NCBI GenBank assembly: GCA_001899175.1
Contig: MKVH01000024.1
Coordinates: 248,001 to 312,000 of the forward strand
Source: Candidatus Kapaibacterium thiocyanatum
Lineage (GTDB): Bacteria > Bacteroidota > Ignavibacteria > Kapaibacteriales > Kapaibacteriaceae
Length of the DNA stretch: 64,000 nucleotides
Direction: 5' to 3'
Part shown: positions 1-64,000 of the stretch, piece by piece
Layout of the letters: every line of letters begins with the position of its first letter
Position numbering within the stretch: position 1 is the stretch's first letter
The notes under the pieces: generated by a model
The model's input: only the letters and a program-made list of their open reading frames with translations
Told to the model about the DNA's origin: nothing
Databases searched by the model: none
Made by a program: the position numbers and the translations under genes

Positions 1-1
1 G

Positions 2-442
2 GGCTTCGTCTGGACCGTTCAGCAGGGGACCGTCCTTGCCGGTCAGGGAACGCCCATCGTCACGGTGAAATGGGCCGATGCCGAAGCAGCGGGACGTCTT
101 GCCGTCGTGCGGACCTTCGAGGGCGGCTGCATCGACAGTTCGGGCAGCAACGTCGTTCTCGGTGTGCCGGTCGGAGTCGTCGAGGACATCATCCCGTCGC
201 ATGACATCCGTGTGATGCCCAATCCCGCATCGGATGCCGTACGATTGACGTGGAATCGCGACGACGACATCGTCGCGGTGGAAGTGGTGGACATGCTGGG
301 ACGGCGCATGCATCGGGCGGACGTGGACCAGCGTGATGGGTCGATGATCGATGTGTCGACGTTTCCGGCAGGTGCCTACGTCGTCCTTCTGCATGGACGG
401 AATGTGGCGAATACACTCAGGGCGACCTTCGTCGTCAGATAG
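2..442 (+). CDS. C-terminal part of a T9SS cargo protein with PKD-like repeat and type A sorting domain (5' truncated)
   Basis: Only the last 146 residues are in the window; the frame is open from base 2, so the true start lies upstream. The first part (about residues 3-60) has the W-T-V...G-Q-G-T...V-K-W pattern of the PKD-like domains found in Bacteroidota surface proteins. The last 75 residues match a T9SS type A sorting domain: an MPNPASD motif, a VEVVDMLGRR strand, the FPAGAYVV turn and a terminal FVVR. In this family that domain directs export across the outer membrane and is removed at the surface. The gene ends 7 bases before the methionine sulfoxide reductase gene. What the mature protein does cannot be told from this fragment. 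Confidence 0.85.
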   Translation, partial: GFVWTVQQGTVLAGQGTPIVTVKWADAEAAGRLAVVRTFEGGCIDSSGSNVVLGVPVGVVEDIIPSHDIRVMPNPASDAVRLTWNRDDDIVAVEVVDMLGRRMHRADVDQRDGSMIDVSTFPAGAYVVLLHGRNVANTLRATFVVR

Positions 443-449
443 GACTCTC

Positions 450-935
450 ATGTTCACCGTAACGGATACGGCAGGTCTTTCGGTCGAGGCCCGGTATGCC
501 GCACTGCACGAAGGTCTCGGCCATCTCGTCGATGGCGAGCCTTCGCTCATCGCCAATCTCGCCAATGCATCGTCCCTGATCTTTCATACGCTGCCCGACC
601 TCAACTGGGCAGGCTTCTATCTGTTCGATGGCGACGAGCTCGTCCTCGGTCCGTTCCAGGGCAAGCCGGCCTGCATCCGCATCGGCATCGGACGTGGTGT
701 ATGCGGGACAGCAGCGGCGGAGCGTCGCACCATCGTCGTACCGGACGTGCATGAATTCCCGGGTCACATCGCCTGCGATGCGGCATCCCGCAGCGAAGTC
801 GTCGTGCCGATGGTGAAGGACGGCAGTCTCATCGGTGTGCTCGATCTCGACAGTCCGTTGCCCGGACGCTTCACCGAAGAGGATGGAAGGGGATTGGAAG
901 AGGTGGTGGAAATCATACTCGATCAACTGCCGTGA
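450..935 (+). CDS. msrC: Free methionine-(R)-sulfoxide reductase (GAF domain, fRMsr)
   Basis: This 161-residue protein is essentially one GAF domain. It carries the fRMsr signature NWAGFYLF, then GPFQGKPACIRI, GRGVCGTAA and FPGHIACD. The three cysteines that define the catalytic family are present at C75, C85 and C109, so it should reduce free methionine-R-sulfoxide with thioredoxin as reductant in the cytoplasm. The start was placed at the ATG at 450 because an upstream extension would overlap the preceding gene and carries no homology. It follows the T9SS gene by 7 bases, but nothing suggests a functional link. Length and motifs are normal for the family. Confidence 0.93.
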   Translation: MFTVTDTAGLSVEARYAALHEGLGHLVDGEPSLIANLANASSLIFHTLPDLNWAGFYLFDGDELVLGPFQGKPACIRIGIGRGVCGTAAAERRTIVVPDVHEFPGHIACDAASRSEVVVPMVKDGSLIGVLDLDSPLPGRFTEEDGRGLEEVVEIILDQLP

Positions 936-1143
936 TCAGTGCCGGAACGAATGGTCGTGCGTTCGTCGAGAAGATGATATGGTTGATGGAGGATGATAGG
1001 TGATATCGTAACAAAGAGTAGTATTCGGTCCGGGTACGGTATAAGTTGGCACCAGATAAATCGCGCAATGTGTAGTGCCGTGCGGTTTACATGTATGTAG
1101 TTGTTGGCTGTAGTCGGCCGATTCACGTTATTCTGGGGGTACT

Positions 1144-1620
1144 ATGACGACCTTGTTTTGTCGTATCTCGCTTGCCATCATCTTGATAGTGATGGGAATG
1201 TCGTCGGCCTCGGCCGATATTCTGAAGATCTGGATCTATCGCTGTACCGATGGTGGGTGCAACCGATTGTGGGTAGCTGCCGGTGGAGGCGAGACTGGCG
1301 CCGAATCATGCGAAGAGGTTGGTAGTACTTGTTATATCGTCATTCAACAAGGTCTCCATTCCGCGAATGGGAGCCAGATCATTCCGCTCGGTCTCGTCGT
1401 GAATGGCAGGATCGACGGACTGGAAGCTCGCAATACTATTACATCCGAAGTCGATCCGTCGATACCGATGGGCGGATTCACGTTCATGTCGGGCGAAGCG
1501 ATGGTTCGAATCGTCGAATACACTAGCCAGCCACAGTATGTCGGTGCAACCATCAGTATGTCCGGTGTCACGTTGGCTCCAGACGGAAGCTTTACCATCA
1601 CGTTCCCGTACATTCCATAG
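1144..1620 (+). CDS. Small secreted cysteine-containing protein, paralogue A
   Basis: This 158-residue protein starts with a clear Sec signal peptide (hydrophobic residues about 8-22, cleavage likely after SASA). I do not recognise the family. The mature part contains the cysteines CTDGGC and an ESCEEVGSTC motif, then a beta-rich C-terminal half with VRIVEYTSQPQY. It is clearly related to the next gene: both have AD(I/F)L after the signal peptide, a C-x4-GSTC motif, a VRIV/LRIV strand and a short beta hairpin at the end. A GGGGG run sits just before the ATG. Base composition is visibly more AT-rich than the flanking genes, which suggests acquisition or relaxed constraint. Confidence 0.75.
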   Translation: MTTLFCRISLAIILIVMGMSSASADILKIWIYRCTDGGCNRLWVAAGGGETGAESCEEVGSTCYIVIQQGLHSANGSQIIPLGLVVNGRIDGLEARNTITSEVDPSIPMGGFTFMSGEAMVRIVEYTSQPQYVGATISMSGVTLAPDGSFTITFPYIP

Positions 1621-1628
1621 AGGGCATC

Positions 1629-2078
1629 ATGAAGAACATTATGGTACTTGCCGTGACTCTGCTTGTAACGCTCTGTCACGTAAGGGCTGACTTTCTCAGA
1701 ACGGAATACAAGAAGGTATCTTCTGGTGGTACAAGGACTTGGGCGGGAGATGTTACTCCTGGTAATCCATGTCCGCATGAAGGTTCGACATGTCAGCTTA
1801 CAATCACACCTGATGAAGCTGGTGTCATCGGAGAAATCGTTGCGGCTCCAGGCGGAGGATGGTTAGTCACAGTTGACGTGCCTACCCTCAACTTCAGTCC
1901 GGTCGGTTTCTGGTATCCGATCTCATTGCTTGCATTTCCGGGATTCATGTTCGGACCAGGTGAGTATCAACTTCGAATTGTGGACTGGCCCGGGAATCCC
2001 TCGTACAATGGCATCACTGTCCCTTGCGATGGTGCAGTAGTAGATGCCTCCGGAAGGATTACACTATTCGTACCATGA
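1629..2078 (+). CDS. Small secreted cysteine-containing protein, paralogue B
   Basis: This 149-residue protein has a signal peptide (residues 1-20, ending HVRA) and is a tandem paralogue of the gene 8 bases upstream. Shared elements are the N-terminal ADFL, the NPCPHEGSTC motif, the strand YQLRIVDWPGNPSY and a closing beta hairpin. It keeps the C-x4-GSTC cysteine pair but lacks the first CxxxxC pair of paralogue A. No known domain is recognised. It is probably co-transcribed with its paralogue and with the thioredoxin-like/propeller gene that follows. Secretion is well supported; function is unknown. Confidence 0.75.
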   Translation: MKNIMVLAVTLLVTLCHVRADFLRTEYKKVSSGGTRTWAGDVTPGNPCPHEGSTCQLTITPDEAGVIGEIVAAPGGGWLVTVDVPTLNFSPVGFWYPISLLAFPGFMFGPGEYQLRIVDWPGNPSYNGITVPCDGAVVDASGRITLFVP

Positions 2079-2159
2079 ATGGGCATGACAAACCCGTCTC
2101 GGAGCATCTCTGTCGTGCTATTCATAGTGCGCCGAAAACATTATAGTGGAAGATCGATC

Positions 2160-3689
2160 ATGAGACATATCCTTTCAATGATTCTGTTGCTTTCTCTGTA
2201 TTTCCTACCAGTCACTGGGCGAACGGCGAATGACCACTCGTACAATACCAGGACTCGTGTCGGCGACGTGGTGACGCTTCGTGGCGAGGACGAGGGGCGA
2301 GCCAATGTCGTCTATGTCTTTACCGATCAGCGGGCATGCTATACCTGTATGCTGACGCTGAAGAGTTTCTGCGAGGTCATGGCCAAACGACAGGTGCCCG
2401 TCGTGTTCTTCGTGAAGGGCCTATCTCCATCGTCGACGGAGCGATTCCGGAAGGAGCAGGACGTCGAGGCCACTATCGTCGGCGACGACATGGGAGCCTA
2501 TTTCGCATTGTTCCGTATCGAGAAACCGACGGTACTCATGCTGGTGAACGGCAATGGTGTCGTCGAATACATCGGTATTCCGGGAACAGCCAATTTCGAT
2601 CCGGCGGTCATTGCCGACAAGGTTGGAACACCGGATACTTCGAAGATGGGCGCGCGATATGCCCTGGAGGGTGTGCGACATGCGCGGATCGCCAAACGGG
2701 TGCCTCTCGACACGGCGCTCGATCCGAGCCGGAATACGAGTCTTAAGTATCAAGGCGAGAAGGGGCGATTCGCCCTGTTCGATCATAGCAGCCGAAAACT
2801 CCATATCGTTTCGGACAAGGGAGCGACGCTGTATACCGGAAGAATCGCCGCGAAGAATATTCCCTATCGGCCGTATGGCCCCACACTTATTGCCCTGGAC
2901 CGTGAACGTGGGTTGCTCGTTTACGATACGGATGTTGAAACAGTATACCCTTATCTGTTCTTCTATGACTACAGTACTCAGAATGCGGATACTCTCGTCT
3001 TTCCGATTGCGGAACGGCAAAGAACAACGCATAAAATATTGTACGACACCAGGTCTGGACGATACTGGATCGGCCGCAGGCCCTTCAATTCATCGATGGA
3101 CTTCATCGACGACGGGGCTTCCCTGTTGACGCTGAAGGACGGCACATGGCATCGGCAGGGGAGATTCGACAGGATCTATTTCGACGGATTCAATTCGAGT
3201 TATTACTGGCAGATGTTTTCGCTGTGCAAGGATGGATTCCTCGAGCTGCAGAGCATGTCGGATACGCTATATGTCCACGACCGGGAGGGCGAGATCGTGC
3301 GCACGATAGCCGTGACGCTGCCTCCGGAGCATCGCATCGAATGGAAGAACAGGATGAGAACATTGACGGCTTCGTCACCGTTGTCGCAGGTGAAGGCATT
3401 GGGCGATTCTCTCGTACGTCCGCTGAAGATTCTATGTGATTCGACATCAATGACTTGCTACGTCTTCTTCCAGATGCCGATGTCGCACTATACGGGCAAG
3501 CGCCTTCCGAATGGCGACAATCCGCCGGTCACCGTCGGCCGGTCCGTGAACATCGAGACAGGGGCCCTAGGCGAGGTCTTCGAGATACCGCTTGGGGTCA
3601 TCGTTCAGGATATCGACGATGGAATGGCGATCGCGACGAACTTCGGGTCGAAACAATCCGAACTGCTATGGCTCACATTGCCGAAATAG
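2160..3689 (+). CDS. Exported thioredoxin-like protein with C-terminal beta-propeller-like region
   Basis: The 509-residue protein begins with a signal peptide (MRHILSMILLLSL...). The frame stays open upstream to 2079, but the ATG at 2160 places the signal peptide at the N-terminus. Residues about 35-160 look like a thioredoxin/redoxin fold with the redox motif C60-Y-T-C63 after VYVFTDQR, and a later KPTVLMLVNGNG strand and cis-proline-like turn. The rest is made of repeated beta strands with DRERGLLVYD, FLELQSMSDTLYVHD and IVQDIDDGMAIA patterns, consistent with a 6-bladed propeller such as those next to TlpA-type modules in Bacteroidota. It may act on the cysteines of the two small secreted proteins upstream; that is inference from position. 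Confidence 0.7.
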   Translation: MRHILSMILLLSLYFLPVTGRTANDHSYNTRTRVGDVVTLRGEDEGRANVVYVFTDQRACYTCMLTLKSFCEVMAKRQVPVVFFVKGLSPSSTERFRKEQDVEATIVGDDMGAYFALFRIEKPTVLMLVNGNGVVEYIGIPGTANFDPAVIADKVGTPDTSKMGARYALEGVRHARIAKRVPLDTALDPSRNTSLKYQGEKGRFALFDHSSRKLHIVSDKGATLYTGRIAAKNIPYRPYGPTLIALDRERGLLVYDTDVETVYPYLFFYDYSTQNADTLVFPIAERQRTTHKILYDTRSGRYWIGRRPFNSSMDFIDDGASLLTLKDGTWHRQGRFDRIYFDGFNSSYYWQMFSLCKDGFLELQSMSDTLYVHDREGEIVRTIAVTLPPEHRIEWKNRMRTLTASSPLSQVKALGDSLVRPLKILCDSTSMTCYVFFQMPMSHYTGKRLPNGDNPPVTVGRSVNIETGALGEVFEIPLGVIVQDIDDGMAIATNFGSKQSELLWLTLPK

Positions 3690-3733
3690 GCATCGTCGGG
3701 GTGATCGGCTGCCTTCCGGACCGATGTCGGATC

Positions 3734-3750
3734 GTTCGGTATGGCCGAAC
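3734..3750 (+). terminator. Possible hairpin terminator after the thioredoxin/propeller gene
   Basis: GTTCGG at 3734-3739 pairs with CCGAAC at 3745-3750 across a 5-base loop, 45 bases past the stop codon. There is no T-run, so termination strength is uncertain. Confidence 0.3.
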
Positions 3751-3760
3751 AAGGATTTGG

Positions 3761-3786
3761 GAACTTACTGACCAGTCAGTAAGTTC
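3761..3786. promoter_or_regulatory. TetR-type operator: 12-bp perfect inverted repeat
   Basis: The 26-bp dyad has two perfect 12-base arms around a central CA; its core reads TTACTGAC-CA-GTCAGTAA. Size and symmetry fit a TetR-family operator. It ends 8 bases before the ATG of the TetR gene at 3795, so binding would block transcription or, if the transcript starts upstream, mask the translation start. Autoregulation of the tetR-fabF pair is the natural reading. Confidence 0.8.
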
Positions 3787-3794
3787 GTGGCGCT

Positions 3795-4388
3795 ATGTCG
3801 ACACGCGAACACATACTGGATGAAGCGGAACGCCGTATGCTCACTGCGGGGCCTTCCGCATTTTCGTTCTACGACCTCGCCGATGCTCTCGGAATACGTC
3901 ATACGGCCATCCACTACCACTTCCATTCCAAGGACGATCTGCTGGCTGCGTTGATCGAGCGGTCCTGCCACCGCGTCGTCGATCTCGAACGAGAAACGAG
4001 CGGCCAGGAGAACCCGGTACGACGTATGTCGACCTTCATCCAGGTCTATCTCAACAATGCGCGCCGCGATCTGATCTGCATGATCAGTTCCGTCACGGCG
4101 CTCTTCCCTCAGCTCGGCGAAGCCGTGCAGGACGCCGTGCGTTCGACCTCGCAACAGATACTGGACCTCCTGACGTCCATCGTACGCGACGGCCAGCGCG
4201 ACGGGTCGTTCAAGGCGGACAAGGCCGCCCATGTCATGGCATTACAGATCATCGCGAATCTCATGACGGGTATCCAGATGCGCCGTGTACTCGGCGACGA
4301 CGTGCTCAAGTCACTCGTCGACGGTATCTGGCGCGATCTCGGTGCTCGTCGTCCACGTTCCACTTCTTCATCAGAACATCATGCGTAA
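3795..4388 (+). CDS. TetR/AcrR-family transcriptional regulator
   Basis: The 197-residue protein has the N-terminal TetR DNA-binding domain: helix-turn-helix at about residues 24-45 (SFYDLADALGIRHTAIHYHF) followed by the typical SKDDLLAALIER helix. The remaining all-helical domain should bind a ligand and dimerise. A 26-bp perfect operator-like dyad lies 8 bases upstream, so it probably represses itself. Its last 8 bases overlap the start of fabF, giving translational coupling and suggesting that it senses or controls something in fatty-acid metabolism; the ligand is not deducible. There is no room for a standard Shine-Dalgarno sequence between operator and ATG. Confidence 0.9.
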   Translation: MSTREHILDEAERRMLTAGPSAFSFYDLADALGIRHTAIHYHFHSKDDLLAALIERSCHRVVDLERETSGQENPVRRMSTFIQVYLNNARRDLICMISSVTALFPQLGEAVQDAVRSTSQQILDLLTSIVRDGQRDGSFKADKAAHVMALQIIANLMTGIQMRRVLGDDVLKSLVDGIWRDLGARRPRSTSSSEHHA

Positions 4389-5637
4389 TCAACGTCGTGT
4401 CGTCATCACCGGTCTCGGAGTCGTCTCCCCGCTGGGCAACGATCTGTCCACGTTCTGGACCAATCTCGTCAACGGCGTGAGCGGTGCGGGGCCCATTACC
4501 CATTTCGATGCATCGCGCTTCAAGACGCGATTCGCCTGCGAGGTCAAGGGCTTCGATGCGGCGGCGGTGCTGGATCGCAAGACCGTGCAGTCGAGCGATC
4601 TGTTCGCCCACTATGCACTGGCGGCTGCGGACGAGGCGCTGAAGATGTCGCAGATGGACCTCGATGCGATCGACAAGGATCGTGCGGGAGTCATCTGGGG
4701 CAGCGGCAACGGTGGTATCGGATCGCTGCAGACGCAGATCCTCGACTATGCCGCCGGCGATGGTACCCCGCGGTTCTCGCCCTTCCTCGTACCGAAGATG
4801 ATCGTGGACATGGGATCCGGTCTGATCTCCATCCGATACGGTCTGCGTGGGCCGAGCTTCGCTCCCGTGAGCGCATGCGCGACGTCGACGACGGCGTTGA
4901 TCGAAGCCGCGCTGTATGTGGGTAGCGGTCTGGCCGACATCGTCGTGGCCGGTGGCAGCGAAGCACCGATCACGCAATCGGCTCTCGGCGGCTTCAGTTC
5001 GTCGAAGGCCCTGAGTACGCGCAACGACGAGCCGCAGAAGGCATCACGTCCGTTCGACAGGAACCGTGATGGCTTCGTGATGGGAGAAGGTGCGGGTGCC
5101 CTCATCGTCGAAGAGCGCGAACACGCCCTGCGCCGCGGTGCGCCCATCCTCTGCGAGGTGATGGGGTATGCGCAGACGAGCGATGCCTATCATATCACCG
5201 CTACGCATCCGGAAGGACTCGGAGCTGCACGCGGGATGCGTCTCGCTCTCGAAATCGCCGGTATCGATCCGGAACAGGTCGACCATATCAACGCACACGC
5301 TACGTCCACGCCGAAGGGCGATGAAAGCGAACTCGCGGCCATGCGAAGCGTCTTCGGTACGAATGCGAATGCACGCATCACGTCGACGAAGTCGATGACG
5401 GGACACCTGCTCGGTGCAGCCGGTGCCGTCGAATCCATTTCCTGTATCATGGCGATCCGTGACGGTATCATGCCGCCGACGATCAATCTCGACGATCCCG
5501 ACGAATCGACGGAAGGCATGAACATCGTCGCCAACACTGCGGAGCGCCGCACGGTACGCGTGGCCATGAACAATACCTTCGGTTTCGGCGGACACAATGC
5601 CATCGTCGTCCTGGCCGCTCCGGATTTCCGCCCGTAA
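4381..5637 (+). CDS. fabF: 3-oxoacyl-[acyl-carrier-protein] synthase II (KAS II)
   Basis: The 418-residue protein has normal KAS II length and the complete Cys-His-His triad: C166 in VSACATST, H306 in HATSTPKGD and H342 in KSMTGHLLGAAGA. It should condense malonyl-ACP with acyl-ACP in fatty-acid elongation in the cytoplasm. The ATG at 4381 overlaps the end of the TetR gene by 8 bases; the longer upstream frame is rejected because homology begins at RRVVITGLG. No acpP or other fab gene is adjacent, so this is a solitary fabF under an apparently dedicated regulator rather than part of the usual fab cluster. Confidence 0.96.
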   Translation: MRNQRRVVITGLGVVSPLGNDLSTFWTNLVNGVSGAGPITHFDASRFKTRFACEVKGFDAAAVLDRKTVQSSDLFAHYALAAADEALKMSQMDLDAIDKDRAGVIWGSGNGGIGSLQTQILDYAAGDGTPRFSPFLVPKMIVDMGSGLISIRYGLRGPSFAPVSACATSTTALIEAALYVGSGLADIVVAGGSEAPITQSALGGFSSSKALSTRNDEPQKASRPFDRNRDGFVMGEGAGALIVEEREHALRRGAPILCEVMGYAQTSDAYHITATHPEGLGAARGMRLALEIAGIDPEQVDHINAHATSTPKGDESELAAMRSVFGTNANARITSTKSMTGHLLGAAGAVESISCIMAIRDGIMPPTINLDDPDESTEGMNIVANTAERRTVRVAMNNTFGFGGHNAIVVLAAPDFRP

Positions 5638-5661
5638 GTCACATCCCGAGATGATTCCAGT

Positions 5662-5696
5662 ACGATAGTTCCGGTGTCCACCATCGGAACTATCGT
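5662..5696 (+). terminator. 12-bp perfect hairpin between fabF and the lamin-tail gene
   Basis: Arms at 5662-5673 and 5685-5696 (ACGATAGTTCCG and its complement) are perfectly paired around an 11-base loop. No T-run follows. It could terminate the fabF transcript, but it ends only 3 bases before the ATG at 5700, so it would also sit in the translation initiation region of that gene. Confidence 0.5.
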
Positions 5697-5699
5697 GTC

Positions 5700-7436
5700 A
5701 TGAAGAAGAGCGGAAGACGGCGTCACGGGACGTATGATCGCAGGAGCGATTCCGTCGCGTGCGATCAATCGGTACGATCCGCGATCGTATGGAGTGCGAT
5801 CGGCCTCATCCTTTCCATGTTGTTCCTGACGATTCCATGCGGTGCGCAGATTCGCATCAATGAAGTGCATGCGGTCCCTGCTGCCGGTGAACCGGAATGG
5901 ATCGAAGTGGTGAATGCCGGTAGCACCGGCATTCGAATGACATCCTGGTCCGTCTGCGATGCGAGAACGTGCGCGGGAATCCCCGATATCACGCTTCCTG
6001 CCGGACGCTATGCGGTATTCACCCGCGATACGGTGGTATTGCGTGAAGCACGGTACGTGGACGAACGTGCATTGCTCGTCGAAGTCCGTCTGCCGTCACT
6101 GAACAACGGTGTGGATGACGTCGTCGTCAGGAACGGGGACATCGTCGTCGTCGATTCCATGAGCTACGACATGGAACAGGGAATACGGGGCCGCTCTCTC
6201 GAACGCTCGGATTTGTCGTCATGGCATGCGTCGCGATCACGCGACAGTGCGACGTGCGGCTATCTCAACAGCATCGTGACGCTCGACCACGACCGGGCCA
6301 TCGCGAACGTCGGTATCGACGGTGCCACGTATGCGATACATGTACGTGTGGCGAACGTCGGTCGCAGCGCCATGCCATCGACGGTGCTCAGGGTTCTTGG
6401 ATCGATGTCGTCCGCCGATGGAACGGCGGCCGGGAAATCGGTCCCTGAACTGACGCCGGGATCATGGATCGACGTATCGCTGTCGTACGATGGGGTTCTC
6501 GATACCGCTACTGCGGGAGCTTCGGCGACCATCATCGCATGGTTCGACGATGGCGACGACCGTCCGGACAACGATACGGCCATACTGCCGATCGTCGTGC
6601 CGCCACGCAGGGGAAGCCTGACGATCACCGAAGTGATGTTCGATCCGATGTCTTGGCAGTGCGACTATGTGGAGCTGTACAATGGAACGTCGGATACCAT
6701 CGACCTGCAAGGCTGGTATCTGGCCGATACGCGCTCCAACGGCGTGTGGGATACGACGGATATCGAGACTTCCGTGACCCTTCGACCTGGAGCGTTCGCC
6801 GTCCTTGCGGCCGATACGTCGGTCGACGCCATGCTTGGGGGGGCGGATGATATGACACGTCGTGGATCCATGCGAAGAGGATGGAATCTGAATGCCGATG
6901 CCGGTGAAGTGTCGGTGATGACACCTTCCGGTTTCGTCGTCGACCGTATCCGGTACGACAGTCGTTGGCACAATCCGCACCTGCCCGAGCGGAGCGGAGT
7001 CTCGCTGGAGAAGCCATTGGCCGAGCTGTCCGGCATGGCCTCGGAATCGTGGTTGTCGAGCGGCGATCCGAGAGGAGGTACTCCGGCACGGAAGAACAGC
7101 GTCGGCTTGCCGTTGCCATCCGGTGGGAAGCTCGTCGCCTCTCCCAGCCCGTTCAGTACGAGAGCCGGTGCCCCGGCTCACCCATGTTTGTTGCGGTTCG
7201 ACATTCCGGCTGGTCAGGCCGTGGCATCGCTCAGGATACTGACGCCGGAAGGAATGCCCGTGCGTACGCTGCTCGATGCCGTCTTCGTCGGGACCATGGG
7301 CATCGTGGCATGGGATGGGGTCGACGATCATGGGGTGACGGTGGCACCCGGGCCATATGTCGCTCTTGTCGAGGCCGTGGATGCCGTATCGGGGGAGTTG
7401 TCGCGTGCCCTTTGTCTGGTCGTCGTAGGGGAGTAG
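5700..7436 (+). CDS. Secreted lamin-tail-domain protein with FlgD-like C-terminus
   Basis: The 578-residue protein has a long basic N-region and a hydrophobic segment ending in CGAQ at about residue 50, read as a signal peptide. Two lamin-tail (LTD) domains follow: residues about 51-150 (IRINEVHAVPAAGEPEWIEVVN) and about 305-415 (TITEVMFDPMSWQCDYVELYN). The last 110 residues match the FlgD Ig-like fold common at the end of Bacteroidota surface proteins (VRTLLDAVFVGTMGIVAWDGVDDHG, YVALVEA). Such proteins are extracellular and often structural or nuclease-associated, but no nuclease domain is visible here. Unusually, a 12-bp hairpin ends 3 bases before the ATG. There is no convincing internal start that would keep the signal peptide. 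Confidence 0.8.
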   Translation: MKKSGRRRHGTYDRRSDSVACDQSVRSAIVWSAIGLILSMLFLTIPCGAQIRINEVHAVPAAGEPEWIEVVNAGSTGIRMTSWSVCDARTCAGIPDITLPAGRYAVFTRDTVVLREARYVDERALLVEVRLPSLNNGVDDVVVRNGDIVVVDSMSYDMEQGIRGRSLERSDLSSWHASRSRDSATCGYLNSIVTLDHDRAIANVGIDGATYAIHVRVANVGRSAMPSTVLRVLGSMSSADGTAAGKSVPELTPGSWIDVSLSYDGVLDTATAGASATIIAWFDDGDDRPDNDTAILPIVVPPRRGSLTITEVMFDPMSWQCDYVELYNGTSDTIDLQGWYLADTRSNGVWDTTDIETSVTLRPGAFAVLAADTSVDAMLGGADDMTRRGSMRRGWNLNADAGEVSVMTPSGFVVDRIRYDSRWHNPHLPERSGVSLEKPLAELSGMASESWLSSGDPRGGTPARKNSVGLPLPSGGKLVASPSPFSTRAGAPAHPCLLRFDIPAGQAVASLRILTPEGMPVRTLLDAVFVGTMGIVAWDGVDDHGVTVAPGPYVALVEAVDAVSGELSRALCLVVVGE

Positions 7437-7615
7437 CACTGGGATGCCGGTAGATTCAGCTGCACTATAGGCAAATGGAGGGATGAGATGAACGGCAGTC
7501 GTGCCCGACGATTGAAAGTCGTGAAAGCGATGCAAACACTACCCAGGCCGATACTGGATACTAGTGTAATATGTCGTTCATTGAACTTCGTACGGAATAG
7601 ACGGAGGAGTCGGTT

Positions 7616-8347
7616 GTGTATTCAGTCAGCATTGATCAATTGGAATCCCTTCAGAGAATACTCATTGACGCCGCCACCTATGCAAAAGACATTGGTGAAC
7701 AGGAGGACTCCTATCAGTTCATTCGATCAGAACTAATGCGCGACGTAGTACTTAAGGAACTGATTCCGGATTCTATTCGCGCGTCGCGCGATCTGGGGCA
7801 ATTCCGGGCTCTGATGCAAAACGAAGGTGGGTATAAGGATCGCAGAGATGTCATATGGAAAAGTATGCAGGCTTTATTTGAGAAACTCGAATCGGGTTCG
7901 ACTGCACCTCATGCCGCACGTACATCCGTCGTTCTGGAAAAGTTCATTGGAGAAGAAGTTCAAAGGAACTGGGACAAGGCGCTTGGTCGGGCACATGATG
8001 ACCCCGAGGGTGCGATTACGATGGCGAGGACTCTCTTGGAGCTGGTTTGTAAGCATATCCTGGACGAAAAGTCAGAGGGCCCAATCGATGACGAGTTGCC
8101 CAAGCTGTATGCTTCTGCGGCCAGATTGTTGAATCTTGCACCGAACCAACATTCGGAGCAGTCGTTGAAACAAATCCTTCAAGGCTGCACTAGCGTAGTT
8201 CAAGGTCTCGGAACTCTAAGAAACAAGGAAGGAGATGCTCACGGACATGTGAAGATATACCGTCCCAAGGCACGGCATGCTGAGCTAGCTGTTAATCTAG
8301 CGGGCGGAATGGCCTTGTTTCTCGTTCGAACATTGAATGATGACTAG
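7616..8347 (+). CDS. Abortive-infection C-terminal-domain (Abi_C-like) protein
   Basis: The 243-residue cytoplasmic protein has no signal or membrane segment. Residues about 125-243 match the Abi_C pattern: a helical MARTLLELVCKHILDE region, KLYASAARLLNL, and the characteristic RNKEGDAHG motif at 202-210, followed by HAELAVNLAGGMALFLV. That domain is found at the end of phage-defence abortive-infection proteins and in other gene contexts. The GTG start at 7616 is chosen because a GGAGGA element lies about 10 bases upstream. The gene is clearly AT-richer than its neighbours and sits alone between a surface protein and ppk, which points to horizontal acquisition. A defence role is inferred from the domain only. 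Confidence 0.75.
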   Translation: MYSVSIDQLESLQRILIDAATYAKDIGEQEDSYQFIRSELMRDVVLKELIPDSIRASRDLGQFRALMQNEGGYKDRRDVIWKSMQALFEKLESGSTAPHAARTSVVLEKFIGEEVQRNWDKALGRAHDDPEGAITMARTLLELVCKHILDEKSEGPIDDELPKLYASAARLLNLAPNQHSEQSLKQILQGCTSVVQGLGTLRNKEGDAHGHVKIYRPKARHAELAVNLAGGMALFLVRTLNDD

Positions 8348-8628
8348 GATTAGGAATATCTGTGATCGAAGGCGTTGAGGACGGCCCGATGTATCAACGG
8401 ACGAGTTAGATTTTGGTGGGATGGCTGAATTTGTACGGAGATAGTGCAGCCGTTGGGGCTACAGAGACGAGGAGGTCTGGCAAGTAATGAAGGAAACAGG
8501 CGTCGTGACCGAAAAAGCCGGACGGACCTACGCCGGAACAGGGTATTCGGGCATAACCAACAGATCATGTGGAAGTCCGTCTGGACAAGCCTATCTTTAC
8601 CTGTTTTTGCCGGCATACCATCGCTACC

Positions 8629-10728
<2,100 letters not shown>

Positions 10729-10755
10729 GCGCCATCGCAGGGTGGCTGGTTCGTC

Positions 10756-11988
10756 ATGATCGTTCGCCTGGCCCTGCGCCATCTTGTCCCGCGTCAGTTC
10801 TCCGTGATCTCCATCATCACGGTGTCGTCCGTATTGGGTATCGTCATCGGCACGGCAGCCCTCATCATCGTGATGTCCATCTTCAACGGCTTCCGCAACG
10901 TGGCCCGCGATCTCATGGTAGGCTTCGGTCCGCACGTACGCGTCATCCCCGCCGAAGGAACGGCACTGCAGGATGCCGAGCGGCTGGAAGGAATCGTCGC
11001 TTCGACGCTTCCGGGCGCGACGACGATGGCCGTGATGGAATCGAGACTCGTCATCCAGTCCCGCGGCATCACGTCGGTGATGACCGGCGTAGGGCTGAAG
11101 CCGGGGGATGCTGCACGCGCTTCAGGTCTGCAGCGTTCCATCGTCGTCGGTACCTTCATGACGACGCCACACGACAATACGCCATCCATCGTACTTGCGG
11201 CCGGTCTCGCCGACAAACTCCAGGCCTTCATCGGCGATACGGTGACGTTGCTGTCTCCCGAGATGATCGAACAGGCGTTGATGACGATGGCCCGCCCGAA
11301 CGGTCGTCGTGCCGTGGTGCGAGGGATATTCCAGTCCAACTCCACGCGGGACGTCGACTTTACCTATGCGTATACGGACGTGTCCGTCATCCGCGCGCTG
11401 ACGCGTCGTACGGCGCCGACGGCGATCGATATCACGATGGCCCGGCATGACAGGGCGGCCGAGTATGCCGCCAGGCTCCAGGCGGCGACGGCGTCGCATG
11501 GATTCGCCGTCAAGGTGCTCTCGTGGGAAGACATCAATCGCGGGCTGTACGATACGATGAAGCTCGAACGTCTGGGATCGTTCATCGTCCTGGCCCTCAT
11601 CGTTCTCGTGGCTGCCTTCAACGTCCTGGTGTCACTCACGCTGAGCGTCGTGGACAAACGGCGGGATATCGCCATCCTCAAGTCCATCGGCGCTACCGAC
11701 GTCATGATCCAGCGTACCTATCTCTTGCAGGGGCTGTTGATCGGCGTCGTGAGTGTGGCCGCAGGAACGGCCATAGGTATCGGAGTATGCCTGGGACAGA
11801 TCCACTACGGATGGATTTCCTTCGATCCCGCTGCAGGCTATCTGATTCCTGCATTGCCTGTCGACGTCCACACGACGGATGTCATGGTCACCGTGGCCAC
11901 CGGGCTCATCCTTTCATGCTGCGCGGCCATCTATCCCGCCCGGCGCGCCTACCGGTCGAGTATCGTCGAGGGGATCCGTGTCTCGTGA
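10756..11988 (+). CDS. LolC/LolE-type ABC transporter permease
   Basis: The 410-residue inner-membrane protein has the FtsX/LolCE architecture: one transmembrane helix near residues 18-40 (after LRHLVPRQFS), a large periplasmic domain, then three C-terminal helices at about 270-295, 322-345 and 373-398. The KSIGATDVMIQRTYLLQG coupling segment is typical. In the family, such proteins with the LolD ATPase release lipoproteins from the inner membrane. No lolD gene is adjacent, so the ATPase must be elsewhere. Start is at ATG 10756, 27 bases after ppk1. Lipoprotein release is the most likely role; another MacB-like substrate cannot be excluded. Confidence 0.88.
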   Translation: MIVRLALRHLVPRQFSVISIITVSSVLGIVIGTAALIIVMSIFNGFRNVARDLMVGFGPHVRVIPAEGTALQDAERLEGIVASTLPGATTMAVMESRLVIQSRGITSVMTGVGLKPGDAARASGLQRSIVVGTFMTTPHDNTPSIVLAAGLADKLQAFIGDTVTLLSPEMIEQALMTMARPNGRRAVVRGIFQSNSTRDVDFTYAYTDVSVIRALTRRTAPTAIDITMARHDRAAEYAARLQAATASHGFAVKVLSWEDINRGLYDTMKLERLGSFIVLALIVLVAAFNVLVSLTLSVVDKRRDIAILKSIGATDVMIQRTYLLQGLLIGVVSVAAGTAIGIGVCLGQIHYGWISFDPAAGYLIPALPVDVHTTDVMVTVATGLILSCCAAIYPARRAYRSSIVEGIRVS

Positions 11989-12007
11989 TGCCGTTGGCTA
12001 CGCGTGA

Positions 12008-12104
12008 CGTACATGCCCGGCGGAGGATGTCGCCTGTGAAGGCACGACGACCGATGTGAAGGCATGTACGGGAATCGTATCCGGTTCCATGCGCAGGGGC
12101 GCAT
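12008..12104. terminator. Inverted repeats between convergent permease and hemW genes
   Basis: CGTACATGCC at 12008-12017 pairs with GGCATGTACG at 12061-12070 (perfect, long loop). ATGCGC at 12089-12094 pairs with GCGCAT at 12099-12104 around a 4-base loop. The position between convergent genes suggests bidirectional termination, but T-runs are missing. Confidence 0.3.
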
Positions 12105-12118
12105 CCTGAAGCCTTATC

Positions 12119-13273
12119 TCAGCGCAGCCGTTCCAACGCGGCTACGACCTTCAGCGTGATCTCGTCGCAGACCTGATAGCCTGCCGACGTCAGGGCGATT
12201 CTCTCCTCATCGACGACGGCGAAGCCGGCGTCGAGCCAGTAGCCGAGGTAGGGCTGAAGTGCATCGATGAGATCCACACCGAAGGTGGATGTGAACATCT
12301 GCCTGTCGAGGCCATCGGCACGGAGCTGCAGGAAGGCCAGTTCCACGAGCCGTTCAGCTGGACCGAGCCGTTCCGTGTTCGCATTGGGGGGGATTCCTGC
12401 GTCGACCTTTTCCGACCACGACGTGAGACTGCGATGATTCCAGTACCGTTCGCCATCGACGTAGCCATGGGCGCTCGGACCGTAGGATGCGTAGTCGTCG
12501 CCGTGCCAGTAGGTGAGATTGTGGCGGCAGCGATGTCCGGGCAAGGCGAAGTTGCTGACCTCGTACTGTTCGTATCCGGCCGAGGTCAGACGATCCATCG
12601 CATGGGCATACATGGCCGCATCCTCTTCTTCGGGATGGGGCTGTACGAGACCCTTCTGCAGTTGGGCATAGAGCGGAGTGCCATGTTCGTAGACGAGGGA
12701 GTAGGCGCTGATATGATCGGGCTTCAGCGCGAGCATGCGCGACAGCGACAGTTCGAGCGATTCCGGTGTCTGTGGCGGCAAGGCGAACATGAGGTCCATG
12801 TTCACGTTCGTGAAGCCCGCGGCCCGTGCGAGATGCATCGCTTCGTCGGCCTGTTCGGGAGAATGGATGCGGTGGAGGAAGGCGAGCTCTTCCGGGACGA
12901 AGGACTGCACGCCGAAGGACAGTCGGTTGATTCCGAGGCCGTGGTAGGCCGTCAGTGATTCCAGCGAAACGGTACCCGGATTGCATTCCATCGTCCATTC
13001 TGCATCGTCGGCGATGGTATGGACGTCATGCAATGCCTTGACGATACGGGCTAGATGATCGGGACGAAGCAGCGACGGCGTTCCACCACCGAAGAAGACG
13101 CTTGTGGCCGGGCGCTCCGTAATTCTTCCGCGTAGCGCGATCTCATGGAGCAGGCGATCCACGAACGTGTCGATGAGCCCCGTGGACTCGATCGAATAGA
13201 AGTCGCAATAGGTGCACTTCCGTTCGCAGAAGGGAATATGGAGGTAGATGCCCTGCATCTTCGTGTTCATCAT
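12119..13273 (-). CDS. hemW: Radical SAM heme chaperone HemW (oxygen-independent coproporphyrinogen oxidase-like)
   Basis: The 384-residue protein has the radical-SAM motif CERKCTYC (C16, C20, C23) followed by DFYS, then FFGGGTPSLL, ECNPGT and FGVQSF, which are diagnostic of HemN/HemW. The CxxxCxxC-x-F form and the length of about 380 residues fit HemW, which hands heme to target proteins, better than the longer HemN. The start is fixed by a 4-base ATGA overlap with the third signal peptidase gene, the last link in a chain of coupled genes from lepB1. A much longer open frame upstream is only the antisense side of the lepB genes. Confidence 0.92.
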   Translation of the reverse strand: MMNTKMQGIYLHIPFCERKCTYCDFYSIESTGLIDTFVDRLLHEIALRGRITERPATSVFFGGGTPSLLRPDHLARIVKALHDVHTIADDAEWTMECNPGTVSLESLTAYHGLGINRLSFGVQSFVPEELAFLHRIHSPEQADEAMHLARAAGFTNVNMDLMFALPPQTPESLELSLSRMLALKPDHISAYSLVYEHGTPLYAQLQKGLVQPHPEEEDAAMYAHAMDRLTSAGYEQYEVSNFALPGHRCRHNLTYWHGDDYASYGPSAHGYVDGERYWNHRSLTSWSEKVDAGIPPNANTERLGPAERLVELAFLQLRADGLDRQMFTSTFGVDLIDALQPYLGYWLDAGFAVVDEERIALTSAGYQVCDEITLKVVAALERLR

Positions 13274-13845
13274 CTGATCATGGAGAAGAGGCGGCCCCAT
13301 CGCACGTGCTTCGCGGTATCGTCGGTGGACGGACCGTAGGACCAGTAGACGAAGAGCGGTTTGCCGATGATCCGCGTACTGTCCAGCAGACCCCAATATC
13401 GCGAGTCGTAGCTGTTGGCACGGTTGTCGCCGATGACGAACAGACGTCCCTCGGGAATGCGCAGACGCAGGATCCCCGAGTCGGCGATGCTGACAGGGCC
13501 GGGCGCCGCACTCAGCGGCGGTGTGGGCAGACGCATGTCGTTGACGAAGATTTCGTTCGGTGTGAGTACCAGGCTGTCGCCGCCGACGGCCACGACGCGC
13601 TTGATGAGCGGGCGGTCGTCGTCCGGTCCTGTCGTATCCGGGCCACGGAAGACGATGACGTCGCCGCGCTCGACGGAGCCGATGGTATAGGCGAGTTTGC
13701 TGACGACGATGTAGTCGCCCGCGAGCAGCGTCCGTTCCATCGAATGGGACGGAATCATGAATGCACCGATCACGAAGATCTTCAGCAGGAGCGCTGTTGC
13801 AGTAGCCGCAAGCGCCGTCCATAACACGTCGCGTAGGGAGATCAT
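13270..13845 (-). CDS. lepB: Signal peptidase I, third tandem copy
   Basis: The 191-residue type I signal peptidase has one N-terminal transmembrane helix (residues about 8-28), catalytic Ser35 in PSHSMERTL and catalytic Lys82 in LIKRVVAVGGD, and ends with the GDNRANSYDSRYWG box and a YWSY segment. It removes signal peptides on the outer face of the inner membrane. It is the shortest of three consecutive copies and lacks the long insertion between the Lys box and the GDN box seen in the other two. The start is the ATG in the ATGA overlap with the second copy; a longer frame exists but overlaps that gene by more than 70 bases. Confidence 0.93.
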   Translation of the reverse strand: MISLRDVLWTALAATATALLLKIFVIGAFMIPSHSMERTLLAGDYIVVSKLAYTIGSVERGDVIVFRGPDTTGPDDDRPLIKRVVAVGGDSLVLTPNEIFVNDMRLPTPPLSAAPGPVSIADSGILRLRIPEGRLFVIGDNRANSYDSRYWGLLDSTRIIGKPLFVYWSYGPSTDDTAKHVRWGRLFSMIR

Positions 13846-14684
13846 TCGATGCATTGACCGATACGGGACCATCGGATCGTGGAGAATCGATCCGGCAGTG
13901 GTTGTGAGATGTCCCATGACCAGGCGATGGCCAGGGGACTACCGTAGAGATTGCGTACGGGGACGCAGCCGTCGAAGCGCGAGTCGAGGGAGTTGTCGCG
14001 GTTGTCGCCCAGACAGAAGACGTAGTCCTGTTCGACCACGTAGCGATTCGCGGGAGTGCCGTCGATCGTCCGCGAATTGCCGTCGACCTCGTGTCCTTCG
14101 CGCTCGATGAAGACAGACCAGGCTGCGAAGGCTTTTCCCTCGAGCCACAGTGTGTCTCCGATCCGGGGGACGCGCAGCGGGCCATAATCGTCGGAGGTGT
14201 AGCCGTAGCCGGCGGGGAACGTCAGATACTGTTCGTCCTTGTTCCGCATCATCCGCATTTCCGGTGTTTCGGCCGAGGGGCGGGCATACGGGGCATCGGG
14301 CACGAAGTGGCTGTTGACGTAGAGCCGGCCTCCGCGTATCGTCACCGTATCACCCGCGACGGCCACGCAGCGCTTGAGATAGTATTCACCGACGGTGGGC
14401 GTCACGACGTCGCGTTTGCCGGGATGGATGAAGACGACGACTTCGCCGCGTTCAGGACCCGACCATTGCAGCAGGGGCTTGAACGATAGCAGGCTGCCGA
14501 ACAAGGGGACGAGATTCTGTGTATTGAGGCCGAACCGGAACTTGTTCACGATGACGAAGTCGCCGCTCGAAATCGTCCGCTCCATCGAACCTGTCGGTGC
14601 ACTGAAGGTGCCGAAGAAGACGATGACGGTGGCGGCGAGGAAGACGACGGCCACCAGCAGACGACGAAGGAGGCGTTCGATCAT
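13842..14684 (-). CDS. lepB: Signal peptidase I, second tandem copy
   Basis: The 280-residue signal peptidase I has a transmembrane helix at about residues 8-27, catalytic Ser33 in PTGSMERT and Lys104 in YYLKRCVAVAGD. The GDNRDNSLDSRF box is complete, but the next residues read DGCVP where the usual motif, and both other copies, have WG. It is linked by ATGA overlaps both upstream and downstream, so all three copies are translated in a fixed order. The insertion between the catalytic Lys and the GDN box is about the size found in Bacteroidota LepB proteins. Both catalytic residues are intact, so it should be active. Confidence 0.93.
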   Translation of the reverse strand: MIERLLRRLLVAVVFLAATVIVFFGTFSAPTGSMERTISSGDFVIVNKFRFGLNTQNLVPLFGSLLSFKPLLQWSGPERGEVVVFIHPGKRDVVTPTVGEYYLKRCVAVAGDTVTIRGGRLYVNSHFVPDAPYARPSAETPEMRMMRNKDEQYLTFPAGYGYTSDDYGPLRVPRIGDTLWLEGKAFAAWSVFIEREGHEVDGNSRTIDGTPANRYVVEQDYVFCLGDNRDNSLDSRFDGCVPVRNLYGSPLAIAWSWDISQPLPDRFSTIRWSRIGQCIE

Positions 14685-15673
14685 CGCACGATGGTGCCGA
14701 TCCGCGACCAGCGGATGCGTTTGAGCTTCTCCCAGAGCGAACGTTCCATCTGGACACCGACGCGGGCCGACAGGACGGGATCGACGTTGTCCCACGACCA
14801 GTAGACGATCATCGGCGTTCCCACGACGTCATGTTCGGGAATGAAGCCCCAGAAGCGTGAGTCGAGGGAGTTGTCGCGGTTGTCGCCCATGCCGAAGACG
14901 TAGTCGCGTTCCACGGTATAGGACGATGCCGGACTACCGTCGATGGTCATGCGTTCCGTATCGATGGCATGACCTTCACGCATGATGAAGGTGGCCCATT
15001 CGCGGATGTTCTCGCGCGTCAGCGGGATCACGTCGCCTTCCTTCGGAATGCGCAGGGGGCCCCAGTTGTCGCGGTCCCAGCCGCGTCCGGGAGGGAAGGA
15101 CAGCATGCGATCGCGCAGGTGGGACATCTCGCGTTCTTCCGGAGCCATGTCCTCGAAGCGGGCATGTTCGGGCAGCGGGAATTCCTTGCCATTGACGAAG
15201 ATGTGTCCGCTCCTGATCTGGAGCGTGTCACCGGCGACGGCGACGCAGCGTTTGAGATAGTATTCGAAGTTGTCGGCCTCCACCTGATCGCGGTTGCCCG
15301 GGAAGATGAAGACGATGATGTCGCCCTGGTCCGGCGGGCTCAATGCCGGCAGCTTGTAGTAGGGCAGCGGCATGTTCAGGAAGGGGATGATCTGCGGCGT
15401 GCTCGGACCGTAGATGAACTTGTTCACGAAGACGAAGTCACCTGCCAGTACGGTGGACTCCATCGATCCCGTCGGTACGGTGAACGATGCGAGGGCCAGG
15501 CCGTTGACGATGGTCACGACCGTGATGGCCCATACGAGCGTCTTCACCCATGACCACAGATGCTCGAAGAAGGTCTCGGGTGCTTTCTGCGCCAGCTTCT
15601 TCGCCTTGCGGGTCTTGTACATCGCCTCGACGGAGTCGGGCAGGAACGAGACGATCCAGTCCATTACAGCCAT
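14681..15673 (-). CDS. lepB: Signal peptidase I, first tandem copy
   Basis: The 330-residue protein is the longest of the three copies. It has a cytoplasmic N-terminal stretch of about 40 residues, a transmembrane helix (about 45-63), Ser70 in PTGSMEST, Lys141 in YYLKRCVAVAGD, and the GDNRDNSLDSRFWGFIP box followed by YWSW. It follows lepA by 21 bases, the classical lepA-lepB arrangement, and is probably the ancestral copy from which the other two arose. The additional N-terminal segment is rich in K, R and A and may interact with cytoplasmic partners; this is inference. Confidence 0.95.
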   Translation of the reverse strand: MAVMDWIVSFLPDSVEAMYKTRKAKKLAQKAPETFFEHLWSWVKTLVWAITVVTIVNGLALASFTVPTGSMESTVLAGDFVFVNKFIYGPSTPQIIPFLNMPLPYYKLPALSPPDQGDIIVFIFPGNRDQVEADNFEYYLKRCVAVAGDTLQIRSGHIFVNGKEFPLPEHARFEDMAPEEREMSHLRDRMLSFPPGRGWDRDNWGPLRIPKEGDVIPLTRENIREWATFIMREGHAIDTERMTIDGSPASSYTVERDYVFGMGDNRDNSLDSRFWGFIPEHDVVGTPMIVYWSWDNVDPVLSARVGVQMERSLWEKLKRIRWSRIGTIVR

Positions 15674-15694
15674 TGGGAGAGAATCCGGGAGTGA

Positions 15695-17497
15695 TCAATC
15701 ATCGATGGAAAGAACGGCGAGGAAGGCTTCCTGCGGGATTTCCACCCGGCCCACCTGCTTCATCCGCTTCTTGCCTTCCTTCTGCTTTTCAATCAGTTTG
15801 CGCTTCCGCGAGATGTCGCCGCCATAGCACTTGGCCAATACGTTCTTCCGCATTGCCGCGATGCTGTCCCGCGCCACGATCTTGGCTCCGATGGCAGCCT
15901 GGATGGCCACTTCGAACATCTGCCGGGGGATGAGTTCCTTGAGCTTGCTCGTGAGCTTCTTGCCCCATTCGTAGGCTTTCTGGCGATGGACGATCGACGA
16001 GAGCGCGTCCACCTGCTCGCCGTTCAGCAGGATGTCCAGCCGCACCAGCTCACCCGGCTTGTAGTCCGAATATTCGTAGTCGAGCGAGGCATAACCTCGC
16101 GTATTGCTCTTGAGCTTGTCGTAGAAATCGAAGACCACTTCGGCGAGAGGCAATTCGAAGCTCATGTCCACGCGCGTCGGCGAAATATACGTCTGACCGA
16201 GCATCGTACCGCGGCGATCCATGCACAACTTCATGATCGTGCCGATATACTCCGTGGGGGCGATGATCTGGGCCTTGATATATGGCTCTTCGATCACTTC
16301 GATCAACGTAGGATTCGGGAGCTGGGCCGGATTGTCCACCCACAGCTCTTCGCCCTTCGTCGTGACGACGTGATAACGCACGTTGGGGACGGTGGTGACG
16401 ATGGTCTGGTTGAACTCGCGTTCCAGACGTTCCTGCACGATTTCCATGTGGAGGAGTCCGAGGAAGCCACACCGGAATCCGAAGCCGAGTGCCGACGAGC
16501 TTTCCGGTTCGAAGGAGATGGCGGCATCGTTCAGCGTGAGCTTGCCGAGAGCTTCGCGCAGGTCCTCGAAGTCGTCGCTGTCGGCGGGATAGATACCGCT
16601 GAAGACCATGGGCTTCACTTCACGGAAGCCGTCGATGGCGGTTTCGCACCTGTTGCCCGACAGTGTGACCGTATCACCGACCTTCGTGTCCTGCAGACGC
16701 CGGATGGCGGCCGTGAAGTAGCCGACGTTGCCGGCGGAGATCTCGCCGGTACGATGACGCTTCATGTGGAGGATGCCCACTTCGTCGACGTCGTAGGTCT
16801 GTCCCGTAGCCATGAACAGGATCTTGTCCTTTTCCCTGAGGCGGCCGTCGAAGACGCGGACGTTGACGATGACGCCGCGATAGGCGTCGAAGATGGAATC
16901 GTAGATCAACGCGCGCAGCGGTTTGTCGGGGTCTCCCTTCGGTGCGGGGATGCGGGCCACGACCGCTTCGAGGATTTCCTCGATCCCGATACCGGCCTTG
17001 GCCGAGGCGAGGATGAGTTCGTCCTCCTTGCATCCGAGCAGGTCGATGACCTGCTGCTTGACGGTGTCGATCGTCGTCACGGCGCTCGGCAGGTCGATCT
17101 TGTTGATCACCGGAATGATTTCCAGCCCTTGTTCGATGGCCATGTAGAGGTTCGAAATGGTCTGGGCTTCCACACCCTGCGTGGCATCCACGACGAGGAG
17201 GGCGCCCTCGCAGGCATGGAGCGAGCGAGAGACTTCGTAGGAAAAGTCGACGTGGCCGGGTGTGTCGATCAGGTTGAGCTGATAGGTGTCGCCAGCCTTG
17301 GACCTGTACTCCATCTGGATGGCGTGCAGTTTGATCGTGATCCCGCGTTCCTGTTCGAGCGGGTTGTCGTCGAGGATCTGATTGTAGACCATCTCGCGCT
17401 GGGTGACGCGCCCCGTCATCTCGAGGAGGCGATCGGCAAGGGTCGACTTGCCGTGGTCGATGTGCGCGATGATGCAGAAGTTTCGGAATTGATTCAT
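15695..17497 (-). CDS. lepA: Elongation factor 4 (LepA), ribosomal back-translocase GTPase
   Basis: The 600-residue protein has standard LepA length. G1 is AHIDHGKST at residues 11-19, with RGITIK, DTPGH and NKID motifs in order, then the LepA-specific C-terminal domain ([27 protein letters not shown]) and the basic tail [26 protein letters not shown]. It binds stalled ribosomes and promotes correct translocation. The ATG at 17497 is the first start that matches the family; the open frame extends far upstream without homology. A TAACTTTG promoter-like element ends 6 bases before this ATG, suggesting a leaderless transcript. It heads the lepA-lepB-lepB-lepB-hemW operon. Confidence 0.97.
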
Positions 17498-17503
17498 AGA
17501 CCC

Positions 17504-17511
17504 CAAAGTTA
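17504..17511 (-). promoter_or_regulatory. Bacteroidota-type -7 promoter element of lepA
   Basis: The minus strand reads TAACTTTG, an exact match to TAnnTTTG, with 6 bases between it and the lepA ATG. Transcription would start at or within a few bases of the ATG, which implies a leaderless mRNA. No TTTG element was seen at the usual -33 distance. Confidence 0.5.
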
Positions 17512-17563
17512 CCATTATATCAGGGAACAGTATGCAGGAAGAAGGGCCGGAACGCACCCGCCG

Positions 17564-17582
17564 CCGGCCGCCCTGCGGCCGG
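17564..17582. promoter_or_regulatory. GC-rich hairpin in the lepA / propeller-gene divergent region
   Basis: CCGGCCGC at 17564-17571 pairs perfectly with GCGGCCGG at 17575-17582 around a 3-base loop. It lies upstream of both divergent genes, so it is not an ordinary terminator. It may be a regulatory structure or a simple GC-rich artefact. Confidence 0.3.
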
Positions 17583-17669
17583 TAACATATCCCGTTCCCT
17601 TCCTGTCTCTGCCTCCTGTTCATGGGTGCAATCCGGTCTCGTTGTTTATCATTCACACAGGGTGCTTTC

Positions 17670-19073
17670 ATGGCTATGCGTACTCGTCATTCGTTCACGG
17701 CCGGTATTCTGGGTGGCCTCGTCCTCCTGGCGGGCGGGGTCATGGCACAGGTGCCGTCCAGCAGGATTCCCGTGGCTCCGCCGCGCTGGATTTCGAACGA
17801 CGTGAAACCGGTCTACCGATATGCGATCTCCGATGGCGGAACGTCGGTCGTGTTGCTGAGATCCGACGATACGTCCGTCGTGACGATCGAACCGGAGTCG
17901 GGCGAGGAACTGCTGCATCTGCGCGGTTCGCGTGCGCCCCATGCGCTGGCGGTCAGCCCCGACGGCCTGCGATGCATGGTGACGGAATTCACGGTGGACG
18001 ATTCCACGGAAACGTCGCGGATGTACGATCTCTTCAACGGACAGCAGCTTTGGGAACGGAAGGAAAAGGCCGGCGTCATGACCATTTCGACGAGGCTGGC
18101 GCGGGCGATGGTCTACGTGACGAGGACGTCGCCGTTCTTCGTGGCCACGCCCGAGCTCCGCGACCTGCTGACGGGTGACAGTATCCGGACCTTCACCGAT
18201 TCTCCTTCGTCGGTCTTCATCGACGACTGGCACCAGCGCATCTACGTCGCCTCGACGAACTGGCACGATGTCGAAGGAGCGCAAGGCGGCTGGATCGTGG
18301 AGCTCGATGCGTTCACGGGCGAAGAGCTCCGCTCATGGCAGCCGTCGGCTTACGGCCCGATGTGCCGGTTGGCCGATTCGGACACGCTGCTGATCGCTGG
18401 ATTCGACAGCGAACGCGATGGATATCTGAAGGTGATCGCCCTCGACCTGACCACGGGAAGGGAACGTACGGTGGTGTCGTGTGCCAGCACGTCGGATGAA
18501 TACGGTTGCGTCCGTCTTGGATATCCACCCAAGTGGGCCTACAACGATATGGCGGGTCAGTCGGTCCAGTTGCACGGCGTGATGTCGGGACCGGCAGCCA
18601 TGCCTCTCGTGATCATGTTCGACGGACAGTGTACGCCCACGGCCCGGTATCTCCTCCAGAGCGAGAACATCGAATGGGAGTCCAGACAGCATGCCACGAG
18701 CTTCGAGCACACCGTCGATTTCGTGCACCAGAAGCTGTACTACGTGCCCGAAGGTACTGGCTTCGAACGGCAGCCGCTCATCTGCCATCCCGTCAATTTC
18801 ACGGTCGACGTCCGGGAGGATCGCGAACGGCTCGGCTCCCTGCGTCTGTATACCGATGGCAGCGTGCTGCGCGTCATCCCGCCCGAGATGCCTGCGACGG
18901 AGGCGACGATCGACGTGATGGATATGCAGGGACGCCTCTTGCACAGAGCACGGGTGGAGATCGGCAACGGTTCCATCGCCATAGCCATCGACGGTCTGGC
19001 GAGTGGTACCTATCTGTGCAGCCTCGCTGCGGGCGAGCGAAGATCGCTCGGACGGTTCAGCGTGATTCGCTGA
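17670..19073 (+). CDS. T9SS-exported WD40/quinoprotein-like beta-propeller protein
   Basis: The 467-residue protein has a signal peptide ([16 protein letters not shown], about residues 12-27). Repeated strands with SPDG-type turns ([35 protein letters not shown]) indicate a single propeller. The last 80 residues form a T9SS type A sorting domain: [30 protein letters not shown], ending FSVIR. It should be exported by Sec, carried across the outer membrane by the T9SS and anchored or released. It is transcribed away from lepA and ends before a strong bidirectional hairpin. ATG 17670 and ATG 17676 are both possible starts. Binding partner unknown. Confidence 0.85.
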
Positions 19074-19097
19074 CGGGCACCATCGATAGAACGAAGA

Positions 19098-19132
19098 AGG
19101 CCCGCGGCCGGAAGACTCTCCGGCCCGGGCCT
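19098..19132. terminator. Bidirectional GC-rich terminator hairpin
   Basis: The arm 19098-19111 pairs with 19120-19132 as a stem of 13 base pairs with a single bulged C, around an 8-base loop. It lies 24 bases past the stop of the propeller gene and 60 bases past the stop of the convergent ankyrin gene, the expected place for a shared terminator. Confidence 0.6.
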
Positions 19133-19193
19133 CGTCGTATGTCAGGTGCATTCGGACGACGGATCGCCATTCGCGATGGTCAGGTCCGCCGAG

Positions 19194-19931
19194 TCATTCC
19201 AGCGTCGATTCGCCTGCCGTGCGGGCGCCACGTGTACGGAGCCACTCGGCTACGTCGTGCGCCTCGCTGCGGATGGCTGCATCGAGAGGCGTCAGGCGCT
19301 CCCAGTCCGGAATCCAGTTCGGGTCGGCTCCCTTGTCCAGCAGATACTCCGCACTGCGCCGCTGTCCGCCATGGCATGCGTACCAGAAGGCCAGGTCGAC
19401 CTCTCCTGCATCGGGCGATGCATCGAGGAAGGAACGTTCGAGGCGATCCATCAGGCCCAACGCAGCGGCATCCTTCAGCGTCGTTCGTGCGCCACGCTCC
19501 ACCAGGCGGCGTGCGGCCTTCCATTGCCCGAAGGCATTTGCGTCGTCCAGCGGCGTGCCGCCGCCGATCACGGCGCCGGTGGCATCGATGTTCGCTCCGG
19601 CATCAAGGAGGGCGTCGAGGACATCGACGTCGTCGTTGCTCGCGGCCCAGTGCAGCGGTGTTTCGGTATGCGTTCCGACGAATTCCGCATCGGCGTCCGC
19701 TCCGGCCCCGATGAGCATGGCGGCGATCGCAGCACCGTTGGCGACGTGCCCCGGCCAGTCCGTGAGGATATGGAGCAAGGTGCGCGACGTAGTGTCGCTG
19801 CCGATCCTCACCGTTGCGAGGCCGATGTTATCCCGGAGGAGACGCCCGAGCGCTTCGACATCACCGGCCTTGATCGCCCTGACCGTAGTTTCGGCGAGGG
19901 GGTCGTGCGGCGGGATGGTTCGGGATGTCAT
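19194..19931 (-). CDS. Ankyrin-repeat protein
   Basis: The 245-residue protein has no signal peptide. It consists of ankyrin-type helical repeats: TSRTLLHILTDWP, TETPLHWAASNDDVDVLDALLDAGANID, GTPLDDANAFGQWKAARRLVERGART, and ERLTPLDAAIRSEAHDVAEWL. Ankyrin arrays bind proteins; no enzymatic domain is fused. The start ATG at 19931 is followed by TSRTIPPHDPLAE and leaves a 31-base gap to proS. It is the last gene of the long minus-strand run. The partner cannot be named from sequence. Confidence 0.85.
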   Translation of the reverse strand: MTSRTIPPHDPLAETTVRAIKAGDVEALGRLLRDNIGLATVRIGSDTTSRTLLHILTDWPGHVANGAAIAAMLIGAGADADAEFVGTHTETPLHWAASNDDVDVLDALLDAGANIDATGAVIGGGTPLDDANAFGQWKAARRLVERGARTTLKDAAALGLMDRLERSFLDASPDAGEVDLAFWYACHGGQRRSAEYLLDKGADPNWIPDWERLTPLDAAIRSEAHDVAEWLRTRGARTAGESTLE

Positions 19932-19962
19932 GGTCGTGCTTCCATTTGTGATGGAGTCGATC

Positions 19963-21429
19963 TCAGTATGCCCGCGCGAACAGTACACGCTGTGTGGACG
20001 GCTTGCCTGTACGGATGCAGACGCCGTCTTCCTGGGGATTGTCCAGCGGAATGCAGCGGATCGTGGCCTTGGTCTCGGTCTTGATGAGTTCTTCGGTTTC
20101 CGGGGTTCCGTCCCAGTGTGCGCTGATGAAGCCGCTCTTGCCGTCGAGCACTTCGACGAACTGCTCCCAGGTGTCCACGCGCGTGATGTGATCGTCGCGA
20201 TAGGCACGCGCACGTTCGAACATGGTGCGCTGGATGTCGGCCAGCAGCGTTTCGATGGTGGTCGCAAGACCGTCGAGGGTGACGCTCGATTTCTCCTTCG
20301 TGTCGCGGCGTGCCACTTCGATCGTTCCGTTGGCGAGGTCGCGGGCTCCGAGGGCCAGGCGTACGGGAATGCCGAGCTTCTCGTATTCGGCGAACTTGTA
20401 TCCGGGGCGGTTCTGATCGTCGTTGTCGATCTTCACGCGGATACCCTTCGCACGCAGTTCAGCGGCGATACGATCCGCGACTTCCGTGAGTTCGGGCAGC
20501 GGCTTGGGAATCGGCACGATGACGACCTGCGTCGGTGCGAGTCTCGGCGGGATGATCAGACCTTCGTCGTCCGAGTGCGCCATGACGAGCGCGCCCATCA
20601 GACGTGTACTCACGCCCCATGACGTGGCCCAGACATATTCCAGCGTGTTGTCCTTCGAGCTGAACTGCACGTCGAAGGCCTTGGCGAAGTTCTGCCCGAG
20701 GAAGTGGGAGGTTCCGGCCTGCAGGGCCTTGCCATCCTGCATCAGCGCTTCGATGCAGTACGTGTCGACGGCGCCGGCGAACCGTTCGTTGGCCGTCTTC
20801 ACGCCCTTGACGACGGGCAGGGCCATCCACTCTTCGGCGAACGTCGCATAGACGTCCAGCATCTTCCGTGTTTCCTCGATGGCTTCCTGGGCGGTGGCGT
20901 GTGCCGTATGCCCTTCCTGCCAGAGGAATTCGGCGGTGCGCAGGAAGAGGCGTGTGCGCATCTCCCAGCGAACGACGTTGGCCCACTGGTTGATCAGCAG
21001 TGGCAGGTCACGATAGGACTGGATCCAGTCGCGATATGTATTCCAGATGATGGTCTCGGACGTCGGGCGGACGATCAGCTCTTCCTCGAGTTTGGCATCG
21101 GGGTCGACGATGACGCCGCTGCCGTCGTCGGCATTCTTCAGGCGGTAGTGCGTCACGACGGCGCATTCCTTGGCGAAGCCTTCCACGTGGGCGGCTTCCT
21201 TGCTGAGGAAGCTCTTCGGAATGAAGAGCGGGAAGTAGGCGTTGACGTGGCCCGTTTCCTTGAACATCCTGTCGAGCTGGTCGCGCATGTTCTCCCAGAT
21301 GCCGAAGCCGTACGGCTTGATCACCATACAGCCCTTCACGGCTGAATAGTCGGCAAGGCCGGCCTTGCGAACGAGATCGATATACCATTGCGAATAATCT
21401 TCGGCGCGGGAGGTGATTTCTTTTGACAT
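19963..21429 (-). CDS. proS: Prolyl-tRNA synthetase (ProS type 3, archaeal/eukaryote-like)
   Basis: The 488-residue class II synthetase charges tRNA-Pro. It is the short form without the bacterial editing insertion: [19 protein letters not shown], then [27 protein letters not shown], the motif-2 region [25 protein letters not shown], and [28 protein letters not shown], ending in FARAY as is typical for type 3. Archaeal-like ProS is common in Bacteroidota and Chlorobiota, so this supports the lineage guess but is not by itself unusual. It lies 37 bases after the VOC gene, probably in the same operon. Confidence 0.96.
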
Positions 21430-21466
21430 CGGATGTCGTGGTTCCGTGTGTTGTATTGATCGTGAA

Positions 21467-22285
21467 TTACTGGACGCCTTCGAACATGAAGATCAACTGT
21501 CCGTCGGTCGACTTGAGAATGGCGTTCGAAATGCGATTGTCCGGAGAAGGGATTTCCTCCTCGAACGTGATGCCGGATTTCTTGAGTCTGTCGATGCGGG
21601 CTTCCATGTCCGTGGCAAAGTACGTAATGGCCAGCGTAGGAATGTCCCGTTGTTCGTGCAGGCCGATGCTGACGATGCCGTCCGACACGATGGTGAACGG
21701 ATAGGGCTCGTTGGCTTCGCGGCGAACGGTGAAGCCGAGTGCATGCCAGAAGTTCTTCTCGTGGGCGAGGCGATCCACGCCGATGCTCCACTCCGTGTTG
21801 CGTCCGCAGACGGTGTTCTCGTGTACGGTAGCGTTCACGGCGGGCTCGTCGTCCGCAGGGCGCACGGCACAGAACACACCGCCCGGAGAGCGGAAGCGTA
21901 TCTCGCCGAAGCTCGGCCCGCGCACGTCGTACGTGGTGGCGATGGCGAGGGCCTTGAGCGTGTCCATGACGGCCTTCATGTTCTGCGCACGGAAGTAGAG
22001 GACGGGCGATGGCATCGTCGTCCTGACGAGCGAGATGGCCACCTGGCCGTCGGTGAGGTACATGATGGAATCGGGCTTGGTCGAGTACGTCGACAGCGGG
22101 CTGAAGCCGAGGCGGGCATACCAGGCCATCGACGTGAAGACGTTTTCGACGGCCATCGCCAGACGTGTCGGCGTGCCGACGATGGACGTCGTGACGGGTT
22201 GTCGTGCGATCGGCTGTTCCTGTGCCGACAGGGATGACCATGCGATGCAGAGCATCGCCGTGATGATGATGGATGAGCGGATCAT
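21467..22285 (-). CDS. Exported VOC-superfamily (glyoxalase/bleomycin-resistance-like) protein
   Basis: The 272-residue protein has a signal peptide ([22 protein letters not shown]) followed by two VOC-type modules, about residues 35-145 ([21 protein letters not shown]) and 150-272 ([48 protein letters not shown]). VOC domains hold a metal and act in glyoxalase, dioxygenase or ligand-binding roles. A periplasmic location is unusual for this superfamily. The start is fixed by an ATGA overlap with ruvB. The substrate cannot be deduced. Confidence 0.82.
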
Positions 22286-23322
22286 GCTTCTGCCTCCTGA
22301 TCGAAGAGTCCCGAATCCGTCGTTTGCGGCCGTACGCCGAAATGCCGGTAGGCCAGCGGCGTGGCCGTGCGTCCGCGTGGAGTGCGTTGCAGGAAGCCCT
22401 GCTGGATGAGGAAGGGTTCGTACACTTCCTCCAGCGTGCCCGGCTCTTCGCCGACGGCGACAGCGATGGTGGAGATGCCGACCGGTCCGCCGTTGAACTT
22501 CTCGATGACGGCGAGGAGGACGCGCTTGTCCATCTCGTCGAGGCCGTATTCGTCGACGTCGAGTGCGGCGAGCGCGATGCGTGCGATCTCGCGTGTGATC
22601 GTTCCCGTACCCTTGACGTCGGCGAAGTCTCGTGTACGACGGAGCAGCCGGTTGGCGATACGCGGTGTACCACGCGAACGCCGTGCCAGTTCTTCCGCAC
22701 CGTCGCGGTCGATCGGAGCGCCGAGCAGTTCGGCCGATCGTGTGATGACACGCGCGAGCTCGGCATGATCGTAGTAGTCGAGTCTGTTCACGACGCCGAA
22801 ACGCGAGCGCAGCGGAGCCGTGAGCGACCCCGCCCGTGTGGTGGCGCCGATGAGCGTGAACCGCGGCAGGGAGAGCTGGATCGATCGCGCCGATGGCCCG
22901 GAGTCGATCATGATGTCGAGGCGGAAATCCTCCATGGCGGAATACAGGTATTCCTCCACGACGGGGCTGAGGCGATGGATCTCGTCGATGAAGAGGATGT
23001 CGCCTTCTTCGAGATTCGTGAGCAGGCCTGCCAGATCTCCGGGTTTTTCGAGGACCGGTCCTGACGTTGCCTTGATCTGCGTACCCATCTCGCGTGCGAT
23101 GATGTAGCTCAGCGTCGTCTTGCCCAGGCCCGGAGGGCCTGTCAGCAGAACGTGGTCGAGGGCTTCGCCGCGGCCTCGGGCGGCGGCGATGAAGATCTTG
23201 AGATTCTCGACGATCCTGGGCTGCCCCGTGAATTCGCTGAAATGGGATGGGCGCAACGATGCGTCGAGATCGTCGTCCGCGCGCGAGGATTCCATCGCAG
23301 GATGTTGTCGGGATTTTGCCAC
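22282..23322 (-). CDS. ruvB: Holliday junction branch migration ATPase RuvB
   Basis: The 346-residue AAA+ protein has Walker [10 protein letters not shown], Walker B DEIH, the sensor region [11 protein letters not shown], the arginine-finger region APLRSRFG, and a C-terminal winged helix ending with the [14 protein letters not shown] signature. It is the motor of the RuvABC complex in recombination repair. The first start is a GTG two bases after the plug gene stop; an ATG nine codons later is an alternative. No ruvA or ruvC is adjacent. It overlaps the VOC gene by ATGA. Confidence 0.97.
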
Positions 23323-23324
23323 GG

Positions 23325-24623
23325 TCAGCGTCCGCTTTGGTAGATGTTCGTGTTGCCTACGGCGATGATGCCGTCATAGCCGCCGTAGTCCTGCATGCGA
23401 TAATAGGCGAAGGCGACGAAGCCGTGGCCCGCCGATGCGGTATTGCCTTCGAACTCTTCGAAGGTGAAGTCCTTGAACTCGCCGTTGTCGATATTGTACG
23501 TGCCGCTCGCATACATGTAGTTGTGTATGCCCCGGCGCACCCACTGGCGCAGACGGTAGAGACGTGTCTCCTCGTCGTAGTACATCTGCCACGTGCGATC
23601 CGGTCGCCAGTTGTTGAACGACCCCACGACGAAGACGTCGAGCTCGGACGGATAGGGCAGCGGGTCGAGGATGAATTCGATGGGGACGTATTCGTCATTG
23701 TAGGACGAGATCATGGACGTCGTCATCACGCCGTCGTCGGTGCGTTGCAGGAAGGATCCGTTGCGGCGCAGATCCGAGAGAGGGAGGCGTACGGGCTGGC
23801 CCGTATTCGGGAACAGGGCCATGTTGGAGAGGTCGAGGATGCGGTATTCGTTCTCCGCCGGTATGCGTTCGATACGGAAGACCTTGCCGCCGGCGAAGAG
23901 GCCGCCGACGTAGGTGGAGGATTGCGGAGGATTGGTGATGGTCTGCAACCGTTCCGAAATGATGAACGGCTCGTACCACCGGGCGTTGCGATAGAGCACG
24001 ACCGTATTGAGAAGGTTGCTGATGAGCGATGCCGACTGCGTCCGCACGACGGCTTCGAGCGTCAGGGCGATCGAGCTCACCTTGAACCGCGGCTCGTAGA
24101 AGTCCGTCATGAAGTTGAACTGCATCTCCGCCATGGGCTGGACGACGAAGATCCTCGTCTCCGCCAGGAGCTTGTCCGTACTGATGTCGTAGATCCGCAC
24201 CTTGTAGTTGCCCGAGAACCTGATCTGGATCTGGTCGTTGGGAATCTGGAGCGCACCGCGGTAATTGAAGTAGGATGAGCGTTGGGGCGCCACCTTCCAG
24301 TCGAACAGGCTGGTGCGGTTCATGACGTCGTTGACGAAGCCGTTGGGATCGTCCTCCCAGTCGGCCGTGCAGTGGACGAGCCGTGCATAGAGGTTCGGAA
24401 TGGTCGCGGCCTGGACGTCGAATTCGACGGTGGCGAACTGTGCCCCGATGATTTGCTGGGAGGTCGTCGGGGAGTCCATCAGGACGACGGGAGGCATGCG
24501 CTCGTCCTTCGAGCCATAGGCACGGATGAAGCGGATCACGGCCGTTGCGTCGTCATCCGCCTGGGCCGCCATGCCGGGCAACACGCCGCACAGCGCCAGC
24601 AGTAATATCGCTAGCGCTCTCAT
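23325..24623 (-). CDS. Type IX secretion system plug protein (DUF5103 family)
   Basis: The 432-residue protein has a signal peptide ([21 protein letters not shown]) and the features of the DUF5103/T9SS plug family: [26 protein letters not shown], a long beta-rich body with HCTADWEDD and [11 protein letters not shown], and the C-terminal [26 protein letters not shown] with DGIIAVG. In the T9SS the plug closes the periplasmic side of the giant SprA outer-membrane channel. The start is fixed by an ATGA overlap with the thioesterase gene. It is a machinery gene in a housekeeping operon, and it fits with the T9SS cargo genes elsewhere in the window. Confidence 0.85.
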
Positions 24624-25099
24624 CCCCGGCGCGCCAGAATCGTTTCGCGGTAGCGCAGACGGGACTCGCGGCGAATGGCCGCTTCTTCGAAGCGGGAGAT
24701 CTCTTCCGTCGACTGCGGTTCGATGGGCGGTGCGGGAAGGGGCTTGCCGTATTGATCGATGGCCACGAAGGTCAGGAAGGCGCTCGACGTACGCGTACGC
24801 GTACCGTTGAGAGGATCCTCGCGCTCCACTTCCACGTAGACTTCCATCGATGTGCGGAAGGCGCGCGTGAGTACGGCCTTGATAAGGACCATGTGACCGA
24901 GCTTGATCGGTTCGTTGAAGCTGATCTCGTCCACCGATGCCGTCACGCATACGCGACCCGAATGGCGCATCGCTGCCAGGGCGGCGGCGATGTCGATCCA
25001 GTGCATGAGCTTCCCTCCGAGAAGGTTGCCGAGCTGGTTCGTGTCGTTCGGCAAGACGAGATGCGTCATGAAGACTTCGGATTCGGCGGGTGTTTTCAT
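24620..25099 (-). CDS. Hotdog-fold acyl-CoA thioesterase (YciA/BACH-like)
   Basis: The 159-residue protein has the hotdog acyl-CoA hydrolase signature: LPNDTNQLGNLLGGKLMHWID with the active-site region, ASVDEISFNEPIKLGHMVLI, and SMEVYVEVEREDPLNGTRT. It hydrolyses acyl-CoA thioesters in the cytoplasm. It overlaps bamD upstream and the plug gene downstream by four bases each, so the three are translationally coupled. The chain-length preference cannot be read from the sequence. Confidence 0.9.
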   Translation of the reverse strand: MKTPAESEVFMTHLVLPNDTNQLGNLLGGKLMHWIDIAAALAAMRHSGRVCVTASVDEISFNEPIKLGHMVLIKAVLTRAFRTSMEVYVEVEREDPLNGTRTRTSSAFLTFVAIDQYGKPLPAPPIEPQSTEEISRFEEAAIRRESRLRYRETILARRG

Positions 25100-25845
25100 G
25101 GGAGTTCCTTTTCGATCTGGTCGACCTCGGCTCCGCGCTTGCCGCTCCTGACCGTGCCCCGGTAGCGTGCGATCGTCGTCCGTAGGTCGTCGTATTTCTT
25201 GAGTCGTTGCTGGGCGGTCATCTTGCCGACGAGGGCATCTTCGTAGAAGTGCGTGTCGGGATACTCTTCGATGACGGCATCGTAGTATACCACCGCGCCC
25301 TTCATGGAACCGAGCGTGACGTACTGCTCGGCGATGGTGAAGTAGCGTTCGGCGAGCTTGGTACGCAGGCCGCCGATATGGTCCAGGGCCTTCAGCGAGA
25401 GCGAATCCGTGGGATAGACGGCCTGGAATTCGGAAAACGCCTGGATGGCCTTCTTCGTGTATTCCTGGTCGCGGTCGAACGGCGGAGACAGTTCCAGATA
25501 GCAGACGGCGCTCTTGAAGAGAGCTTCCTTGGCGAAGTCGCTGTTGGGATAGGCCCGGCGTACCATGCTGTAGTTGAAGGCGGCCAGGATGAATTCGCCC
25601 TTGCGGAAGTTGATCTCGGCAAGGTAGTACTGGGCGTCGTCGGCATACTGGCTGGCAGGGTACTGCAGCTTGATGATGTCGAAGAGGCTCGCCGCCTGTA
25701 TCAGATCGTCGTCGTCCAGCGCAGCCTTCGCATCACGGAATACGTCGTCGGCCGTGCGTTGCTTGGGCAGCGTTTGGGTCGATGAACATCCTCCGAAAAT
25801 GAGAACGAGCAGAAGCAGGATGATCGGCATGTGCGGACGGTACAT
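25096..25845 (-). CDS. bamD: Outer membrane assembly lipoprotein BamD
   Basis: The 249-residue lipoprotein has signal sequence and lipobox LIFGGC with the acylated cysteine at C20. The mature part consists of TPR-like helical repeats (FRDAKAALDDDDLIQAASLFD, QYADDAQYYLAEINFRKGEF, NSDFAKEALFKSAVCYLEL, THFYEDALVGKMTAQQRL). BamD is the essential helical lipoprotein partner of BamA in beta-barrel insertion. A TATCTTTG promoter-like element lies about 50 bases upstream, in the 93-base gap behind era, so this gene may begin its own transcript. Downstream genes overlap it. Confidence 0.9.
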   Translation of the reverse strand: MYRPHMPIILLLLVLIFGGCSSTQTLPKQRTADDVFRDAKAALDDDDLIQAASLFDIIKLQYPASQYADDAQYYLAEINFRKGEFILAAFNYSMVRRAYPNSDFAKEALFKSAVCYLELSPPFDRDQEYTKKAIQAFSEFQAVYPTDSLSLKALDHIGGLRTKLAERYFTIAEQYVTLGSMKGAVVYYDAVIEEYPDTHFYEDALVGKMTAQQRLKKYDDLRTTIARYRGTVRSGKRGAEVDQIEKELP

Positions 25846-25895
25846 TTCGAGTTCGTGATTCCCGGATCTCCGGTTCCGGCGAATGGCCGAAGCTC

Positions 25896-25903
25896 CAAAG
25901 ATA
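25896..25903 (-). promoter_or_regulatory. Bacteroidota-type -7 promoter element of bamD
   Basis: The minus strand reads TATCTTTG, an exact TAnnTTTG match, in the 93-base era-bamD gap. The predicted leader is about 45 bases. No TTTG was seen at the -33 position. Confidence 0.5.
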
Positions 25904-25938
25904 GGGGAGAGGGACGCATTTATCCGGGAAATCGTGGG

Positions 25939-26862
25939 TCAGTAGCCGAGGTCGGCCAGCTGGTTGCGGTCGTTACGCCAGTCCTGGCGGACCTTGACGA
26001 AGAGTTCGAGGAAGACGGGCTGGCCGAGGTGCTCCTCGATCGCCGCGCGGGCTTCTTCGCCTACCTGCTTGAGTGCCGCACCCTTGGCGCCGATCATGAT
26101 GGCCTTCTGCGTATCCCGCTCGACGTAGACGTCGGCGGCGATATACCATTTGCCCTGTTCCCGTTCCTTGAACTCGAGGATGGCCACCTCGCTCGCATAG
26201 GGAATCTCTTCCTTGTACTTCCGGAAGATGACTTCACGGATGAGCTCGGCGACGAAGAAGCGTTGGGGCTGCGTGCTGAGCTCGTCTTCACCGTGGATGA
26301 AGGGGCCTTCGGGAACCAGGCCCTTGAGGATGTAGACCAGGTCTTCGACGTACGTCTCGTCCGACGCCGAGATGGCGATGGCCCGCGTGAAGAGGCCGCT
26401 CTGACGCGCCTCCTCCATCAGGGGGAGGGCTTCCTTCTTCACGGGCAGGGCGTCCATCTTGTTCAGTACGAGGACGACAGGACGGTTGTGCTTCTTCAGA
26501 AGGGGGGCGATCATCGGGTCGATGATCGTCTTGTGCTCCACGGCCTTGACGACATCGACGATGAGGCAAATGACGTCGGCTTCGTCGAGGGCTTCGCCCA
26601 CGAAGCCCATCATGGAGCGCTGCATCTTGTATCGCGGGACCAGGATGCCCGGTGTGTCGATGAAGATGAGCTGCGTCGTCTCGTCCGTCAGGATGCCCAG
26701 CACGCGCTTGCGCGTCGTCTGGGGCTTGGACGTGACGATGGAGAGGTGCGTACCGAGAATGGCATTGAGCAACGTGGACTTGCCCGCATTCGGGCGTCCG
26801 ATGATGGCGACCGTACCGCAGCGGGTGTCGATCGGTTCCGTGGTGTTCTGTGTGTCGGTCAT
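25939..26862 (-). CDS. era: GTPase Era (16S rRNA maturation / 30S assembly)
   Basis: The 307-residue protein has G1 GRPNAGKST, the switch region KPQTTRKRVLG, G3 DTPGI, G4 NKMD and G5 SASD, followed by the C-terminal KH domain (VAELIREVIFRKYKEEIPY, MIGAKGAALKQVGEEAR, VFLELFVKVRQDWR). Era binds the 3' end of 16S rRNA during 30S assembly. Its ATG overlaps the preceding small gene by ATGA. Length and all motifs are normal. Confidence 0.97.
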   Translation of the reverse strand: MTDTQNTTEPIDTRCGTVAIIGRPNAGKSTLLNAILGTHLSIVTSKPQTTRKRVLGILTDETTQLIFIDTPGILVPRYKMQRSMMGFVGEALDEADVICLIVDVVKAVEHKTIIDPMIAPLLKKHNRPVVLVLNKMDALPVKKEALPLMEEARQSGLFTRAIAISASDETYVEDLVYILKGLVPEGPFIHGEDELSTQPQRFFVAELIREVIFRKYKEEIPYASEVAILEFKEREQGKWYIAADVYVERDTQKAIMIGAKGAALKQVGEEARAAIEEHLGQPVFLELFVKVRQDWRNDRNQLADLGY

Positions 26863-27161
26863 GCGGCCTGGGTCCGCGGTTCGAATGTCACATCGGGATG
26901 GTCGGCGATCCAGGCTCGTTCGCGCTGGAGGATCTCACGGACGGCCGGCTTGACGAACTGGTCGTCGGCGTCCAGCTTGCAGAGCGCGCGGGCCAGGATG
27001 ACCGAGGCCGCTTCGGGCGGCATGGTGCGGTTGACGATGATGAGCTGCTGTTCCCGGACGACGCATGCGCCGCCCTTGAACGTGCCCGTCTCGCGGCGTA
27101 CGGTATAGCCCATGCTCCTGGCGAGTTCGGTGAGCTCTTCGAGAATCTTTTCGGCTTTCAT
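26859..27161 (-). CDS. Small conserved protein of unknown function upstream of era
   Basis: The 100-residue soluble protein is mixed alpha/beta: an N-terminal helix (KAEKILEELTELARSMGY), strands VRRETGTFKGGACVVREQQLIIVNR, then helices with LARALCKLDADDQFVKPAVREIL. No enzymatic motif is visible. It is embedded between a membrane protein (2-base gap) and era (ATGA overlap), so expression is tied to era. It is too short and plain to name. Confidence 0.7.
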   Translation of the reverse strand: MKAEKILEELTELARSMGYTVRRETGTFKGGACVVREQQLIIVNRTMPPEAASVILARALCKLDADDQFVKPAVREILQRERAWIADHPDVTFEPRTQAA

Positions 27162-27163
27162 GA

Positions 27164-27700
27164 TCAGTTCCGATGCAGGGGGCGAAGCGTGGCGAGGAAG
27201 ACGACGGTGGCAGCAGCCATGAAGGAGAGCGCCGCCATCATGTTCAGCGCCAGATTGGTGTAGCGCTGTAAAAATACGCCGAAGATCTCGCCCACGCCGG
27301 CAAGAGGGGTGCCGATGTTCCTGTCGAAGAGCTGGATCAGGCGTATGTCGTCCCAGATCAGATAGCCCTGGACGGGCAGGATCAGGATGACGAGAATGGC
27401 GCACATGAGAAGCCAGCCCCGCTGGCGGAACAGCGATCTGGTGAGGATCATGAGGCCGATGGCTCCCACCGCACAGACGGCGAAGGACCAGTTCGTCCAG
27501 GCACCAGCCAGGGCGAAGAGCCTGATGGTGTGCAGGCGGACGATTTCCGGCTGTTCGGGCTTGAAGACAAGCGTGCCGGGGACGAAGACGTCGAAGCCGA
27601 CGGCAGCGCGGATGACCGTGCCACCGAGCCAGACGACACCCCCGGCGATGAAGAGCAGAAGGAACAGGCGCGTCAACAGCGCCGAGAAGGGAGAAGACAT
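27164..27700 (-). CDS. Multi-pass membrane protein of unknown function
   Basis: The 178-residue protein has four likely transmembrane helices: residues about 10-34 (LTRLFLLLFIAGGVVWLGG), 63-88 (LAGAWTNWSFAVCAVGAIGLMI), 94-114 (GWLLMCAILVILILPVQGYLI) and 148-173 (NLALNMMAALSFMAAATVVFLA). No motif identifies it. It is placed 2 bases upstream of the small gene preceding era and 16 bases after the SRPBCC gene, in the same direction as both. Confidence 0.7.
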   Translation of the reverse strand: MSSPFSALLTRLFLLLFIAGGVVWLGGTVIRAAVGFDVFVPGTLVFKPEQPEIVRLHTIRLFALAGAWTNWSFAVCAVGAIGLMILTRSLFRQRGWLLMCAILVILILPVQGYLIWDDIRLIQLFDRNIGTPLAGVGEIFGVFLQRYTNLALNMMAALSFMAAATVVFLATLRPLHRN

Positions 27701-27716
27701 TCGGCAAATATACCGC

Positions 27717-28718
27717 CTACTTGACCCAATAGTAGATTCTGGTGAGCCATTTCGACTGGTCGGGTTCCGTTCCGGGGTCCGTGACGTATTCCTCCCACGG
27801 CTCGTCGCCGAGCTTCTTGCCGTTGTCCTTGGCCCACTGCTCGACGGCCATGTGGGCCATCATGCTCTGTTCGTAGGGGCCGAAGAACTCGCAGCGCACG
27901 ACCGTACCCTTCGGAATGACGAGGCCCCTGATGCGTCCGCTGCCGGGATCGGCCTTGTCGTAGGGCAGGGCGGATTCCATGTCCGTGGTGGTGTCGGACC
28001 ACGTATGGTAGATGGCGAAGGGAGCGCCCTTCATGACGAGGCCCTTCGATCCGGCATACTTCATGATCTCGCTGTAGTCCCTGGCCATCACCATCGGAAT
28101 GTCCTTCGGTGCGATCGTACCGCGGATGGAGAGAGCGTTCGCACCCGGATATTCCATCATGGCGATGGAGCCCACGTGGCCGCGCGGCATGGTCTTCACC
28201 AGCGAGTCGAGGTTGCGGAGTCCGGCTTCGAAGTGCGGACCGGTGAACTTGTCCATCATCAGGCCCATCCAGCGCATGAAGGGATTCATCCCCATGTCGC
28301 TGTCCAGCGTCCAGGTCACCTTCGTTCCGTTCTTCTCCGGCGTGAACAGGAAGTTGATGCTGGACGGATGGTTCTCCATGAATTCCATCGACGTCGAAAT
28401 CCTGCGGCCGGGCTCGCTGATGGCGATGACCATCTTGCCGTTGCCGACGGAGTCGTTGTCGCTCGACCAGGTATAGCCTGCACCATGGCCGGACTCGGGG
28501 CCGAAGTAGTTGATCTTCATGTTCGGGTCGATGCGATGCCACGGCGACCACGCCGACCATTTCTTCAGGGAGTTGATCTGATCGAAGATGAGATTGGCAG
28601 GTGCGTCGATGACGCGGGACCGTTCCACGTGAATCTGTCGTGGCAGGAAGAGGCCGATGACGATGACGAGCGCGACGACGGTCAGTAATCCCCACAGAAT
28701 GTATTTGAGTACCTTCAT
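27717..28718 (-). CDS. Membrane-anchored SRPBCC domain fused to GyrI-like effector-binding domain
   Basis: The 333-residue protein has an N-terminal transmembrane anchor (LKYILWGLLTVVALVIVIGLF). An SRPBCC (polyketide cyclase/START-like) domain follows from about residue 28 to 170: VERSRVIDAPANLIFDQINSLKKWSAWSPW, GAGYTWSSDNDSVGNGKM, TWTLDSDMG. From about 185 to the end it matches the GyrI-like/AraC effector-binding domain (MMEYPGANALSIRG, IYHTWSDTTTDMESALP, CEFFGPYEQSMMAHMAVEQWAK, EEYVTDPGTEPDQSKWLTRIYY). Both halves bind small hydrophobic ligands in related proteins, so a ligand-binding role at the membrane is likely. The ATG at 28718 is preceded by GGGGGAAGG. Confidence 0.82.
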   Translation of the reverse strand: MKVLKYILWGLLTVVALVIVIGLFLPRQIHVERSRVIDAPANLIFDQINSLKKWSAWSPWHRIDPNMKINYFGPESGHGAGYTWSSDNDSVGNGKMVIAISEPGRRISTSMEFMENHPSSINFLFTPEKNGTKVTWTLDSDMGMNPFMRWMGLMMDKFTGPHFEAGLRNLDSLVKTMPRGHVGSIAMMEYPGANALSIRGTIAPKDIPMVMARDYSEIMKYAGSKGLVMKGAPFAIYHTWSDTTTDMESALPYDKADPGSGRIRGLVIPKGTVVRCEFFGPYEQSMMAHMAVEQWAKDNGKKLGDEPWEEYVTDPGTEPDQSKWLTRIYYWVK

Positions 28719-28799
28719 GACCTTCCCCCGAACAATATGGTGTATGAAAACACAACCCGACTGCAACGTACGAATTCCCTCAGCTTGGCCATCCTTTCC

Positions 28800-28807
28800 G
28801 ATCTTTG
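28800..28807 (+). promoter_or_regulatory. Near-match -7 promoter element
   Basis: GATCTTTG is a 7 of 8 match to TAnnTTTG counting free positions, and ends 4 bases before the ATG at 28812, the same geometry as at lepA and asd. Confidence 0.3.
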
Positions 28808-28811
28808 CCGG

Positions 28812-29297
28812 ATGAAGACAGCGATTGGCCTTGTTTTGTCCCTCCTTACCGTGACCGCCGCCATCGCGTCGGATCCACTCGCACCTGGCACCGGATCGAG
28901 CGTACGGTTGCGCAATGTCGGTCTGGCGTTCTCCGGCCGTTCGCCCGGTGGCGTCACGGCCACGACGACCCTTGCTCTGGCGAAAGGGCTCGCCCTCGAT
29001 GCGGGGCTGGCGGCAAGCCGCATTCCCGATGGCCAGACCCTCAATACCATCGGAATGCCGGTCATCCTCTATGGTGAACTAGGACGTACCGATATCGTTC
29101 GCCTGGGCATCGGATGGCACTGGACTCCACTGAAGAACGACGGTATGCCGCTCCTTTCGCTCGGCTACCAGGCCCTCGACATCCGCGAAGATCTCACCTT
29201 CTGCATCGACGTTACGCTGACGCCTGACAGGCGCTTCGTCTCGCAGCCGAATTACTGGTGGACGGTCCTCGGATTGACGATCGGCGTTCCGCTGTAG
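28812..29297 (+). CDS. Small exported protein, possible beta-barrel or surface protein
   Basis: The 161-residue protein has a signal peptide (MKTAIGLVLSLLTVTAAIAS). The mature sequence alternates hydrophobic and polar residues in strands (VRLRNVGLAFSG, VTATTTLALAKGLALDAGLAA, IVRLGIGWHWTPL, LLSLGYQALDI, FCIDVTLTPD, WWTVLGLTIGVPL) as in small outer-membrane barrels. No family is recognised. It is transcribed divergently from the SRPBCC gene and convergently with the giant-protein operon. Confidence 0.65.
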   Translation: MKTAIGLVLSLLTVTAAIASDPLAPGTGSSVRLRNVGLAFSGRSPGGVTATTTLALAKGLALDAGLAASRIPDGQTLNTIGMPVILYGELGRTDIVRLGIGWHWTPLKNDGMPLLSLGYQALDIREDLTFCIDVTLTPDRRFVSQPNYWWTVLGLTIGVPL

Positions 29298-29350
29298 GCG
29301 GACGCCGACCGTTCCGGATATCACCGACCGTTCGTACCGTTCTTATTACG

Positions 29351-32300
29351 TCAGCCCAGGGGCAGGACGTCGGCATAGACGATACGCTTGTCGAATGTCA
29401 ACTCCACGTCGCCACTATTCGATCCCTTGTCTCCGAGGCTGGTCGCGCGCCGGCGCGAATCCTGGGGATCGGAGTAGAACTGTTCGTATTCCTTGATCAC
29501 GACACGGTACTGGCTGCCGACGGCATCGGGCAGGGAGATCATGCCGGACCACATATTGGCCGCATGGATCCTGTCGATACGCTGTGTGACCACCGGTGTC
29601 CAGCCGAGATCGGACGAACCGGCGACGCCTGCGTCGCGCTTCTCCACGGTGACTTCCATTTCGCTGCCTTGCTGGCCCGTCGAATTCATACGATACGTGG
29701 GGCCGATGACGCTGACCGTGACGGCCTTGTCGTCGTCTTCTACCTTGACGATGGCCTGGCGGTCCGGCGGAATCTGGCAGAATTCGGACTGGACGACGCG
29801 CGAGACATAGACATCCTCGCCCGTATTCTCGTTGGCGACGGACTTCGGCTGCATGCGCACGAGAGCGAGGCGGATAAAGGGATAGTATGACTGACCTGGA
29901 TCTATTTCGATATCGCAATACCAGAGCTTGCGCTCCTTGTCGAACTTCGGCGTATATCCCACGCAGATGAATCGCTGCGTGGGCGCCACTTCGGCGATGG
30001 AGACACTGGTGAGGACCTTGGCCGGATTGATGAAGTTGGAGATGCGCGGCGAGTTGTCCGAGGGTGTCGGTGCGGACAGCCAGATGGGGTCTAGACCCCA
30101 TTGCGTGACATACGGATGGAGCTGCTCGGGAATGTCGAGCTTCAGGTCTCCCATCAGCGCGGCGATGGAGCCGAACTGCGATGCCTGCAGCCCCTTGCTC
30201 GCATCGATGGTCATGGACAGGCCCTTGAGCGTCGTCTTGTTGTCCTTGTTCTTGCTGTCCTTGCTGTCCGAACCGCTCGACGGATTCGTCGGCGTGAACT
30301 TCTGCGTGGAATAGAGCAGCACTCCGAGAAGTTCACCGTTGCCACTCGAATACCACGGCCGGTCGAGATAGACGCGCAGACCGCCGCCCTTGCGGGTGCT
30401 GGTGATGGTCTTGCCGGACATGACCTTCGCCTCTTCGACCCACTTGAACGAGGGTACGACATAGAGGAGGTTGGCGGCGTCCGGGCGCTTCGTGCTGAGG
30501 ACGTCGACGGCCTTGCCGATACCGCGACGTGTGAGGTTGGCGGCATCCTTGCGGAGTGCCGCCGGGAGATATTCGCGGAAGCGCGTCGTTGCCGTGGGCG
30601 TGTAGGTCACACCACGATACTTCGTATCGCCGAACTCGTGGATATGATCGTGTTCGATCTTGTCGTTGGTACGGTCTTCGCAGAGGTGTTCGTAGACGAA
30701 GCTGCTCTGCTTGAGAAGGACTGGTTCCGGTTTGAGAGGATCGTCCTCCCACATGTCCCACTCGGCGTTGACGTCGATCTTGTGCGACGTGCGGGCATGG
30801 ACGTAGGTGTCGGTCGTACGGATGCCGGCTTCCGTCGCACCGAAGAACCGTTCGTAGACGGAGAGGTCCTTGATCTCCGGCTTCCTGAGAGGCTTCTGCG
30901 TGGCATGGACGAGATGCAGGGTGCGCCCGGGTGTGACGAGCCAGCCCAGACCGCGTGCGGCAGCGTCCAGTGCGGCGGGCGTAAGCCCTGCCGCCCCGAG
31001 TGTCGCCCATTGTCCGAGCATGTCGAGGTTGGCGCCGCATTCCGTCTTCGTTTCACCGACGTTGGAGCTGAACGTGATCCATGCCTGCTCACCCTTCGGG
31101 AGGAAGATGGTGAGCACGCGTGTGCCGGGATCCCACGAAGGCTTGCCATTGCCGGAAGCCAGGCGGACGATGATGCTGCGGATGGCGGGCCATGACGACA
31201 TGGGGTCGAAGCAGACGCTGACGACACCGCCGGGCGATGCTATCGTGGCCGAGTTGACGCCGCCGAGCGTGACTTCCATGAACTCACCGGCCGTCATGCC
31301 GGGAATCTTCTGGAGCGTGACGCCGCGGGCGATGGGATCGGAGAGATAGGGGGCTTCCGTCGGACCGCTGTTCATGAAGGGATAGCGGATCGCTTCATCC
31401 TGCTGTGCAGGTGGCGGCGGGGTGTCGAGTCCGGCCTGGGGCTTCAGCGAGCCGTCGGTGCCGCGCGTATACCACTGCGACGGGATGTCCTTCTGGCGAC
31501 TCCTGATCATGTCGTAGGTACTCTGCTCGCCTCGCATGGGGCCGGTCGGCGTGGAGTCGAACATGCCGTGTCGTTCGCACGTCTGCTGGCTGGCAACGGG
31601 AGGGAAGAGGTGGCGATCCGACGTTTCGGCCGTATCGACTTCGTCGGTATCGTTCTCGCTCGCATTGTAGTTGCGGATGACGGCGCGCTCCAGGCTCTCG
31701 CCTTCCACGGGGTGATTGCGGAGGGCGATGGTAGGCGATACGACAGGATCCCAGCGGAGATAGTGGACCAGCGGCGTCGCACAGGTGAAGTCCGTCGGAT
31801 TCAGTTCATCCTTCTTCGGACCGTTGCCGTTGATGTCGGCGAAGCGTGCGCGCATCCGGTACTTGCGCCCGAACCGCAGCCGCGGCAGCGAGTTCTTCGG
31901 AACGCGGAATTCCGTTTCCACCTGGTACTCGAAGTCGGCCGGTGGCGTGCTCTTGCGCTGTTCCGCGGCGAGCTCGTCTTCCGTGCCGATGTAGGAGCCG
32001 ATGTGTGGGACGACGAGGCTCCAGCCTTCCCACTGTGCTACGATCTCATGGACGTAGAGGTCGCGGATGGGGGCGCTTTCCGAGCTGCGGGGCCGCGAGG
32101 CGGCCATGGACAGCACGCCTTCCTCGTCGTTCACGGCGAGGCCTTCCGTCCTGAGCGCGCCGGAAGCCAGCGGGAAACGATAGTTCGCATCACGACGGCA
32201 GAGGGAATCCCAGCGCCCTGCCGTTTCGTCCCAGATATCGATGCGATATCCGCGCAGCAGGTCGTCGGCATAGAGCAGTACTTCCTGTCCGGCGATGATC

Positions 32301-33712
32301 CTGTTGAAGTTCGCCGCCGATCGCAGCAGGGCCTTGGCCACCTTCAGGGCACGATTGTGCCGTACCAGGGAGAGGCCGGTTCCGCGCGTGCTCGGCGGTG
32401 CGGCGCTGACGCGTTCGTCGGGTGGCGTCCGTTCCACGATCCTGGGATCCTTGGGGTCCTTCTTGTCGTTCGGATCGGCCTTTCTCCTGAAGGACGGACG
32501 CATGTGCATCAGACGCTCCTTCAGACCGCGCGTGTAGTTGATCGTCTTGAGTGCTGCCGTATCGACGTCGATCTGCGTGATGCCGAAGTGCGAGGCATTG
32601 TTGAGGCAGAGAACGGGGCCGACGATTTCGGAGTCGTTCGACGGACGCGGCAGGAACTGCCAGTATCGGGGATCGCCGTCCATGTCGAGACGATAGGCGA
32701 CCTTGGGATTGCGGTGGATGGTGGGACTGGTCTTCGGATTGCTCCAGTCCGCCTTCACGCTGATGGCGCCTTCCTTGTCCACGCCGTCGGGGAGCGCGAA
32801 CTCGACGTGCAGGACGATGCCCAGCTTGCGCATCATCACGGGATATTCGCGCATGACGGAGACGACCTGGTGGAAATCGAACTTCGGACGTTCGATCTTC
32901 GGGCGGCCGACGCGGCGTGCCGCCTTGCCGTTGAGCTTGCCGTCGCGGGAATAGTTGCGGGCGGTATGATAGACTTCGGCCATGCGGAGCTGACCGAGCG
33001 GAGACGACGTGTCGAACGGCTGGAACAGCATGTTCTCCGGCTTCATCTCCTTGATGTCCACTGGACCCTGTTTGATGGGATGCGGTTGCGTAGATCCCTT
33101 GTCGCGCTCCATGGCCTCCATGCCCTGGATCTCCCAGCGTTCCTTCAGGGACTTGAATGCCTGGTCGCCCTCGTTGTCCGGTATCAAGTCCCGGATGATC
33201 TGGAGCGCCGGATGGAGCTGCTGTTGCGACTGCTGGTTGTTGTAGTAGCTGACATCCGTCGATGCGGCCGGCGCGATCGTCTCGGGCGTGATCACTGGCA
33301 TGTCGGCGCTGAACTCCTTGGCGAAGTTCTTGTACATCGCCGCGGTCGTGAGCAGGACGCCCTTGACGGGGAAGGAGACGATCTTGAAGTCCGTGAACGG
33401 CGTGTACTCGAAGGGCCGCACCATCGTGGTGGCGGGGAAGACTGCCTTCCATACCGTCGAGTCCGGCAGCTCGTCCTTGAACTTCAGGTCGCTATGGCCG
33501 ATCGTCGTGCCGTCGATGTCGATGCTGAATCGTATCGTGTTCAGCGTCGCGGGCCAGTCCACCATATCGGGATAGTCGCCGAGTTTGGCGGGTGCCGACG
33601 TACTGTCCTGCAGCTTGGGGAGGACGGCGATGGCCACGGAGAGCATCCGCTTCCCATCCCGCTGCTCCACGTCGTAGGGCACGGCTGTCCACTGAAATTC
33701 CTGTGAGCGCAT
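29351..33712 (-). CDS. Giant uncharacterised protein (1453 aa), second gene of the giant-protein operon
   Basis: I do not recognise this family. There is no signal peptide, transmembrane segment or nucleotide-binding motif. The sequence is mostly beta-rich with Ig/FN3-like stretches (YRMRARFADINGNG, VVIKEYEQFYSD), a Q-rich patch near residue 160 (QQSQQQLHPALQ), a basic linker near 410-440 (RRKADPNDKKDPKDPR), a Pro-rich patch (PPPPAQQDE) and a charged low-complexity linker near 1150 (SGSDSKDSKNKDNKT). Conserved-looking blocks include FHQVVSVMREYPVMMRKLG and HIHEFGDTKYRGVTYTPTAT. It follows the 1689-residue gene by 15 bases, so the two are co-transcribed. The two proteins are likely to work together. 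Confidence 0.8.
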   Translation of the reverse strand: MRSQEFQWTAVPYDVEQRDGKRMLSVAIAVLPKLQDSTSAPAKLGDYPDMVDWPATLNTIRFSIDIDGTTIGHSDLKFKDELPDSTVWKAVFPATTMVRPFEYTPFTDFKIVSFPVKGVLLTTAAMYKNFAKEFSADMPVITPETIAPAASTDVSYYNNQQSQQQLHPALQIIRDLIPDNEGDQAFKSLKERWEIQGMEAMERDKGSTQPHPIKQGPVDIKEMKPENMLFQPFDTSSPLGQLRMAEVYHTARNYSRDGKLNGKAARRVGRPKIERPKFDFHQVVSVMREYPVMMRKLGIVLHVEFALPDGVDKEGAISVKADWSNPKTSPTIHRNPKVAYRLDMDGDPRYWQFLPRPSNDSEIVGPVLCLNNASHFGITQIDVDTAALKTINYTRGLKERLMHMRPSFRRKADPNDKKDPKDPRIVERTPPDERVSAAPPSTRGTGLSLVRHNRALKVAKALLRSAANFNRIIAGQEVLLYADDLLRGYRIDIWDETAGRWDSLCRRDANYRFPLASGALRTEGLAVNDEEGVLSMAASRPRSSESAPIRDLYVHEIVAQWEGWSLVVPHIGSYIGTEDELAAEQRKSTPPADFEYQVETEFRVPKNSLPRLRFGRKYRMRARFADINGNGPKKDELNPTDFTCATPLVHYLRWDPVVSPTIALRNHPVEGESLERAVIRNYNASENDTDEVDTAETSDRHLFPPVASQQTCERHGMFDSTPTGPMRGEQSTYDMIRSRQKDIPSQWYTRGTDGSLKPQAGLDTPPPPAQQDEAIRYPFMNSGPTEAPYLSDPIARGVTLQKIPGMTAGEFMEVTLGGVNSATIASPGGVVSVCFDPMSSWPAIRSIIVRLASGNGKPSWDPGTRVLTIFLPKGEQAWITFSSNVGETKTECGANLDMLGQWATLGAAGLTPAALDAAARGLGWLVTPGRTLHLVHATQKPLRKPEIKDLSVYERFFGATEAGIRTTDTYVHARTSHKIDVNAEWDMWEDDPLKPEPVLLKQSSFVYEHLCEDRTNDKIEHDHIHEFGDTKYRGVTYTPTATTRFREYLPAALRKDAANLTRRGIGKAVDVLSTKRPDAANLLYVVPSFKWVEEAKVMSGKTITSTRKGGGLRVYLDRPWYSSGNGELLGVLLYSTQKFTPTNPSSGSDSKDSKNKDNKTTLKGLSMTIDASKGLQASQFGSIAALMGDLKLDIPEQLHPYVTQWGLDPIWLSAPTPSDNSPRISNFINPAKVLTSVSIAEVAPTQRFICVGYTPKFDKERKLWYCDIEIDPGQSYYPFIRLALVRMQPKSVANENTGEDVYVSRVVQSEFCQIPPDRQAIVKVEDDDKAVTVSVIGPTYRMNSTGQQGSEMEVTVEKRDAGVAGSSDLGWTPVVTQRIDRIHAANMWSGMISLPDAVGSQYRVVIKEYEQFYSDPQDSRRRATSLGDKGSNSGDVELTFDKRIVYADVLPLG

Positions 33713-33727
33713 GTGTCACTCCATCCT

Positions 33728-36700
33728 TTAGGCGAAACAATCGCAGTATTCCTGCCACATGGCGGGTTGAGGAAGCATGTCGGAGAAGGTAGGATCCCCA
33801 TCGCTGCCCTTGAGCTGGCGTTCGACGGTAACACCGACCGAAAAACTGATGAACAGGATTTCGATCTCCACTTCGATGGTCGCCGTCCCGTAAACTTTAC
33901 CGTTACTCTGCCACGTGAGCTTGAGTTCGAAGAGCAGGCTCACGCGGATGATACCGAGGATGGAAAGGTTGCCCGTCAGACGGAAGTATCCGGTGAGCTC
34001 GCTTTGCTGGACGAGCTTGCCGTCGATTTCCTTCTGTTCCATCTTGTAGTAGATACCGGCCATGACGGAGGCGCCGCCGCTGGCCACGCCGCAGTCGAAG
34101 GCGAAGTTGCCGCCGAATTCGAAGGCAGCCTCGAGCATCCGTACGCCGGTCGGCGTGATTTCGATACCGAAGAAGCCGCCGCCGCCGAAGACCATGATGG
34201 TGAGGCGGAACGGATTCTCCTTCGTGCAGAAGGCGAAGTAGGCCGAGAATGAGCGGCCGTCGAACGGAATGGTGAGCCGCATGAGGAAGGACATGTTCTG
34301 CAGCGAGAACACGCCGACGGTGACGTTCGGCAGGCCGATCGTCATGCTGGCCGAGATGCCGGTAGGCTGGACGTCGAAGTCGAAGGAGAATCCCACGCCG
34401 CCGGCGCTGCCGCCGCGCGGGATGAGGTCCTTGAGCTTGTTGACGAACGACAGGGCCCCGGCGAATTCCACACTCTGGATGTCGGGGTCGATGTCGGGCT
34501 TCTCGCCGAGCTTGGCGGAAAAGGCCAGGCGCGTGAACTTGATGACGAGGAACTGCGCCGCACCGTCGCCGATGAGGTTGATGACGAAGTTCGAGAGCGA
34601 ACCGTACAGCAGGATCTCGGGCGGATTGAGGTCGAGCTTCTTGGTGAACGAGGCCTTGAGGTAGAGGATGGCCTGGTCGTCCTTGTCCGTCGCTCCCGGA
34701 TTCAGCGGTACCAGGATGTTGCCCGGACTGCTCTTGATCTCCGTACTCCATTCATAGACGAGCTGGAGGCCCTGCTTGAGCTGCTGCAGGCCGTCCTGCA
34801 CTTCCGTGTACTTCTTGTAGGCTTCGTTGCCCGCATCCTTCAGCGGCTTCAGCGCCTTCTCGATCTCGCTCTTGAGTTCGTTGACCTTGTCCTCGACGCG
34901 CTTCTTCCATTCCTTGATGCGGTCTTCGACGACCTTCTTGCCACCGTTGATGTAGCCCTGGATTTCATTCTTGACCTTGTCCACTTCGTCGACGAGCGCC
35001 TGCTTGGCATCCTTGACATCCTGGGAGACGTCGGAGGCGAGTTTCTGCGCTTCGGTCTTGATGGCGTCGGCCTTGCTCTTGATGTCGTTCACATCGTCCT
35101 TGATGCCGTAGTCATCCTTTCGGTCGAGACCGGGCATCTTGTCGATGTTGTTGAGCATGTTCTGCACGAAGTCGAGCACGTCCTTCAGCGTGATGTCGCC
35201 CAGGATCTTCGTCTTGAGCAGGTCTTCGAAGAACTGCATCGGATCGAAGTTGCCCACGGCCGCTGCGGTATTGGCGATGTTCTCGAGGTCGCCGGGAATC
35301 GGACCGAGAGCACGCGAGAGACCGCCGATGTTGACGCTCGGAGCGGCGAGGCCGCCGGACTTGTCGGACTTCGCGCTGAAGTCCATCATCAGCGGAGAGA
35401 GGAGTCGCGCGAAGATCTGCGACGGATTCTTGATGTCGGCAGGATTGACCGGTGCGCCCTTGGCCGGTGTCGGGCCCTGTTCGAAGGCGTGGTCGAGATA
35501 CTTCTGATAGTAGACGATGGAACGCTCTGCATCTGCACCGACGAGTTCGGCCACCTTGTCGAGCTTGACCATCGACGATTCCATCTTCGGGAAGAAGATG
35601 GGATAGTTGACCGGCGCCGTCGGCGATGCATAGCCCGAGAGCTTGAAGACGTTGACGAGCAGCGACGTATCGCCGAGCTTCGAGCTCGGCGCCAGGGCGA
35701 TGGACTGCCCCTGCATCTTGATGTTGCGTCGCTTGTCGTTCTGGGCCTTGACGTACTGGTTGTCGATCCATCCGTTCAGCCTCGTCGCATCCGTCGTGGC
35801 ATCCGGATTGGCGAGGAAGACGAGCGGCGTGGAGAACTGGATCTCGTTGTTGTCCCAGTCCGTACCGACGCAGCTCCAGGCCACGTCCTGTATCGCACCG
35901 TTATGGCTGAACTGCGGCCAGAAGGAATTGGTCGAGAACTGCGGCGACAATTGCACAGGCAGTTCGAGATTCGGCGTGACCTTCGTGGTGATGCGGACGC
36001 GGCGGAACGGGAAGTCGCGCCCCTGATAGGACATGCCCTTCAGGCCATCGGCAGGGAATTCGCGGACAGGCTCGCGCAGCATGATGAACATGCGCTGCAT
36101 GAGATAGGCGGCCATGTCGCCGCGCGGTGTGCGGCGGAACTTGCGCTCCGTTTCCTTGATGAGCGTGGCCCTGTTGCCGAACGGGAAGAGGAAGCCCTTG
36201 TAGGCGACGCGCACGAAGCTGTCGCGCCCCTGGGCGCCCCGCTGGACCCAGCTTTCCACTTCGAGATTGTCCTCGCCGATCGGGTCCCACGCACCCGTGC
36301 TGTCCATCCACGCGCCGAGCGACGTCAGCATCATGCGATTGACCTGTACCGGAGCCGGCTTGGTCTTCTTCATCGCATAGTCGCTGGTGAGCTGGACGAT
36401 TTCGTGGCGGTCGCGACGGTTGAGCGAGGTGCGGAACGGACGTTCCTTGTAGATGGCGCTCATCTCGCGGAAGGTGCCGAAGTCGGGAGACCAGATGGCC
36501 CGCACGGTACGGAAGTAGGCTGCGTGTTCGTCGACGGAACCGTCGGAATGCTTCACGCCGAGGCGTGTATGCCACAGCTCGGCCCTGCGGGAATCGGGAT
36601 CGATCCTCGCCGTCTTCGCATGGGCCCATCCCGCATACTTGTTGGGCGAGAGCATCAGGCGGTAGGGATACTCGATCGACGTTTCGTCGGCCTGCGGTTC

Positions 36701-38797
36701 CCTGATCGGGGGACGTTGATTGACCACGGCGATGAGCTCGTCCATGACCTGCGGCGACAGGGCCGTGGCCATGTCGGGATCGAACTCGTACCGGTCCTTG
36801 ATGTCGGAACGTTCCGAAAGCTGTGCCGCGGCACCGGCCTGGAGCGTGTACTTCTTGAAGGCCGACGAGCTGCCGCCCGACGCCGTGGGTGGTTGACTGG
36901 CTTTCGCCCTGGTCCTGGCCAGCTTGAAGGGCTTCACGTTCTTCGTGGCCGCTTCCGTGCTGAGGGCGTACCTGGACAGGAAGCTCGTGTTGAGGATGCC
37001 GAACGTGAGCGCCACTTCGGGAGGCTTGGCCGACGGCGAGACGTTCAGCGTGAACTTCGACCAGTCGAGCAGACCTTCGATGCTGTACGTGCCGGAATAG
37101 CCGTTCGGGACGTTGAAGGCCAGGCGCGAGTCCTGGGCCATCACGGCGTCGATGGGAGGGTCCAGCGGCGGCTCGTCCGAACCGCTCGGAGCGCTGTTCG
37201 GATATCCTTCGTTCGGCTTCTTCTTGGGATTGGCGTTCGGATCGGTGTAGAAGAAGGCGCGTTCGGCGATGTGCTGCGGCTGGAACCATACGACCAGCTT
37301 GCCTGAACCGCCGAATGTCCCTGCCGACTTGTTGATGGTCAGGCCGACGAATTCGAAGGTGAGGACGAGCAGGTCTTCGGGACGGATGACGTTGACGCGG
37401 GGATTGTTCGGCAGGCCGAACTTCACCTTGCCCCACCGGCCGAGGTCTTTGCTGACCTTGTAGTTCTTCTTCGCTTCCTTGCTGAGCGATGCGCCGTCGA
37501 TCTGCTTGATCGTCGAGACGTTCTGCTTGAAGTCGATCTGCAGCCCGGCCATGTGGAAGGCCGGAGCGGGCAGGACCTTGCTCGACACGGCCGACGTGAG
37601 GAATGCCACCTGCATGCCATGCTGCATACGTACCGGTTCGGTGACGGCGCCTTCCATGGGAATGCTGTATCGCAGCAGGCCCGGCGCCACGTGCAGGCGG
37701 TCGATGATGCCGTTGCGGCTGACGATTTCCAGGGGCGGAATCTCGCGGCGATCACCGAGTTCCAGGGATATGCCGTCGACGTTCATCCAGACGGGCGTTT
37801 CGGGATAGCGGGCGACGAAGGCTTCGTGCAGCCCTTCCTCCGTGCGTGTCCATGCATAGCGTACGTCACGAAGGGGCAGGTCGGCGTCCGTATCGCGTGC
37901 GCGGAAGACGACGCCGCCTTCGCGTGAGCCTTCGAGGACGACGGCGGCACGACCATCGTCGGCCACTTCATAGGACAGCATGTCGAAGGCATCATGATGG
38001 GCGCGCAGCGTCCAGTCTTCCACACCGGCGACCTGTAGGGGCACGGTCCACGCGGCATTGTCGCGATGCAGGCGTATCAGCGTGCGGCTGTGCGCACTCT
38101 TCGCGAGCATCGTGCGTTGGGTGGAATCGAGGAGGGAGATCGTGCATCGTACCGAAGGCAGGTGGAGTGAGCCAACCGTCGTAACGGATCCGCCTCGCAG
38201 GCCGACGGCCCACATCGGACGGAAGGTGACGTCGGCATTCGCAGGACTCTGGCCCGCGAACTCGCCTGACGTCAGCACCGTAGCGCATCCCGCATGGCCT
38301 CGCGCCATCTCCTTGTCGAGCAGCCAGGGGACGAAGGGCGCTTCGAGTTCCGCCTGCCACGCGTGGAGCGTGAACCGTGCGTCGGGTGCCGCACCGCGGC
38401 CGATATATGCATCGAGGTCGGCGGAAATGTCCGTTCCCGGGAACAAGGCACCGCGAAGACGGACAACGATGCCCGTATCCGTTTCCTTGCAGTCGATGAC
38501 GGGGCTGCCACCGAATCGCTTCGGATCCAGTACCCAGCGCTCGACGCCTGCCACGAGGAAGGCGATCTTCTGACCGCGGCGGACGAGACGATAGGTGGCC
38601 TCGAATGCCGTGGTGATGGCCTGTGCCATCGGTGCTGCGGTAAGGGAGAGCAGCCCGGTGATGCCGAGTGCCTGGCGACGTGTGAAGCCGAAGCCGTCCG
38701 GTCGCTGAACGACGTCAGCCACCGTACGGGGCTCGACAGGGATGCGGGGTAGCGCTCGAGATCGAAGAGCGGAAATGTTGAGACCGTGTCGTTTCAT
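33728..38797 (-). CDS. Giant uncharacterised protein (1689 aa) with twin-arginine-like signal, coiled coil and beta-rich C-terminus
   Basis: I do not recognise the family. After a 38-residue N-region comes FTRRQALGITGLLSL...AQA (residues 38-60), a twin-arginine-like export signal. A large beta-rich body follows with repeated plate-like strands, then a long charged coiled coil at about 1230-1346 (SKADAIKTEAQKLASDVSQD, EDRIKEWKKRVEDKVNELKS), and a glycine- and phenylalanine-rich beta C-terminus (VFGGGGFFGIEITPTGVRML, FEFGGNFAFDCGVASGGAS) ending WQEYCDCFA. Start: ATG 38797 has GAGGGG 9 bases upstream and a promoter-like pair behind it; a TTG at 38866 extends the frame but is less likely. First gene of the operon with the 1453-residue protein. 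Confidence 0.8.
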   Translation of the reverse strand: MKRHGLNISALRSRALPRIPVEPRTVADVVQRPDGFGFTRRQALGITGLLSLTAAPMAQAITTAFEATYRLVRRGQKIAFLVAGVERWVLDPKRFGGSPVIDCKETDTGIVVRLRGALFPGTDISADLDAYIGRGAAPDARFTLHAWQAELEAPFVPWLLDKEMARGHAGCATVLTSGEFAGQSPANADVTFRPMWAVGLRGGSVTTVGSLHLPSVRCTISLLDSTQRTMLAKSAHSRTLIRLHRDNAAWTVPLQVAGVEDWTLRAHHDAFDMLSYEVADDGRAAVVLEGSREGGVVFRARDTDADLPLRDVRYAWTRTEEGLHEAFVARYPETPVWMNVDGISLELGDRREIPPLEIVSRNGIIDRLHVAPGLLRYSIPMEGAVTEPVRMQHGMQVAFLTSAVSSKVLPAPAFHMAGLQIDFKQNVSTIKQIDGASLSKEAKKNYKVSKDLGRWGKVKFGLPNNPRVNVIRPEDLLVLTFEFVGLTINKSAGTFGGSGKLVVWFQPQHIAERAFFYTDPNANPKKKPNEGYPNSAPSGSDEPPLDPPIDAVMAQDSRLAFNVPNGYSGTYSIEGLLDWSKFTLNVSPSAKPPEVALTFGILNTSFLSRYALSTEAATKNVKPFKLARTRAKASQPPTASGGSSSAFKKYTLQAGAAAQLSERSDIKDRYEFDPDMATALSPQVMDELIAVVNQRPPIREPQADETSIEYPYRLMLSPNKYAGWAHAKTARIDPDSRRAELWHTRLGVKHSDGSVDEHAAYFRTVRAIWSPDFGTFREMSAIYKERPFRTSLNRRDRHEIVQLTSDYAMKKTKPAPVQVNRMMLTSLGAWMDSTGAWDPIGEDNLEVESWVQRGAQGRDSFVRVAYKGFLFPFGNRATLIKETERKFRRTPRGDMAAYLMQRMFIMLREPVREFPADGLKGMSYQGRDFPFRRVRITTKVTPNLELPVQLSPQFSTNSFWPQFSHNGAIQDVAWSCVGTDWDNNEIQFSTPLVFLANPDATTDATRLNGWIDNQYVKAQNDKRRNIKMQGQSIALAPSSKLGDTSLLVNVFKLSGYASPTAPVNYPIFFPKMESSMVKLDKVAELVGADAERSIVYYQKYLDHAFEQGPTPAKGAPVNPADIKNPSQIFARLLSPLMMDFSAKSDKSGGLAAPSVNIGGLSRALGPIPGDLENIANTAAAVGNFDPMQFFEDLLKTKILGDITLKDVLDFVQNMLNNIDKMPGLDRKDDYGIKDDVNDIKSKADAIKTEAQKLASDVSQDVKDAKQALVDEVDKVKNEIQGYINGGKKVVEDRIKEWKKRVEDKVNELKSEIEKALKPLKDAGNEAYKKYTEVQDGLQQLKQGLQLVYEWSTEIKSSPGNILVPLNPGATDKDDQAILYLKASFTKKLDLNPPEILLYGSLSNFVINLIGDGAAQFLVIKFTRLAFSAKLGEKPDIDPDIQSVEFAGALSFVNKLKDLIPRGGSAGGVGFSFDFDVQPTGISASMTIGLPNVTVGVFSLQNMSFLMRLTIPFDGRSFSAYFAFCTKENPFRLTIMVFGGGGFFGIEITPTGVRMLEAAFEFGGNFAFDCGVASGGASVMAGIYYKMEQKEIDGKLVQQSELTGYFRLTGNLSILGIIRVSLLFELKLTWQSNGKVYGTATIEVEIEILFISFSVGVTVERQLKGSDGDPTFSDMLPQPAMWQEYCDCFA

Positions 38798-38836
38798 CGC
38801 ACCAAACCCCTCGGGTTCGTTAGAACGTGACTCGCG

Positions 38837-38867
38837 CAAAGAAACGGCGTTTGCGGGTAATCTCAAA
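38837..38867 (-). promoter_or_regulatory. Candidate -33/-7 promoter of the giant-protein operon
   Basis: On the minus strand TTTG (38864-38867) is followed after exactly 19 bases by TTTCTTTG (38837-38844), one mismatch from TAnnTTTG. The spacing fits Bacteroidota promoters. The predicted start gives a leader of about 35 bases to the ATG at 38797 and would exclude the TTG start at 38866. Confidence 0.45.
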
Positions 38868-38910
38868 TGCCGATTTTTTCACGCGCCTTCGAAATTCCAA
38901 AACCGAAAAA

Positions 38911-38939
38911 GTTCCAACATTGGTGAGTATGTTTGGAAC
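38911..38939. promoter_or_regulatory. Inverted repeat overlapping the RCC1-gene promoter element
   Basis: GTTCCAA at 38911-38917 and TTGGAAC at 38933-38939 form perfect 7-base arms with a 15-base spacer. A further TTCCAA lies at 38895-38900. The right arm overlaps the -7-like element TATGTTTG, so a protein bound here could control both divergent transcripts. Confidence 0.4.
38928..38935 (+). promoter_or_regulatory. Bacteroidota-type -7 element for the RCC1-repeat gene
   Basis: TATGTTTG matches TAnnTTTG exactly, about 75 bases before the ATG at 39011. No TTTG was found at -33. Confidence 0.4.
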
Positions 38940-39010
38940 AACCTGATTCTACGATGCGTCGGTAGGCCCGATTCATCAACTGGCTGTCACGTTCACACCG
39001 GGGGTCCCGA

Positions 39011-41833
39011 ATGAGCAGGTGGACAATACCTATTCTTTACGTCCTGACATGCCTGATCGTGGCATCCGTTTCCGGTGCCGCGCAGGAAATGGTCGACGTT
39101 CGCCTTACCCAGCCGCCACCCAATCAACTCCGCGTCGCCGATCTCTGGAAGGTCGAACTCAACAACAGAGGAAGAACGACCGTCAGGGTCCGTCTGCATG
39201 GTACGGTCGAAGAGACGTCCGTACCCGACGGCATCATCGCCGATGCCACCACGCGCATCATCGTTCTCGAGCCGGGACGCAAGGTCGTCACCGGAGCCGA
39301 CGTCCAGCCTGTATCCATCGATCAGGCCAATGCCCGTTATCGTGACGCACTGCTGCAGACGGGGAACGTGCCGACGGGCGACTATACGGTATGCTGCGAA
39401 GTGATCTCCGCGGAGACGGAGCAGGTGCTCGGACGCGATTGCAAGTTCATCGTCATCAATCGCATGTCGCAGCCGGTGCTGATCAGCCCGCCCGACGAAT
39501 CCGATATCCAGGAGAAGCTTCCCGTCTTCACGTGGATGGCGAGCGTGCCGCCGGGGCCTGGCCAGCGCATCGCCTACAACCTCCGTATCGTGGAGATCTT
39601 CGGCAAGCAAACGCCGGCCGACGCCATGGCGAGGAATCCCGCATGGTTCGAGGCCAACGGCCTTACGCGCATGCTCCTGCAGTATCCTATATCGTCACGT
39701 GCCTTCGAATACGATCGCAGCTATGCATGGAAGATCACGGCCGTCGAAGATCGTGGGGGCAGGGCCCTCGTCAATCTCGGCGAGAGCGAGATATGGTCGT
39801 TTACGCCGCGTCGTCCGGAACGTGGTGAAGAGGATACGACGGGGACCGGTACAGGAGGCGGTGCAAGGCCGCCCGTGACGAAGGCCGACGAAACGTGTCC
39901 GGGCGAGAACTGGGACTTCGAACTGAAGTCGCTCGCGTGCTGGACGCTCGACGGCGATGCCTTCCGGCGTGGTCCGCAATCGGGAGCCCATCCCGTTCTC
40001 GGAGAACTCGGTCATCATCGCGAGCAATGGGTCACGTCGTACGGCGACGTTCAGGGCGACGCCATGATGGGCGTGATGTATTCCGAAGAATTCCAGATCA
40101 AGAACAGTGCCGTCGGCTTCATCTATGGCGGAACGGCCGCGAACGACGTCGCCGTGGAATTGCTCGTCGAACGTCTGCCGAAGGATACCTTCAAGCTCGA
40201 AACGCGCCGGCTGCCGGAATCGCAGCGTGAATACTACGTGGCGAAGTCGACGGCGATGGACAAGAAGGCGGCGATGTCCGACAGGCTCGCCCCTGTCGAA
40301 TGGGACGTGACGCGCTTCATCAATCGCGCAGCCCGCGTCTATATCAAGGACCAGTCGAAGACGGGGCACCTCAACGTCGATAACTTCCGGTTCTACGACC
40401 TCGAGAAGGGCGATTCCGTCAAGCTTCCGGTGCTCGTGATGGCAGCGGGAGAGAATCATTCGTTGTCGGCAACGCCGGACGAGAAGCCGCCGAAGTCGAT
40501 CCGTGACCAGTTCACGAAGGACATCACGGATCTGAAGGCATCGAGGGCCGCGATCTCCGACGTCCAGGTCGTGAACCAGACGTCGACCAGCATCAAGGGC
40601 CGGCTCTCCACCGTCGCCCAGATGAGCCAGTTCGCGGCAGCGGAAACGATTCCGGAGAACACGCAGGTTCCGGAAATCAGCGGCGTCGAATACAATCCCC
40701 AGGTGATGAGCCAGATGAAGCTCTTCGCGCTGACGCTGCTGGACCCCAAGAACACCGTGTGGGGTTGGGGCAACAACTACAAGCGCGCCGTCGCCAAGGC
40801 CTACGGTGCCATCGTCCAGTCGCCCTCCAAACTCGATGCCACGAAGGTCAAGGACGTCCAGGCACTGGCCGCCGGTATGGCCCAATCCTTCGCCGTCATC
40901 AAGGGCGGTAACGTGAAGGGATGGGGACTCAACGACTACGGACAGATCGGGAACAATACGCGTTCGGACGTCGCCGAACCCACGCAGATCCAGCTTGCCA
41001 ACATCCTCGCAGTATCCACGGGCGCGCGGCACAGTGCGGCCATCAGCACTACCGGCGACGTATGGATGTGGGGCTACAACAGGAACGGCGAACTGGGCAC
41101 GTGGCTCACGCAGAGTTTCAATGCCACGACGGGGCAGGTGGACGGAGTGCTGCACGTGCTGAAGCCGTTCAAGCACTTCGTGCTGAGAGGGGCCCGTTCG
41201 GTCTCCTGCGGTGGCGCGCACACGGCCAGCGCCTCGCTCGCCGGGGAAGTCTATTGCTGGGGCGCCAATACGTACGGTCAGTGCGGGGGGGATCCCGACG
41301 AAGGCAGCGTGACGTGGCCATCGAAGATCGTCTTCCCCGTTCAGCGTCCGCAGATCACCAACGTTTCGTGCGGAGACTTCCATACGCTCGCCCTCGGTGC
41401 CAACGGCAGCGTGTGGGCATGGGGAGGTAATGCGAGCGGTCAGCTCGGTGACGGTACGACGAAGGACCGCACGCAGGCCGTCCAGGTGAAGGGCCTGAAA
41501 GGCATCAAGGCCATCGCTGCCGGTAGCACGTTCTCCCTCGCTCTCGACTCGACGGGAACCGTATGGGCCTGGGGTAACAATTCCGTCGGCCAGCTCGGCG
41601 ACGGTACCAGGGTAGGCCGCCGTGAACCCGTCAAGGTTTCCCGTCTCGATGCCGTGACCGGCATCGTGGCCGGTGGTGCGCATGCCATGGCCGTCCGTAT
41701 CGACGGCGGTCTGTGGACGTGGGGCACCAACGAATACGGTCAGCTCGGCGAAGGGGACGTCGTCAATCTCGCGCCGACACCTGCCGATCCGCCGATAGGA
41801 CCGCTTCGTGTCGAACGTCTGGCCGCACCATAA
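39011..41833 (+). CDS. Secreted RCC1-repeat beta-propeller protein with Ig/FN3-like N-terminal domains
   Basis: The 940-residue protein has a signal peptide (WTIPILYVLTCLIVASVSGAAQ). Residues about 25-150 and 155-270 are beta-sandwich-like (LISPPDESDIQEKLPVFTW, YAWKITAVEDRGG). A cysteine-containing lectin-like region with NWDFELKSLACWTLDGDAF and VYIKDQSKTGHLNVDNFRFYD spans about 300-470, and a Gln/Thr-rich linker reaches about 575. The last 360 residues are RCC1 repeats (VWGWGNN, VKGWGLNDYGQIG, VWMWGYNRNGELG, VYCWGANTYGQCG, VWAWGGNASGQLG, VWAWGNNSVGQLG, LWTWGTNEYGQLG): seven copies, enough for one closed seven-bladed propeller. No T9SS sorting domain is seen at the C-terminus. It is divergent from the giant-protein operon and 23 bases upstream of the barrel gene. 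Confidence 0.85.
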   Translation: MSRWTIPILYVLTCLIVASVSGAAQEMVDVRLTQPPPNQLRVADLWKVELNNRGRTTVRVRLHGTVEETSVPDGIIADATTRIIVLEPGRKVVTGADVQPVSIDQANARYRDALLQTGNVPTGDYTVCCEVISAETEQVLGRDCKFIVINRMSQPVLISPPDESDIQEKLPVFTWMASVPPGPGQRIAYNLRIVEIFGKQTPADAMARNPAWFEANGLTRMLLQYPISSRAFEYDRSYAWKITAVEDRGGRALVNLGESEIWSFTPRRPERGEEDTTGTGTGGGARPPVTKADETCPGENWDFELKSLACWTLDGDAFRRGPQSGAHPVLGELGHHREQWVTSYGDVQGDAMMGVMYSEEFQIKNSAVGFIYGGTAANDVAVELLVERLPKDTFKLETRRLPESQREYYVAKSTAMDKKAAMSDRLAPVEWDVTRFINRAARVYIKDQSKTGHLNVDNFRFYDLEKGDSVKLPVLVMAAGENHSLSATPDEKPPKSIRDQFTKDITDLKASRAAISDVQVVNQTSTSIKGRLSTVAQMSQFAAAETIPENTQVPEISGVEYNPQVMSQMKLFALTLLDPKNTVWGWGNNYKRAVAKAYGAIVQSPSKLDATKVKDVQALAAGMAQSFAVIKGGNVKGWGLNDYGQIGNNTRSDVAEPTQIQLANILAVSTGARHSAAISTTGDVWMWGYNRNGELGTWLTQSFNATTGQVDGVLHVLKPFKHFVLRGARSVSCGGAHTASASLAGEVYCWGANTYGQCGGDPDEGSVTWPSKIVFPVQRPQITNVSCGDFHTLALGANGSVWAWGGNASGQLGDGTTKDRTQAVQVKGLKGIKAIAAGSTFSLALDSTGTVWAWGNNSVGQLGDGTRVGRREPVKVSRLDAVTGIVAGGAHAMAVRIDGGLWTWGTNEYGQLGEGDVVNLAPTPADPPIGPLRVERLAAP

Positions 41834-41856
41834 TCGTCAACCATAGATCACTCGCC

Positions 41857-43800
41857 GTGCGCCATCTTCCCCGGTCGATCGGAATGGTCGTGATGTGTCT
41901 GTTCTGCGCCATTCCCGTACGAGCCCAGTTCTTCGTGTTCGGTGCGGACAAGGGCGAAGCCCCCGTGATGTTCACGGGTGGTTATCGCATTCTCGGACAG
42001 GCCTCCAACAGACAGGGGAGTTTCCAGGAAAAGCCTCCGGATCTCTGGCGTATGGAGCTGAATCCGACGCTGACGATCTACGGAGTGCCGATCACGGCCA
42101 ACATCCTGATGAGCAGCGAGCAGTCGGGAATACGGCAGGACATCAATGCCTTCTCGCTGATGCTGGATCCCGATGCCATCAAGCGCATCGTCACGCAGCG
42201 TGCCTACCGCATGCTGGAGGACTTCGCCAGAAGCGAGAGCGGTGAGCTTCTCGAGAACTACGATGCCGTGCGTGACTCGCTCGCACAGTACGATCCGGAA
42301 CGGCTCAAGCAACTGGATGCCGTACGCAAGGTTCAGGAGATGCGCGACGTAGCCAATGGCGACGTCACGGGGTATACGTCCTATCTCCAGCAGCTCGGCA
42401 TCATGTCCGACGCGGAGGAATTCATCAGCCACCTGCCGACCGTCGGTGTAGGAACGGTATTCCCGGTCTTCTCTCCGATCACGGTGAGCGGCATACGTCT
42501 CCAGGGTGGCAGTCTGGAATGGAATCCGGGCTGGTTCTATATCCATCTCGCGACCGGCACGACACAGGCGCCGCTGACACGCCTCGATACCTTCCGTCTC
42601 GACTCGGGTCTGTATGCCAACTACGATCAATCGTCGTTCGGACGCCGCCTGACTGCGGCCAAGGTCGGTTTCGGACGCAAGGATGGTCCGCACATCTTCT
42701 TCACCGGCGTCTATACCATCGATGACAGGACGAGCCTGTCGATCGTCGATTCCAACACGTCGCTGACACCGCAGAAGAACATGCTCGGAGGACTCGACTT
42801 CAAGGTCGAACCCATCGAAGGTATATGGAGCCTGCAGGCCGAGGCGGCGCTGTCGCTCACTGCCGGTGATCAGAACGCTCCGCAGTTCGCATCGAAGGAT
42901 ATTCCGCAATTCCTTCTCGACCTCGTCGACGGTTCGTCGTCGACCTACGTGGACTGGGCCCTGACGGCCGCCACGACGGTCAACGTCCGCAGCAGCGGCA
43001 CCAAGTTGTCCGCCTCCGTACGGCGCGTCGGACCCGGCTTCCGCGCCCTTGGTGTACCGAACCTCCGAACCGACATCTTCCGCTACGATGCGCGCGTCGA
43101 CCAGGCCCTCTGGAAACGGCAGATGACGGTGGGATTGTTCATGCGCCGCGACCGGGACAATCTCATACCCTGGAAGCGTGCCACGAGTACGATCACGAGC
43201 ATCGGTGCGACACTCGGCCTCAATATCCGCAAGTGGCCCTACCTGCGTCTGTCGTATGCACCGTACGTTCAGGAGAGCGATGCGACCAATCCGCTCCTGC
43301 AGTACGTCAACCGTACGACGATGATCACGGCCGCTTCGGGCTACAGCTACCGCATCGGTGAACTCGGTGCCGGAACCAACCTCAACGTGGCCACGCAGAA
43401 CAGCGAGACGAAGGGCAATCTCTACGACTACAGGGTCACGAGCATCAATCTCTCGCAGAACCTGTCACTCGAGATTCCGCTGACGCTCGGACTCGGCCTG
43501 GGCTACATCGTGCAGACCAGCGAGCAGGCGGGACGCAATACGATCTATACCGTCGATGGCTCGGCGTCGTACTACTTCTTCGACGTCGTGAATACCAGTG
43601 GTGGACTGACCGTCGCCATGGACGATACCTACGGCACGCGGACGGGCTTCTTCCTCGGCGTGAACGCTCCCTTGTGGGAATATGCCGTCGTCGACCTCCG
43701 TGTGGAGCGTAATCTCTTCAACGAACGCGTCACACCTGCCGTCCTCGGTGGCACGTATCAGGAGAACATCGTCCGCCTCTCGATTTCACGGAGCTGGTAG
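41857..43800 (+). CDS. Outer-membrane beta-barrel protein
   Basis: The protein has about 647 residues. The proposed GTG start gives a regular signal peptide (RHLPRSIGMVVMCLFCAIPVRAQ, cut after residue 24); ATG 41884 is an alternative with a shorter N-region. A periplasmic helical segment rich in Asp and Arg (about 110-190: LMLDPDAIKRIVTQRAYRML, LEDFARSESGELLENYDAVR) interrupts an otherwise beta-stranded sequence. The C-terminal 300 residues alternate in the manner of a barrel (FLGVNAPLWEYAVVDLRVER) and end VRLSISRSW; a terminal aromatic residue is the usual BAM recognition signal. It is co-transcribed with the RCC1 gene. A role as outer-membrane port or anchor for the neighbouring secreted proteins is inference. 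Confidence 0.8.
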   Translation: MRHLPRSIGMVVMCLFCAIPVRAQFFVFGADKGEAPVMFTGGYRILGQASNRQGSFQEKPPDLWRMELNPTLTIYGVPITANILMSSEQSGIRQDINAFSLMLDPDAIKRIVTQRAYRMLEDFARSESGELLENYDAVRDSLAQYDPERLKQLDAVRKVQEMRDVANGDVTGYTSYLQQLGIMSDAEEFISHLPTVGVGTVFPVFSPITVSGIRLQGGSLEWNPGWFYIHLATGTTQAPLTRLDTFRLDSGLYANYDQSSFGRRLTAAKVGFGRKDGPHIFFTGVYTIDDRTSLSIVDSNTSLTPQKNMLGGLDFKVEPIEGIWSLQAEAALSLTAGDQNAPQFASKDIPQFLLDLVDGSSSTYVDWALTAATTVNVRSSGTKLSASVRRVGPGFRALGVPNLRTDIFRYDARVDQALWKRQMTVGLFMRRDRDNLIPWKRATSTITSIGATLGLNIRKWPYLRLSYAPYVQESDATNPLLQYVNRTTMITAASGYSYRIGELGAGTNLNVATQNSETKGNLYDYRVTSINLSQNLSLEIPLTLGLGLGYIVQTSEQAGRNTIYTVDGSASYYFFDVVNTSGGLTVAMDDTYGTRTGFFLGVNAPLWEYAVVDLRVERNLFNERVTPAVLGGTYQENIVRLSISRSW

Positions 43801-43864
43801 GAGCCATGCGCTGAAGCCGGTCATCGGCGCGATGCGATCATCCACCTCGATACATCGTCATCCT

Positions 43865-43879
43865 GACGGATGATCCGTC
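43865..43879. terminator. Short palindrome between convergent genes
   Basis: GACGGAT-G-ATCCGTC is a perfect 7-base palindrome in the 187-base gap between the barrel gene and the convergent chaperone gene. It may be part of a shared terminator; no T-run follows. Nothing else was seen in the gap. Confidence 0.25.
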
Positions 43880-43987
43880 GACGAATCCGGACGTGCGGGA
43901 CATCGGACCTGTGGTGTGTCGTCGGGATCGACGAAGCTGCGGAGGGTCTCCCGAAGTCCGTGCGGACATCGTCGTGAGCGAACGACG

Positions 43988-45301
43988 TTACTGCTTGATT
44001 TCCCAGTACAGCGTGCGGCGCAGCTCCTTGATCCATTCCTGTTCCTGACGCTGCTTCTTCTCCATGGCGGCCATCTGCTCGATGAGCTTGATGTCTTCCT
44101 GGAGTGTCGGCTTGTGCTCGGGAACGAGCTGCTTGCGGTACATGATGTGGAAGCCCGGCTTCGTAGGGTCGGCTGCGTAGGGCATCGGATCGCTCATGCC
44201 GCCATCCTTCAGGTTGACGATGACGGAGCGCATGTCTTCGGGAAGGCGGGCGAGATCGACCTGGCCCATGGAGCCGCCGAAGCCCATCGTTTCCTTTTCT
44301 TCGGAGAACTGGCGTGCGGCGTCTTCGAAGCTCATTCCTTCCTCGATCTTCTTCTTGACGTCGAGCAGGGCTTCGCGGGCGCGGTCACGATCGCTGTCCG
44401 ACTGGCCTACGCGCAGCAGGATATGACGGCAGTTGATGGCCGAAGTGTTCTTGTCGATCAACTGGATGATATGATAGCCGAAGGGCGTTTCCACGGGCTG
44501 GGAAATCTCGTTCGGCTGCATGGCGAAGGCTACCGCTTCGAAGGCGGGAACGAACTTGCCCTTCTCGACGAAGCCCAGGTCGCCACCGTTGCTCGCCGTG
44601 CCGGGGTCTGCACTGTAGCGGCGGGCGAAGTCGGAGAACGATCCGCCCTTGAGGATGGAGTCGCGGATACGCAGGGCCAGACCGTAGGTCTCCTTCTTCT
44701 GATCGTCGGAGGCCTTGATGTACTTCACGATGTGGGCGAGCTCAACGCGTGCCGGAACGTTCTGGAGCGAGTCGAGATAGCGGCCGTAGAAGTCTTCCAC
44801 TTCGGCACGCGAGGCCTTGACGTTGCCGAAGCGTTCGTTGCGGATCTTCTCGGCGAGGATCTGCTTGCGGATCTCCTCGCGGAATTCGCGGCGGATCCGT
44901 GCCATGGACATGCCGTAGATGTCTTCGATGCGTTTTTCCGAGCCGAACTGCTGGACCAGCATCTGGATCTGGTAATCCATGCGCTGCGTCACCTCGTCGT
45001 CGGATGCCGTCACCGAGTCCTCCAGGGCCTTGGACACGACCAGACGCTCGTTGATCAGGGCGTCGAGGATGTACTGCCGCAGCTTGGGGTCGTTACGGTC
45101 GATCTTCGGATCCCGTTGTGCCAGCAGCTCTATCTGGCCGTCCACGTCGGACTTCAGCACGATCTCCTTCCCGACCACGGCGACGATGCGCTCCACGGCA
45201 TTGGGTTGTGCGATGGCAAGAGGGCCTGCCAGGGCGAACAGGACGACGATGATGACGATGCGGTGCATGGACGGCCTCAGAGGCGGAACAACGTTGATCA
45301 T
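43988..45301 (-). CDS. Periplasmic SurA-like chaperone / peptidyl-prolyl isomerase
   Basis: The 437-residue protein has a signal peptide (HRIVIIVVLFALAGPLAIAQ). The SurA N-terminal chaperone region follows (VERIVAVVGKEIVLKSDVDGQIELLAQ, DALINERLVVSKALED, RRIRREFREEIRKQILAEKIR), then two parvulin domains: about 190-290 (ELAHIVKYIK, NGGDLGFVEKGKFVPAFEAVAFAM, PFGYHIIQL) and 300-395 (CRHILLRVG, GGSMGQVDLARLP, GFHIMYRKQ). SurA escorts unfolded outer-membrane proteins to the BAM complex. Start is in an ATGA overlap with the preceding PPIase gene; ATG 45268 is an alternative. It suits the barrel proteins encoded nearby. Confidence 0.9.
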   Translation of the reverse strand: MINVVPPLRPSMHRIVIIVVLFALAGPLAIAQPNAVERIVAVVGKEIVLKSDVDGQIELLAQRDPKIDRNDPKLRQYILDALINERLVVSKALEDSVTASDDEVTQRMDYQIQMLVQQFGSEKRIEDIYGMSMARIRREFREEIRKQILAEKIRNERFGNVKASRAEVEDFYGRYLDSLQNVPARVELAHIVKYIKASDDQKKETYGLALRIRDSILKGGSFSDFARRYSADPGTASNGGDLGFVEKGKFVPAFEAVAFAMQPNEISQPVETPFGYHIIQLIDKNTSAINCRHILLRVGQSDSDRDRAREALLDVKKKIEEGMSFEDAARQFSEEKETMGFGGSMGQVDLARLPEDMRSVIVNLKDGGMSDPMPYAADPTKPGFHIMYRKQLVPEHKPTLQEDIKLIEQMAAMEKKQRQEQEWIKELRRTLYWEIKQ

Positions 45302-47385
45302 TTCCTGGAATACAGCGAATCAAGGGCCTTCTGATTGTATACGACCGGGAATCGTTTCCGGACGTCGGACAGCCAGATCTCCTGGAGACGCTTCTGGAGC
45401 GCATCCTGATAGGCGGGTGCGAGCTCGGGCAGGGCTTCGTCGAAGCTTCGTACGTGCGGCGGTTCGATGGCATCGACACGGATGATGCTGTACCCCTTCT
45501 CTTCCTCGAAGGGACCGATGACGGTGCCGGCGAGAGCGTTGACGCTTTCGGCCTTCTGGGCCAGCTTCGACGTGCGGGGTGCGAGGGCTCCCATGTTGCC
45601 GTTCTTGTCGCGCAGGCCTTCGCGCTGCGTGAATTCACCGGCCAGTTTCGCGATGTCCTCGCCCTTGTCGATACGGCTGCGGAGGGCCTTGGCCATGGAA
45701 TCGTTCAGCGTGTGGATTTCCGTGATGCGGTAGCGACGGTCGGACATCCAGCGTGCCTTCGTGGTGTCGTAGAAGACCCGTGCATCGGCCGTATCGAAGC
45801 GCAGCTTGCTCCATACTTCCTGTTCTTCGACCTTGAAGAGCAGGATGCCGTCGTTGAATTCCTGCATGAGGGCTGCGAAGTCGGGATAGCTCTTCTCGAG
45901 GTTCTTCGTCGCTTCCTCGACGAGCAGGGGGTCGGTCATCTTGTTCAGGGCCCGTTCGAAGCCGGCCCGATTCAGCGTATAGCCGCGCATGTCGAGGCGG
46001 CGGCGCAGCGAATCGGTGAACATGGCCACGGTATAGGTGATGCGGGGCGAGGAATAGAGCGTCTGCGGATTGAGTTCCACGGGAATCGTACGTGTCCACG
46101 ACGTATCCTGCGTGTTCTTCGTCGTGTCGATGGCGTGCATGAGCCGGTCGTAGACGGAAACGTTCCAGGCCCAGTTCCAGGCCTTCTTCAGGGAGTCGAT
46201 CAGGACACGCTTGTCTTCTTCGAAGTAGAGGCGGCGGTAGACGCGCTTCGCATTGTCCTTTTCCAGTTGGACATCGGGGAGCTTCGTGGAGTCGCGGCGG
46301 ACGATGTGCGTGCCGAAGAGGGTCTTCACCTTGCCGCTGATCTCCCCATCCTTCAGTCCGAAGACGGCTTCTTCGAAGGCCGGCACGAGGCGCGAGCCGT
46401 TGGCTTCGAGACCGCCGGAACGGGAATAGGGGCTGCCGAGGTAGCCTCCCTTGGCGCCCGAGGCCTTGTCGTCGGAGAATTTCTCCGCGAGCTGACCGAA
46501 GAGGACGTCCTGGTTCGGCGCCTTGCGCAGGACGGCGATCAGGGAGTCGGCCAGGCGCTCCGTGGCCACCGAGTCACGCTCGTCCTTGGCCTGGAGCAGG
46601 ATATGGCGGAACTTCACGAGGGCGCGCGGTTCTTCGCGCTTGACCTTGACGATGAAGTAGCCGAAGCGCGACTTCACGGGCGACTGCGAGAACGTGCCCG
46701 GTGCGACGCGATAAGCCTCGTCTTCCACGACCTTGATGATGGAACCGCCGGAGATCCAGGGCAGGGAACCGCCATTGGCACCCGTTTCCTTGTCGTCCGA
46801 CGAATCGCGTGCGAGTTTCTCGAAGTCGGCCCCACCGTTCAGCATGGTGATCAGGCGCTGGGCCTTCCGGTAGCTGACGAGGGTGTCGAGGGTCTTCGTT
46901 TCGGGATTGTTGACGGCGCAGAGGATGATGTTGAGCTGGATTTCCTTCAGACGGCGCTTCGCCAGCTCATCGGTGCGCTGGTCGGCGATCTTCTTGTCGA
47001 AGAAATACGTTTCGGCAAGGAGCTTGCGGTTGTTGCCGATGTCGGCCTTCACGGCCGAATCCTTGTCGACACCGCGTTCGCGGGCATTCAGCACCTTCAG
47101 GCGATAGTTCGTGTACAGGCGCAGGAACTCCATTGCCGTGTCGCGGGGAATCGAAGAGAACTTCGTTTCGCGGCGATTCATGTTCTTCTGGAAAGCTCGT
47201 TCCACCTCGGCATACGTCACCTGTTCCGGGCCTACGGTGGCCAGGATGAGGGGAGACGTGTTGCCGGCAGTAACTGCCGGAGCTGCGACCTTCGACGCCT
47301 TCTTGCCCTTCTGTGCCTGAAGCGGCTGTACGGCGGTGAGTGCAGCGATGCTGAAGAGGATGCTCAACGTGCGTGCCGTCGACAT
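45298..47385 (-). CDS. Periplasmic multi-parvulin peptidyl-prolyl isomerase
   Basis: The 695-residue protein has a signal peptide (TLSILFSIAALTAVQPLQAQ) and a lysine-rich N-terminus. After a SurA/PpiD-like N-terminal region come parvulin-type domains at about 195-300 (LNGGADFEKLARDSSDD, GGSLPWISGGSI) and 305-415 (FRHILLQAKDERDS, GGYLGSPYSRSGG, FGTHIVRRDS), and a third divergent one near 540-650 (GEDIAKLAGEFTQREG, GNMGALAPRTSKLAQKAE, GYSIIRVDAIEPP). It is larger than SurA or PrsA and may be a PpiD/SurA hybrid for folding exported proteins. ATG 47385 has GAGGAG upstream, and a TAACTTTG element lies 36 bases before the ATG. Confidence 0.85.
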   Translation of the reverse strand: MSTARTLSILFSIAALTAVQPLQAQKGKKASKVAAPAVTAGNTSPLILATVGPEQVTYAEVERAFQKNMNRRETKFSSIPRDTAMEFLRLYTNYRLKVLNARERGVDKDSAVKADIGNNRKLLAETYFFDKKIADQRTDELAKRRLKEIQLNIILCAVNNPETKTLDTLVSYRKAQRLITMLNGGADFEKLARDSSDDKETGANGGSLPWISGGSIIKVVEDEAYRVAPGTFSQSPVKSRFGYFIVKVKREEPRALVKFRHILLQAKDERDSVATERLADSLIAVLRKAPNQDVLFGQLAEKFSDDKASGAKGGYLGSPYSRSGGLEANGSRLVPAFEEAVFGLKDGEISGKVKTLFGTHIVRRDSTKLPDVQLEKDNAKRVYRRLYFEEDKRVLIDSLKKAWNWAWNVSVYDRLMHAIDTTKNTQDTSWTRTIPVELNPQTLYSSPRITYTVAMFTDSLRRRLDMRGYTLNRAGFERALNKMTDPLLVEEATKNLEKSYPDFAALMQEFNDGILLFKVEEQEVWSKLRFDTADARVFYDTTKARWMSDRRYRITEIHTLNDSMAKALRSRIDKGEDIAKLAGEFTQREGLRDKNGNMGALAPRTSKLAQKAESVNALAGTVIGPFEEEKGYSIIRVDAIEPPHVRSFDEALPELAPAYQDALQKRLQEIWLSDVRKRFPVVYNQKALDSLYSRK

Positions 47386-47421
47386 CAACTCTGACTCCTC
47401 GTAAATGTTCGAACAAGACCA

Positions 47422-47429
47422 CAAAGTTA
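47422..47429 (-). promoter_or_regulatory. Bacteroidota-type -7 promoter of the PPIase pair
   Basis: The minus strand reads TAACTTTG, an exact TAnnTTTG match, between murC and the multi-parvulin gene. The predicted leader is about 30 bases and includes the GAGGAG ribosome-binding site, so this is the best-formed conventional promoter in the window. Confidence 0.6.
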
Positions 47430-47430
47430 G

Positions 47431-48801
47431 TTATTCCCGCAAGAGCGCGTCTCCGACCTTCCAGATATCGCCCGCACCCATCGTCAGGACCATGTCTCCC
47501 GGCTGGACGATGTCGGCCAGGGCGTGGGGGAGTAGCGTCTTGTCCTCCACGTAGTGCACGGAGCGGTGCCCCGCTGCACGGGCGGCGTCGGCGATCATGC
47601 GGCCGTTGACTCCCTCGATGGGAAGCTCGCGGGCAGGATAGACATCCGTGAGGACCATGACGTCGGCGTCGTCGAACGAGAGGGCGAAGTCCTTGTAGAA
47701 GTCCCGCGTACGCGTATAGGTATGCGGCTGGAATACGGCCACGATCCTGCGCTTCCACCCTTTGCGGGCCGCAGCGAGCGTGCTGCGGATCTCCGTCGGA
47801 TGATGGGCGTAGTCGTCCACGACGAGGACGTCGTTGCGCTCGCCCTTGATCTCGAAGCGGCGATAGACTCCGGTGAAATCGGCGATGGCCGAAGCGATGA
47901 CGTCGAAGGAAACGCCGCATTGCAGGGCCACGGAAATGGCTGCCAGGGCGTTGCGCACGTTGTGTTCGCCGGGGACGTTGAGATGGACGGAGCCCAGGAA
48001 GTCGCCGTTGCGGACGAGTCCGAAGGACGTGGCGCGTTCGTTCGACGTGAGATCGATGGCCCTGACGTCGCACTGGGGCGACAGGCCGTAGGTGACGACC
48101 TTCCGCTTGATGAAGGGCAGGATCGTCCGCACGCCGGGATCGTCGAGGCAGACGCACGTCATGCCGTAGAACGGGACCTTGTTCGCGAATTCGACGAAGG
48201 CGCCCTGGATGTCGTCGAGATCGGCATAGATGTCGAGATGATCCGCTTCGACATTCGTAACGATGGCGATGGTGGGCAGCAGTTGGAGGAAGGACCGGTC
48301 GTATTCGTCGGCTTCGAGGACGATCCAGTCTCCCTTGCCCAGACGCGCATTGCTGCCGCCGAGTCCCTTGAGCTTGCCGCCGACGATGACGGTGGGGTCC
48401 ATGCCCGCAGCGATCAGGATCTGGCCGCACATCGACGTCGTGGTCGTCTTGCCGTGCGTACCGGCGATGGCCAGCGTGTAGTTCAGCCGCGATACTTCGC
48501 TGAGCATCTCGGCGCGGCGAATGAGGGGAACGTTCCGTTCCTGGGCGGCGAGCGTCTCCGGATTGCTGACGATGGGAACGGCGCTGGAGTAGACGACGAC
48601 GTCCGCTCCTTCGATATGGGCCGCGTCGTGTCCGATATGGATGGTGGCGCCCCGTTCGGCCAGGTAGTCCGTCGTGTCGGAGCGCTGGAGGTCGGAGCCG
48701 CTGACGGTGAAGCCCTGCGTGAGCAGGATTTCGGCGATACCACTCATGCCGATACCGCCGATGCCGACGAAATGAATGTGTGAGACGGAAGCGAAGGTCA
48801 T
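47431..48801 (-). CDS. murC: UDP-N-acetylmuramate--L-alanine ligase
   Basis: The 456-residue Mur ligase has the N-terminal Rossmann motif HFVGIGGIGMSGIAEIL specific to MurC, the ATP-binding loop AGTHGKTTTTS, LEADEYDRSFL and VTNVEADHLDIY, and the C-terminal DDYAHHPTEIRSTL. It adds L-alanine to UDP-MurNAc in the cytoplasm. It begins in an ATGA overlap with the nitrilase-like gene. It is isolated from a dcw cluster: murB, ddl and ftsZ are not adjacent in this window. Confidence 0.97.
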   Translation of the reverse strand: MTFASVSHIHFVGIGGIGMSGIAEILLTQGFTVSGSDLQRSDTTDYLAERGATIHIGHDAAHIEGADVVVYSSAVPIVSNPETLAAQERNVPLIRRAEMLSEVSRLNYTLAIAGTHGKTTTTSMCGQILIAAGMDPTVIVGGKLKGLGGSNARLGKGDWIVLEADEYDRSFLQLLPTIAIVTNVEADHLDIYADLDDIQGAFVEFANKVPFYGMTCVCLDDPGVRTILPFIKRKVVTYGLSPQCDVRAIDLTSNERATSFGLVRNGDFLGSVHLNVPGEHNVRNALAAISVALQCGVSFDVIASAIADFTGVYRRFEIKGERNDVLVVDDYAHHPTEIRSTLAAARKGWKRRIVAVFQPHTYTRTRDFYKDFALSFDDADVMVLTDVYPARELPIEGVNGRMIADAARAAGHRSVHYVEDKTLLPHALADIVQPGDMVLTMGAGDIWKVGDALLRE

Positions 48802-49607
48802 GCGGGCCGCTGCGTGATGACTGTATAGTGTGCGGGAGTACGATCCCGGAAGATATCGTTGATGGGGTTGAAGGACTTGTCGCGCGTCGCGGCCGGATCC
48901 ACGTCGACGATGACGATGGCGTCGTTCGTCGCGTCTGCCGAGGCCATGACGTTGCCGTTGCAGTCGTAGATGACGCTGTCGCCGTTGAACGAAAGGGTTT
49001 CGTCTCCGTTCGTATCGGAGCCGGTCCGGTTGGCGACGGCGAGATAGACCTTGTTCTCGAGGGCGCGTACGGGCATGGCCATGCGCCAGACGTGCGTCAC
49101 GAGATTGCTCGGACAGGCGATGACGTCCGCACCCTGCAGGGCCAGGGCGCGGGCGCTTTCGGGGAAGCGCCAGTCGTAGCAGATCATCGTACCGAGCGTG
49201 CAGTCGAGATGGGGTAACGTGACCGCGAAGAATCCCGTGTCCCCCGGATCGAAGCAGAGCGTTTCCTTGTAGAAGAGGTGGGTCTTGCGATAGACGCGCG
49301 GACGTTCCCCAGGAACGGCGATGACGGCACTGTTGTGGATGGCCTCGCCGGCACGCTCCGCGAAGCCGCAGACCACGACCTTGCCGTGCTCGTCGGCGGC
49401 CTTCGTGATCTCGCCGAGGTGAGGGCCGTCAACCGGTTCCGCCAGACGCCGCGTTTCGTCCCTGCTCACGAAGAAGTAGCCCGTCGTGCACAGCTCCGGA
49501 AAGACCAGGACGTCGGCCTGCGTCGTTCTGATCTCGTTGACGATACGGACGGTGTTGGTGTCGGGATCGGCGTAGGCCGGACACCATTGATGGACGGACA
49601 GCTTCAT
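48798..49607 (-). CDS. Nitrilase-superfamily carbon-nitrogen hydrolase
   Basis: The 269-residue protein has the complete catalytic triad of the superfamily: Glu38 in VFPELCTTGY, Lys108 in YRKTHLFYKE and Cys143 in TMICYDWRFPE. Family members hydrolyse amides or nitriles; the YRKTHLF and ICYDWRFPE versions are common in omega-amidase-like and other amidase branches. It could act on deaminated glutamine or asparagine, but the substrate is not fixed by sequence. It is coupled to murC by ATGA and 3 bases from the PAP2 gene. Confidence 0.9.
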   Translation of the reverse strand: MKLSVHQWCPAYADPDTNTVRIVNEIRTTQADVLVFPELCTTGYFFVSRDETRRLAEPVDGPHLGEITKAADEHGKVVVCGFAERAGEAIHNSAVIAVPGERPRVYRKTHLFYKETLCFDPGDTGFFAVTLPHLDCTLGTMICYDWRFPESARALALQGADVIACPSNLVTHVWRMAMPVRALENKVYLAVANRTGSDTNGDETLSFNGDSVIYDCNGNVMASADATNDAIVIVDVDPAATRDKSFNPINDIFRDRTPAHYTVITQRPA

Positions 49608-49610
49608 GGA

Positions 49611-50321
49611 CTAGAAGGAGAGGGAGAAATGGAAGATGGGCTGGTGACCGTACATCGCCCCTGAGTCTATGGTGTACAGGCCGGACTTCGGCAGGATGGG
49701 ATCGGCCAGGTCGAACAGTTGCGTGTTCAGGGCATGGACAAGGACTGCGACACCGATGCCCACGCCATACCCTGCGAGAACGTCGCCCAGATAGTGCATG
49801 CCCAGGTTCAGTCTGCTGAAGCCGGTCCATAGTGCGTATAGCGCACCCGGAGCTATCACGTACCACTCCTTGTAGCGAAGGGCCAGCGTGGTGGCCAGGG
49901 CCGCACTGCCTGCGGAGTGACCCGACGGGAACGAGCCGTCGGCATCCGAACGGTAGTTCGTGATGCAGTCCGGATAGGCCTGCCACGGACGATCCCGGTC
50001 GAAGATGTGTTTGCCTGCGAGTACGATGGCATAGGTGGCGCCCATCGTCACCATGGCCTGGAGTCCGGTCTCCGCCGCATAACGCTTGTTCTCCTGCGAG
50101 CCCGCGATGCCGGAGATGCCGTAGGCATAGAGCCCTACGGGAACGCCGATGGTGAGGGGCAGGAGAGCGTCGCTCACCACGCCCGACGAACCTCTGACGA
50201 AGGTACTGGCGATGTGGTTGGCGTCGTAGGTGAGGCGTGCTTCCCACGACAGGGCGGAACAATCCTGCGCGCGGAGCGGGATTACGCCGGCTATGCAGAG
50301 AATGAGGAGAACTCTGATCAT
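49611..50321 (-). CDS. Exported PAP2-family phosphatase
   Basis: The 236-residue protein has a signal peptide (RVLLILCIAGVIPLRAQ) and the three PAP2 phosphatase motifs: KHIFDRDRP, PSGHSAGSAA and SRLNLGMHYLGDV, with their conserved Lys, Arg, His, Arg, His and Asp. Substrates in the family include phosphatidic acid and undecaprenyl pyrophosphate; the latter would fit its place upstream of murC, but that is inference. It is the first gene of the run PAP2-nitrilase-murC and divergent from asd. Confidence 0.9.
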   Translation of the reverse strand: MIRVLLILCIAGVIPLRAQDCSALSWEARLTYDANHIASTFVRGSSGVVSDALLPLTIGVPVGLYAYGISGIAGSQENKRYAAETGLQAMVTMGATYAIVLAGKHIFDRDRPWQAYPDCITNYRSDADGSFPSGHSAGSAALATTLALRYKEWYVIAPGALYALWTGFSRLNLGMHYLGDVLAGYGVGIGVAVLVHALNTQLFDLADPILPKSGLYTIDSGAMYGHQPIFHFSLSF

Positions 50322-50340
50322 GGAAGGCAATATAACTCCG

Positions 50341-50348
50341 TAGATTTG
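50341..50348 (+). promoter_or_regulatory. Bacteroidota-type -7 promoter element of asd
   Basis: TAGATTTG is an exact TAnnTTTG match with 4 bases between it and the ATG of asd, so the transcript would begin at or very near the start codon. Confidence 0.5.
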
Positions 50349-50352
50349 TGGC

Positions 50353-51348
50353 ATGCACATCCTCGTCGTAGGCGCCACAGGACTCGTGGGCCGCACCATG
50401 CTCCGCGTTCTCGAAGAACGCAATTTTCCGGTCGACCGATTGACGTTGCTCGCTTCGCCGCGTTCGGCCGGAATCGTCATCCCCTTCCGTGGTGAAGATT
50501 ACCCGGTATTGCCTCTGGACGAGGCGACGATGACGGGGCCATTGAAAGCGCTTCTCCCGAAATCCATCGCACTGTTCTCGGCAGGCGGCAGCGTGTCCCG
50601 GGAGTGGGCTCCGAAGTTCGCCGCGGCCGGATCCACGGCCATCGACAATTCGAGCTGCTGGCGTATGGACCCGAACGTTCCGCTCGTCGTGCCGGAAGTG
50701 AATGCCGCCGATGCCCTCACGAACAGCGGCATCATCGCCAATCCGAACTGCTCGACGATACAGATGGTCGTGGCACTCAAACCTCTGCACGAGGCATTCG
50801 GGTTGAAACGTGTCGTCGTCAGTACCTATCAGAGCGTCAGCGGTGCCGGACAGAAGGGCGTGGACCAATTGCGCGACGAGATCGCGGGACGTGTTCCGTC
50901 GTCACGCATCACCGAACACACGCTTGCCTACAATGCCGTGTTCCACAACATCGCCGAAGCCGAAGGCGGGTCGGAAGAGGAGATCAAGATGCAGCGTGAA
51001 ACACGCCGTATCATGCACCTGCCCGATCTGCGTATCGCCGTGACCTGCGTGCGTATTCCCGTCACCGGTGGTCATGCCGAGTCCATCGCCATCGAAACCG
51101 AGCGTCCCATCACGCCGTCCGCAGCGCGCGACGTGCTGGCCGCGGCACCGGGGATCGTCATCCAGGACGATCCGGCCAATGGGGTCTATCCGATGCCGTT
51201 GTCGGCGCAGGACACGGACCCGGTCTATGTCGGGCGGCTTCGCCGCGATGACAGCGTGGAGAATGGGCTGATGATGTGGGTGGTGTCCGACAACCTCCGG
51301 AAGGGCGCGGCCACGAATGCAGTACAGATTGCCGAAACCTTGATGTAA
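50353..51348 (+). CDS. asd: Aspartate-semialdehyde dehydrogenase
   Basis: The 331-residue protein has Rossmann VVGATGLVG, SAGGSVSREW, DNSSCWRMD and the catalytic Cys133 in NPNCSTIQ, plus the downstream RIPVTGGHAES with the catalytic histidine. It reduces beta-aspartyl phosphate to the semialdehyde for lysine, diaminopimelate, threonine and methionine. There is no Shine-Dalgarno sequence; a TAGATTTG element ends 4 bases before the ATG. It is followed after 5 bases by manC. Confidence 0.96.
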   Translation: MHILVVGATGLVGRTMLRVLEERNFPVDRLTLLASPRSAGIVIPFRGEDYPVLPLDEATMTGPLKALLPKSIALFSAGGSVSREWAPKFAAAGSTAIDNSSCWRMDPNVPLVVPEVNAADALTNSGIIANPNCSTIQMVVALKPLHEAFGLKRVVVSTYQSVSGAGQKGVDQLRDEIAGRVPSSRITEHTLAYNAVFHNIAEAEGGSEEEIKMQRETRRIMHLPDLRIAVTCVRIPVTGGHAESIAIETERPITPSAARDVLAAAPGIVIQDDPANGVYPMPLSAQDTDPVYVGRLRRDDSVENGLMMWVVSDNLRKGAATNAVQIAETLM

Positions 51349-51353
51349 CCCCC

Positions 51354-52439
51354 ATGCGATACGTCGTCATCATGGCCGGCGGCTCCGGCGAACGCTTCTG
51401 GCCGCTGTCGCGGATGCAACGTCCGAAACAGCTCCTGAGCCTCACGTCACCGAAGTATACGATGCTGGAAGAGGCCATCGCCCGTATCGAGCCGCTCGTG
51501 CCGATCGAGAACATCCTCATCATCACGAGCGAGTTGCTCCGTCAGCCCATCATCGATGCGATGCCGGAACTGCCGGCCGCCAACGTGATCGCCGAACCGG
51601 CGAAGCGGAACACGGCATCGTGCCTGGCTCTGGCCTGCGCCGTCATCGATGCACGTACGCCGGACAGCTCCAACGTCATGGCCGTGCTGACGGCCGATCA
51701 CTTCATCGGAGATGCCGACGCCTTCCGGCACGATGTGAACGAGGCGCTGAACTATGCCGAACGCCACGATGCGCTGGTGACGATGGGAATACCACCCACA
51801 CGACCGGAAACGGGCTATGGCTACATCCAGATAGACGGACATCACGCATCGCCCGAAGCGCCCGTGTCGAAGGTGCTGCTGTTCAAGGAGAAACCCGATT
51901 TCGCCACGGCGACGTCGTACGTCCTGAGCGGCGACTACCTGTGGAACAGCGGCATGTTCTTCTGGCGTGTGGACGCACTTGCCGATGCGATGAAACGGCA
52001 TCTCCCCGCCGTGGGCAATGCCATCGAGCCGATGGCGAAGGCCATCGCGAATCGGGCGACGGACGAACTCTCCGCGATCTTCGGCGCCCTGCCCGATATT
52101 TCCATCGATCACGGCGTGATGGAACATGCCGGTAACGTCTACGTGATTCCTGCTTCCTTCCCGTGGGACGACGTCGGATCGTGGGACGCGCTCGACCGTA
52201 TGCGCGGATGCGATTCCGAGAACAACGTGACGCAGGGTGACGTCGTGGTTCTCGATACGAAGAACTCGATCGTCGTGAACGCCCACGACGGACGTCACGT
52301 GGTAACGGCCCTCGGTCTCGACGATCTCGTCGTCGTCGTCACGAACGAAGCCACGATGATCTGCCACAAGAGCCGCGCCCAGGACGTGAAGAAGGTCGTG
52401 GCCACGCTGCGTAGCGGTGGAGCGTCCGATGTCCTCTGA
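51354..52439 (+). CDS. manC: Mannose-1-phosphate guanylyltransferase
   Basis: The 361-residue nucleotidyltransferase has AGGSGERFWPLSRMQRPKQLL at the N-terminus, ITSELLRQPIIDAMPELP, EPAKRNTASCLALAC, FKEKPDFATA and WNSGMFFWRVD, the signature of GDP-mannose pyrophosphorylases. It lacks the C-terminal phosphomannose isomerase domain of bifunctional forms. GDP-mannose feeds glycan, O-antigen or T9SS-cargo glycosylation. The start at 51354 is the first methionine that begins the family motif. Its last 11 bases overlap the small gene that follows. Confidence 0.95.
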   Translation: MRYVVIMAGGSGERFWPLSRMQRPKQLLSLTSPKYTMLEEAIARIEPLVPIENILIITSELLRQPIIDAMPELPAANVIAEPAKRNTASCLALACAVIDARTPDSSNVMAVLTADHFIGDADAFRHDVNEALNYAERHDALVTMGIPPTRPETGYGYIQIDGHHASPEAPVSKVLLFKEKPDFATATSYVLSGDYLWNSGMFFWRVDALADAMKRHLPAVGNAIEPMAKAIANRATDELSAIFGALPDISIDHGVMEHAGNVYVIPASFPWDDVGSWDALDRMRGCDSENNVTQGDVVVLDTKNSIVVNAHDGRHVVTALGLDDLVVVVTNEATMICHKSRAQDVKKVVATLRSGGASDVL

Positions 52440-52761
52440 GGGGACGGAACGGACAGCCGTCGTCCTGTCGGCGATCGACAAGGTCTCCATCGCCTTCGAC
52501 CTGAAGGAAGAGGACGCATCGCTGAGTACCGATACGTTGCTCACGCTCATGCGCGAGGCACTCGTGCAGCGTATCGTCGCTCTCCTGAACACGAACCCCG
52601 AACGGCTCATGGCCATCCTCTATCGCATCGACGTGAGCGAGGAACAGGTCAACGAGATATTCTCCACGGCGATGCCACCGGACGTTCCGGATCTGCTCGC
52701 CGACCTCATCATCGAACGTCAGCTCCGCAAGGCGGAGACGCGACGCTACTACAAATCGTAA
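52429..52761 (+). CDS. Small hypothetical protein between manC and hutI
   Basis: The 110-residue soluble, helical protein has LLTLMREALVQRIVALLNTNPERLMAILYRIDVSEEQVNEIF and LLADLIIERQLRKAETRRYY. No family recognised. Its ATG overlaps the end of manC by 11 bases and its stop lies 12 bases before hutI, so it is co-translated with manC. Compositional pattern and tight packing support a real gene. Confidence 0.75.
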   Translation: MSSEGTERTAVVLSAIDKVSIAFDLKEEDASLSTDTLLTLMREALVQRIVALLNTNPERLMAILYRIDVSEEQVNEIFSTAMPPDVPDLLADLIIERQLRKAETRRYYKS

Positions 52762-52773
52762 ACGGGAACGGCC

Positions 52774-54045
52774 ATGGCTACGCTCATCACGAACATCGCA
52801 TCACTCATCACGGTTGATGCTGCAGGCCAACGCTCGCGGACGGGTGCCGCGATGAGGGAGATCGGCGAGATCCGTGATGGCGCGATCCTGTTCGACGATA
52901 CGATCCGCTGGATCGGAACCTCGGAAGACGCATTGTCGTTGCTCAACGACGAAGCTCGGCTCACGGCCCTCGGCATCGTCGTCGCAGATCTCGAAATCGT
53001 CGACGCGGAAGGACGCACCGTCCTGCCCGGCTTCGTCGATTCGCATACGCACGTCGTCTTCGCAGGCTCGCGTGCCACCGAGTTCGCACGCCGTCTCCAG
53101 GGCGTCTCCTATCAGGAGATCGCGGCCGAAGGCGGGGGAATCCTGGCCACGGTGAATGCCGTCCGCGACGCATCGGTGGAAGATCTTGTCCACGTAGGCG
53201 AAGGACTCGTCCATTCGGCCATGGAGCATGGCACGACGACGATGGAGATCAAGAGCGGCTATGGCCTGACGCTCGACAGCGAGCTGCGCCAGCTCGAAGC
53301 CGTGGCGATCCTGAACGATACGATGGCACCGCGTATCATGGCCACGTTCATGGGCGCCCACGACGTCCCGCCGGAATACCGTGATCGCCGCGAAGCGTAC
53401 GTCGATCATATCATCGACGACATGCTGCCGCGCGTCGCCGAACAGGGCATCGCGCAGTTCTGCGATGCCTTCGTCGATACCGGATACTTCACCAATGACG
53501 ATGGCCGTCGGATCGCCGCCGCCGCGAAGGCTCACGGACTGATACCGAAGATCCATGCCGACGAACTCTCCGCCTTCGGTGCGGCCGAGATGGCTGCGGA
53601 AAGCGGAGCGATATCGGCCGACCATCTGCTTTTCGCGAGCGAAGCCGGCATCGAGTCGATGAAGAAGCATGGTACGGTGGCCACACTGTTGCCAGGTACT
53701 GCCTATACCCTCAGACTCCCGTATGCCCCCGCCCGCCGGATGATCGATGCCGGAGCCGTCGTGGCGCTTGCCACGGACTGCAATCCGGGCTCGTGTTTCT
53801 GCGAGAACATGCAGCAGATCATCTCCCTTGCATGCATGAACATGGGCATGAGCATCGAAGAGGCCATCACGGCATCCACGCTGCACGGTGCCGCCGCTCT
53901 CGGTGTGGCCGAATACGTCGGCTCGCTCGAAGTCGGCAAGATGGCCGATATTGTGATGTACGACGTCGCCGGCTATGCCGATCTCGTCTATCACTTCGGT
54001 ACGAACAAGGTAGTGTCCGTATGGATCGAAGGCGAGGAACAGTAA
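52774..54045 (+). CDS. hutI: Imidazolonepropionase
   Basis: The 423-residue amidohydrolase has metal ligands in DSHTHVVFAGSR, then the family motif AEGGGILATV, KSGYGLTL, HDVPPEYR, KIHADELSAFG and DCNPGSCFCENM. It converts imidazolone propionate to formiminoglutamate in histidine degradation. The other hut genes are not in this window, so it is either a leftover or part of a dispersed pathway. It is followed after 19 bases by the Tat-exported dioxygenase-like gene. Confidence 0.94.
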   Translation: MATLITNIASLITVDAAGQRSRTGAAMREIGEIRDGAILFDDTIRWIGTSEDALSLLNDEARLTALGIVVADLEIVDAEGRTVLPGFVDSHTHVVFAGSRATEFARRLQGVSYQEIAAEGGGILATVNAVRDASVEDLVHVGEGLVHSAMEHGTTTMEIKSGYGLTLDSELRQLEAVAILNDTMAPRIMATFMGAHDVPPEYRDRREAYVDHIIDDMLPRVAEQGIAQFCDAFVDTGYFTNDDGRRIAAAAKAHGLIPKIHADELSAFGAAEMAAESGAISADHLLFASEAGIESMKKHGTVATLLPGTAYTLRLPYAPARRMIDAGAVVALATDCNPGSCFCENMQQIISLACMNMGMSIEEAITASTLHGAAALGVAEYVGSLEVGKMADIVMYDVAGYADLVYHFGTNKVVSVWIEGEEQ

Positions 54046-54064
54046 CGAGGATCACGGATCGTCG

Positions 54065-54937
54065 ATGATCACCCGCAGAACATTCATGACAGCGCTCGGC
54101 GCTGGAGGAGCATTGGCCATGACGGATGCAACTGCCGTCGTTCGTGCACTGGCGGACGGCCCCGCGTCGCCCGCAATGCCCGTCCTGTTCGTAGGACACG
54201 GTAATCCCATGAATGCCATCGAGGACAACGAGTTCTCCCGCACGTGGCGGAAGGTGGGCAGCAATCTGCCCATACCGAGAGCCATCCTGTGCGTGAGCGC
54301 ACATTGGGAAACGGCCGGTACCTACGTCACCGCCATGGAGCGTCCGCGTACCATCCATGACTTCGGCGGCTTCCCGGACGAGCTGTTCGCAGTACAGTAT
54401 CCCGCACCGGGATCGCCGGCAATAGCCGAGGAAACCAGACAGACGCTGACGGGCCATACCATCCTGCTCGATCATGAATGGGGGCTGGACCATGGCGCAT
54501 GGAGCGTCCTCGTCCGCATGTTCCCGGGTGCCAACGTCCCCGTCCTCCAGTTGAGCCTCGACGTCGGTATGCGTCCCGACCAGCATGCCGCCCTCGCCGC
54601 CATGCTCGGTACCCTGCGCGACAGGGGAGTCCTGATCCTCGGCAGCGGAAACATCGTCCACAACCTGCGCCGTGCCCGCTGGGGCGAGGGCAAGCCGTAC
54701 GACTGGGCCATCGAGTTCGATCAGACGTCGAAGGACCTCATCGAGAAGAACGATCTTGCCTCCCTCGCGAACTATCCTTCGCTCGGTGCCGCCGCCCAGC
54801 TGTCCATCCCCACGAACGAGCACTACCTGCCCATGCTCTATGCGCTCGCATTGCGACGCAAGGCGGACAAGCTGACGTTCTTCAATGAATCGCTCGATCT
54901 GGGCAGCATCAGCATGCGCTCGTTCATGTTGGCGTGA
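54065..54937 (+). CDS. Tat-exported LigB/DODA-type extradiol dioxygenase-like protein
   Basis: The 290-residue protein begins with a twin-arginine signal (MITRRTFMTALGAGGALAM, residues 1-19). It is otherwise YgiD/LigB-like: FVGHGNPMNAIEDNEF, CVSAHWETAGTYVT, LDHGAWSVLVRMFP, GSGNIVHNLRRARWG and NEHYLPMLYAL supply the histidines that bind the metal in the family. Known relatives cleave catechols with Fe or Zn, or have unclear roles. Tat export of a metal-loaded enzyme is consistent with folding before export, but the substrate is unknown. Confidence 0.85.
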   Translation: MITRRTFMTALGAGGALAMTDATAVVRALADGPASPAMPVLFVGHGNPMNAIEDNEFSRTWRKVGSNLPIPRAILCVSAHWETAGTYVTAMERPRTIHDFGGFPDELFAVQYPAPGSPAIAEETRQTLTGHTILLDHEWGLDHGAWSVLVRMFPGANVPVLQLSLDVGMRPDQHAALAAMLGTLRDRGVLILGSGNIVHNLRRARWGEGKPYDWAIEFDQTSKDLIEKNDLASLANYPSLGAAAQLSIPTNEHYLPMLYALALRRKADKLTFFNESLDLGSISMRSFMLA

Positions 54938-55037
54938 CAGGCCCGGCGTCGTAATAGATATTGCTGCTCGCCGTTTCCGGTGTGTCCGAGTTGGAATAGC
55001 CGATGCGCTATTCCAGGCCTAGGTATCCCGCCTTCAT

Positions 55038-55309
55038 TCATTGGGGTACCTTCAACGGTATGGTATGTATGTTCACCATATTGAAATTTATCTCATCGGT
55101 ATCTATGGAGATGCGGTATGTTCCGCCGAATAGTACTTGCCATCGTCGGGGTGTACGATGTCAGCGTCGTGATTGAGTTCACCCCAGAACAATTCAACAG
55201 CACGTCCACTAGTATGTACACGTCGTAGCGATTGTGCGCCCGACGTCTCGTATTCGATGCCGGGATGGATATACGACTGGTCTCTGCAGGGATCGCCCAT
55301 CGTTACCAT
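55038..55309 (-). pseudogene. Possible frameshifted remnant of an exported protein
   Basis: The minus strand reads protein-like in one frame from 55309 (GIEYETSGAQSLRRVHTSGR, ELFWGELNHDADIVHPDD) and then in a second frame (VLFGGTYRISIDTDEINFNM, ending PLKVPQ at 55038). A single-base indel near 55120-55140 would join them. Coding-like residues in two adjoining frames suggest a decayed gene; composition alone could produce this by chance. Confidence 0.25.
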
Positions 55310-55463
55310 TGACGCAGGGCCGGGCAGTAGGCCGTGACATAGTCACGCTGGAGGGCCAGTCTCCGTACGGTGCGTACGTGGTGTAGCCAACCTGGCACCG
55401 ATCATTCCGAACCGAGACACTATCCGTTTCCCGTTACACCCCTTGCCGGGTCGAGCTAGTTCG

Positions 55464-55471
55464 TATTTTTC
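55464..55471 (+). promoter_or_regulatory. Near-match -7 promoter element of cysS
   Basis: TATTTTTC differs from TAnnTTTG at the last base and ends 4 bases before the cysS ATG. A TTG lies 18 bases upstream of it. Confidence 0.35.
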
Positions 55472-55475
55472 GTCC

Positions 55476-56942
55476 ATGCAGATACATCTATACAATACCC
55501 TTAGCCGCTCCATAGAGCCCTTCAGTCCGCTTCACGCCGATCATATCCGAATGTATTCCTGCGGACCGACCGTCTACAATGTGGCTCATATCGGAAACAT
55601 GCGTTCGTTCCTCTCCGCCGACATCATCCAGCGTACGCTGCGTATGGCGGGTGGGTACGACGTCCGGTGGGTGATGAACATCACGGATATCGACGACAAG
55701 ACGATCCGCGACAGCGCCATCGGTTCGGCACGCTGGACCGAGGCCATGGGGCCGCAGACGGACGATGCTCGTGCCAATCTGCGTCTGTTCACCGAGTATT
55801 ACGAACGCGAGTTCCTCGCCGACATCTCCGCACTCGGTATCCGGAAGGAACACTTCTTCGCCAATCCCAGAGCTACGGACTTCATCGATCACATGCAGGG
55901 CCTGATCCGCGATATCGTCGGAGCAGGCTATGGCTACGTCAGCGACGGCTCTGTCTATTTCAACGTGAACGCCTACAGGAAGGGTCATCCGTACGGAAGA
56001 CTGTTCTCGATCGACGCCGAGCATTTCCGCGAAGGCGTGCGTATCGACGCCGACGAATACGACCGTGAATCGGTGAGCGACTTCGTTCTCTGGAAGGGGC
56101 GCAAGGGCGGCGAGCCGTACTGGGACTTCGACATCGACGGCGCATCGCTTCCGGGGCGTCCGGGCTGGCACATCGAGTGCTCGGCCATGTCGAAGGAACT
56201 GCTGGGCCTTCCCCTGGACATACACACGGGGGGCGTGGATCTGCGCTTCCCCCATCACGAAGACGAACTGGCCCAGTGCACGGCAGGATATCACGTTCCC
56301 GAACAGGCGCGCTTCTGGTGCCATAACGAGTTCCTCGAGGTCGAAGGGAAGAAGATGAGCAAGTCGCTCGGCAACTTCTTCACGCTGAGGGATCTGATGG
56401 CGCAAGGACTCGATGCGCTCGACATCCGCTTCGCCATGCTGAGTTCGCATTACAGGTCCGTTTATAATTTCACGTTCGATGGTCTGCGGGCCGCCGGTGT
56501 GGCGCGCAGGAAGGTGCAGGACTACGTCTGGGACCTTCTCGAACGCAGTGCGGTCGACGGCAAGCCGTCCGGCGATCATCCGGGAGAGGAGCTGCGAACG
56601 CGGTTCTTCACGGAGCTCGTCCAGGACGTCCATACGCCGAAGGCCCTCGCAGAGCTCTTCTCCTTCATCAACGCGTGGCCTGCCGCCACCGTTCAGCCAC
56701 AGGATGCGGCTGCCATCATCGAAACGCTGAAGACCATCAACGGCATCTTCGACGTATGGGTCTTCTCGCCTCGTCCCGTCGTCGTCGTTCCCGATGACGT
56801 GCGTTCCGTCGCCGACGAACGTTGGGCTGCGCGTACCGCACGCGATTGGGCCGAAGCCGATCGCCTGCGCGGTGTGCTCGGGGAACTGGGATGGACGATG
56901 CTCGACGGCAAGGACGGCTACAGTCTCGAACGTCTGTCATGA
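55476..56942 (+). CDS. cysS: Cysteinyl-tRNA synthetase
   Basis: The 488-residue class I synthetase has zinc-binding Cys29 in YSCGPTVYNVAHIGN with the HIGN motif at 38-41, then VRWVMNITDIDDKTI, GRPGWHIECSAMSKE with the second zinc cysteine, GGVDLRFPHHEDELAQC and the KMSKSLGNF loop. It charges tRNA-Cys. The start chosen at 55476 lies directly downstream of a promoter-like element; an upstream TTG/ATG extension is rejected. Its stop overlaps the next gene by ATGA. Confidence 0.96.
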   Translation: MQIHLYNTLSRSIEPFSPLHADHIRMYSCGPTVYNVAHIGNMRSFLSADIIQRTLRMAGGYDVRWVMNITDIDDKTIRDSAIGSARWTEAMGPQTDDARANLRLFTEYYEREFLADISALGIRKEHFFANPRATDFIDHMQGLIRDIVGAGYGYVSDGSVYFNVNAYRKGHPYGRLFSIDAEHFREGVRIDADEYDRESVSDFVLWKGRKGGEPYWDFDIDGASLPGRPGWHIECSAMSKELLGLPLDIHTGGVDLRFPHHEDELAQCTAGYHVPEQARFWCHNEFLEVEGKKMSKSLGNFFTLRDLMAQGLDALDIRFAMLSSHYRSVYNFTFDGLRAAGVARRKVQDYVWDLLERSAVDGKPSGDHPGEELRTRFFTELVQDVHTPKALAELFSFINAWPAATVQPQDAAAIIETLKTINGIFDVWVFSPRPVVVVPDDVRSVADERWAARTARDWAEADRLRGVLGELGWTMLDGKDGYSLERLS

Positions 56943-57763
56943 GCCTGGTCGTGACGATCGTCGGTGTCGGACGCGTCGGTGGCGCCCTCGCACGGCGGTT
57001 GCGCGATGCAGGACGTTCCGTCGTCGAAGTACGACGGAACGATTTCGACGCATGGTCATCGTCCGCGACGGCCATCGGCGACGTTCTCGTCATCGCCGTG
57101 AAGGATTCCGTGCTGCGCAGTGTGGTGGAAACGATCGCCGCACGGCGTGGTGCCGCTCTCACCCGTACGCTCGTCGTTCATGTGAACGGATCGCTCGGCG
57201 TCGACATTCTGGCGCCCTGTCGTGATGCGGGAGCGATGACGGCTGCCGCACATCCGTTCCAGACGTTCGGTGACGACGATCCCTCCGCACTCGACGGTAT
57301 CGGATGGGGGGTGGAATGCGATGAAGCCTCGTGGACTGCATGCCGCACCTTCGTCGAATCTTCAGGAGGGCGTCCGGTACGACTGAAGGACATGACGCCA
57401 GAACGTAAGCGTGTCTATCATGCCTCGGCCGTGGCAGCGTCGAACTTCACCTATGCGGCGTATGAACTCGGACGACGTCTCGCAGAGGCTGCCGGCATTC
57501 CCGCCGATATCTTTCTCGCGCCCATCATGGAGCGTACGCAGCGCAATGCAGTCGATGCATTGGAGAAGGGACTGCCCTTCGCGATGACGGGCCCCGTCGT
57601 ACGTGGCGATGCGGAAGGCGTGCGTCTTCAACTCGAAGCCATTCCACGGGAGCTCCGAGACGTCTACCGTCATTGCAGTCTGGCGTTGCTGGCTACGGCC
57701 GCCGACAGGCTCGATGCGGAGACGGTCGAAACGTTACGGACAATCCTGTCCAGCAATCGATGA
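56939..57763 (+). CDS. Rossmann-like and DUF2520-domain protein
   Basis: The 274-residue protein has an N-terminal NAD(P)-binding Rossmann fold (VTIVGVGRVGGALARRLRDAGRSV, VLVIAVKDSVLRSVVETI), HPFQTFGDDD, and a C-terminal helical DUF2520 domain (VYHASAVAASNFTYAAYELGRRLAEAAG, ALTGPVVRGD-type AMTGPVVRGD). Relatives are oxidoreductase-like proteins related to ProC/IlvC, with unclear substrate. It is coupled to cysS by ATGA overlap and ends 12 bases before the convergent rpe gene. Confidence 0.85.
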   Translation: MSLVVTIVGVGRVGGALARRLRDAGRSVVEVRRNDFDAWSSSATAIGDVLVIAVKDSVLRSVVETIAARRGAALTRTLVVHVNGSLGVDILAPCRDAGAMTAAAHPFQTFGDDDPSALDGIGWGVECDEASWTACRTFVESSGGRPVRLKDMTPERKRVYHASAVAASNFTYAAYELGRRLAEAAGIPADIFLAPIMERTQRNAVDALEKGLPFAMTGPVVRGDAEGVRLQLEAIPRELRDVYRHCSLALLATAADRLDAETVETLRTILSSNR

Positions 57764-57775
57764 GGATGCTGTTCC

Positions 57776-58447
57776 TCAGCGTTCTGCAGCAGCCCGCATC
57801 GTACGGATGTTGGCCGAAAGATCGCCGCCGAACAATCCACTGCCGCTGACGATGATGTTGGCTCCGGCGTCGACGACGCTTCGCACGTTGTCGATCTTCA
57901 CGCCGCCGTCGACTTCGATCTCGACGGAAGAGAGTCCGTTGTTGTCCAGCCATGTGCGAAGACGTTCGCAACGGGAGAGGAAGGACGGAATGAAGGATTG
58001 TCCGCCGAATCCGGGATTCACGCTCATGAGCAGGATGAAGTCCGCCTCGCCGGCCGCTGCCATTGCCGTCTCGATCGGCGTGACGGGATTGAGGACGACT
58101 CCGGGTCTGCATCCGAGCTCACGGATGCGTGTGAGCGTACGATGGAGATGATGGGCGACTTCGGCATGGACGCTGATCCACGACGCCCCTGCAGCCGCGA
58201 AATCCTCGATGTAGTCGTCGGGATTGGTGATCATGAGATGGCAGTCCATCGGCAGCGAGGTGACGGGCTTCAGGGCGCGTACGACGAGGGGGCCGATGGT
58301 GATGTTCGGTACGAAATGGCCGTCCATGACGTCGACGTGCAGGATGTCCGCACCGCCTTCTTCGCAGCGACGGACGTCGTCGGCCAGCCTGGCGAAGTCG
58401 GCGGAAAGAAGCGATGGTGCGATACGGATGGGATGCGATGATGTCAT
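57776..58447 (-). CDS. rpe: Ribulose-phosphate 3-epimerase
   Basis: The 223-residue TIM-barrel protein has IAPSLLSADFARLADDV, HVDVMDGHFVPNITIGP, MDCHLMITNPDDYI, MSVNPGFGGQSFIP, EVDGGVKIDN and GSGLFGG, carrying the metal-binding His and Asp residues of Rpe. It interconverts ribulose-5-P and xylulose-5-P in the pentose phosphate pathway. The start at 58447 begins MTSSHPIRIAPSLLSADF; an upstream start would overlap the aldo/keto reductase gene. It is the last gene of a three-gene minus run. Confidence 0.96.
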   Translation of the reverse strand: MTSSHPIRIAPSLLSADFARLADDVRRCEEGGADILHVDVMDGHFVPNITIGPLVVRALKPVTSLPMDCHLMITNPDDYIEDFAAAGASWISVHAEVAHHLHRTLTRIRELGCRPGVVLNPVTPIETAMAAAGEADFILLMSVNPGFGGQSFIPSFLSRCERLRTWLDNNGLSSVEIEVDGGVKIDNVRSVVDAGANIIVSGSGLFGGDLSANIRTMRAAAER

Positions 58448-58452
58448 GGTGA

Positions 58453-59799
58453 TCAGGCCGAGAGTCGTTGTAGTTGTGCCGCTACGCGCATCCACGTCGT
58501 GCGGTGGATGGCGACGGCCGGAAGGTTCAATGTCGCGAAGACGTCGTCGACGTAGTCGGGGCGGCGCATGCCGACGAGGACGGTATCGACGCCGACGGTG
58601 CAGCGCAATGCATGTAGTGCGATGTGCTGCAATCGTGTATCGAGGGGCAGGCCGAACTCATCCGCGAGGGATGTACGCAGTTCCTCGAGGCTGTCGTTCT
58701 CCTGCGAAGCGTAGAGTACGGAGATGTCGTCCAGGACGTTCGACAGACCTTCGGCATAGGTGCGGACGAGTGTGCCATCGGTGCTGTGCCCGGCCATGAA
58801 CAGTGCGGCGTCGCACCGCGGATCGAGATACTGCGAGCGGACGTCGTTCCAGTGCGGGAGGCTCTGGAACGAACGCCATGACGAACAGAGTGCCGAGGCG
58901 CAGCGGAAGACTTCCTGTACGTCCGTCATCTGTTGCGGCGAGAGCTTCGTGTTCGCCAGCACGACCTGCATGGCGTCGTGTTCCGTCCGTTCCAGTTCAT
59001 GGATGCGTTGTTCGACGATGGCCGGATCCGGTTGATGCAGCGGTGTGGGATGCGTCACGAGACGAATCAGATCGTTGCCGATGATGGCGTTGAGGGGACG
59101 ATTGATCAGGACCCTGATGCCGGCGTCGCGTGCGACGTCCAGGACGCTGTACGTTCCATCCCGATGGTTCAGCGTCGTTGCCGCATGATGCTCGACGAGA
59201 TTCATCGGTAACTGGATCCAGCGGAAATGGTGGCGATCACCGGCGACATCCGCGGCACAGCCGAGGCACACGTCCAGTGAGACGAAGTCGGGATCGCCGG
59301 CTTCGCCCGGAAAGGTGTTCGACGAAATTCCATAGGATTCGATCCGGCCTGCCTGTACCTGTTCTTCGAGCCAGGCGAACGATGCACGCAGGCGTCGTGC
59401 GAACTCATCGCGTGCGTCGGCGACCGCCATGCCGTCATGATGCGCACGGGCGAGGAAGTATTCGGGATTGTGCAGCAGGAGGGTGTCGATCGACGTGCGT
59501 CGCAGGCGTTCCAGCGAGCGCGCGAGCTGGTCTTCGAGGAAGTCGGGATGGATGCAATGCCATGTGCCGTCGGCGATCGCACTCGTTTCGGGGAAGCTGC
59601 CGCTGCGGCTGTAGCCTGCCTTGGTCACGACGGCCGGAACGTCGAAGTGCCCCACGAGGCGCTCGCTCGCGCCATCGCCGTAGTTCGCGGACGTATCGAC
59701 GAGCTGGACGCCGCGTTCGAGAGCATGGCGCAATGCCGCTTCATGCGTCGCGTCGCCCTCGGCGATGCGGTAGCCTCCGAAGCCGAAGGGGAAGGACAT
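58453..59799 (-). CDS. Aldo/keto-reductase-family protein with extended C-terminus
   Basis: The 448-residue protein has the AKR tetrad: Asp35 and Tyr40 in VDTSANYGDGASERLVG, Lys60 in VVTKAGY and His111 in LLLHNPEYF, on a TIM barrel that normally takes about 320 residues. The extra 120 residues form inserts and a helical tail rather than a second recognised domain (TKLSPQQMTDVQEVFRCASAL, NVLDDISVLYASQE). It may reduce aldehydes or sugars; it lies between rpe and a small exported protein, 1 base from the latter. The usual AKR length makes this an unusual variant. Confidence 0.85.
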   Translation of the reverse strand: MSFPFGFGGYRIAEGDATHEAALRHALERGVQLVDTSANYGDGASERLVGHFDVPAVVTKAGYSRSGSFPETSAIADGTWHCIHPDFLEDQLARSLERLRRTSIDTLLLHNPEYFLARAHHDGMAVADARDEFARRLRASFAWLEEQVQAGRIESYGISSNTFPGEAGDPDFVSLDVCLGCAADVAGDRHHFRWIQLPMNLVEHHAATTLNHRDGTYSVLDVARDAGIRVLINRPLNAIIGNDLIRLVTHPTPLHQPDPAIVEQRIHELERTEHDAMQVVLANTKLSPQQMTDVQEVFRCASALCSSWRSFQSLPHWNDVRSQYLDPRCDAALFMAGHSTDGTLVRTYAEGLSNVLDDISVLYASQENDSLEELRTSLADEFGLPLDTRLQHIALHALRCTVGVDTVLVGMRRPDYVDDVFATLNLPAVAIHRTTWMRVAAQLQRLSA

Positions 59800-59800
59800 G

Positions 59801-60364
59801 CTATCGCCCTCCGCTCGAAAGACCGAACTGCAATCCGAACGGCGTCTTGCCGCCGTCGACGGTATAGATGTTGGCCACGACGGCCAGCTGAAGTCTGAGG
59901 TTCGTGAACAGCTCCATCGTCATGCCTACGCCGTTCATCGACGCCGCACCGAAGACGAGGGTCTGGTCCGTGAAGAAGTTGAAGCCCGTCAATCCGCTGT
60001 TCGACGTCATGGCGAGGCCGACCTGCGTGAAGGCGAAGCCGCCGAGGCGTCCATCGCCGATGAAGAACCATGACGGACCTCCGACGATGGCGAGCAGATC
60101 GCGTCTGCCGATGCCGGATCCCATCAGGCCGAGCCCCATCCACCACCGACGGTCTTCATCCAGTGCGGAGAAGCCCTGGAAGCCGAAACCGAAGTTCGGT
60201 GTGTTGCCGGGAGGAGTCCATGTGCGCTGGATACTCAGAAGGGCCCAGCTCGACGACGGACCGGAGTCGGAACCGAGTTCCGTTTGAGCCGAGATGGTGC
60301 CGATCATCAGCAGCGAGGTCAGCACTGCGAGGGTGCGGCGGACGAAGGAAGAGGAAGGGGTCAT
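59801..60364 (-). CDS. Small exported beta-rich protein
   Basis: The 187-residue protein has a signal peptide (RRTLAVLTSLLMIGTISAQ). The mature part is rich in Gly, Phe and Trp with alternating strands (NFGFGFQGFSALDEDRRWW, LGLMGSGIGRR, GRLGGFAFTQVGLAM, MELFTNLRLQLAVVANIYTV), the pattern of a small outer-membrane barrel. Family not recognised. It starts the run that continues with the aldo/keto reductase 1 base later and rpe. Confidence 0.7.
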   Translation of the reverse strand: MTPSSSFVRRTLAVLTSLLMIGTISAQTELGSDSGPSSSWALLSIQRTWTPPGNTPNFGFGFQGFSALDEDRRWWMGLGLMGSGIGRRDLLAIVGGPSWFFIGDGRLGGFAFTQVGLAMTSNSGLTGFNFFTDQTLVFGAASMNGVGMTMELFTNLRLQLAVVANIYTVDGGKTPFGLQFGLSSGGR

Positions 60365-60462
60365 CGTCCTGCGAATATGCTGAATTGTCGTGGCTTCTCG
60401 GCCGTGGGTCGTATCATTGCAGCTTGTCCCCGACATCGCAATCAGACATCAGGTATACACCG

Positions 60463-61590
60463 ATGAACATCATCCGCGCGCTGCGCACACCGTTACTCGT
60501 CGCCGTTTCCGGTCTCGTGTTCGCATCCTGTGCGAGCGACTCCACCAATCCCGGTCAGGCAACCATCGTCCGCAAGAACGTCTCGTCATTGAGCGCACAG
60601 GAACGCAAGGACTTCACCGATGCCATCCTCAAGCTGAAGCAGACGCCGAGTCCGTTCGACGTGCGATACAATTACTACGACCAGTTCGTGGCATGGCACC
60701 TCGAAGCCTTCTACTGCAATGCTCATCCCGATCATTCCTCGTATCCGGCACATATGAATCCGGCCTTCCTGCCATGGCACCGGACCTTCCTGCGTCTGTT
60801 CGAGAAGGCCCTGCGTGACGTCAGCGGCAAGGACGTAGCGATTCCGTACTGGGACTGGACGGAATCGGGATCGGCCGACAGGGTGTTCACGGACGACTTC
60901 ATGGGCGGCGACGGCGATGCATCCGACGGCTATGCCGTGAAGACCGGTCCCTTCCGCAAGGGGAGTTTCCCGATCGCGATCACGGACACGGACGACATCG
61001 ATTCGATTCACGTCGACGTGGACACGGAGCCCAATCCCGTGCCGTATCTCACGCGCGGGATGAGGACGTTCCTCGACAAGACGGTCTATCTGCCGACGAC
61101 GGACGAGATCGCGCAGACGCTGGATATCTCGACCTACGACAGCGCACCGTGGGATTCTTCCGTGGATTCGGTGAAGAGCTTCCGCAATTCGCTCGAAGGC
61201 TGGCGTGGCGTGCGCGGCGACACATGCGAGAACGGATTGATGGACGTCATCCCGATTCCCGGCCAACGCCGTTCGACGCAGCATAACATCGTCCACATCT
61301 GGGTGGGTGGCATCTTCAAGGTCGGCGACAAGACCGTATCCGGTAACATGACGCAGGCCACGTCGCCCAATGACCCCGTGTTCTGGATTCATCACTCGAA
61401 CATCGACCGTATCTGGTCGGCCTGGCTCAGGCGTCATGGCCGCACCTACGTGCCTGCCAGCGGCGGTCGTACGGGAACGAATCTCAACGACGTGATGCCG
61501 CCGTTCCAGGCGTCGGCTCCGGGCTACAACACGCCGTCCCAGGTCCTCGATGAAGAGGCCGTGGGATACCGCTACGAACAGCTTCCGTGA
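60463..61590 (+). CDS. Tyrosinase-family binuclear copper lipoprotein
   Basis: The 375-residue protein has a lipoprotein signal (LLVAVSGLVFASC, acylated Cys23). Copper ligands are complete: CuA H79, H97 and H106 (HMNPAFLPWHRTFL), CuB H274, H278 (STQHNIVHIW) and H311 (DPVFWIHHSNIDRIW), matching the Prosite tyrosinase pattern. IPYWDWTESG and LRRHGR are family-typical. It would oxidise phenols or catechols with O2 on the outer face of a membrane. No tyrosinase chaperone (MelC1) is adjacent. Confidence 0.92.
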   Translation: MNIIRALRTPLLVAVSGLVFASCASDSTNPGQATIVRKNVSSLSAQERKDFTDAILKLKQTPSPFDVRYNYYDQFVAWHLEAFYCNAHPDHSSYPAHMNPAFLPWHRTFLRLFEKALRDVSGKDVAIPYWDWTESGSADRVFTDDFMGGDGDASDGYAVKTGPFRKGSFPIAITDTDDIDSIHVDVDTEPNPVPYLTRGMRTFLDKTVYLPTTDEIAQTLDISTYDSAPWDSSVDSVKSFRNSLEGWRGVRGDTCENGLMDVIPIPGQRRSTQHNIVHIWVGGIFKVGDKTVSGNMTQATSPNDPVFWIHHSNIDRIWSAWLRRHGRTYVPASGGRTGTNLNDVMPPFQASAPGYNTPSQVLDEEAVGYRYEQLP

Positions 61591-61647
61591 CGTACATCCG
61601 TCATCGGAACCCTACGATGTGAAACCAATCATCCGACCGACATCAAC

Positions 61648-62661
61648 ATGGAAACGGCACAACAACAGCGCAAGGTCATTCTCTCCGGTATGCAACCATC
61701 CGGTGAGCTCACGATAGGACATATCGCCGGAGCGCTGCGGAACTGGGCACGGTTGCAGGAAGAATTCGATTCGCTGTTCTGCATCGTGGACCAGCACGCC
61801 ATCACCGTCCGCCAGGAGCCGGCCAAGCTGCGCAGGCGTACGCTCGATCTCGCTGCCATGTATCAGGCCGGTGGAGTCGATCCCGATCGTAGCATGATCT
61901 TCGTCCAGAGCCACGTCGCCGAACACTCGCAGCTGATGTGGGTGCTCACGTGCCTTACGGGCTACGGAGAATGCTCGCGGATGACGCAGTTCAAGGACAA
62001 GAGCGCCCAGCATTCCGATAACGTCAACGTCGGTCTCTTCACCTATCCGGTCCTGATGGCCGCTGACATCCTGCTCTACAACGCCGATCTCGTGCCGGTA
62101 GGACAGGATCAGAAGCAGCATCTCGAACTCGCACGCAATCTGGCCGAGCGTTTCAACCATCACTACTCGCCCACGTTCACCGTGCCCGAGCCGTACATTC
62201 CCGAAGTGGGTGGACGTATCATGTCGCTGCAGGAGCCCACGCGCAAGATGTCGAAGTCCGATCCCAACGAGAAGGCGTCGATCTTCCTCACGGACACCGA
62301 CGACGAGATCCGGAACAAGATCAAACGCGCCGTGACGGATTCCGGCACCGAGATCCGCTACGACGAAGCGACCGGCCCGGGCATCTCCAATCTCATGTCG
62401 CTCTATCACATCGCCACGGGCAGGACGTTCGCCGAGATCGAGCGGGAGTTCGCGGGATCGACGGGATATGCTCCCTTCAAGGAAGCCGTCGGTGAGGCCG
62501 TGGCAGCCTACGTGCGTCCCATCCGCGAGCGGTTCATGGCCCTGCGGGCCGACGAGGAAGCCCTGCGGACCGTGCTGCGCCGTGGCGCCGAACATGCCCG
62601 CGAACGCGCACGCAAGACTCTCCGCAAGGTCTACAAGAAAACGGGCTTCGTGGAGCTGTAG
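61648..62661 (+). CDS. trpS: Tryptophanyl-tRNA synthetase
   Basis: The 337-residue class I synthetase has SGMQPSGELTIGHIAGAL with the HIGH-like motif, YPVLMAADILLYNADLVPVGQDQKQH for tryptophan binding, and the KMSKSDPNEKASI loop. Standard length. It charges tRNA-Trp. There is no Shine-Dalgarno sequence in the 57-base gap after the tyrosinase gene. Confidence 0.97.
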   Translation: METAQQQRKVILSGMQPSGELTIGHIAGALRNWARLQEEFDSLFCIVDQHAITVRQEPAKLRRRTLDLAAMYQAGGVDPDRSMIFVQSHVAEHSQLMWVLTCLTGYGECSRMTQFKDKSAQHSDNVNVGLFTYPVLMAADILLYNADLVPVGQDQKQHLELARNLAERFNHHYSPTFTVPEPYIPEVGGRIMSLQEPTRKMSKSDPNEKASIFLTDTDDEIRNKIKRAVTDSGTEIRYDEATGPGISNLMSLYHIATGRTFAEIEREFAGSTGYAPFKEAVGEAVAAYVRPIRERFMALRADEEALRTVLRRGAEHARERARKTLRKVYKKTGFVEL

Positions 62662-62757
62662 CCGGTCCGGTGGACAACCTTCCTACGGTACTTCCGCAGC
62701 AGTTCGCGATTTTTGTGGAATCACCATCGCTTGTTGTTCACCACACGCCGCCCGACC

Positions 62758-63003
62758 ATGCCAACCTACGACTATCATTGCGCCACGTGCGGTAAGGATT
62801 TCGAGGTCATCCAGTCGATGAAGGACGAGCCGCTGACGCATTGTCCTCCCGACGAATGTCCCCTGGCCGACAAGGGCAAGGGGAACGTGGAGCGTCGGTT
62901 CTCCGCCGGTGGAGGAGTGATCTACAAGGGTGGAGGATTCTACCTGACCGATTATGTCCGCAAGGGCAAGGATTCTTCCTCAAGTAGCGGCTCCGATTCA
63001 TGA
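62758..63003 (+). CDS. FmdB-type zinc-ribbon protein
   Basis: The 81-residue protein begins MPTYDYHCATCGKDFEV, with zinc-binding cysteines C8, C11, C29 and C34, then RRFSAGGGVIYKGGGFYLTDY and a Ser-rich tail. FmdB-like zinc ribbons are putative regulators or RNA/DNA-binding proteins. Its stop overlaps the start of the helicase gene by ATGA. ATG 62758 is chosen by homology over the ATG 45 bases upstream. Confidence 0.88.
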   Translation: MPTYDYHCATCGKDFEVIQSMKDEPLTHCPPDECPLADKGKGNVERRFSAGGGVIYKGGGFYLTDYVRKGKDSSSSSGSDS

Positions 63004-64000
63004 CCCTGCAACTCGTTCCCTTGACGTCTCCCGCATCCGACCTGCTCGAAGGCCTGAACGATGCACAACGGACCGCCGTATCGCATACGGAAGGCCCGCT
63101 GCTCATCATCGCCGGTGCAGGATCGGGCAAGACGCGCGTCCTGACCTATCGTATCGCCTACCTCCTGCGGATGGGTGTGCATCCGTCGCACCTGCTCGCA
63201 TTGACGTTCACCAACAAGGCCGCGCAGGAGATGAAGGAGCGTATCTCCCATCTCGTCGGTCAGGCACAGTCGAAGGCCATCTGGGCGGGAACGTTCCACG
63301 CCATCTTCGCACGGATCCTGCGTCAGCAGGCCGAGCGCATCGGCTACACGAACAGCTTCACCATCTACGATACCGACGATTCCCTCGGTGCCATCAAGGC
63401 CGTGATGAACGCTCTCGGCGTGTCGCAGCAGGTGCTGCCGCCGCAGGGCGTACGCGGGCGCATCTCCGCCGCGAAGAATGCCATGATTCCGTGGCAGGAA
63501 TATGCGCGCAATGCCGATACGATCATCGACAAGCAGACGGGGCAGATCTACGAGGAATACGAGAAACGTCTGCGCCAGAGCAATGCGATGGACTTCGACG
63601 ATCTCCTCCTCAACATGATCCGGCTGCTGGAGAATCATTCCGACGTCCTCGACCAGTATCAGGACCGGTTCCGGTACCTGCTGGTGGACGAGTACCAGGA
63701 CACGAACCGTGCCCAGTACAAGGTCGTCAACATGCTCGCGCGCAAGTACAGGAACATCTGCGTGGTCGGGGACGACGCCCAGAGTATCTACCGGTGGCGC
63801 GGCGCCGATATCCGCAACATCCTCGACTTCGAGCGGGACTACACGGACGCGACCGTCGTGCGCCTGGAACAGAACTATCGTTCCACCAAGGTCATCCTCG
63901 CCGCCGCCGACAGCGTCATCCGCAACAACCGCAAGCAACTGAAGAAGAAGCTGTGGACGGACAACGTCGAAGGCGAGAAGATCACCGTCCTGGCCTGCCG
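63000..64000 (+). CDS. UvrD/PcrA-family DNA helicase, N-terminal part (3' truncated)
   Basis: The first 333 residues are present, and the frame runs off the window. Visible motifs are the Q-motif LNDAQRTAV, Walker A GAGSGKTR, motif Ia LTFTNKAAQEM, GTFHAIFARIL, motif II DEYQDTN, QSIYRWRGAD and EQNYRST. This is a superfamily 1A helicase of the UvrD/PcrA/Rep group used in repair and replication restart. The start is in an ATGA overlap with the zinc-ribbon gene. The exact subgroup needs the missing C-terminus. Confidence 0.93.
   Translation, partial: MTLQLVPLTSPASDLLEGLNDAQRTAVSHTEGPLLIIAGAGSGKTRVLTYRIAYLLRMGVHPSHLLALTFTNKAAQEMKERISHLVGQAQSKAIWAGTFHAIFARILRQQAERIGYTNSFTIYDTDDSLGAIKAVMNALGVSQQVLPPQGVRGRISAAKNAMIPWQEYARNADTIIDKQTGQIYEEYEKRLRQSNAMDFDDLLLNMIRLLENHSDVLDQYQDRFRYLLVDEYQDTNRAQYKVVNMLARKYRNICVVGDDAQSIYRWRGADIRNILDFERDYTDATVVRLEQNYRSTKVILAAADSVIRNNRKQLKKKLWTDNVEGEKITVLAC

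Follow-up and report, generated by a model that had tools for sequence, protein, structure and literature searches.

A closely linked pair of giant genes beside an adaptor and putative barrel module in Candidatus Kapaibacterium thiocyanatum

In the window analyzed here, a stretch of 64,000 nucleotides, two giant genes on the minus strand diverge from two genes for proteins with Sec signals on the plus strand. The question raised by this locus is what the giant proteins are, and whether all four genes encode a single cell-surface apparatus, as an earlier note on this DNA had suggested.

The giant pair

The open reading frames confirmed that the four genes lie where they had been placed, and that the two giant proteins, of 1689 and 1453 residues, are encoded 15 bases apart. 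The first gene of the pair, P0002 (33728..38797, minus strand; 186 kDa), encodes the longer protein, which carries a twin-arginine signal and was identified by its open reading frame, its family, and the invariance of the arginine pair. The second, P0001 (29351..33712, minus strand; 162 kDa), encodes the signal-less partner, defined by its open reading frame, family, structural model, and fold search. A divergent intergenic region of 213 bases (38798..39010) separates the giants from the other gene pair, P0003 (39011..41833, plus strand; 940 amino acids) and P0004, which ends at 43800 on the same strand. Relatives of the same family retain both giant genes as long, stop-free frames, with identities mostly of about 48-63%; the one exception is G019, where the P0001-type gene is broken into two frames. 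This conservation indicates that the giant frames are more than chance.

The description of the giants as unrecognised held up, as no family scored above threshold in Pfam, NCBIfam, PADLOC, PHROGs, or the PDB sequences, where there was only sub-threshold noise. Nearly all of the P0002 matches fell in a coiled coil (approximately residues 1195-1380), apart from one to IglG at residues 1036-1071 (E 0.28). Nothing reliable was found for P0001 in the sequence libraries, HGLS (E 0.013) being below the cut-off. Among the best 60 of 118 PDB matches listed there was no solved relative of either protein by sequence, the Sinorhizobium version of the pair (3052 and 1766 amino acids) had no Pfam match, and a viral fold library gave scattered weak matches, none of them convincing. 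No description of the pair was found in the open-licence part of PMC, to which the literature search was limited, so that absence from print is not implied.

P0002 and P0001 are a closely linked pair that forms the core of the locus. In 67 of 82 loci the P0002-type gene had a P0001-type gene next downstream in the same orientation, and in the other 15 the available sequence stopped inside P0002 or no more than 288 bases beyond it. The spacing between the two genes ranged from -4 to 309 bases and was 50 bases or less in 45 of 53 loci, and the pair as a whole occupies about 7 to 16 kb. The distance matrices of the two proteins were correlated (r 0.955, Mantel p 0.001, 999 permutations, 53 loci), which is support rather than proof of one complex, since such a correlation could arise simply because the genomes share their ancestry. 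Loci of the pair were found in Bacteroidota, Acidobacteriota, Chloroflexota, Actinomycetota, and Pseudomonadota, and copies were also found on plasmids. Among 40 genomes, this one included, 17 carried the giants, and every carrier had both; in a draw of 296 genomes from the phylum there were 13 carriers. Outside the Kapabacteria group, no recurrent neighbours were seen beyond close relatives. The neighbour sample consisted of 79 neighbours from 26 loci, chosen from 111 listed in up to 30 loci after 32 were removed by hand (module genes, doubtful frames, and near duplicates), and no Pfam family in it had more than three members. The two proteins are very likely to be subunits of one giant, β-rich complex of about 350 kDa.

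The twin-arginine signal and probable export

The twin-arginine-like signal that had been noticed on one giant was located on P0002, where the signal region comprises residues 1-60 (38618..38797, minus strand) and was defined from the sequence, an alignment, and a survey of the family. The signal is FTRRQALGITGLLSLTAAPMAQA, and residues 39-60, TRRQALGITGLLSLTAAPMAQA, contain the arginine pair at 40-41, a hydrophobic core, and AQA at 58-60; the call was made from the motif, the core, and the AxA site. All 12 close sequences in the alignment, P0002 itself among them, had both R40 and R41. More widely, an arginine pair followed by a hydrophobic core was found in 41 of 75 P0002-type N-termini (only 20 at a harder hydrophobicity threshold), and 15 further sequences had the arginine pair by eye. 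The same test with equal thresholds found none among 64 P0001-type N-termini; at a softer threshold eight of these had some hydrophobic stretch, none with the arginine pair. The motif was absent from the remaining 19 P0002-type members, including L165, the homolog that was modelled. Export is therefore not universal in the family, and copies without the motif must act in the cytoplasm or exit by another way.

In this lineage, the sequence features make it quite probable that P0002 is exported by Tat. TatC was encoded in 39 of the 40 genomes, including all 17 carriers (in this genome at G000:C3, E 4.3e-65), though its presence does not discriminate, since 22 of the 23 non-carriers also had it. 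In the Sinorhizobium locus (L203) a TatA-like gene lies directly 3' of the giant pair, a single case that may be coincidence. P0001 and P0002 would fold together in the cytoplasm, and it is somewhat probable that P0001 is then carried out as a hitchhiker by the Tat signal of P0002. HybOC and PaoABC are described as Tat hitchhiker complexes of this kind in PMC4273604; like the giants, they are co-encoded proteins with a twin-arginine signal on only one of them. However, they are enzymes of ordinary size, whereas P0001 and P0002 are giants in which no cofactor family was recognised, and one in four P0002-type proteins lacks the signal. The same text gives 20-70 Å for the usual Tat substrates, and a folded complex of 350 kDa is far above these.

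The adaptor and putative barrel module

P0003 carries a Sec signal, and its first 275 residues (39011..39835, plus strand) comprise this signal and an adaptor domain that is probably a divergent relative of TANFOR. Repeat-like sequence begins near residue 580, and Pfam identified six RCC1 stretches (PF00415, E 1.9e-60), the best-scoring part being approximately residues 728-940 (41192..41833, plus strand). The RCC1 propeller had been proposed as the outside part of the apparatus; it is missing from two four-gene loci (L132 and L160) and is thus an optional part of the module. For P0004, the predicted signal and an aromatic C-terminal end (SRSW) were borne out, and the start was revised: the longest frame with a start codon begins at 41713, while the signal peptide begins at GTG 41857 or ATG 41884, which gives a protein of approximately 638-647 amino acids (41884..43800, plus strand, in the 638-residue form). 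Its assignment as a putative outer-membrane β-barrel follows from the signal, the SRSW terminus, and the recurrence of a family of similar size; the only Pfam hint was to DUF3575 (E 0.091).

The adaptor domain of P0003 is common to other barrel-linked proteins, and in one protein (L214) it is fused to a relative of P0004. Four of 19 adaptor-domain sequences matched the TANFOR model TIGR02542 at E ≤ 0.1 (best E 3.7e-7), and P0003 itself did not match it. P0003 and P0004 form a lineage-specific module of an adaptor, probably a divergent TANFOR relative, and a putative barrel. Docking of the adaptor on the P0004 barrel is likely.

A P0003-type gene or a fragment of one lay beside the giants on the same contig in 16 of the 17 carriers, and in the remaining carrier (G025) a contig end falls between the giants and the P0003-type gene. 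In 14 of the 17, a barrel gene and a giant gene shared a contig. A related genome (G002) lacks the whole four-gene block at the corresponding site. This linkage and block absence partly support the surface apparatus of the earlier note, but the two pairs are separable, an outcome that the note itself had named as refuting its reading: outside the group many other bacteria carry the giant pair without the module, among them Gram-positives, which have no outer membrane, adaptor and barrel pairs recur in loci without giants, and in one carrier (G031) the barrel is encoded elsewhere, unlinked to the giants. The chances that the giants work together with the barrel are about even. In Kapabacteria and some relatives, this second module would have been added to the giant pair; Sec-exported P0003 would dock through its N-terminal adaptor on its own outer-membrane barrel, P0004, and the docking would let the giant complex work at the outer membrane.

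Predicted folds and possible roles

The model of P0001 (residues 254-1453, pLDDT 81.5) consisted of arrays of β-sandwich domains of the FnIII/Ig-like type, and the protein may be an elongated stalk of such domains. A long β-sandwich series is also found in complement C3/C5 and alpha-2-macroglobulin (Foldseek E 3e-8). Identification of P0001 with that family was rejected (TM ≤ 0.17, no C-x-E-Q motif, no Pfam match); some members of the family lack the thioester.

In P0002, the L165 model (pLDDT 80.8), VIA-align, and residue mapping placed an antiparallel amphipathic β-meander near the C-terminus (approximately residues 1464-1663; 33809..34408, minus strand). Porins ranked first in VIA-align, with CymA at Z 14.1 (rmsd 4.9, 188 residues) and OmpG (4ctd) at Z 12.5. 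The best Foldseek match was LptD (E 2.7e-4), with low TM scores (≤ 0.15 by query and ≤ 0.34 by target). The strands are strongly two-faced, with alternating polar and hydrophobic residues. This part of P0002 would form a curved amphipathic β-sheet with one hydrophobic face, and the favoured guess from the model, a doubtful one, is that this face binds lipid or another hydrophobic ligand, which is the weakest step of the proposal. Large lipid transfer proteins have large amphipathic sheets; P0002 had no sequence family match to them and only a weak Foldseek match to microsomal triglyceride transfer protein (E 6e-3, TM < 0.1).

The porin ranking, the LptD match, and the strand alternation could also mean that the C-terminus is a genuine membrane β-barrel, in which case P0002 would lie in the outer membrane or form pores, with P0001 as its part in the periplasm or outside the cell. 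Against this, the region is retained in Actinomycetota copies (L181, L197, and L201), including those of Cellulomonas and Streptomyces, and so also occurs in bacteria that have no such outer membrane. Unlike CymA and OmpG, the meander ends a giant protein, and no sequence relation to them was found. Tat-type signals are unusual for β-barrels, and the signal itself is missing from the 19 copies noted above, all of which leaves a membrane barrel rather unlikely. It is likewise unlikely that the pair is an enzyme of giant size or a surface protein that binds sugars, with an unrecognisable active site around invariant P0002 residues: E740-L-W-H743, H726, and R858-D859 are unchanged across 40 aligned sequences, and one P0001-type protein has a lectin-like Laminin_G_3 insert, but the invariant residues may be structural, the family libraries supplied no enzyme above their cut-offs (HGLS scoring below its own), and the PDB matches listed included no solved relative.

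The TANFOR matches bear on whether the locus is instead a TANFOR-class toxin-delivery system, in which either the giants or the propeller would take the type IX route, delivered by adaptor and barrel. PMC7073777 describes TANFOR proteins as polymorphic toxins for which type IX secretion is hypothesised; P0003 resembles them in its Sec signal with a probably TANFOR-related N-terminal domain, its length, and its occurrence in a genome that encodes SprA of type IX secretion. However, besides failing to match the TANFOR model, P0003 ends in RCC1 repeats rather than a toxin domain and is followed by a dedicated putative barrel rather than a recognised immunity gene, and no Pfam toxin family was found in any of the four proteins, so toxin delivery is improbable. 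An accessory anti-phage defence system would fit the patchy distribution of the giants, the plasmid copies that adjoin dpdE-H or methylase/helicase genes, and a few strong single matches among the 79 neighbours (mad2, E 2.6e-55, two members; N-6 DNA methylase, one member). In that sample, however, no defence family had more than two members among the first 25 of 100 families listed, and many of the defence-family matches were cross-matches of DEAD-box helicases. PADLOC matched P0002 in the coiled coil only and left P0001 unmatched, and Tat export would be odd for a defence protein. No phage record carries the pair, and the single IMG/VR contig with both giant genes is only putatively viral. 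A defence role is thus very improbable.

The best explanation as a whole combines a giant complex, Tat export, hitchhiking, a ligand-binding sheet, and an outer-membrane module, and is given a probability of roughly 40%. It is unlikely that the full picture holds of an unnamed multi-phylum heterodimer of about 350 kDa that crosses the inner membrane folded by Tat, with one subunit riding on the other, acts in the envelope as a carrier of hydrophobic molecules with an amphipathic β-groove, and is coupled in Kapabacteria to an outer-membrane barrel by a TANFOR-like adaptor.

The two genes have stayed together in five or more phyla, also on plasmids, and are unknown to the main family libraries, so the pair likely does something that has no name yet. 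Its presence in cultured bacteria (Streptomyces, Cellulomonas, Cupriavidus, Thiothrix, and Splendidivirga) makes it testable. If Tat carries the giant complex, export of folded proteins would extend to larger sizes than those now known, and the fusion of adaptor and barrel offers a concrete starting point for asking how Bacteroidota may bring their TANFOR-like proteins to the outer membrane.

The locus in the window and its relatives

The four-gene locus proposed in the earlier note is real and unusual, and all four reading frames were confirmed. P0002 (38797..33728, minus strand, a 1689 aa ORF) is followed after 15 bases by P0001 (33712..29351, minus strand, a 1453 aa ORF). Across a 213-base spacer, and in the opposite direction, lie P0003 (39011..41833, plus strand, a 940 aa ORF), which joins an adaptor domain to RCC1 repeats, and P0004, an inferred outer-membrane barrel with alternative starts (41857 or 41884..43800, plus strand). 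The barrel gene adjoins a SurA-type peptidyl-prolyl isomerase gene (43988-45301, minus strand). An ORF search also allowed P0002 to begin at a TTG 69 bases further upstream, which is unlikely to be the real start because relatives align from the ATG. The G+C content of the locus (0.615) is near that of the window (0.606), which is G000:C24:248001-312000 in a genome of 3.27 Mb; among named records, Kapabacteria/Ignavibacteria MAGs are the nearest.

P0002 was found in 17 of the 40 genomes compared, the window's own included, and P0001 in the same 17. A P0003-type gene or fragment lay beside the giants on the same contig in 16 of these carriers, a contig end intervening in the exception, G025. 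All four genes, or parts of them, were on a single contig in 11 of the 17; contig ends cut the locus in five (G007, G013, G017, G025, and G033), and in one (G031) the barrel was on a separate contig, though no contig end adjoins the locus. In 14 of the 17, the barrel and at least one giant gene were on the same contig. Of the 12 carriers in family f1, 11 have SurA next to the barrel; the other, G016, is cut by a contig end. In G002, a genome without either giant, none of the four genes was present between SurA and an SRPBCC-like gene, which are 59 bases apart. At this site, the four genes come or go as a single block. The divergent order seen in the earlier note was also found in the rest of the window's family and in three other genomes (G031, G033, and G037), whereas genome G034 and loci L132, L160, and L170 were collinear; divergence is therefore not essential. 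In G019, the P0001-type gene (L090:3373-7640, minus strand) is in two frames, from a frameshift or an assembly error.

The giant pair across phyla

One pattern-based pass over 84,980 species genomes, which was not exhaustive, identified 76 loci with P0002 relatives, and a plasmid collection held 15 records. In the 76 loci and six of the plasmid records, which are not all independent (many are MAGs, and some are identical to genomes compared here), a P0001-type gene followed the P0002 type on the same strand in 67 of 82 cases; in the remaining 15 the available sequence stops within P0002 or no more than 288 bases past it. Three of four further plasmid records had two adjoining giant genes, and the fourth (L207) only a fragment. 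By record title, the phyla were Bacteroidota, Acidobacteriota (Aminicenantes), Chloroflexota, Actinomycetota (Cellulomonas, Streptomyces), and Pseudomonadota (Thiothrix, Rhodoblastus, Mesorhizobium, Cupriavidus, Rhizobium). Both genes were complete in 53 loci; there, the gap between them was -4 to 309 bases (50 or less in 45), and the distance matrices of the two proteins agreed (r 0.955, Mantel p 0.001). The pair was scarce in the window's own phylum (13 of the 296 genomes drawn), and outside the Kapabacteria group no neighbours recurred beyond close relatives. Neither giant matched a family in the libraries searched, and the papers searched did not describe the pair.

Several individual records were unusual. 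L124, labelled Bradyrhizobiaceae, had a Kapabacteria-type locus, and its label looks wrong; a Kapabacteria-like long form was also present in a Chloroflexi MAG (L168) and a Nitrospirota MAG (L184). Three alphaproteobacterial records (L203, L205, and L206) encoded versions of 3052-3311 aa and 1766-1899 aa, and the pair in L203, the one scanned, contained no Pfam domains. On an Agrobacterium vitis plasmid (L202:27287-35673, plus strand) the pair, its P0001-type gene in two frames, was just upstream of dpdE-H DNA-modification genes. The P0001-type protein at L191:13373-18166 (plus strand) had a lectin-like Laminin_G_3 insert at residues 831-984, and a 16.7 kb IMG/VR contig classed as viral (L220) carried both giant genes.

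Export signals and predicted folds

The P0002 N-terminus has a conserved n-region followed by TRRQALGITGLLSLTAAPMAQA; its two arginines were unchanged across all 12 aligned sequences, while the n-region was variable. Of 75 family members with the N-terminus present, 41 passed a test for RR plus a hydrophobic core (20 at a harder hydrophobicity threshold), 15 more had RR by eye, and 19 had no twin-arginine signal. Export is not universal in the family, because a quarter of its members are signal-less. None of 64 P0001-type N-termini passed the same test, and some hydrophobic stretch was seen in eight at the softer threshold and in none at the harder. Very large alphaproteobacterial versions (2277-3311 aa) likewise start with such signals, and a TatA-like gene (L203:25898-26065, plus strand) is directly 3' of the pair on a conjugative Sinorhizobium plasmid. 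Every one of the 17 carriers has TatC, but so do 22 of the 23 non-carriers. The signal pattern is compatible with co-export of the pair on one signal, like the Tat hitchhiker pairs treated in PMC4273604, a known precedent in which one partner's signal serves both.

P0002 was modelled through a 993 aa homologue without a signal from an Anaerolineae MAG (L165; 40 sequences, pLDDT 80.8). Its C-terminus (772-967, about P0002 1464-1663) was predicted to be an antiparallel meander, with porins as the best matches (CymA, Z 14.1, rmsd 4.9, 188 residues) and two-faced strands, one face hydrophobic and one polar. A ligand-binding groove is tentatively preferred over a membrane barrel for this meander, because Gram-positive copies retain the region. 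The remainder of the model was barely probed by fold search, and the P0002 coiled coil (about 1225-1355) has no counterpart in it. P0001 residues 254-1453 (37 sequences, pLDDT 81.5) were modelled as beta-sandwich arrays matching complement C5, alpha-2-macroglobulin, and FnIII chains; TM scores were low, so these matches show a common domain type, not kinship.

The adaptor/barrel module

The domain formed by P0003 residues ~25-270 is also found at the front of proteins that, at the sites retrieved, reach ~2500 aa and lie beside P0004-like barrels. Outside the locus, 20 P0004-like places were tallied, and an adaptor-domain gene lay alongside in at least 12; among nine sites of this kind, blastp confirmed both relatives in seven and the P0003-type relative alone in two (L211 and L218). 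In G039, which lacks the giants, adaptor domain and barrel are fused in one 895 aa protein (L214:3123-5810, minus strand; matches at E 6e-36 and 3e-54), a strong sign that the two touch. In the four-gene loci L160 and L132, the P0003-type protein has the adaptor domain without RCC1 repeats. A decayed P0003-type gene with in-frame stops adjoins an intact barrel in L096 (G021:C227), where the giants are absent; TatC was not found in this 90% complete genome.

By sequence, the adaptor is classed as a divergent TANFOR relative: 4 of 19 adaptor-domain sequences matched TIGR02542 (best E 3.7e-7), and P0003 itself did not. PMC7073777 describes TANFOR proteins as polymorphic toxins and hypothesises that they are substrates of type IX secretion. 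SprA is encoded in the window's genome, yet no toxin family was seen at the locus.

The earlier note had combined barrel, propeller, and giants into one cell-surface apparatus, the giants as cargo or scaffold. Such a role is plausible for P0003/P0004 as an add-on module, but the main finding concerns the giants, which are a self-standing, widely conserved, unnamed pair.
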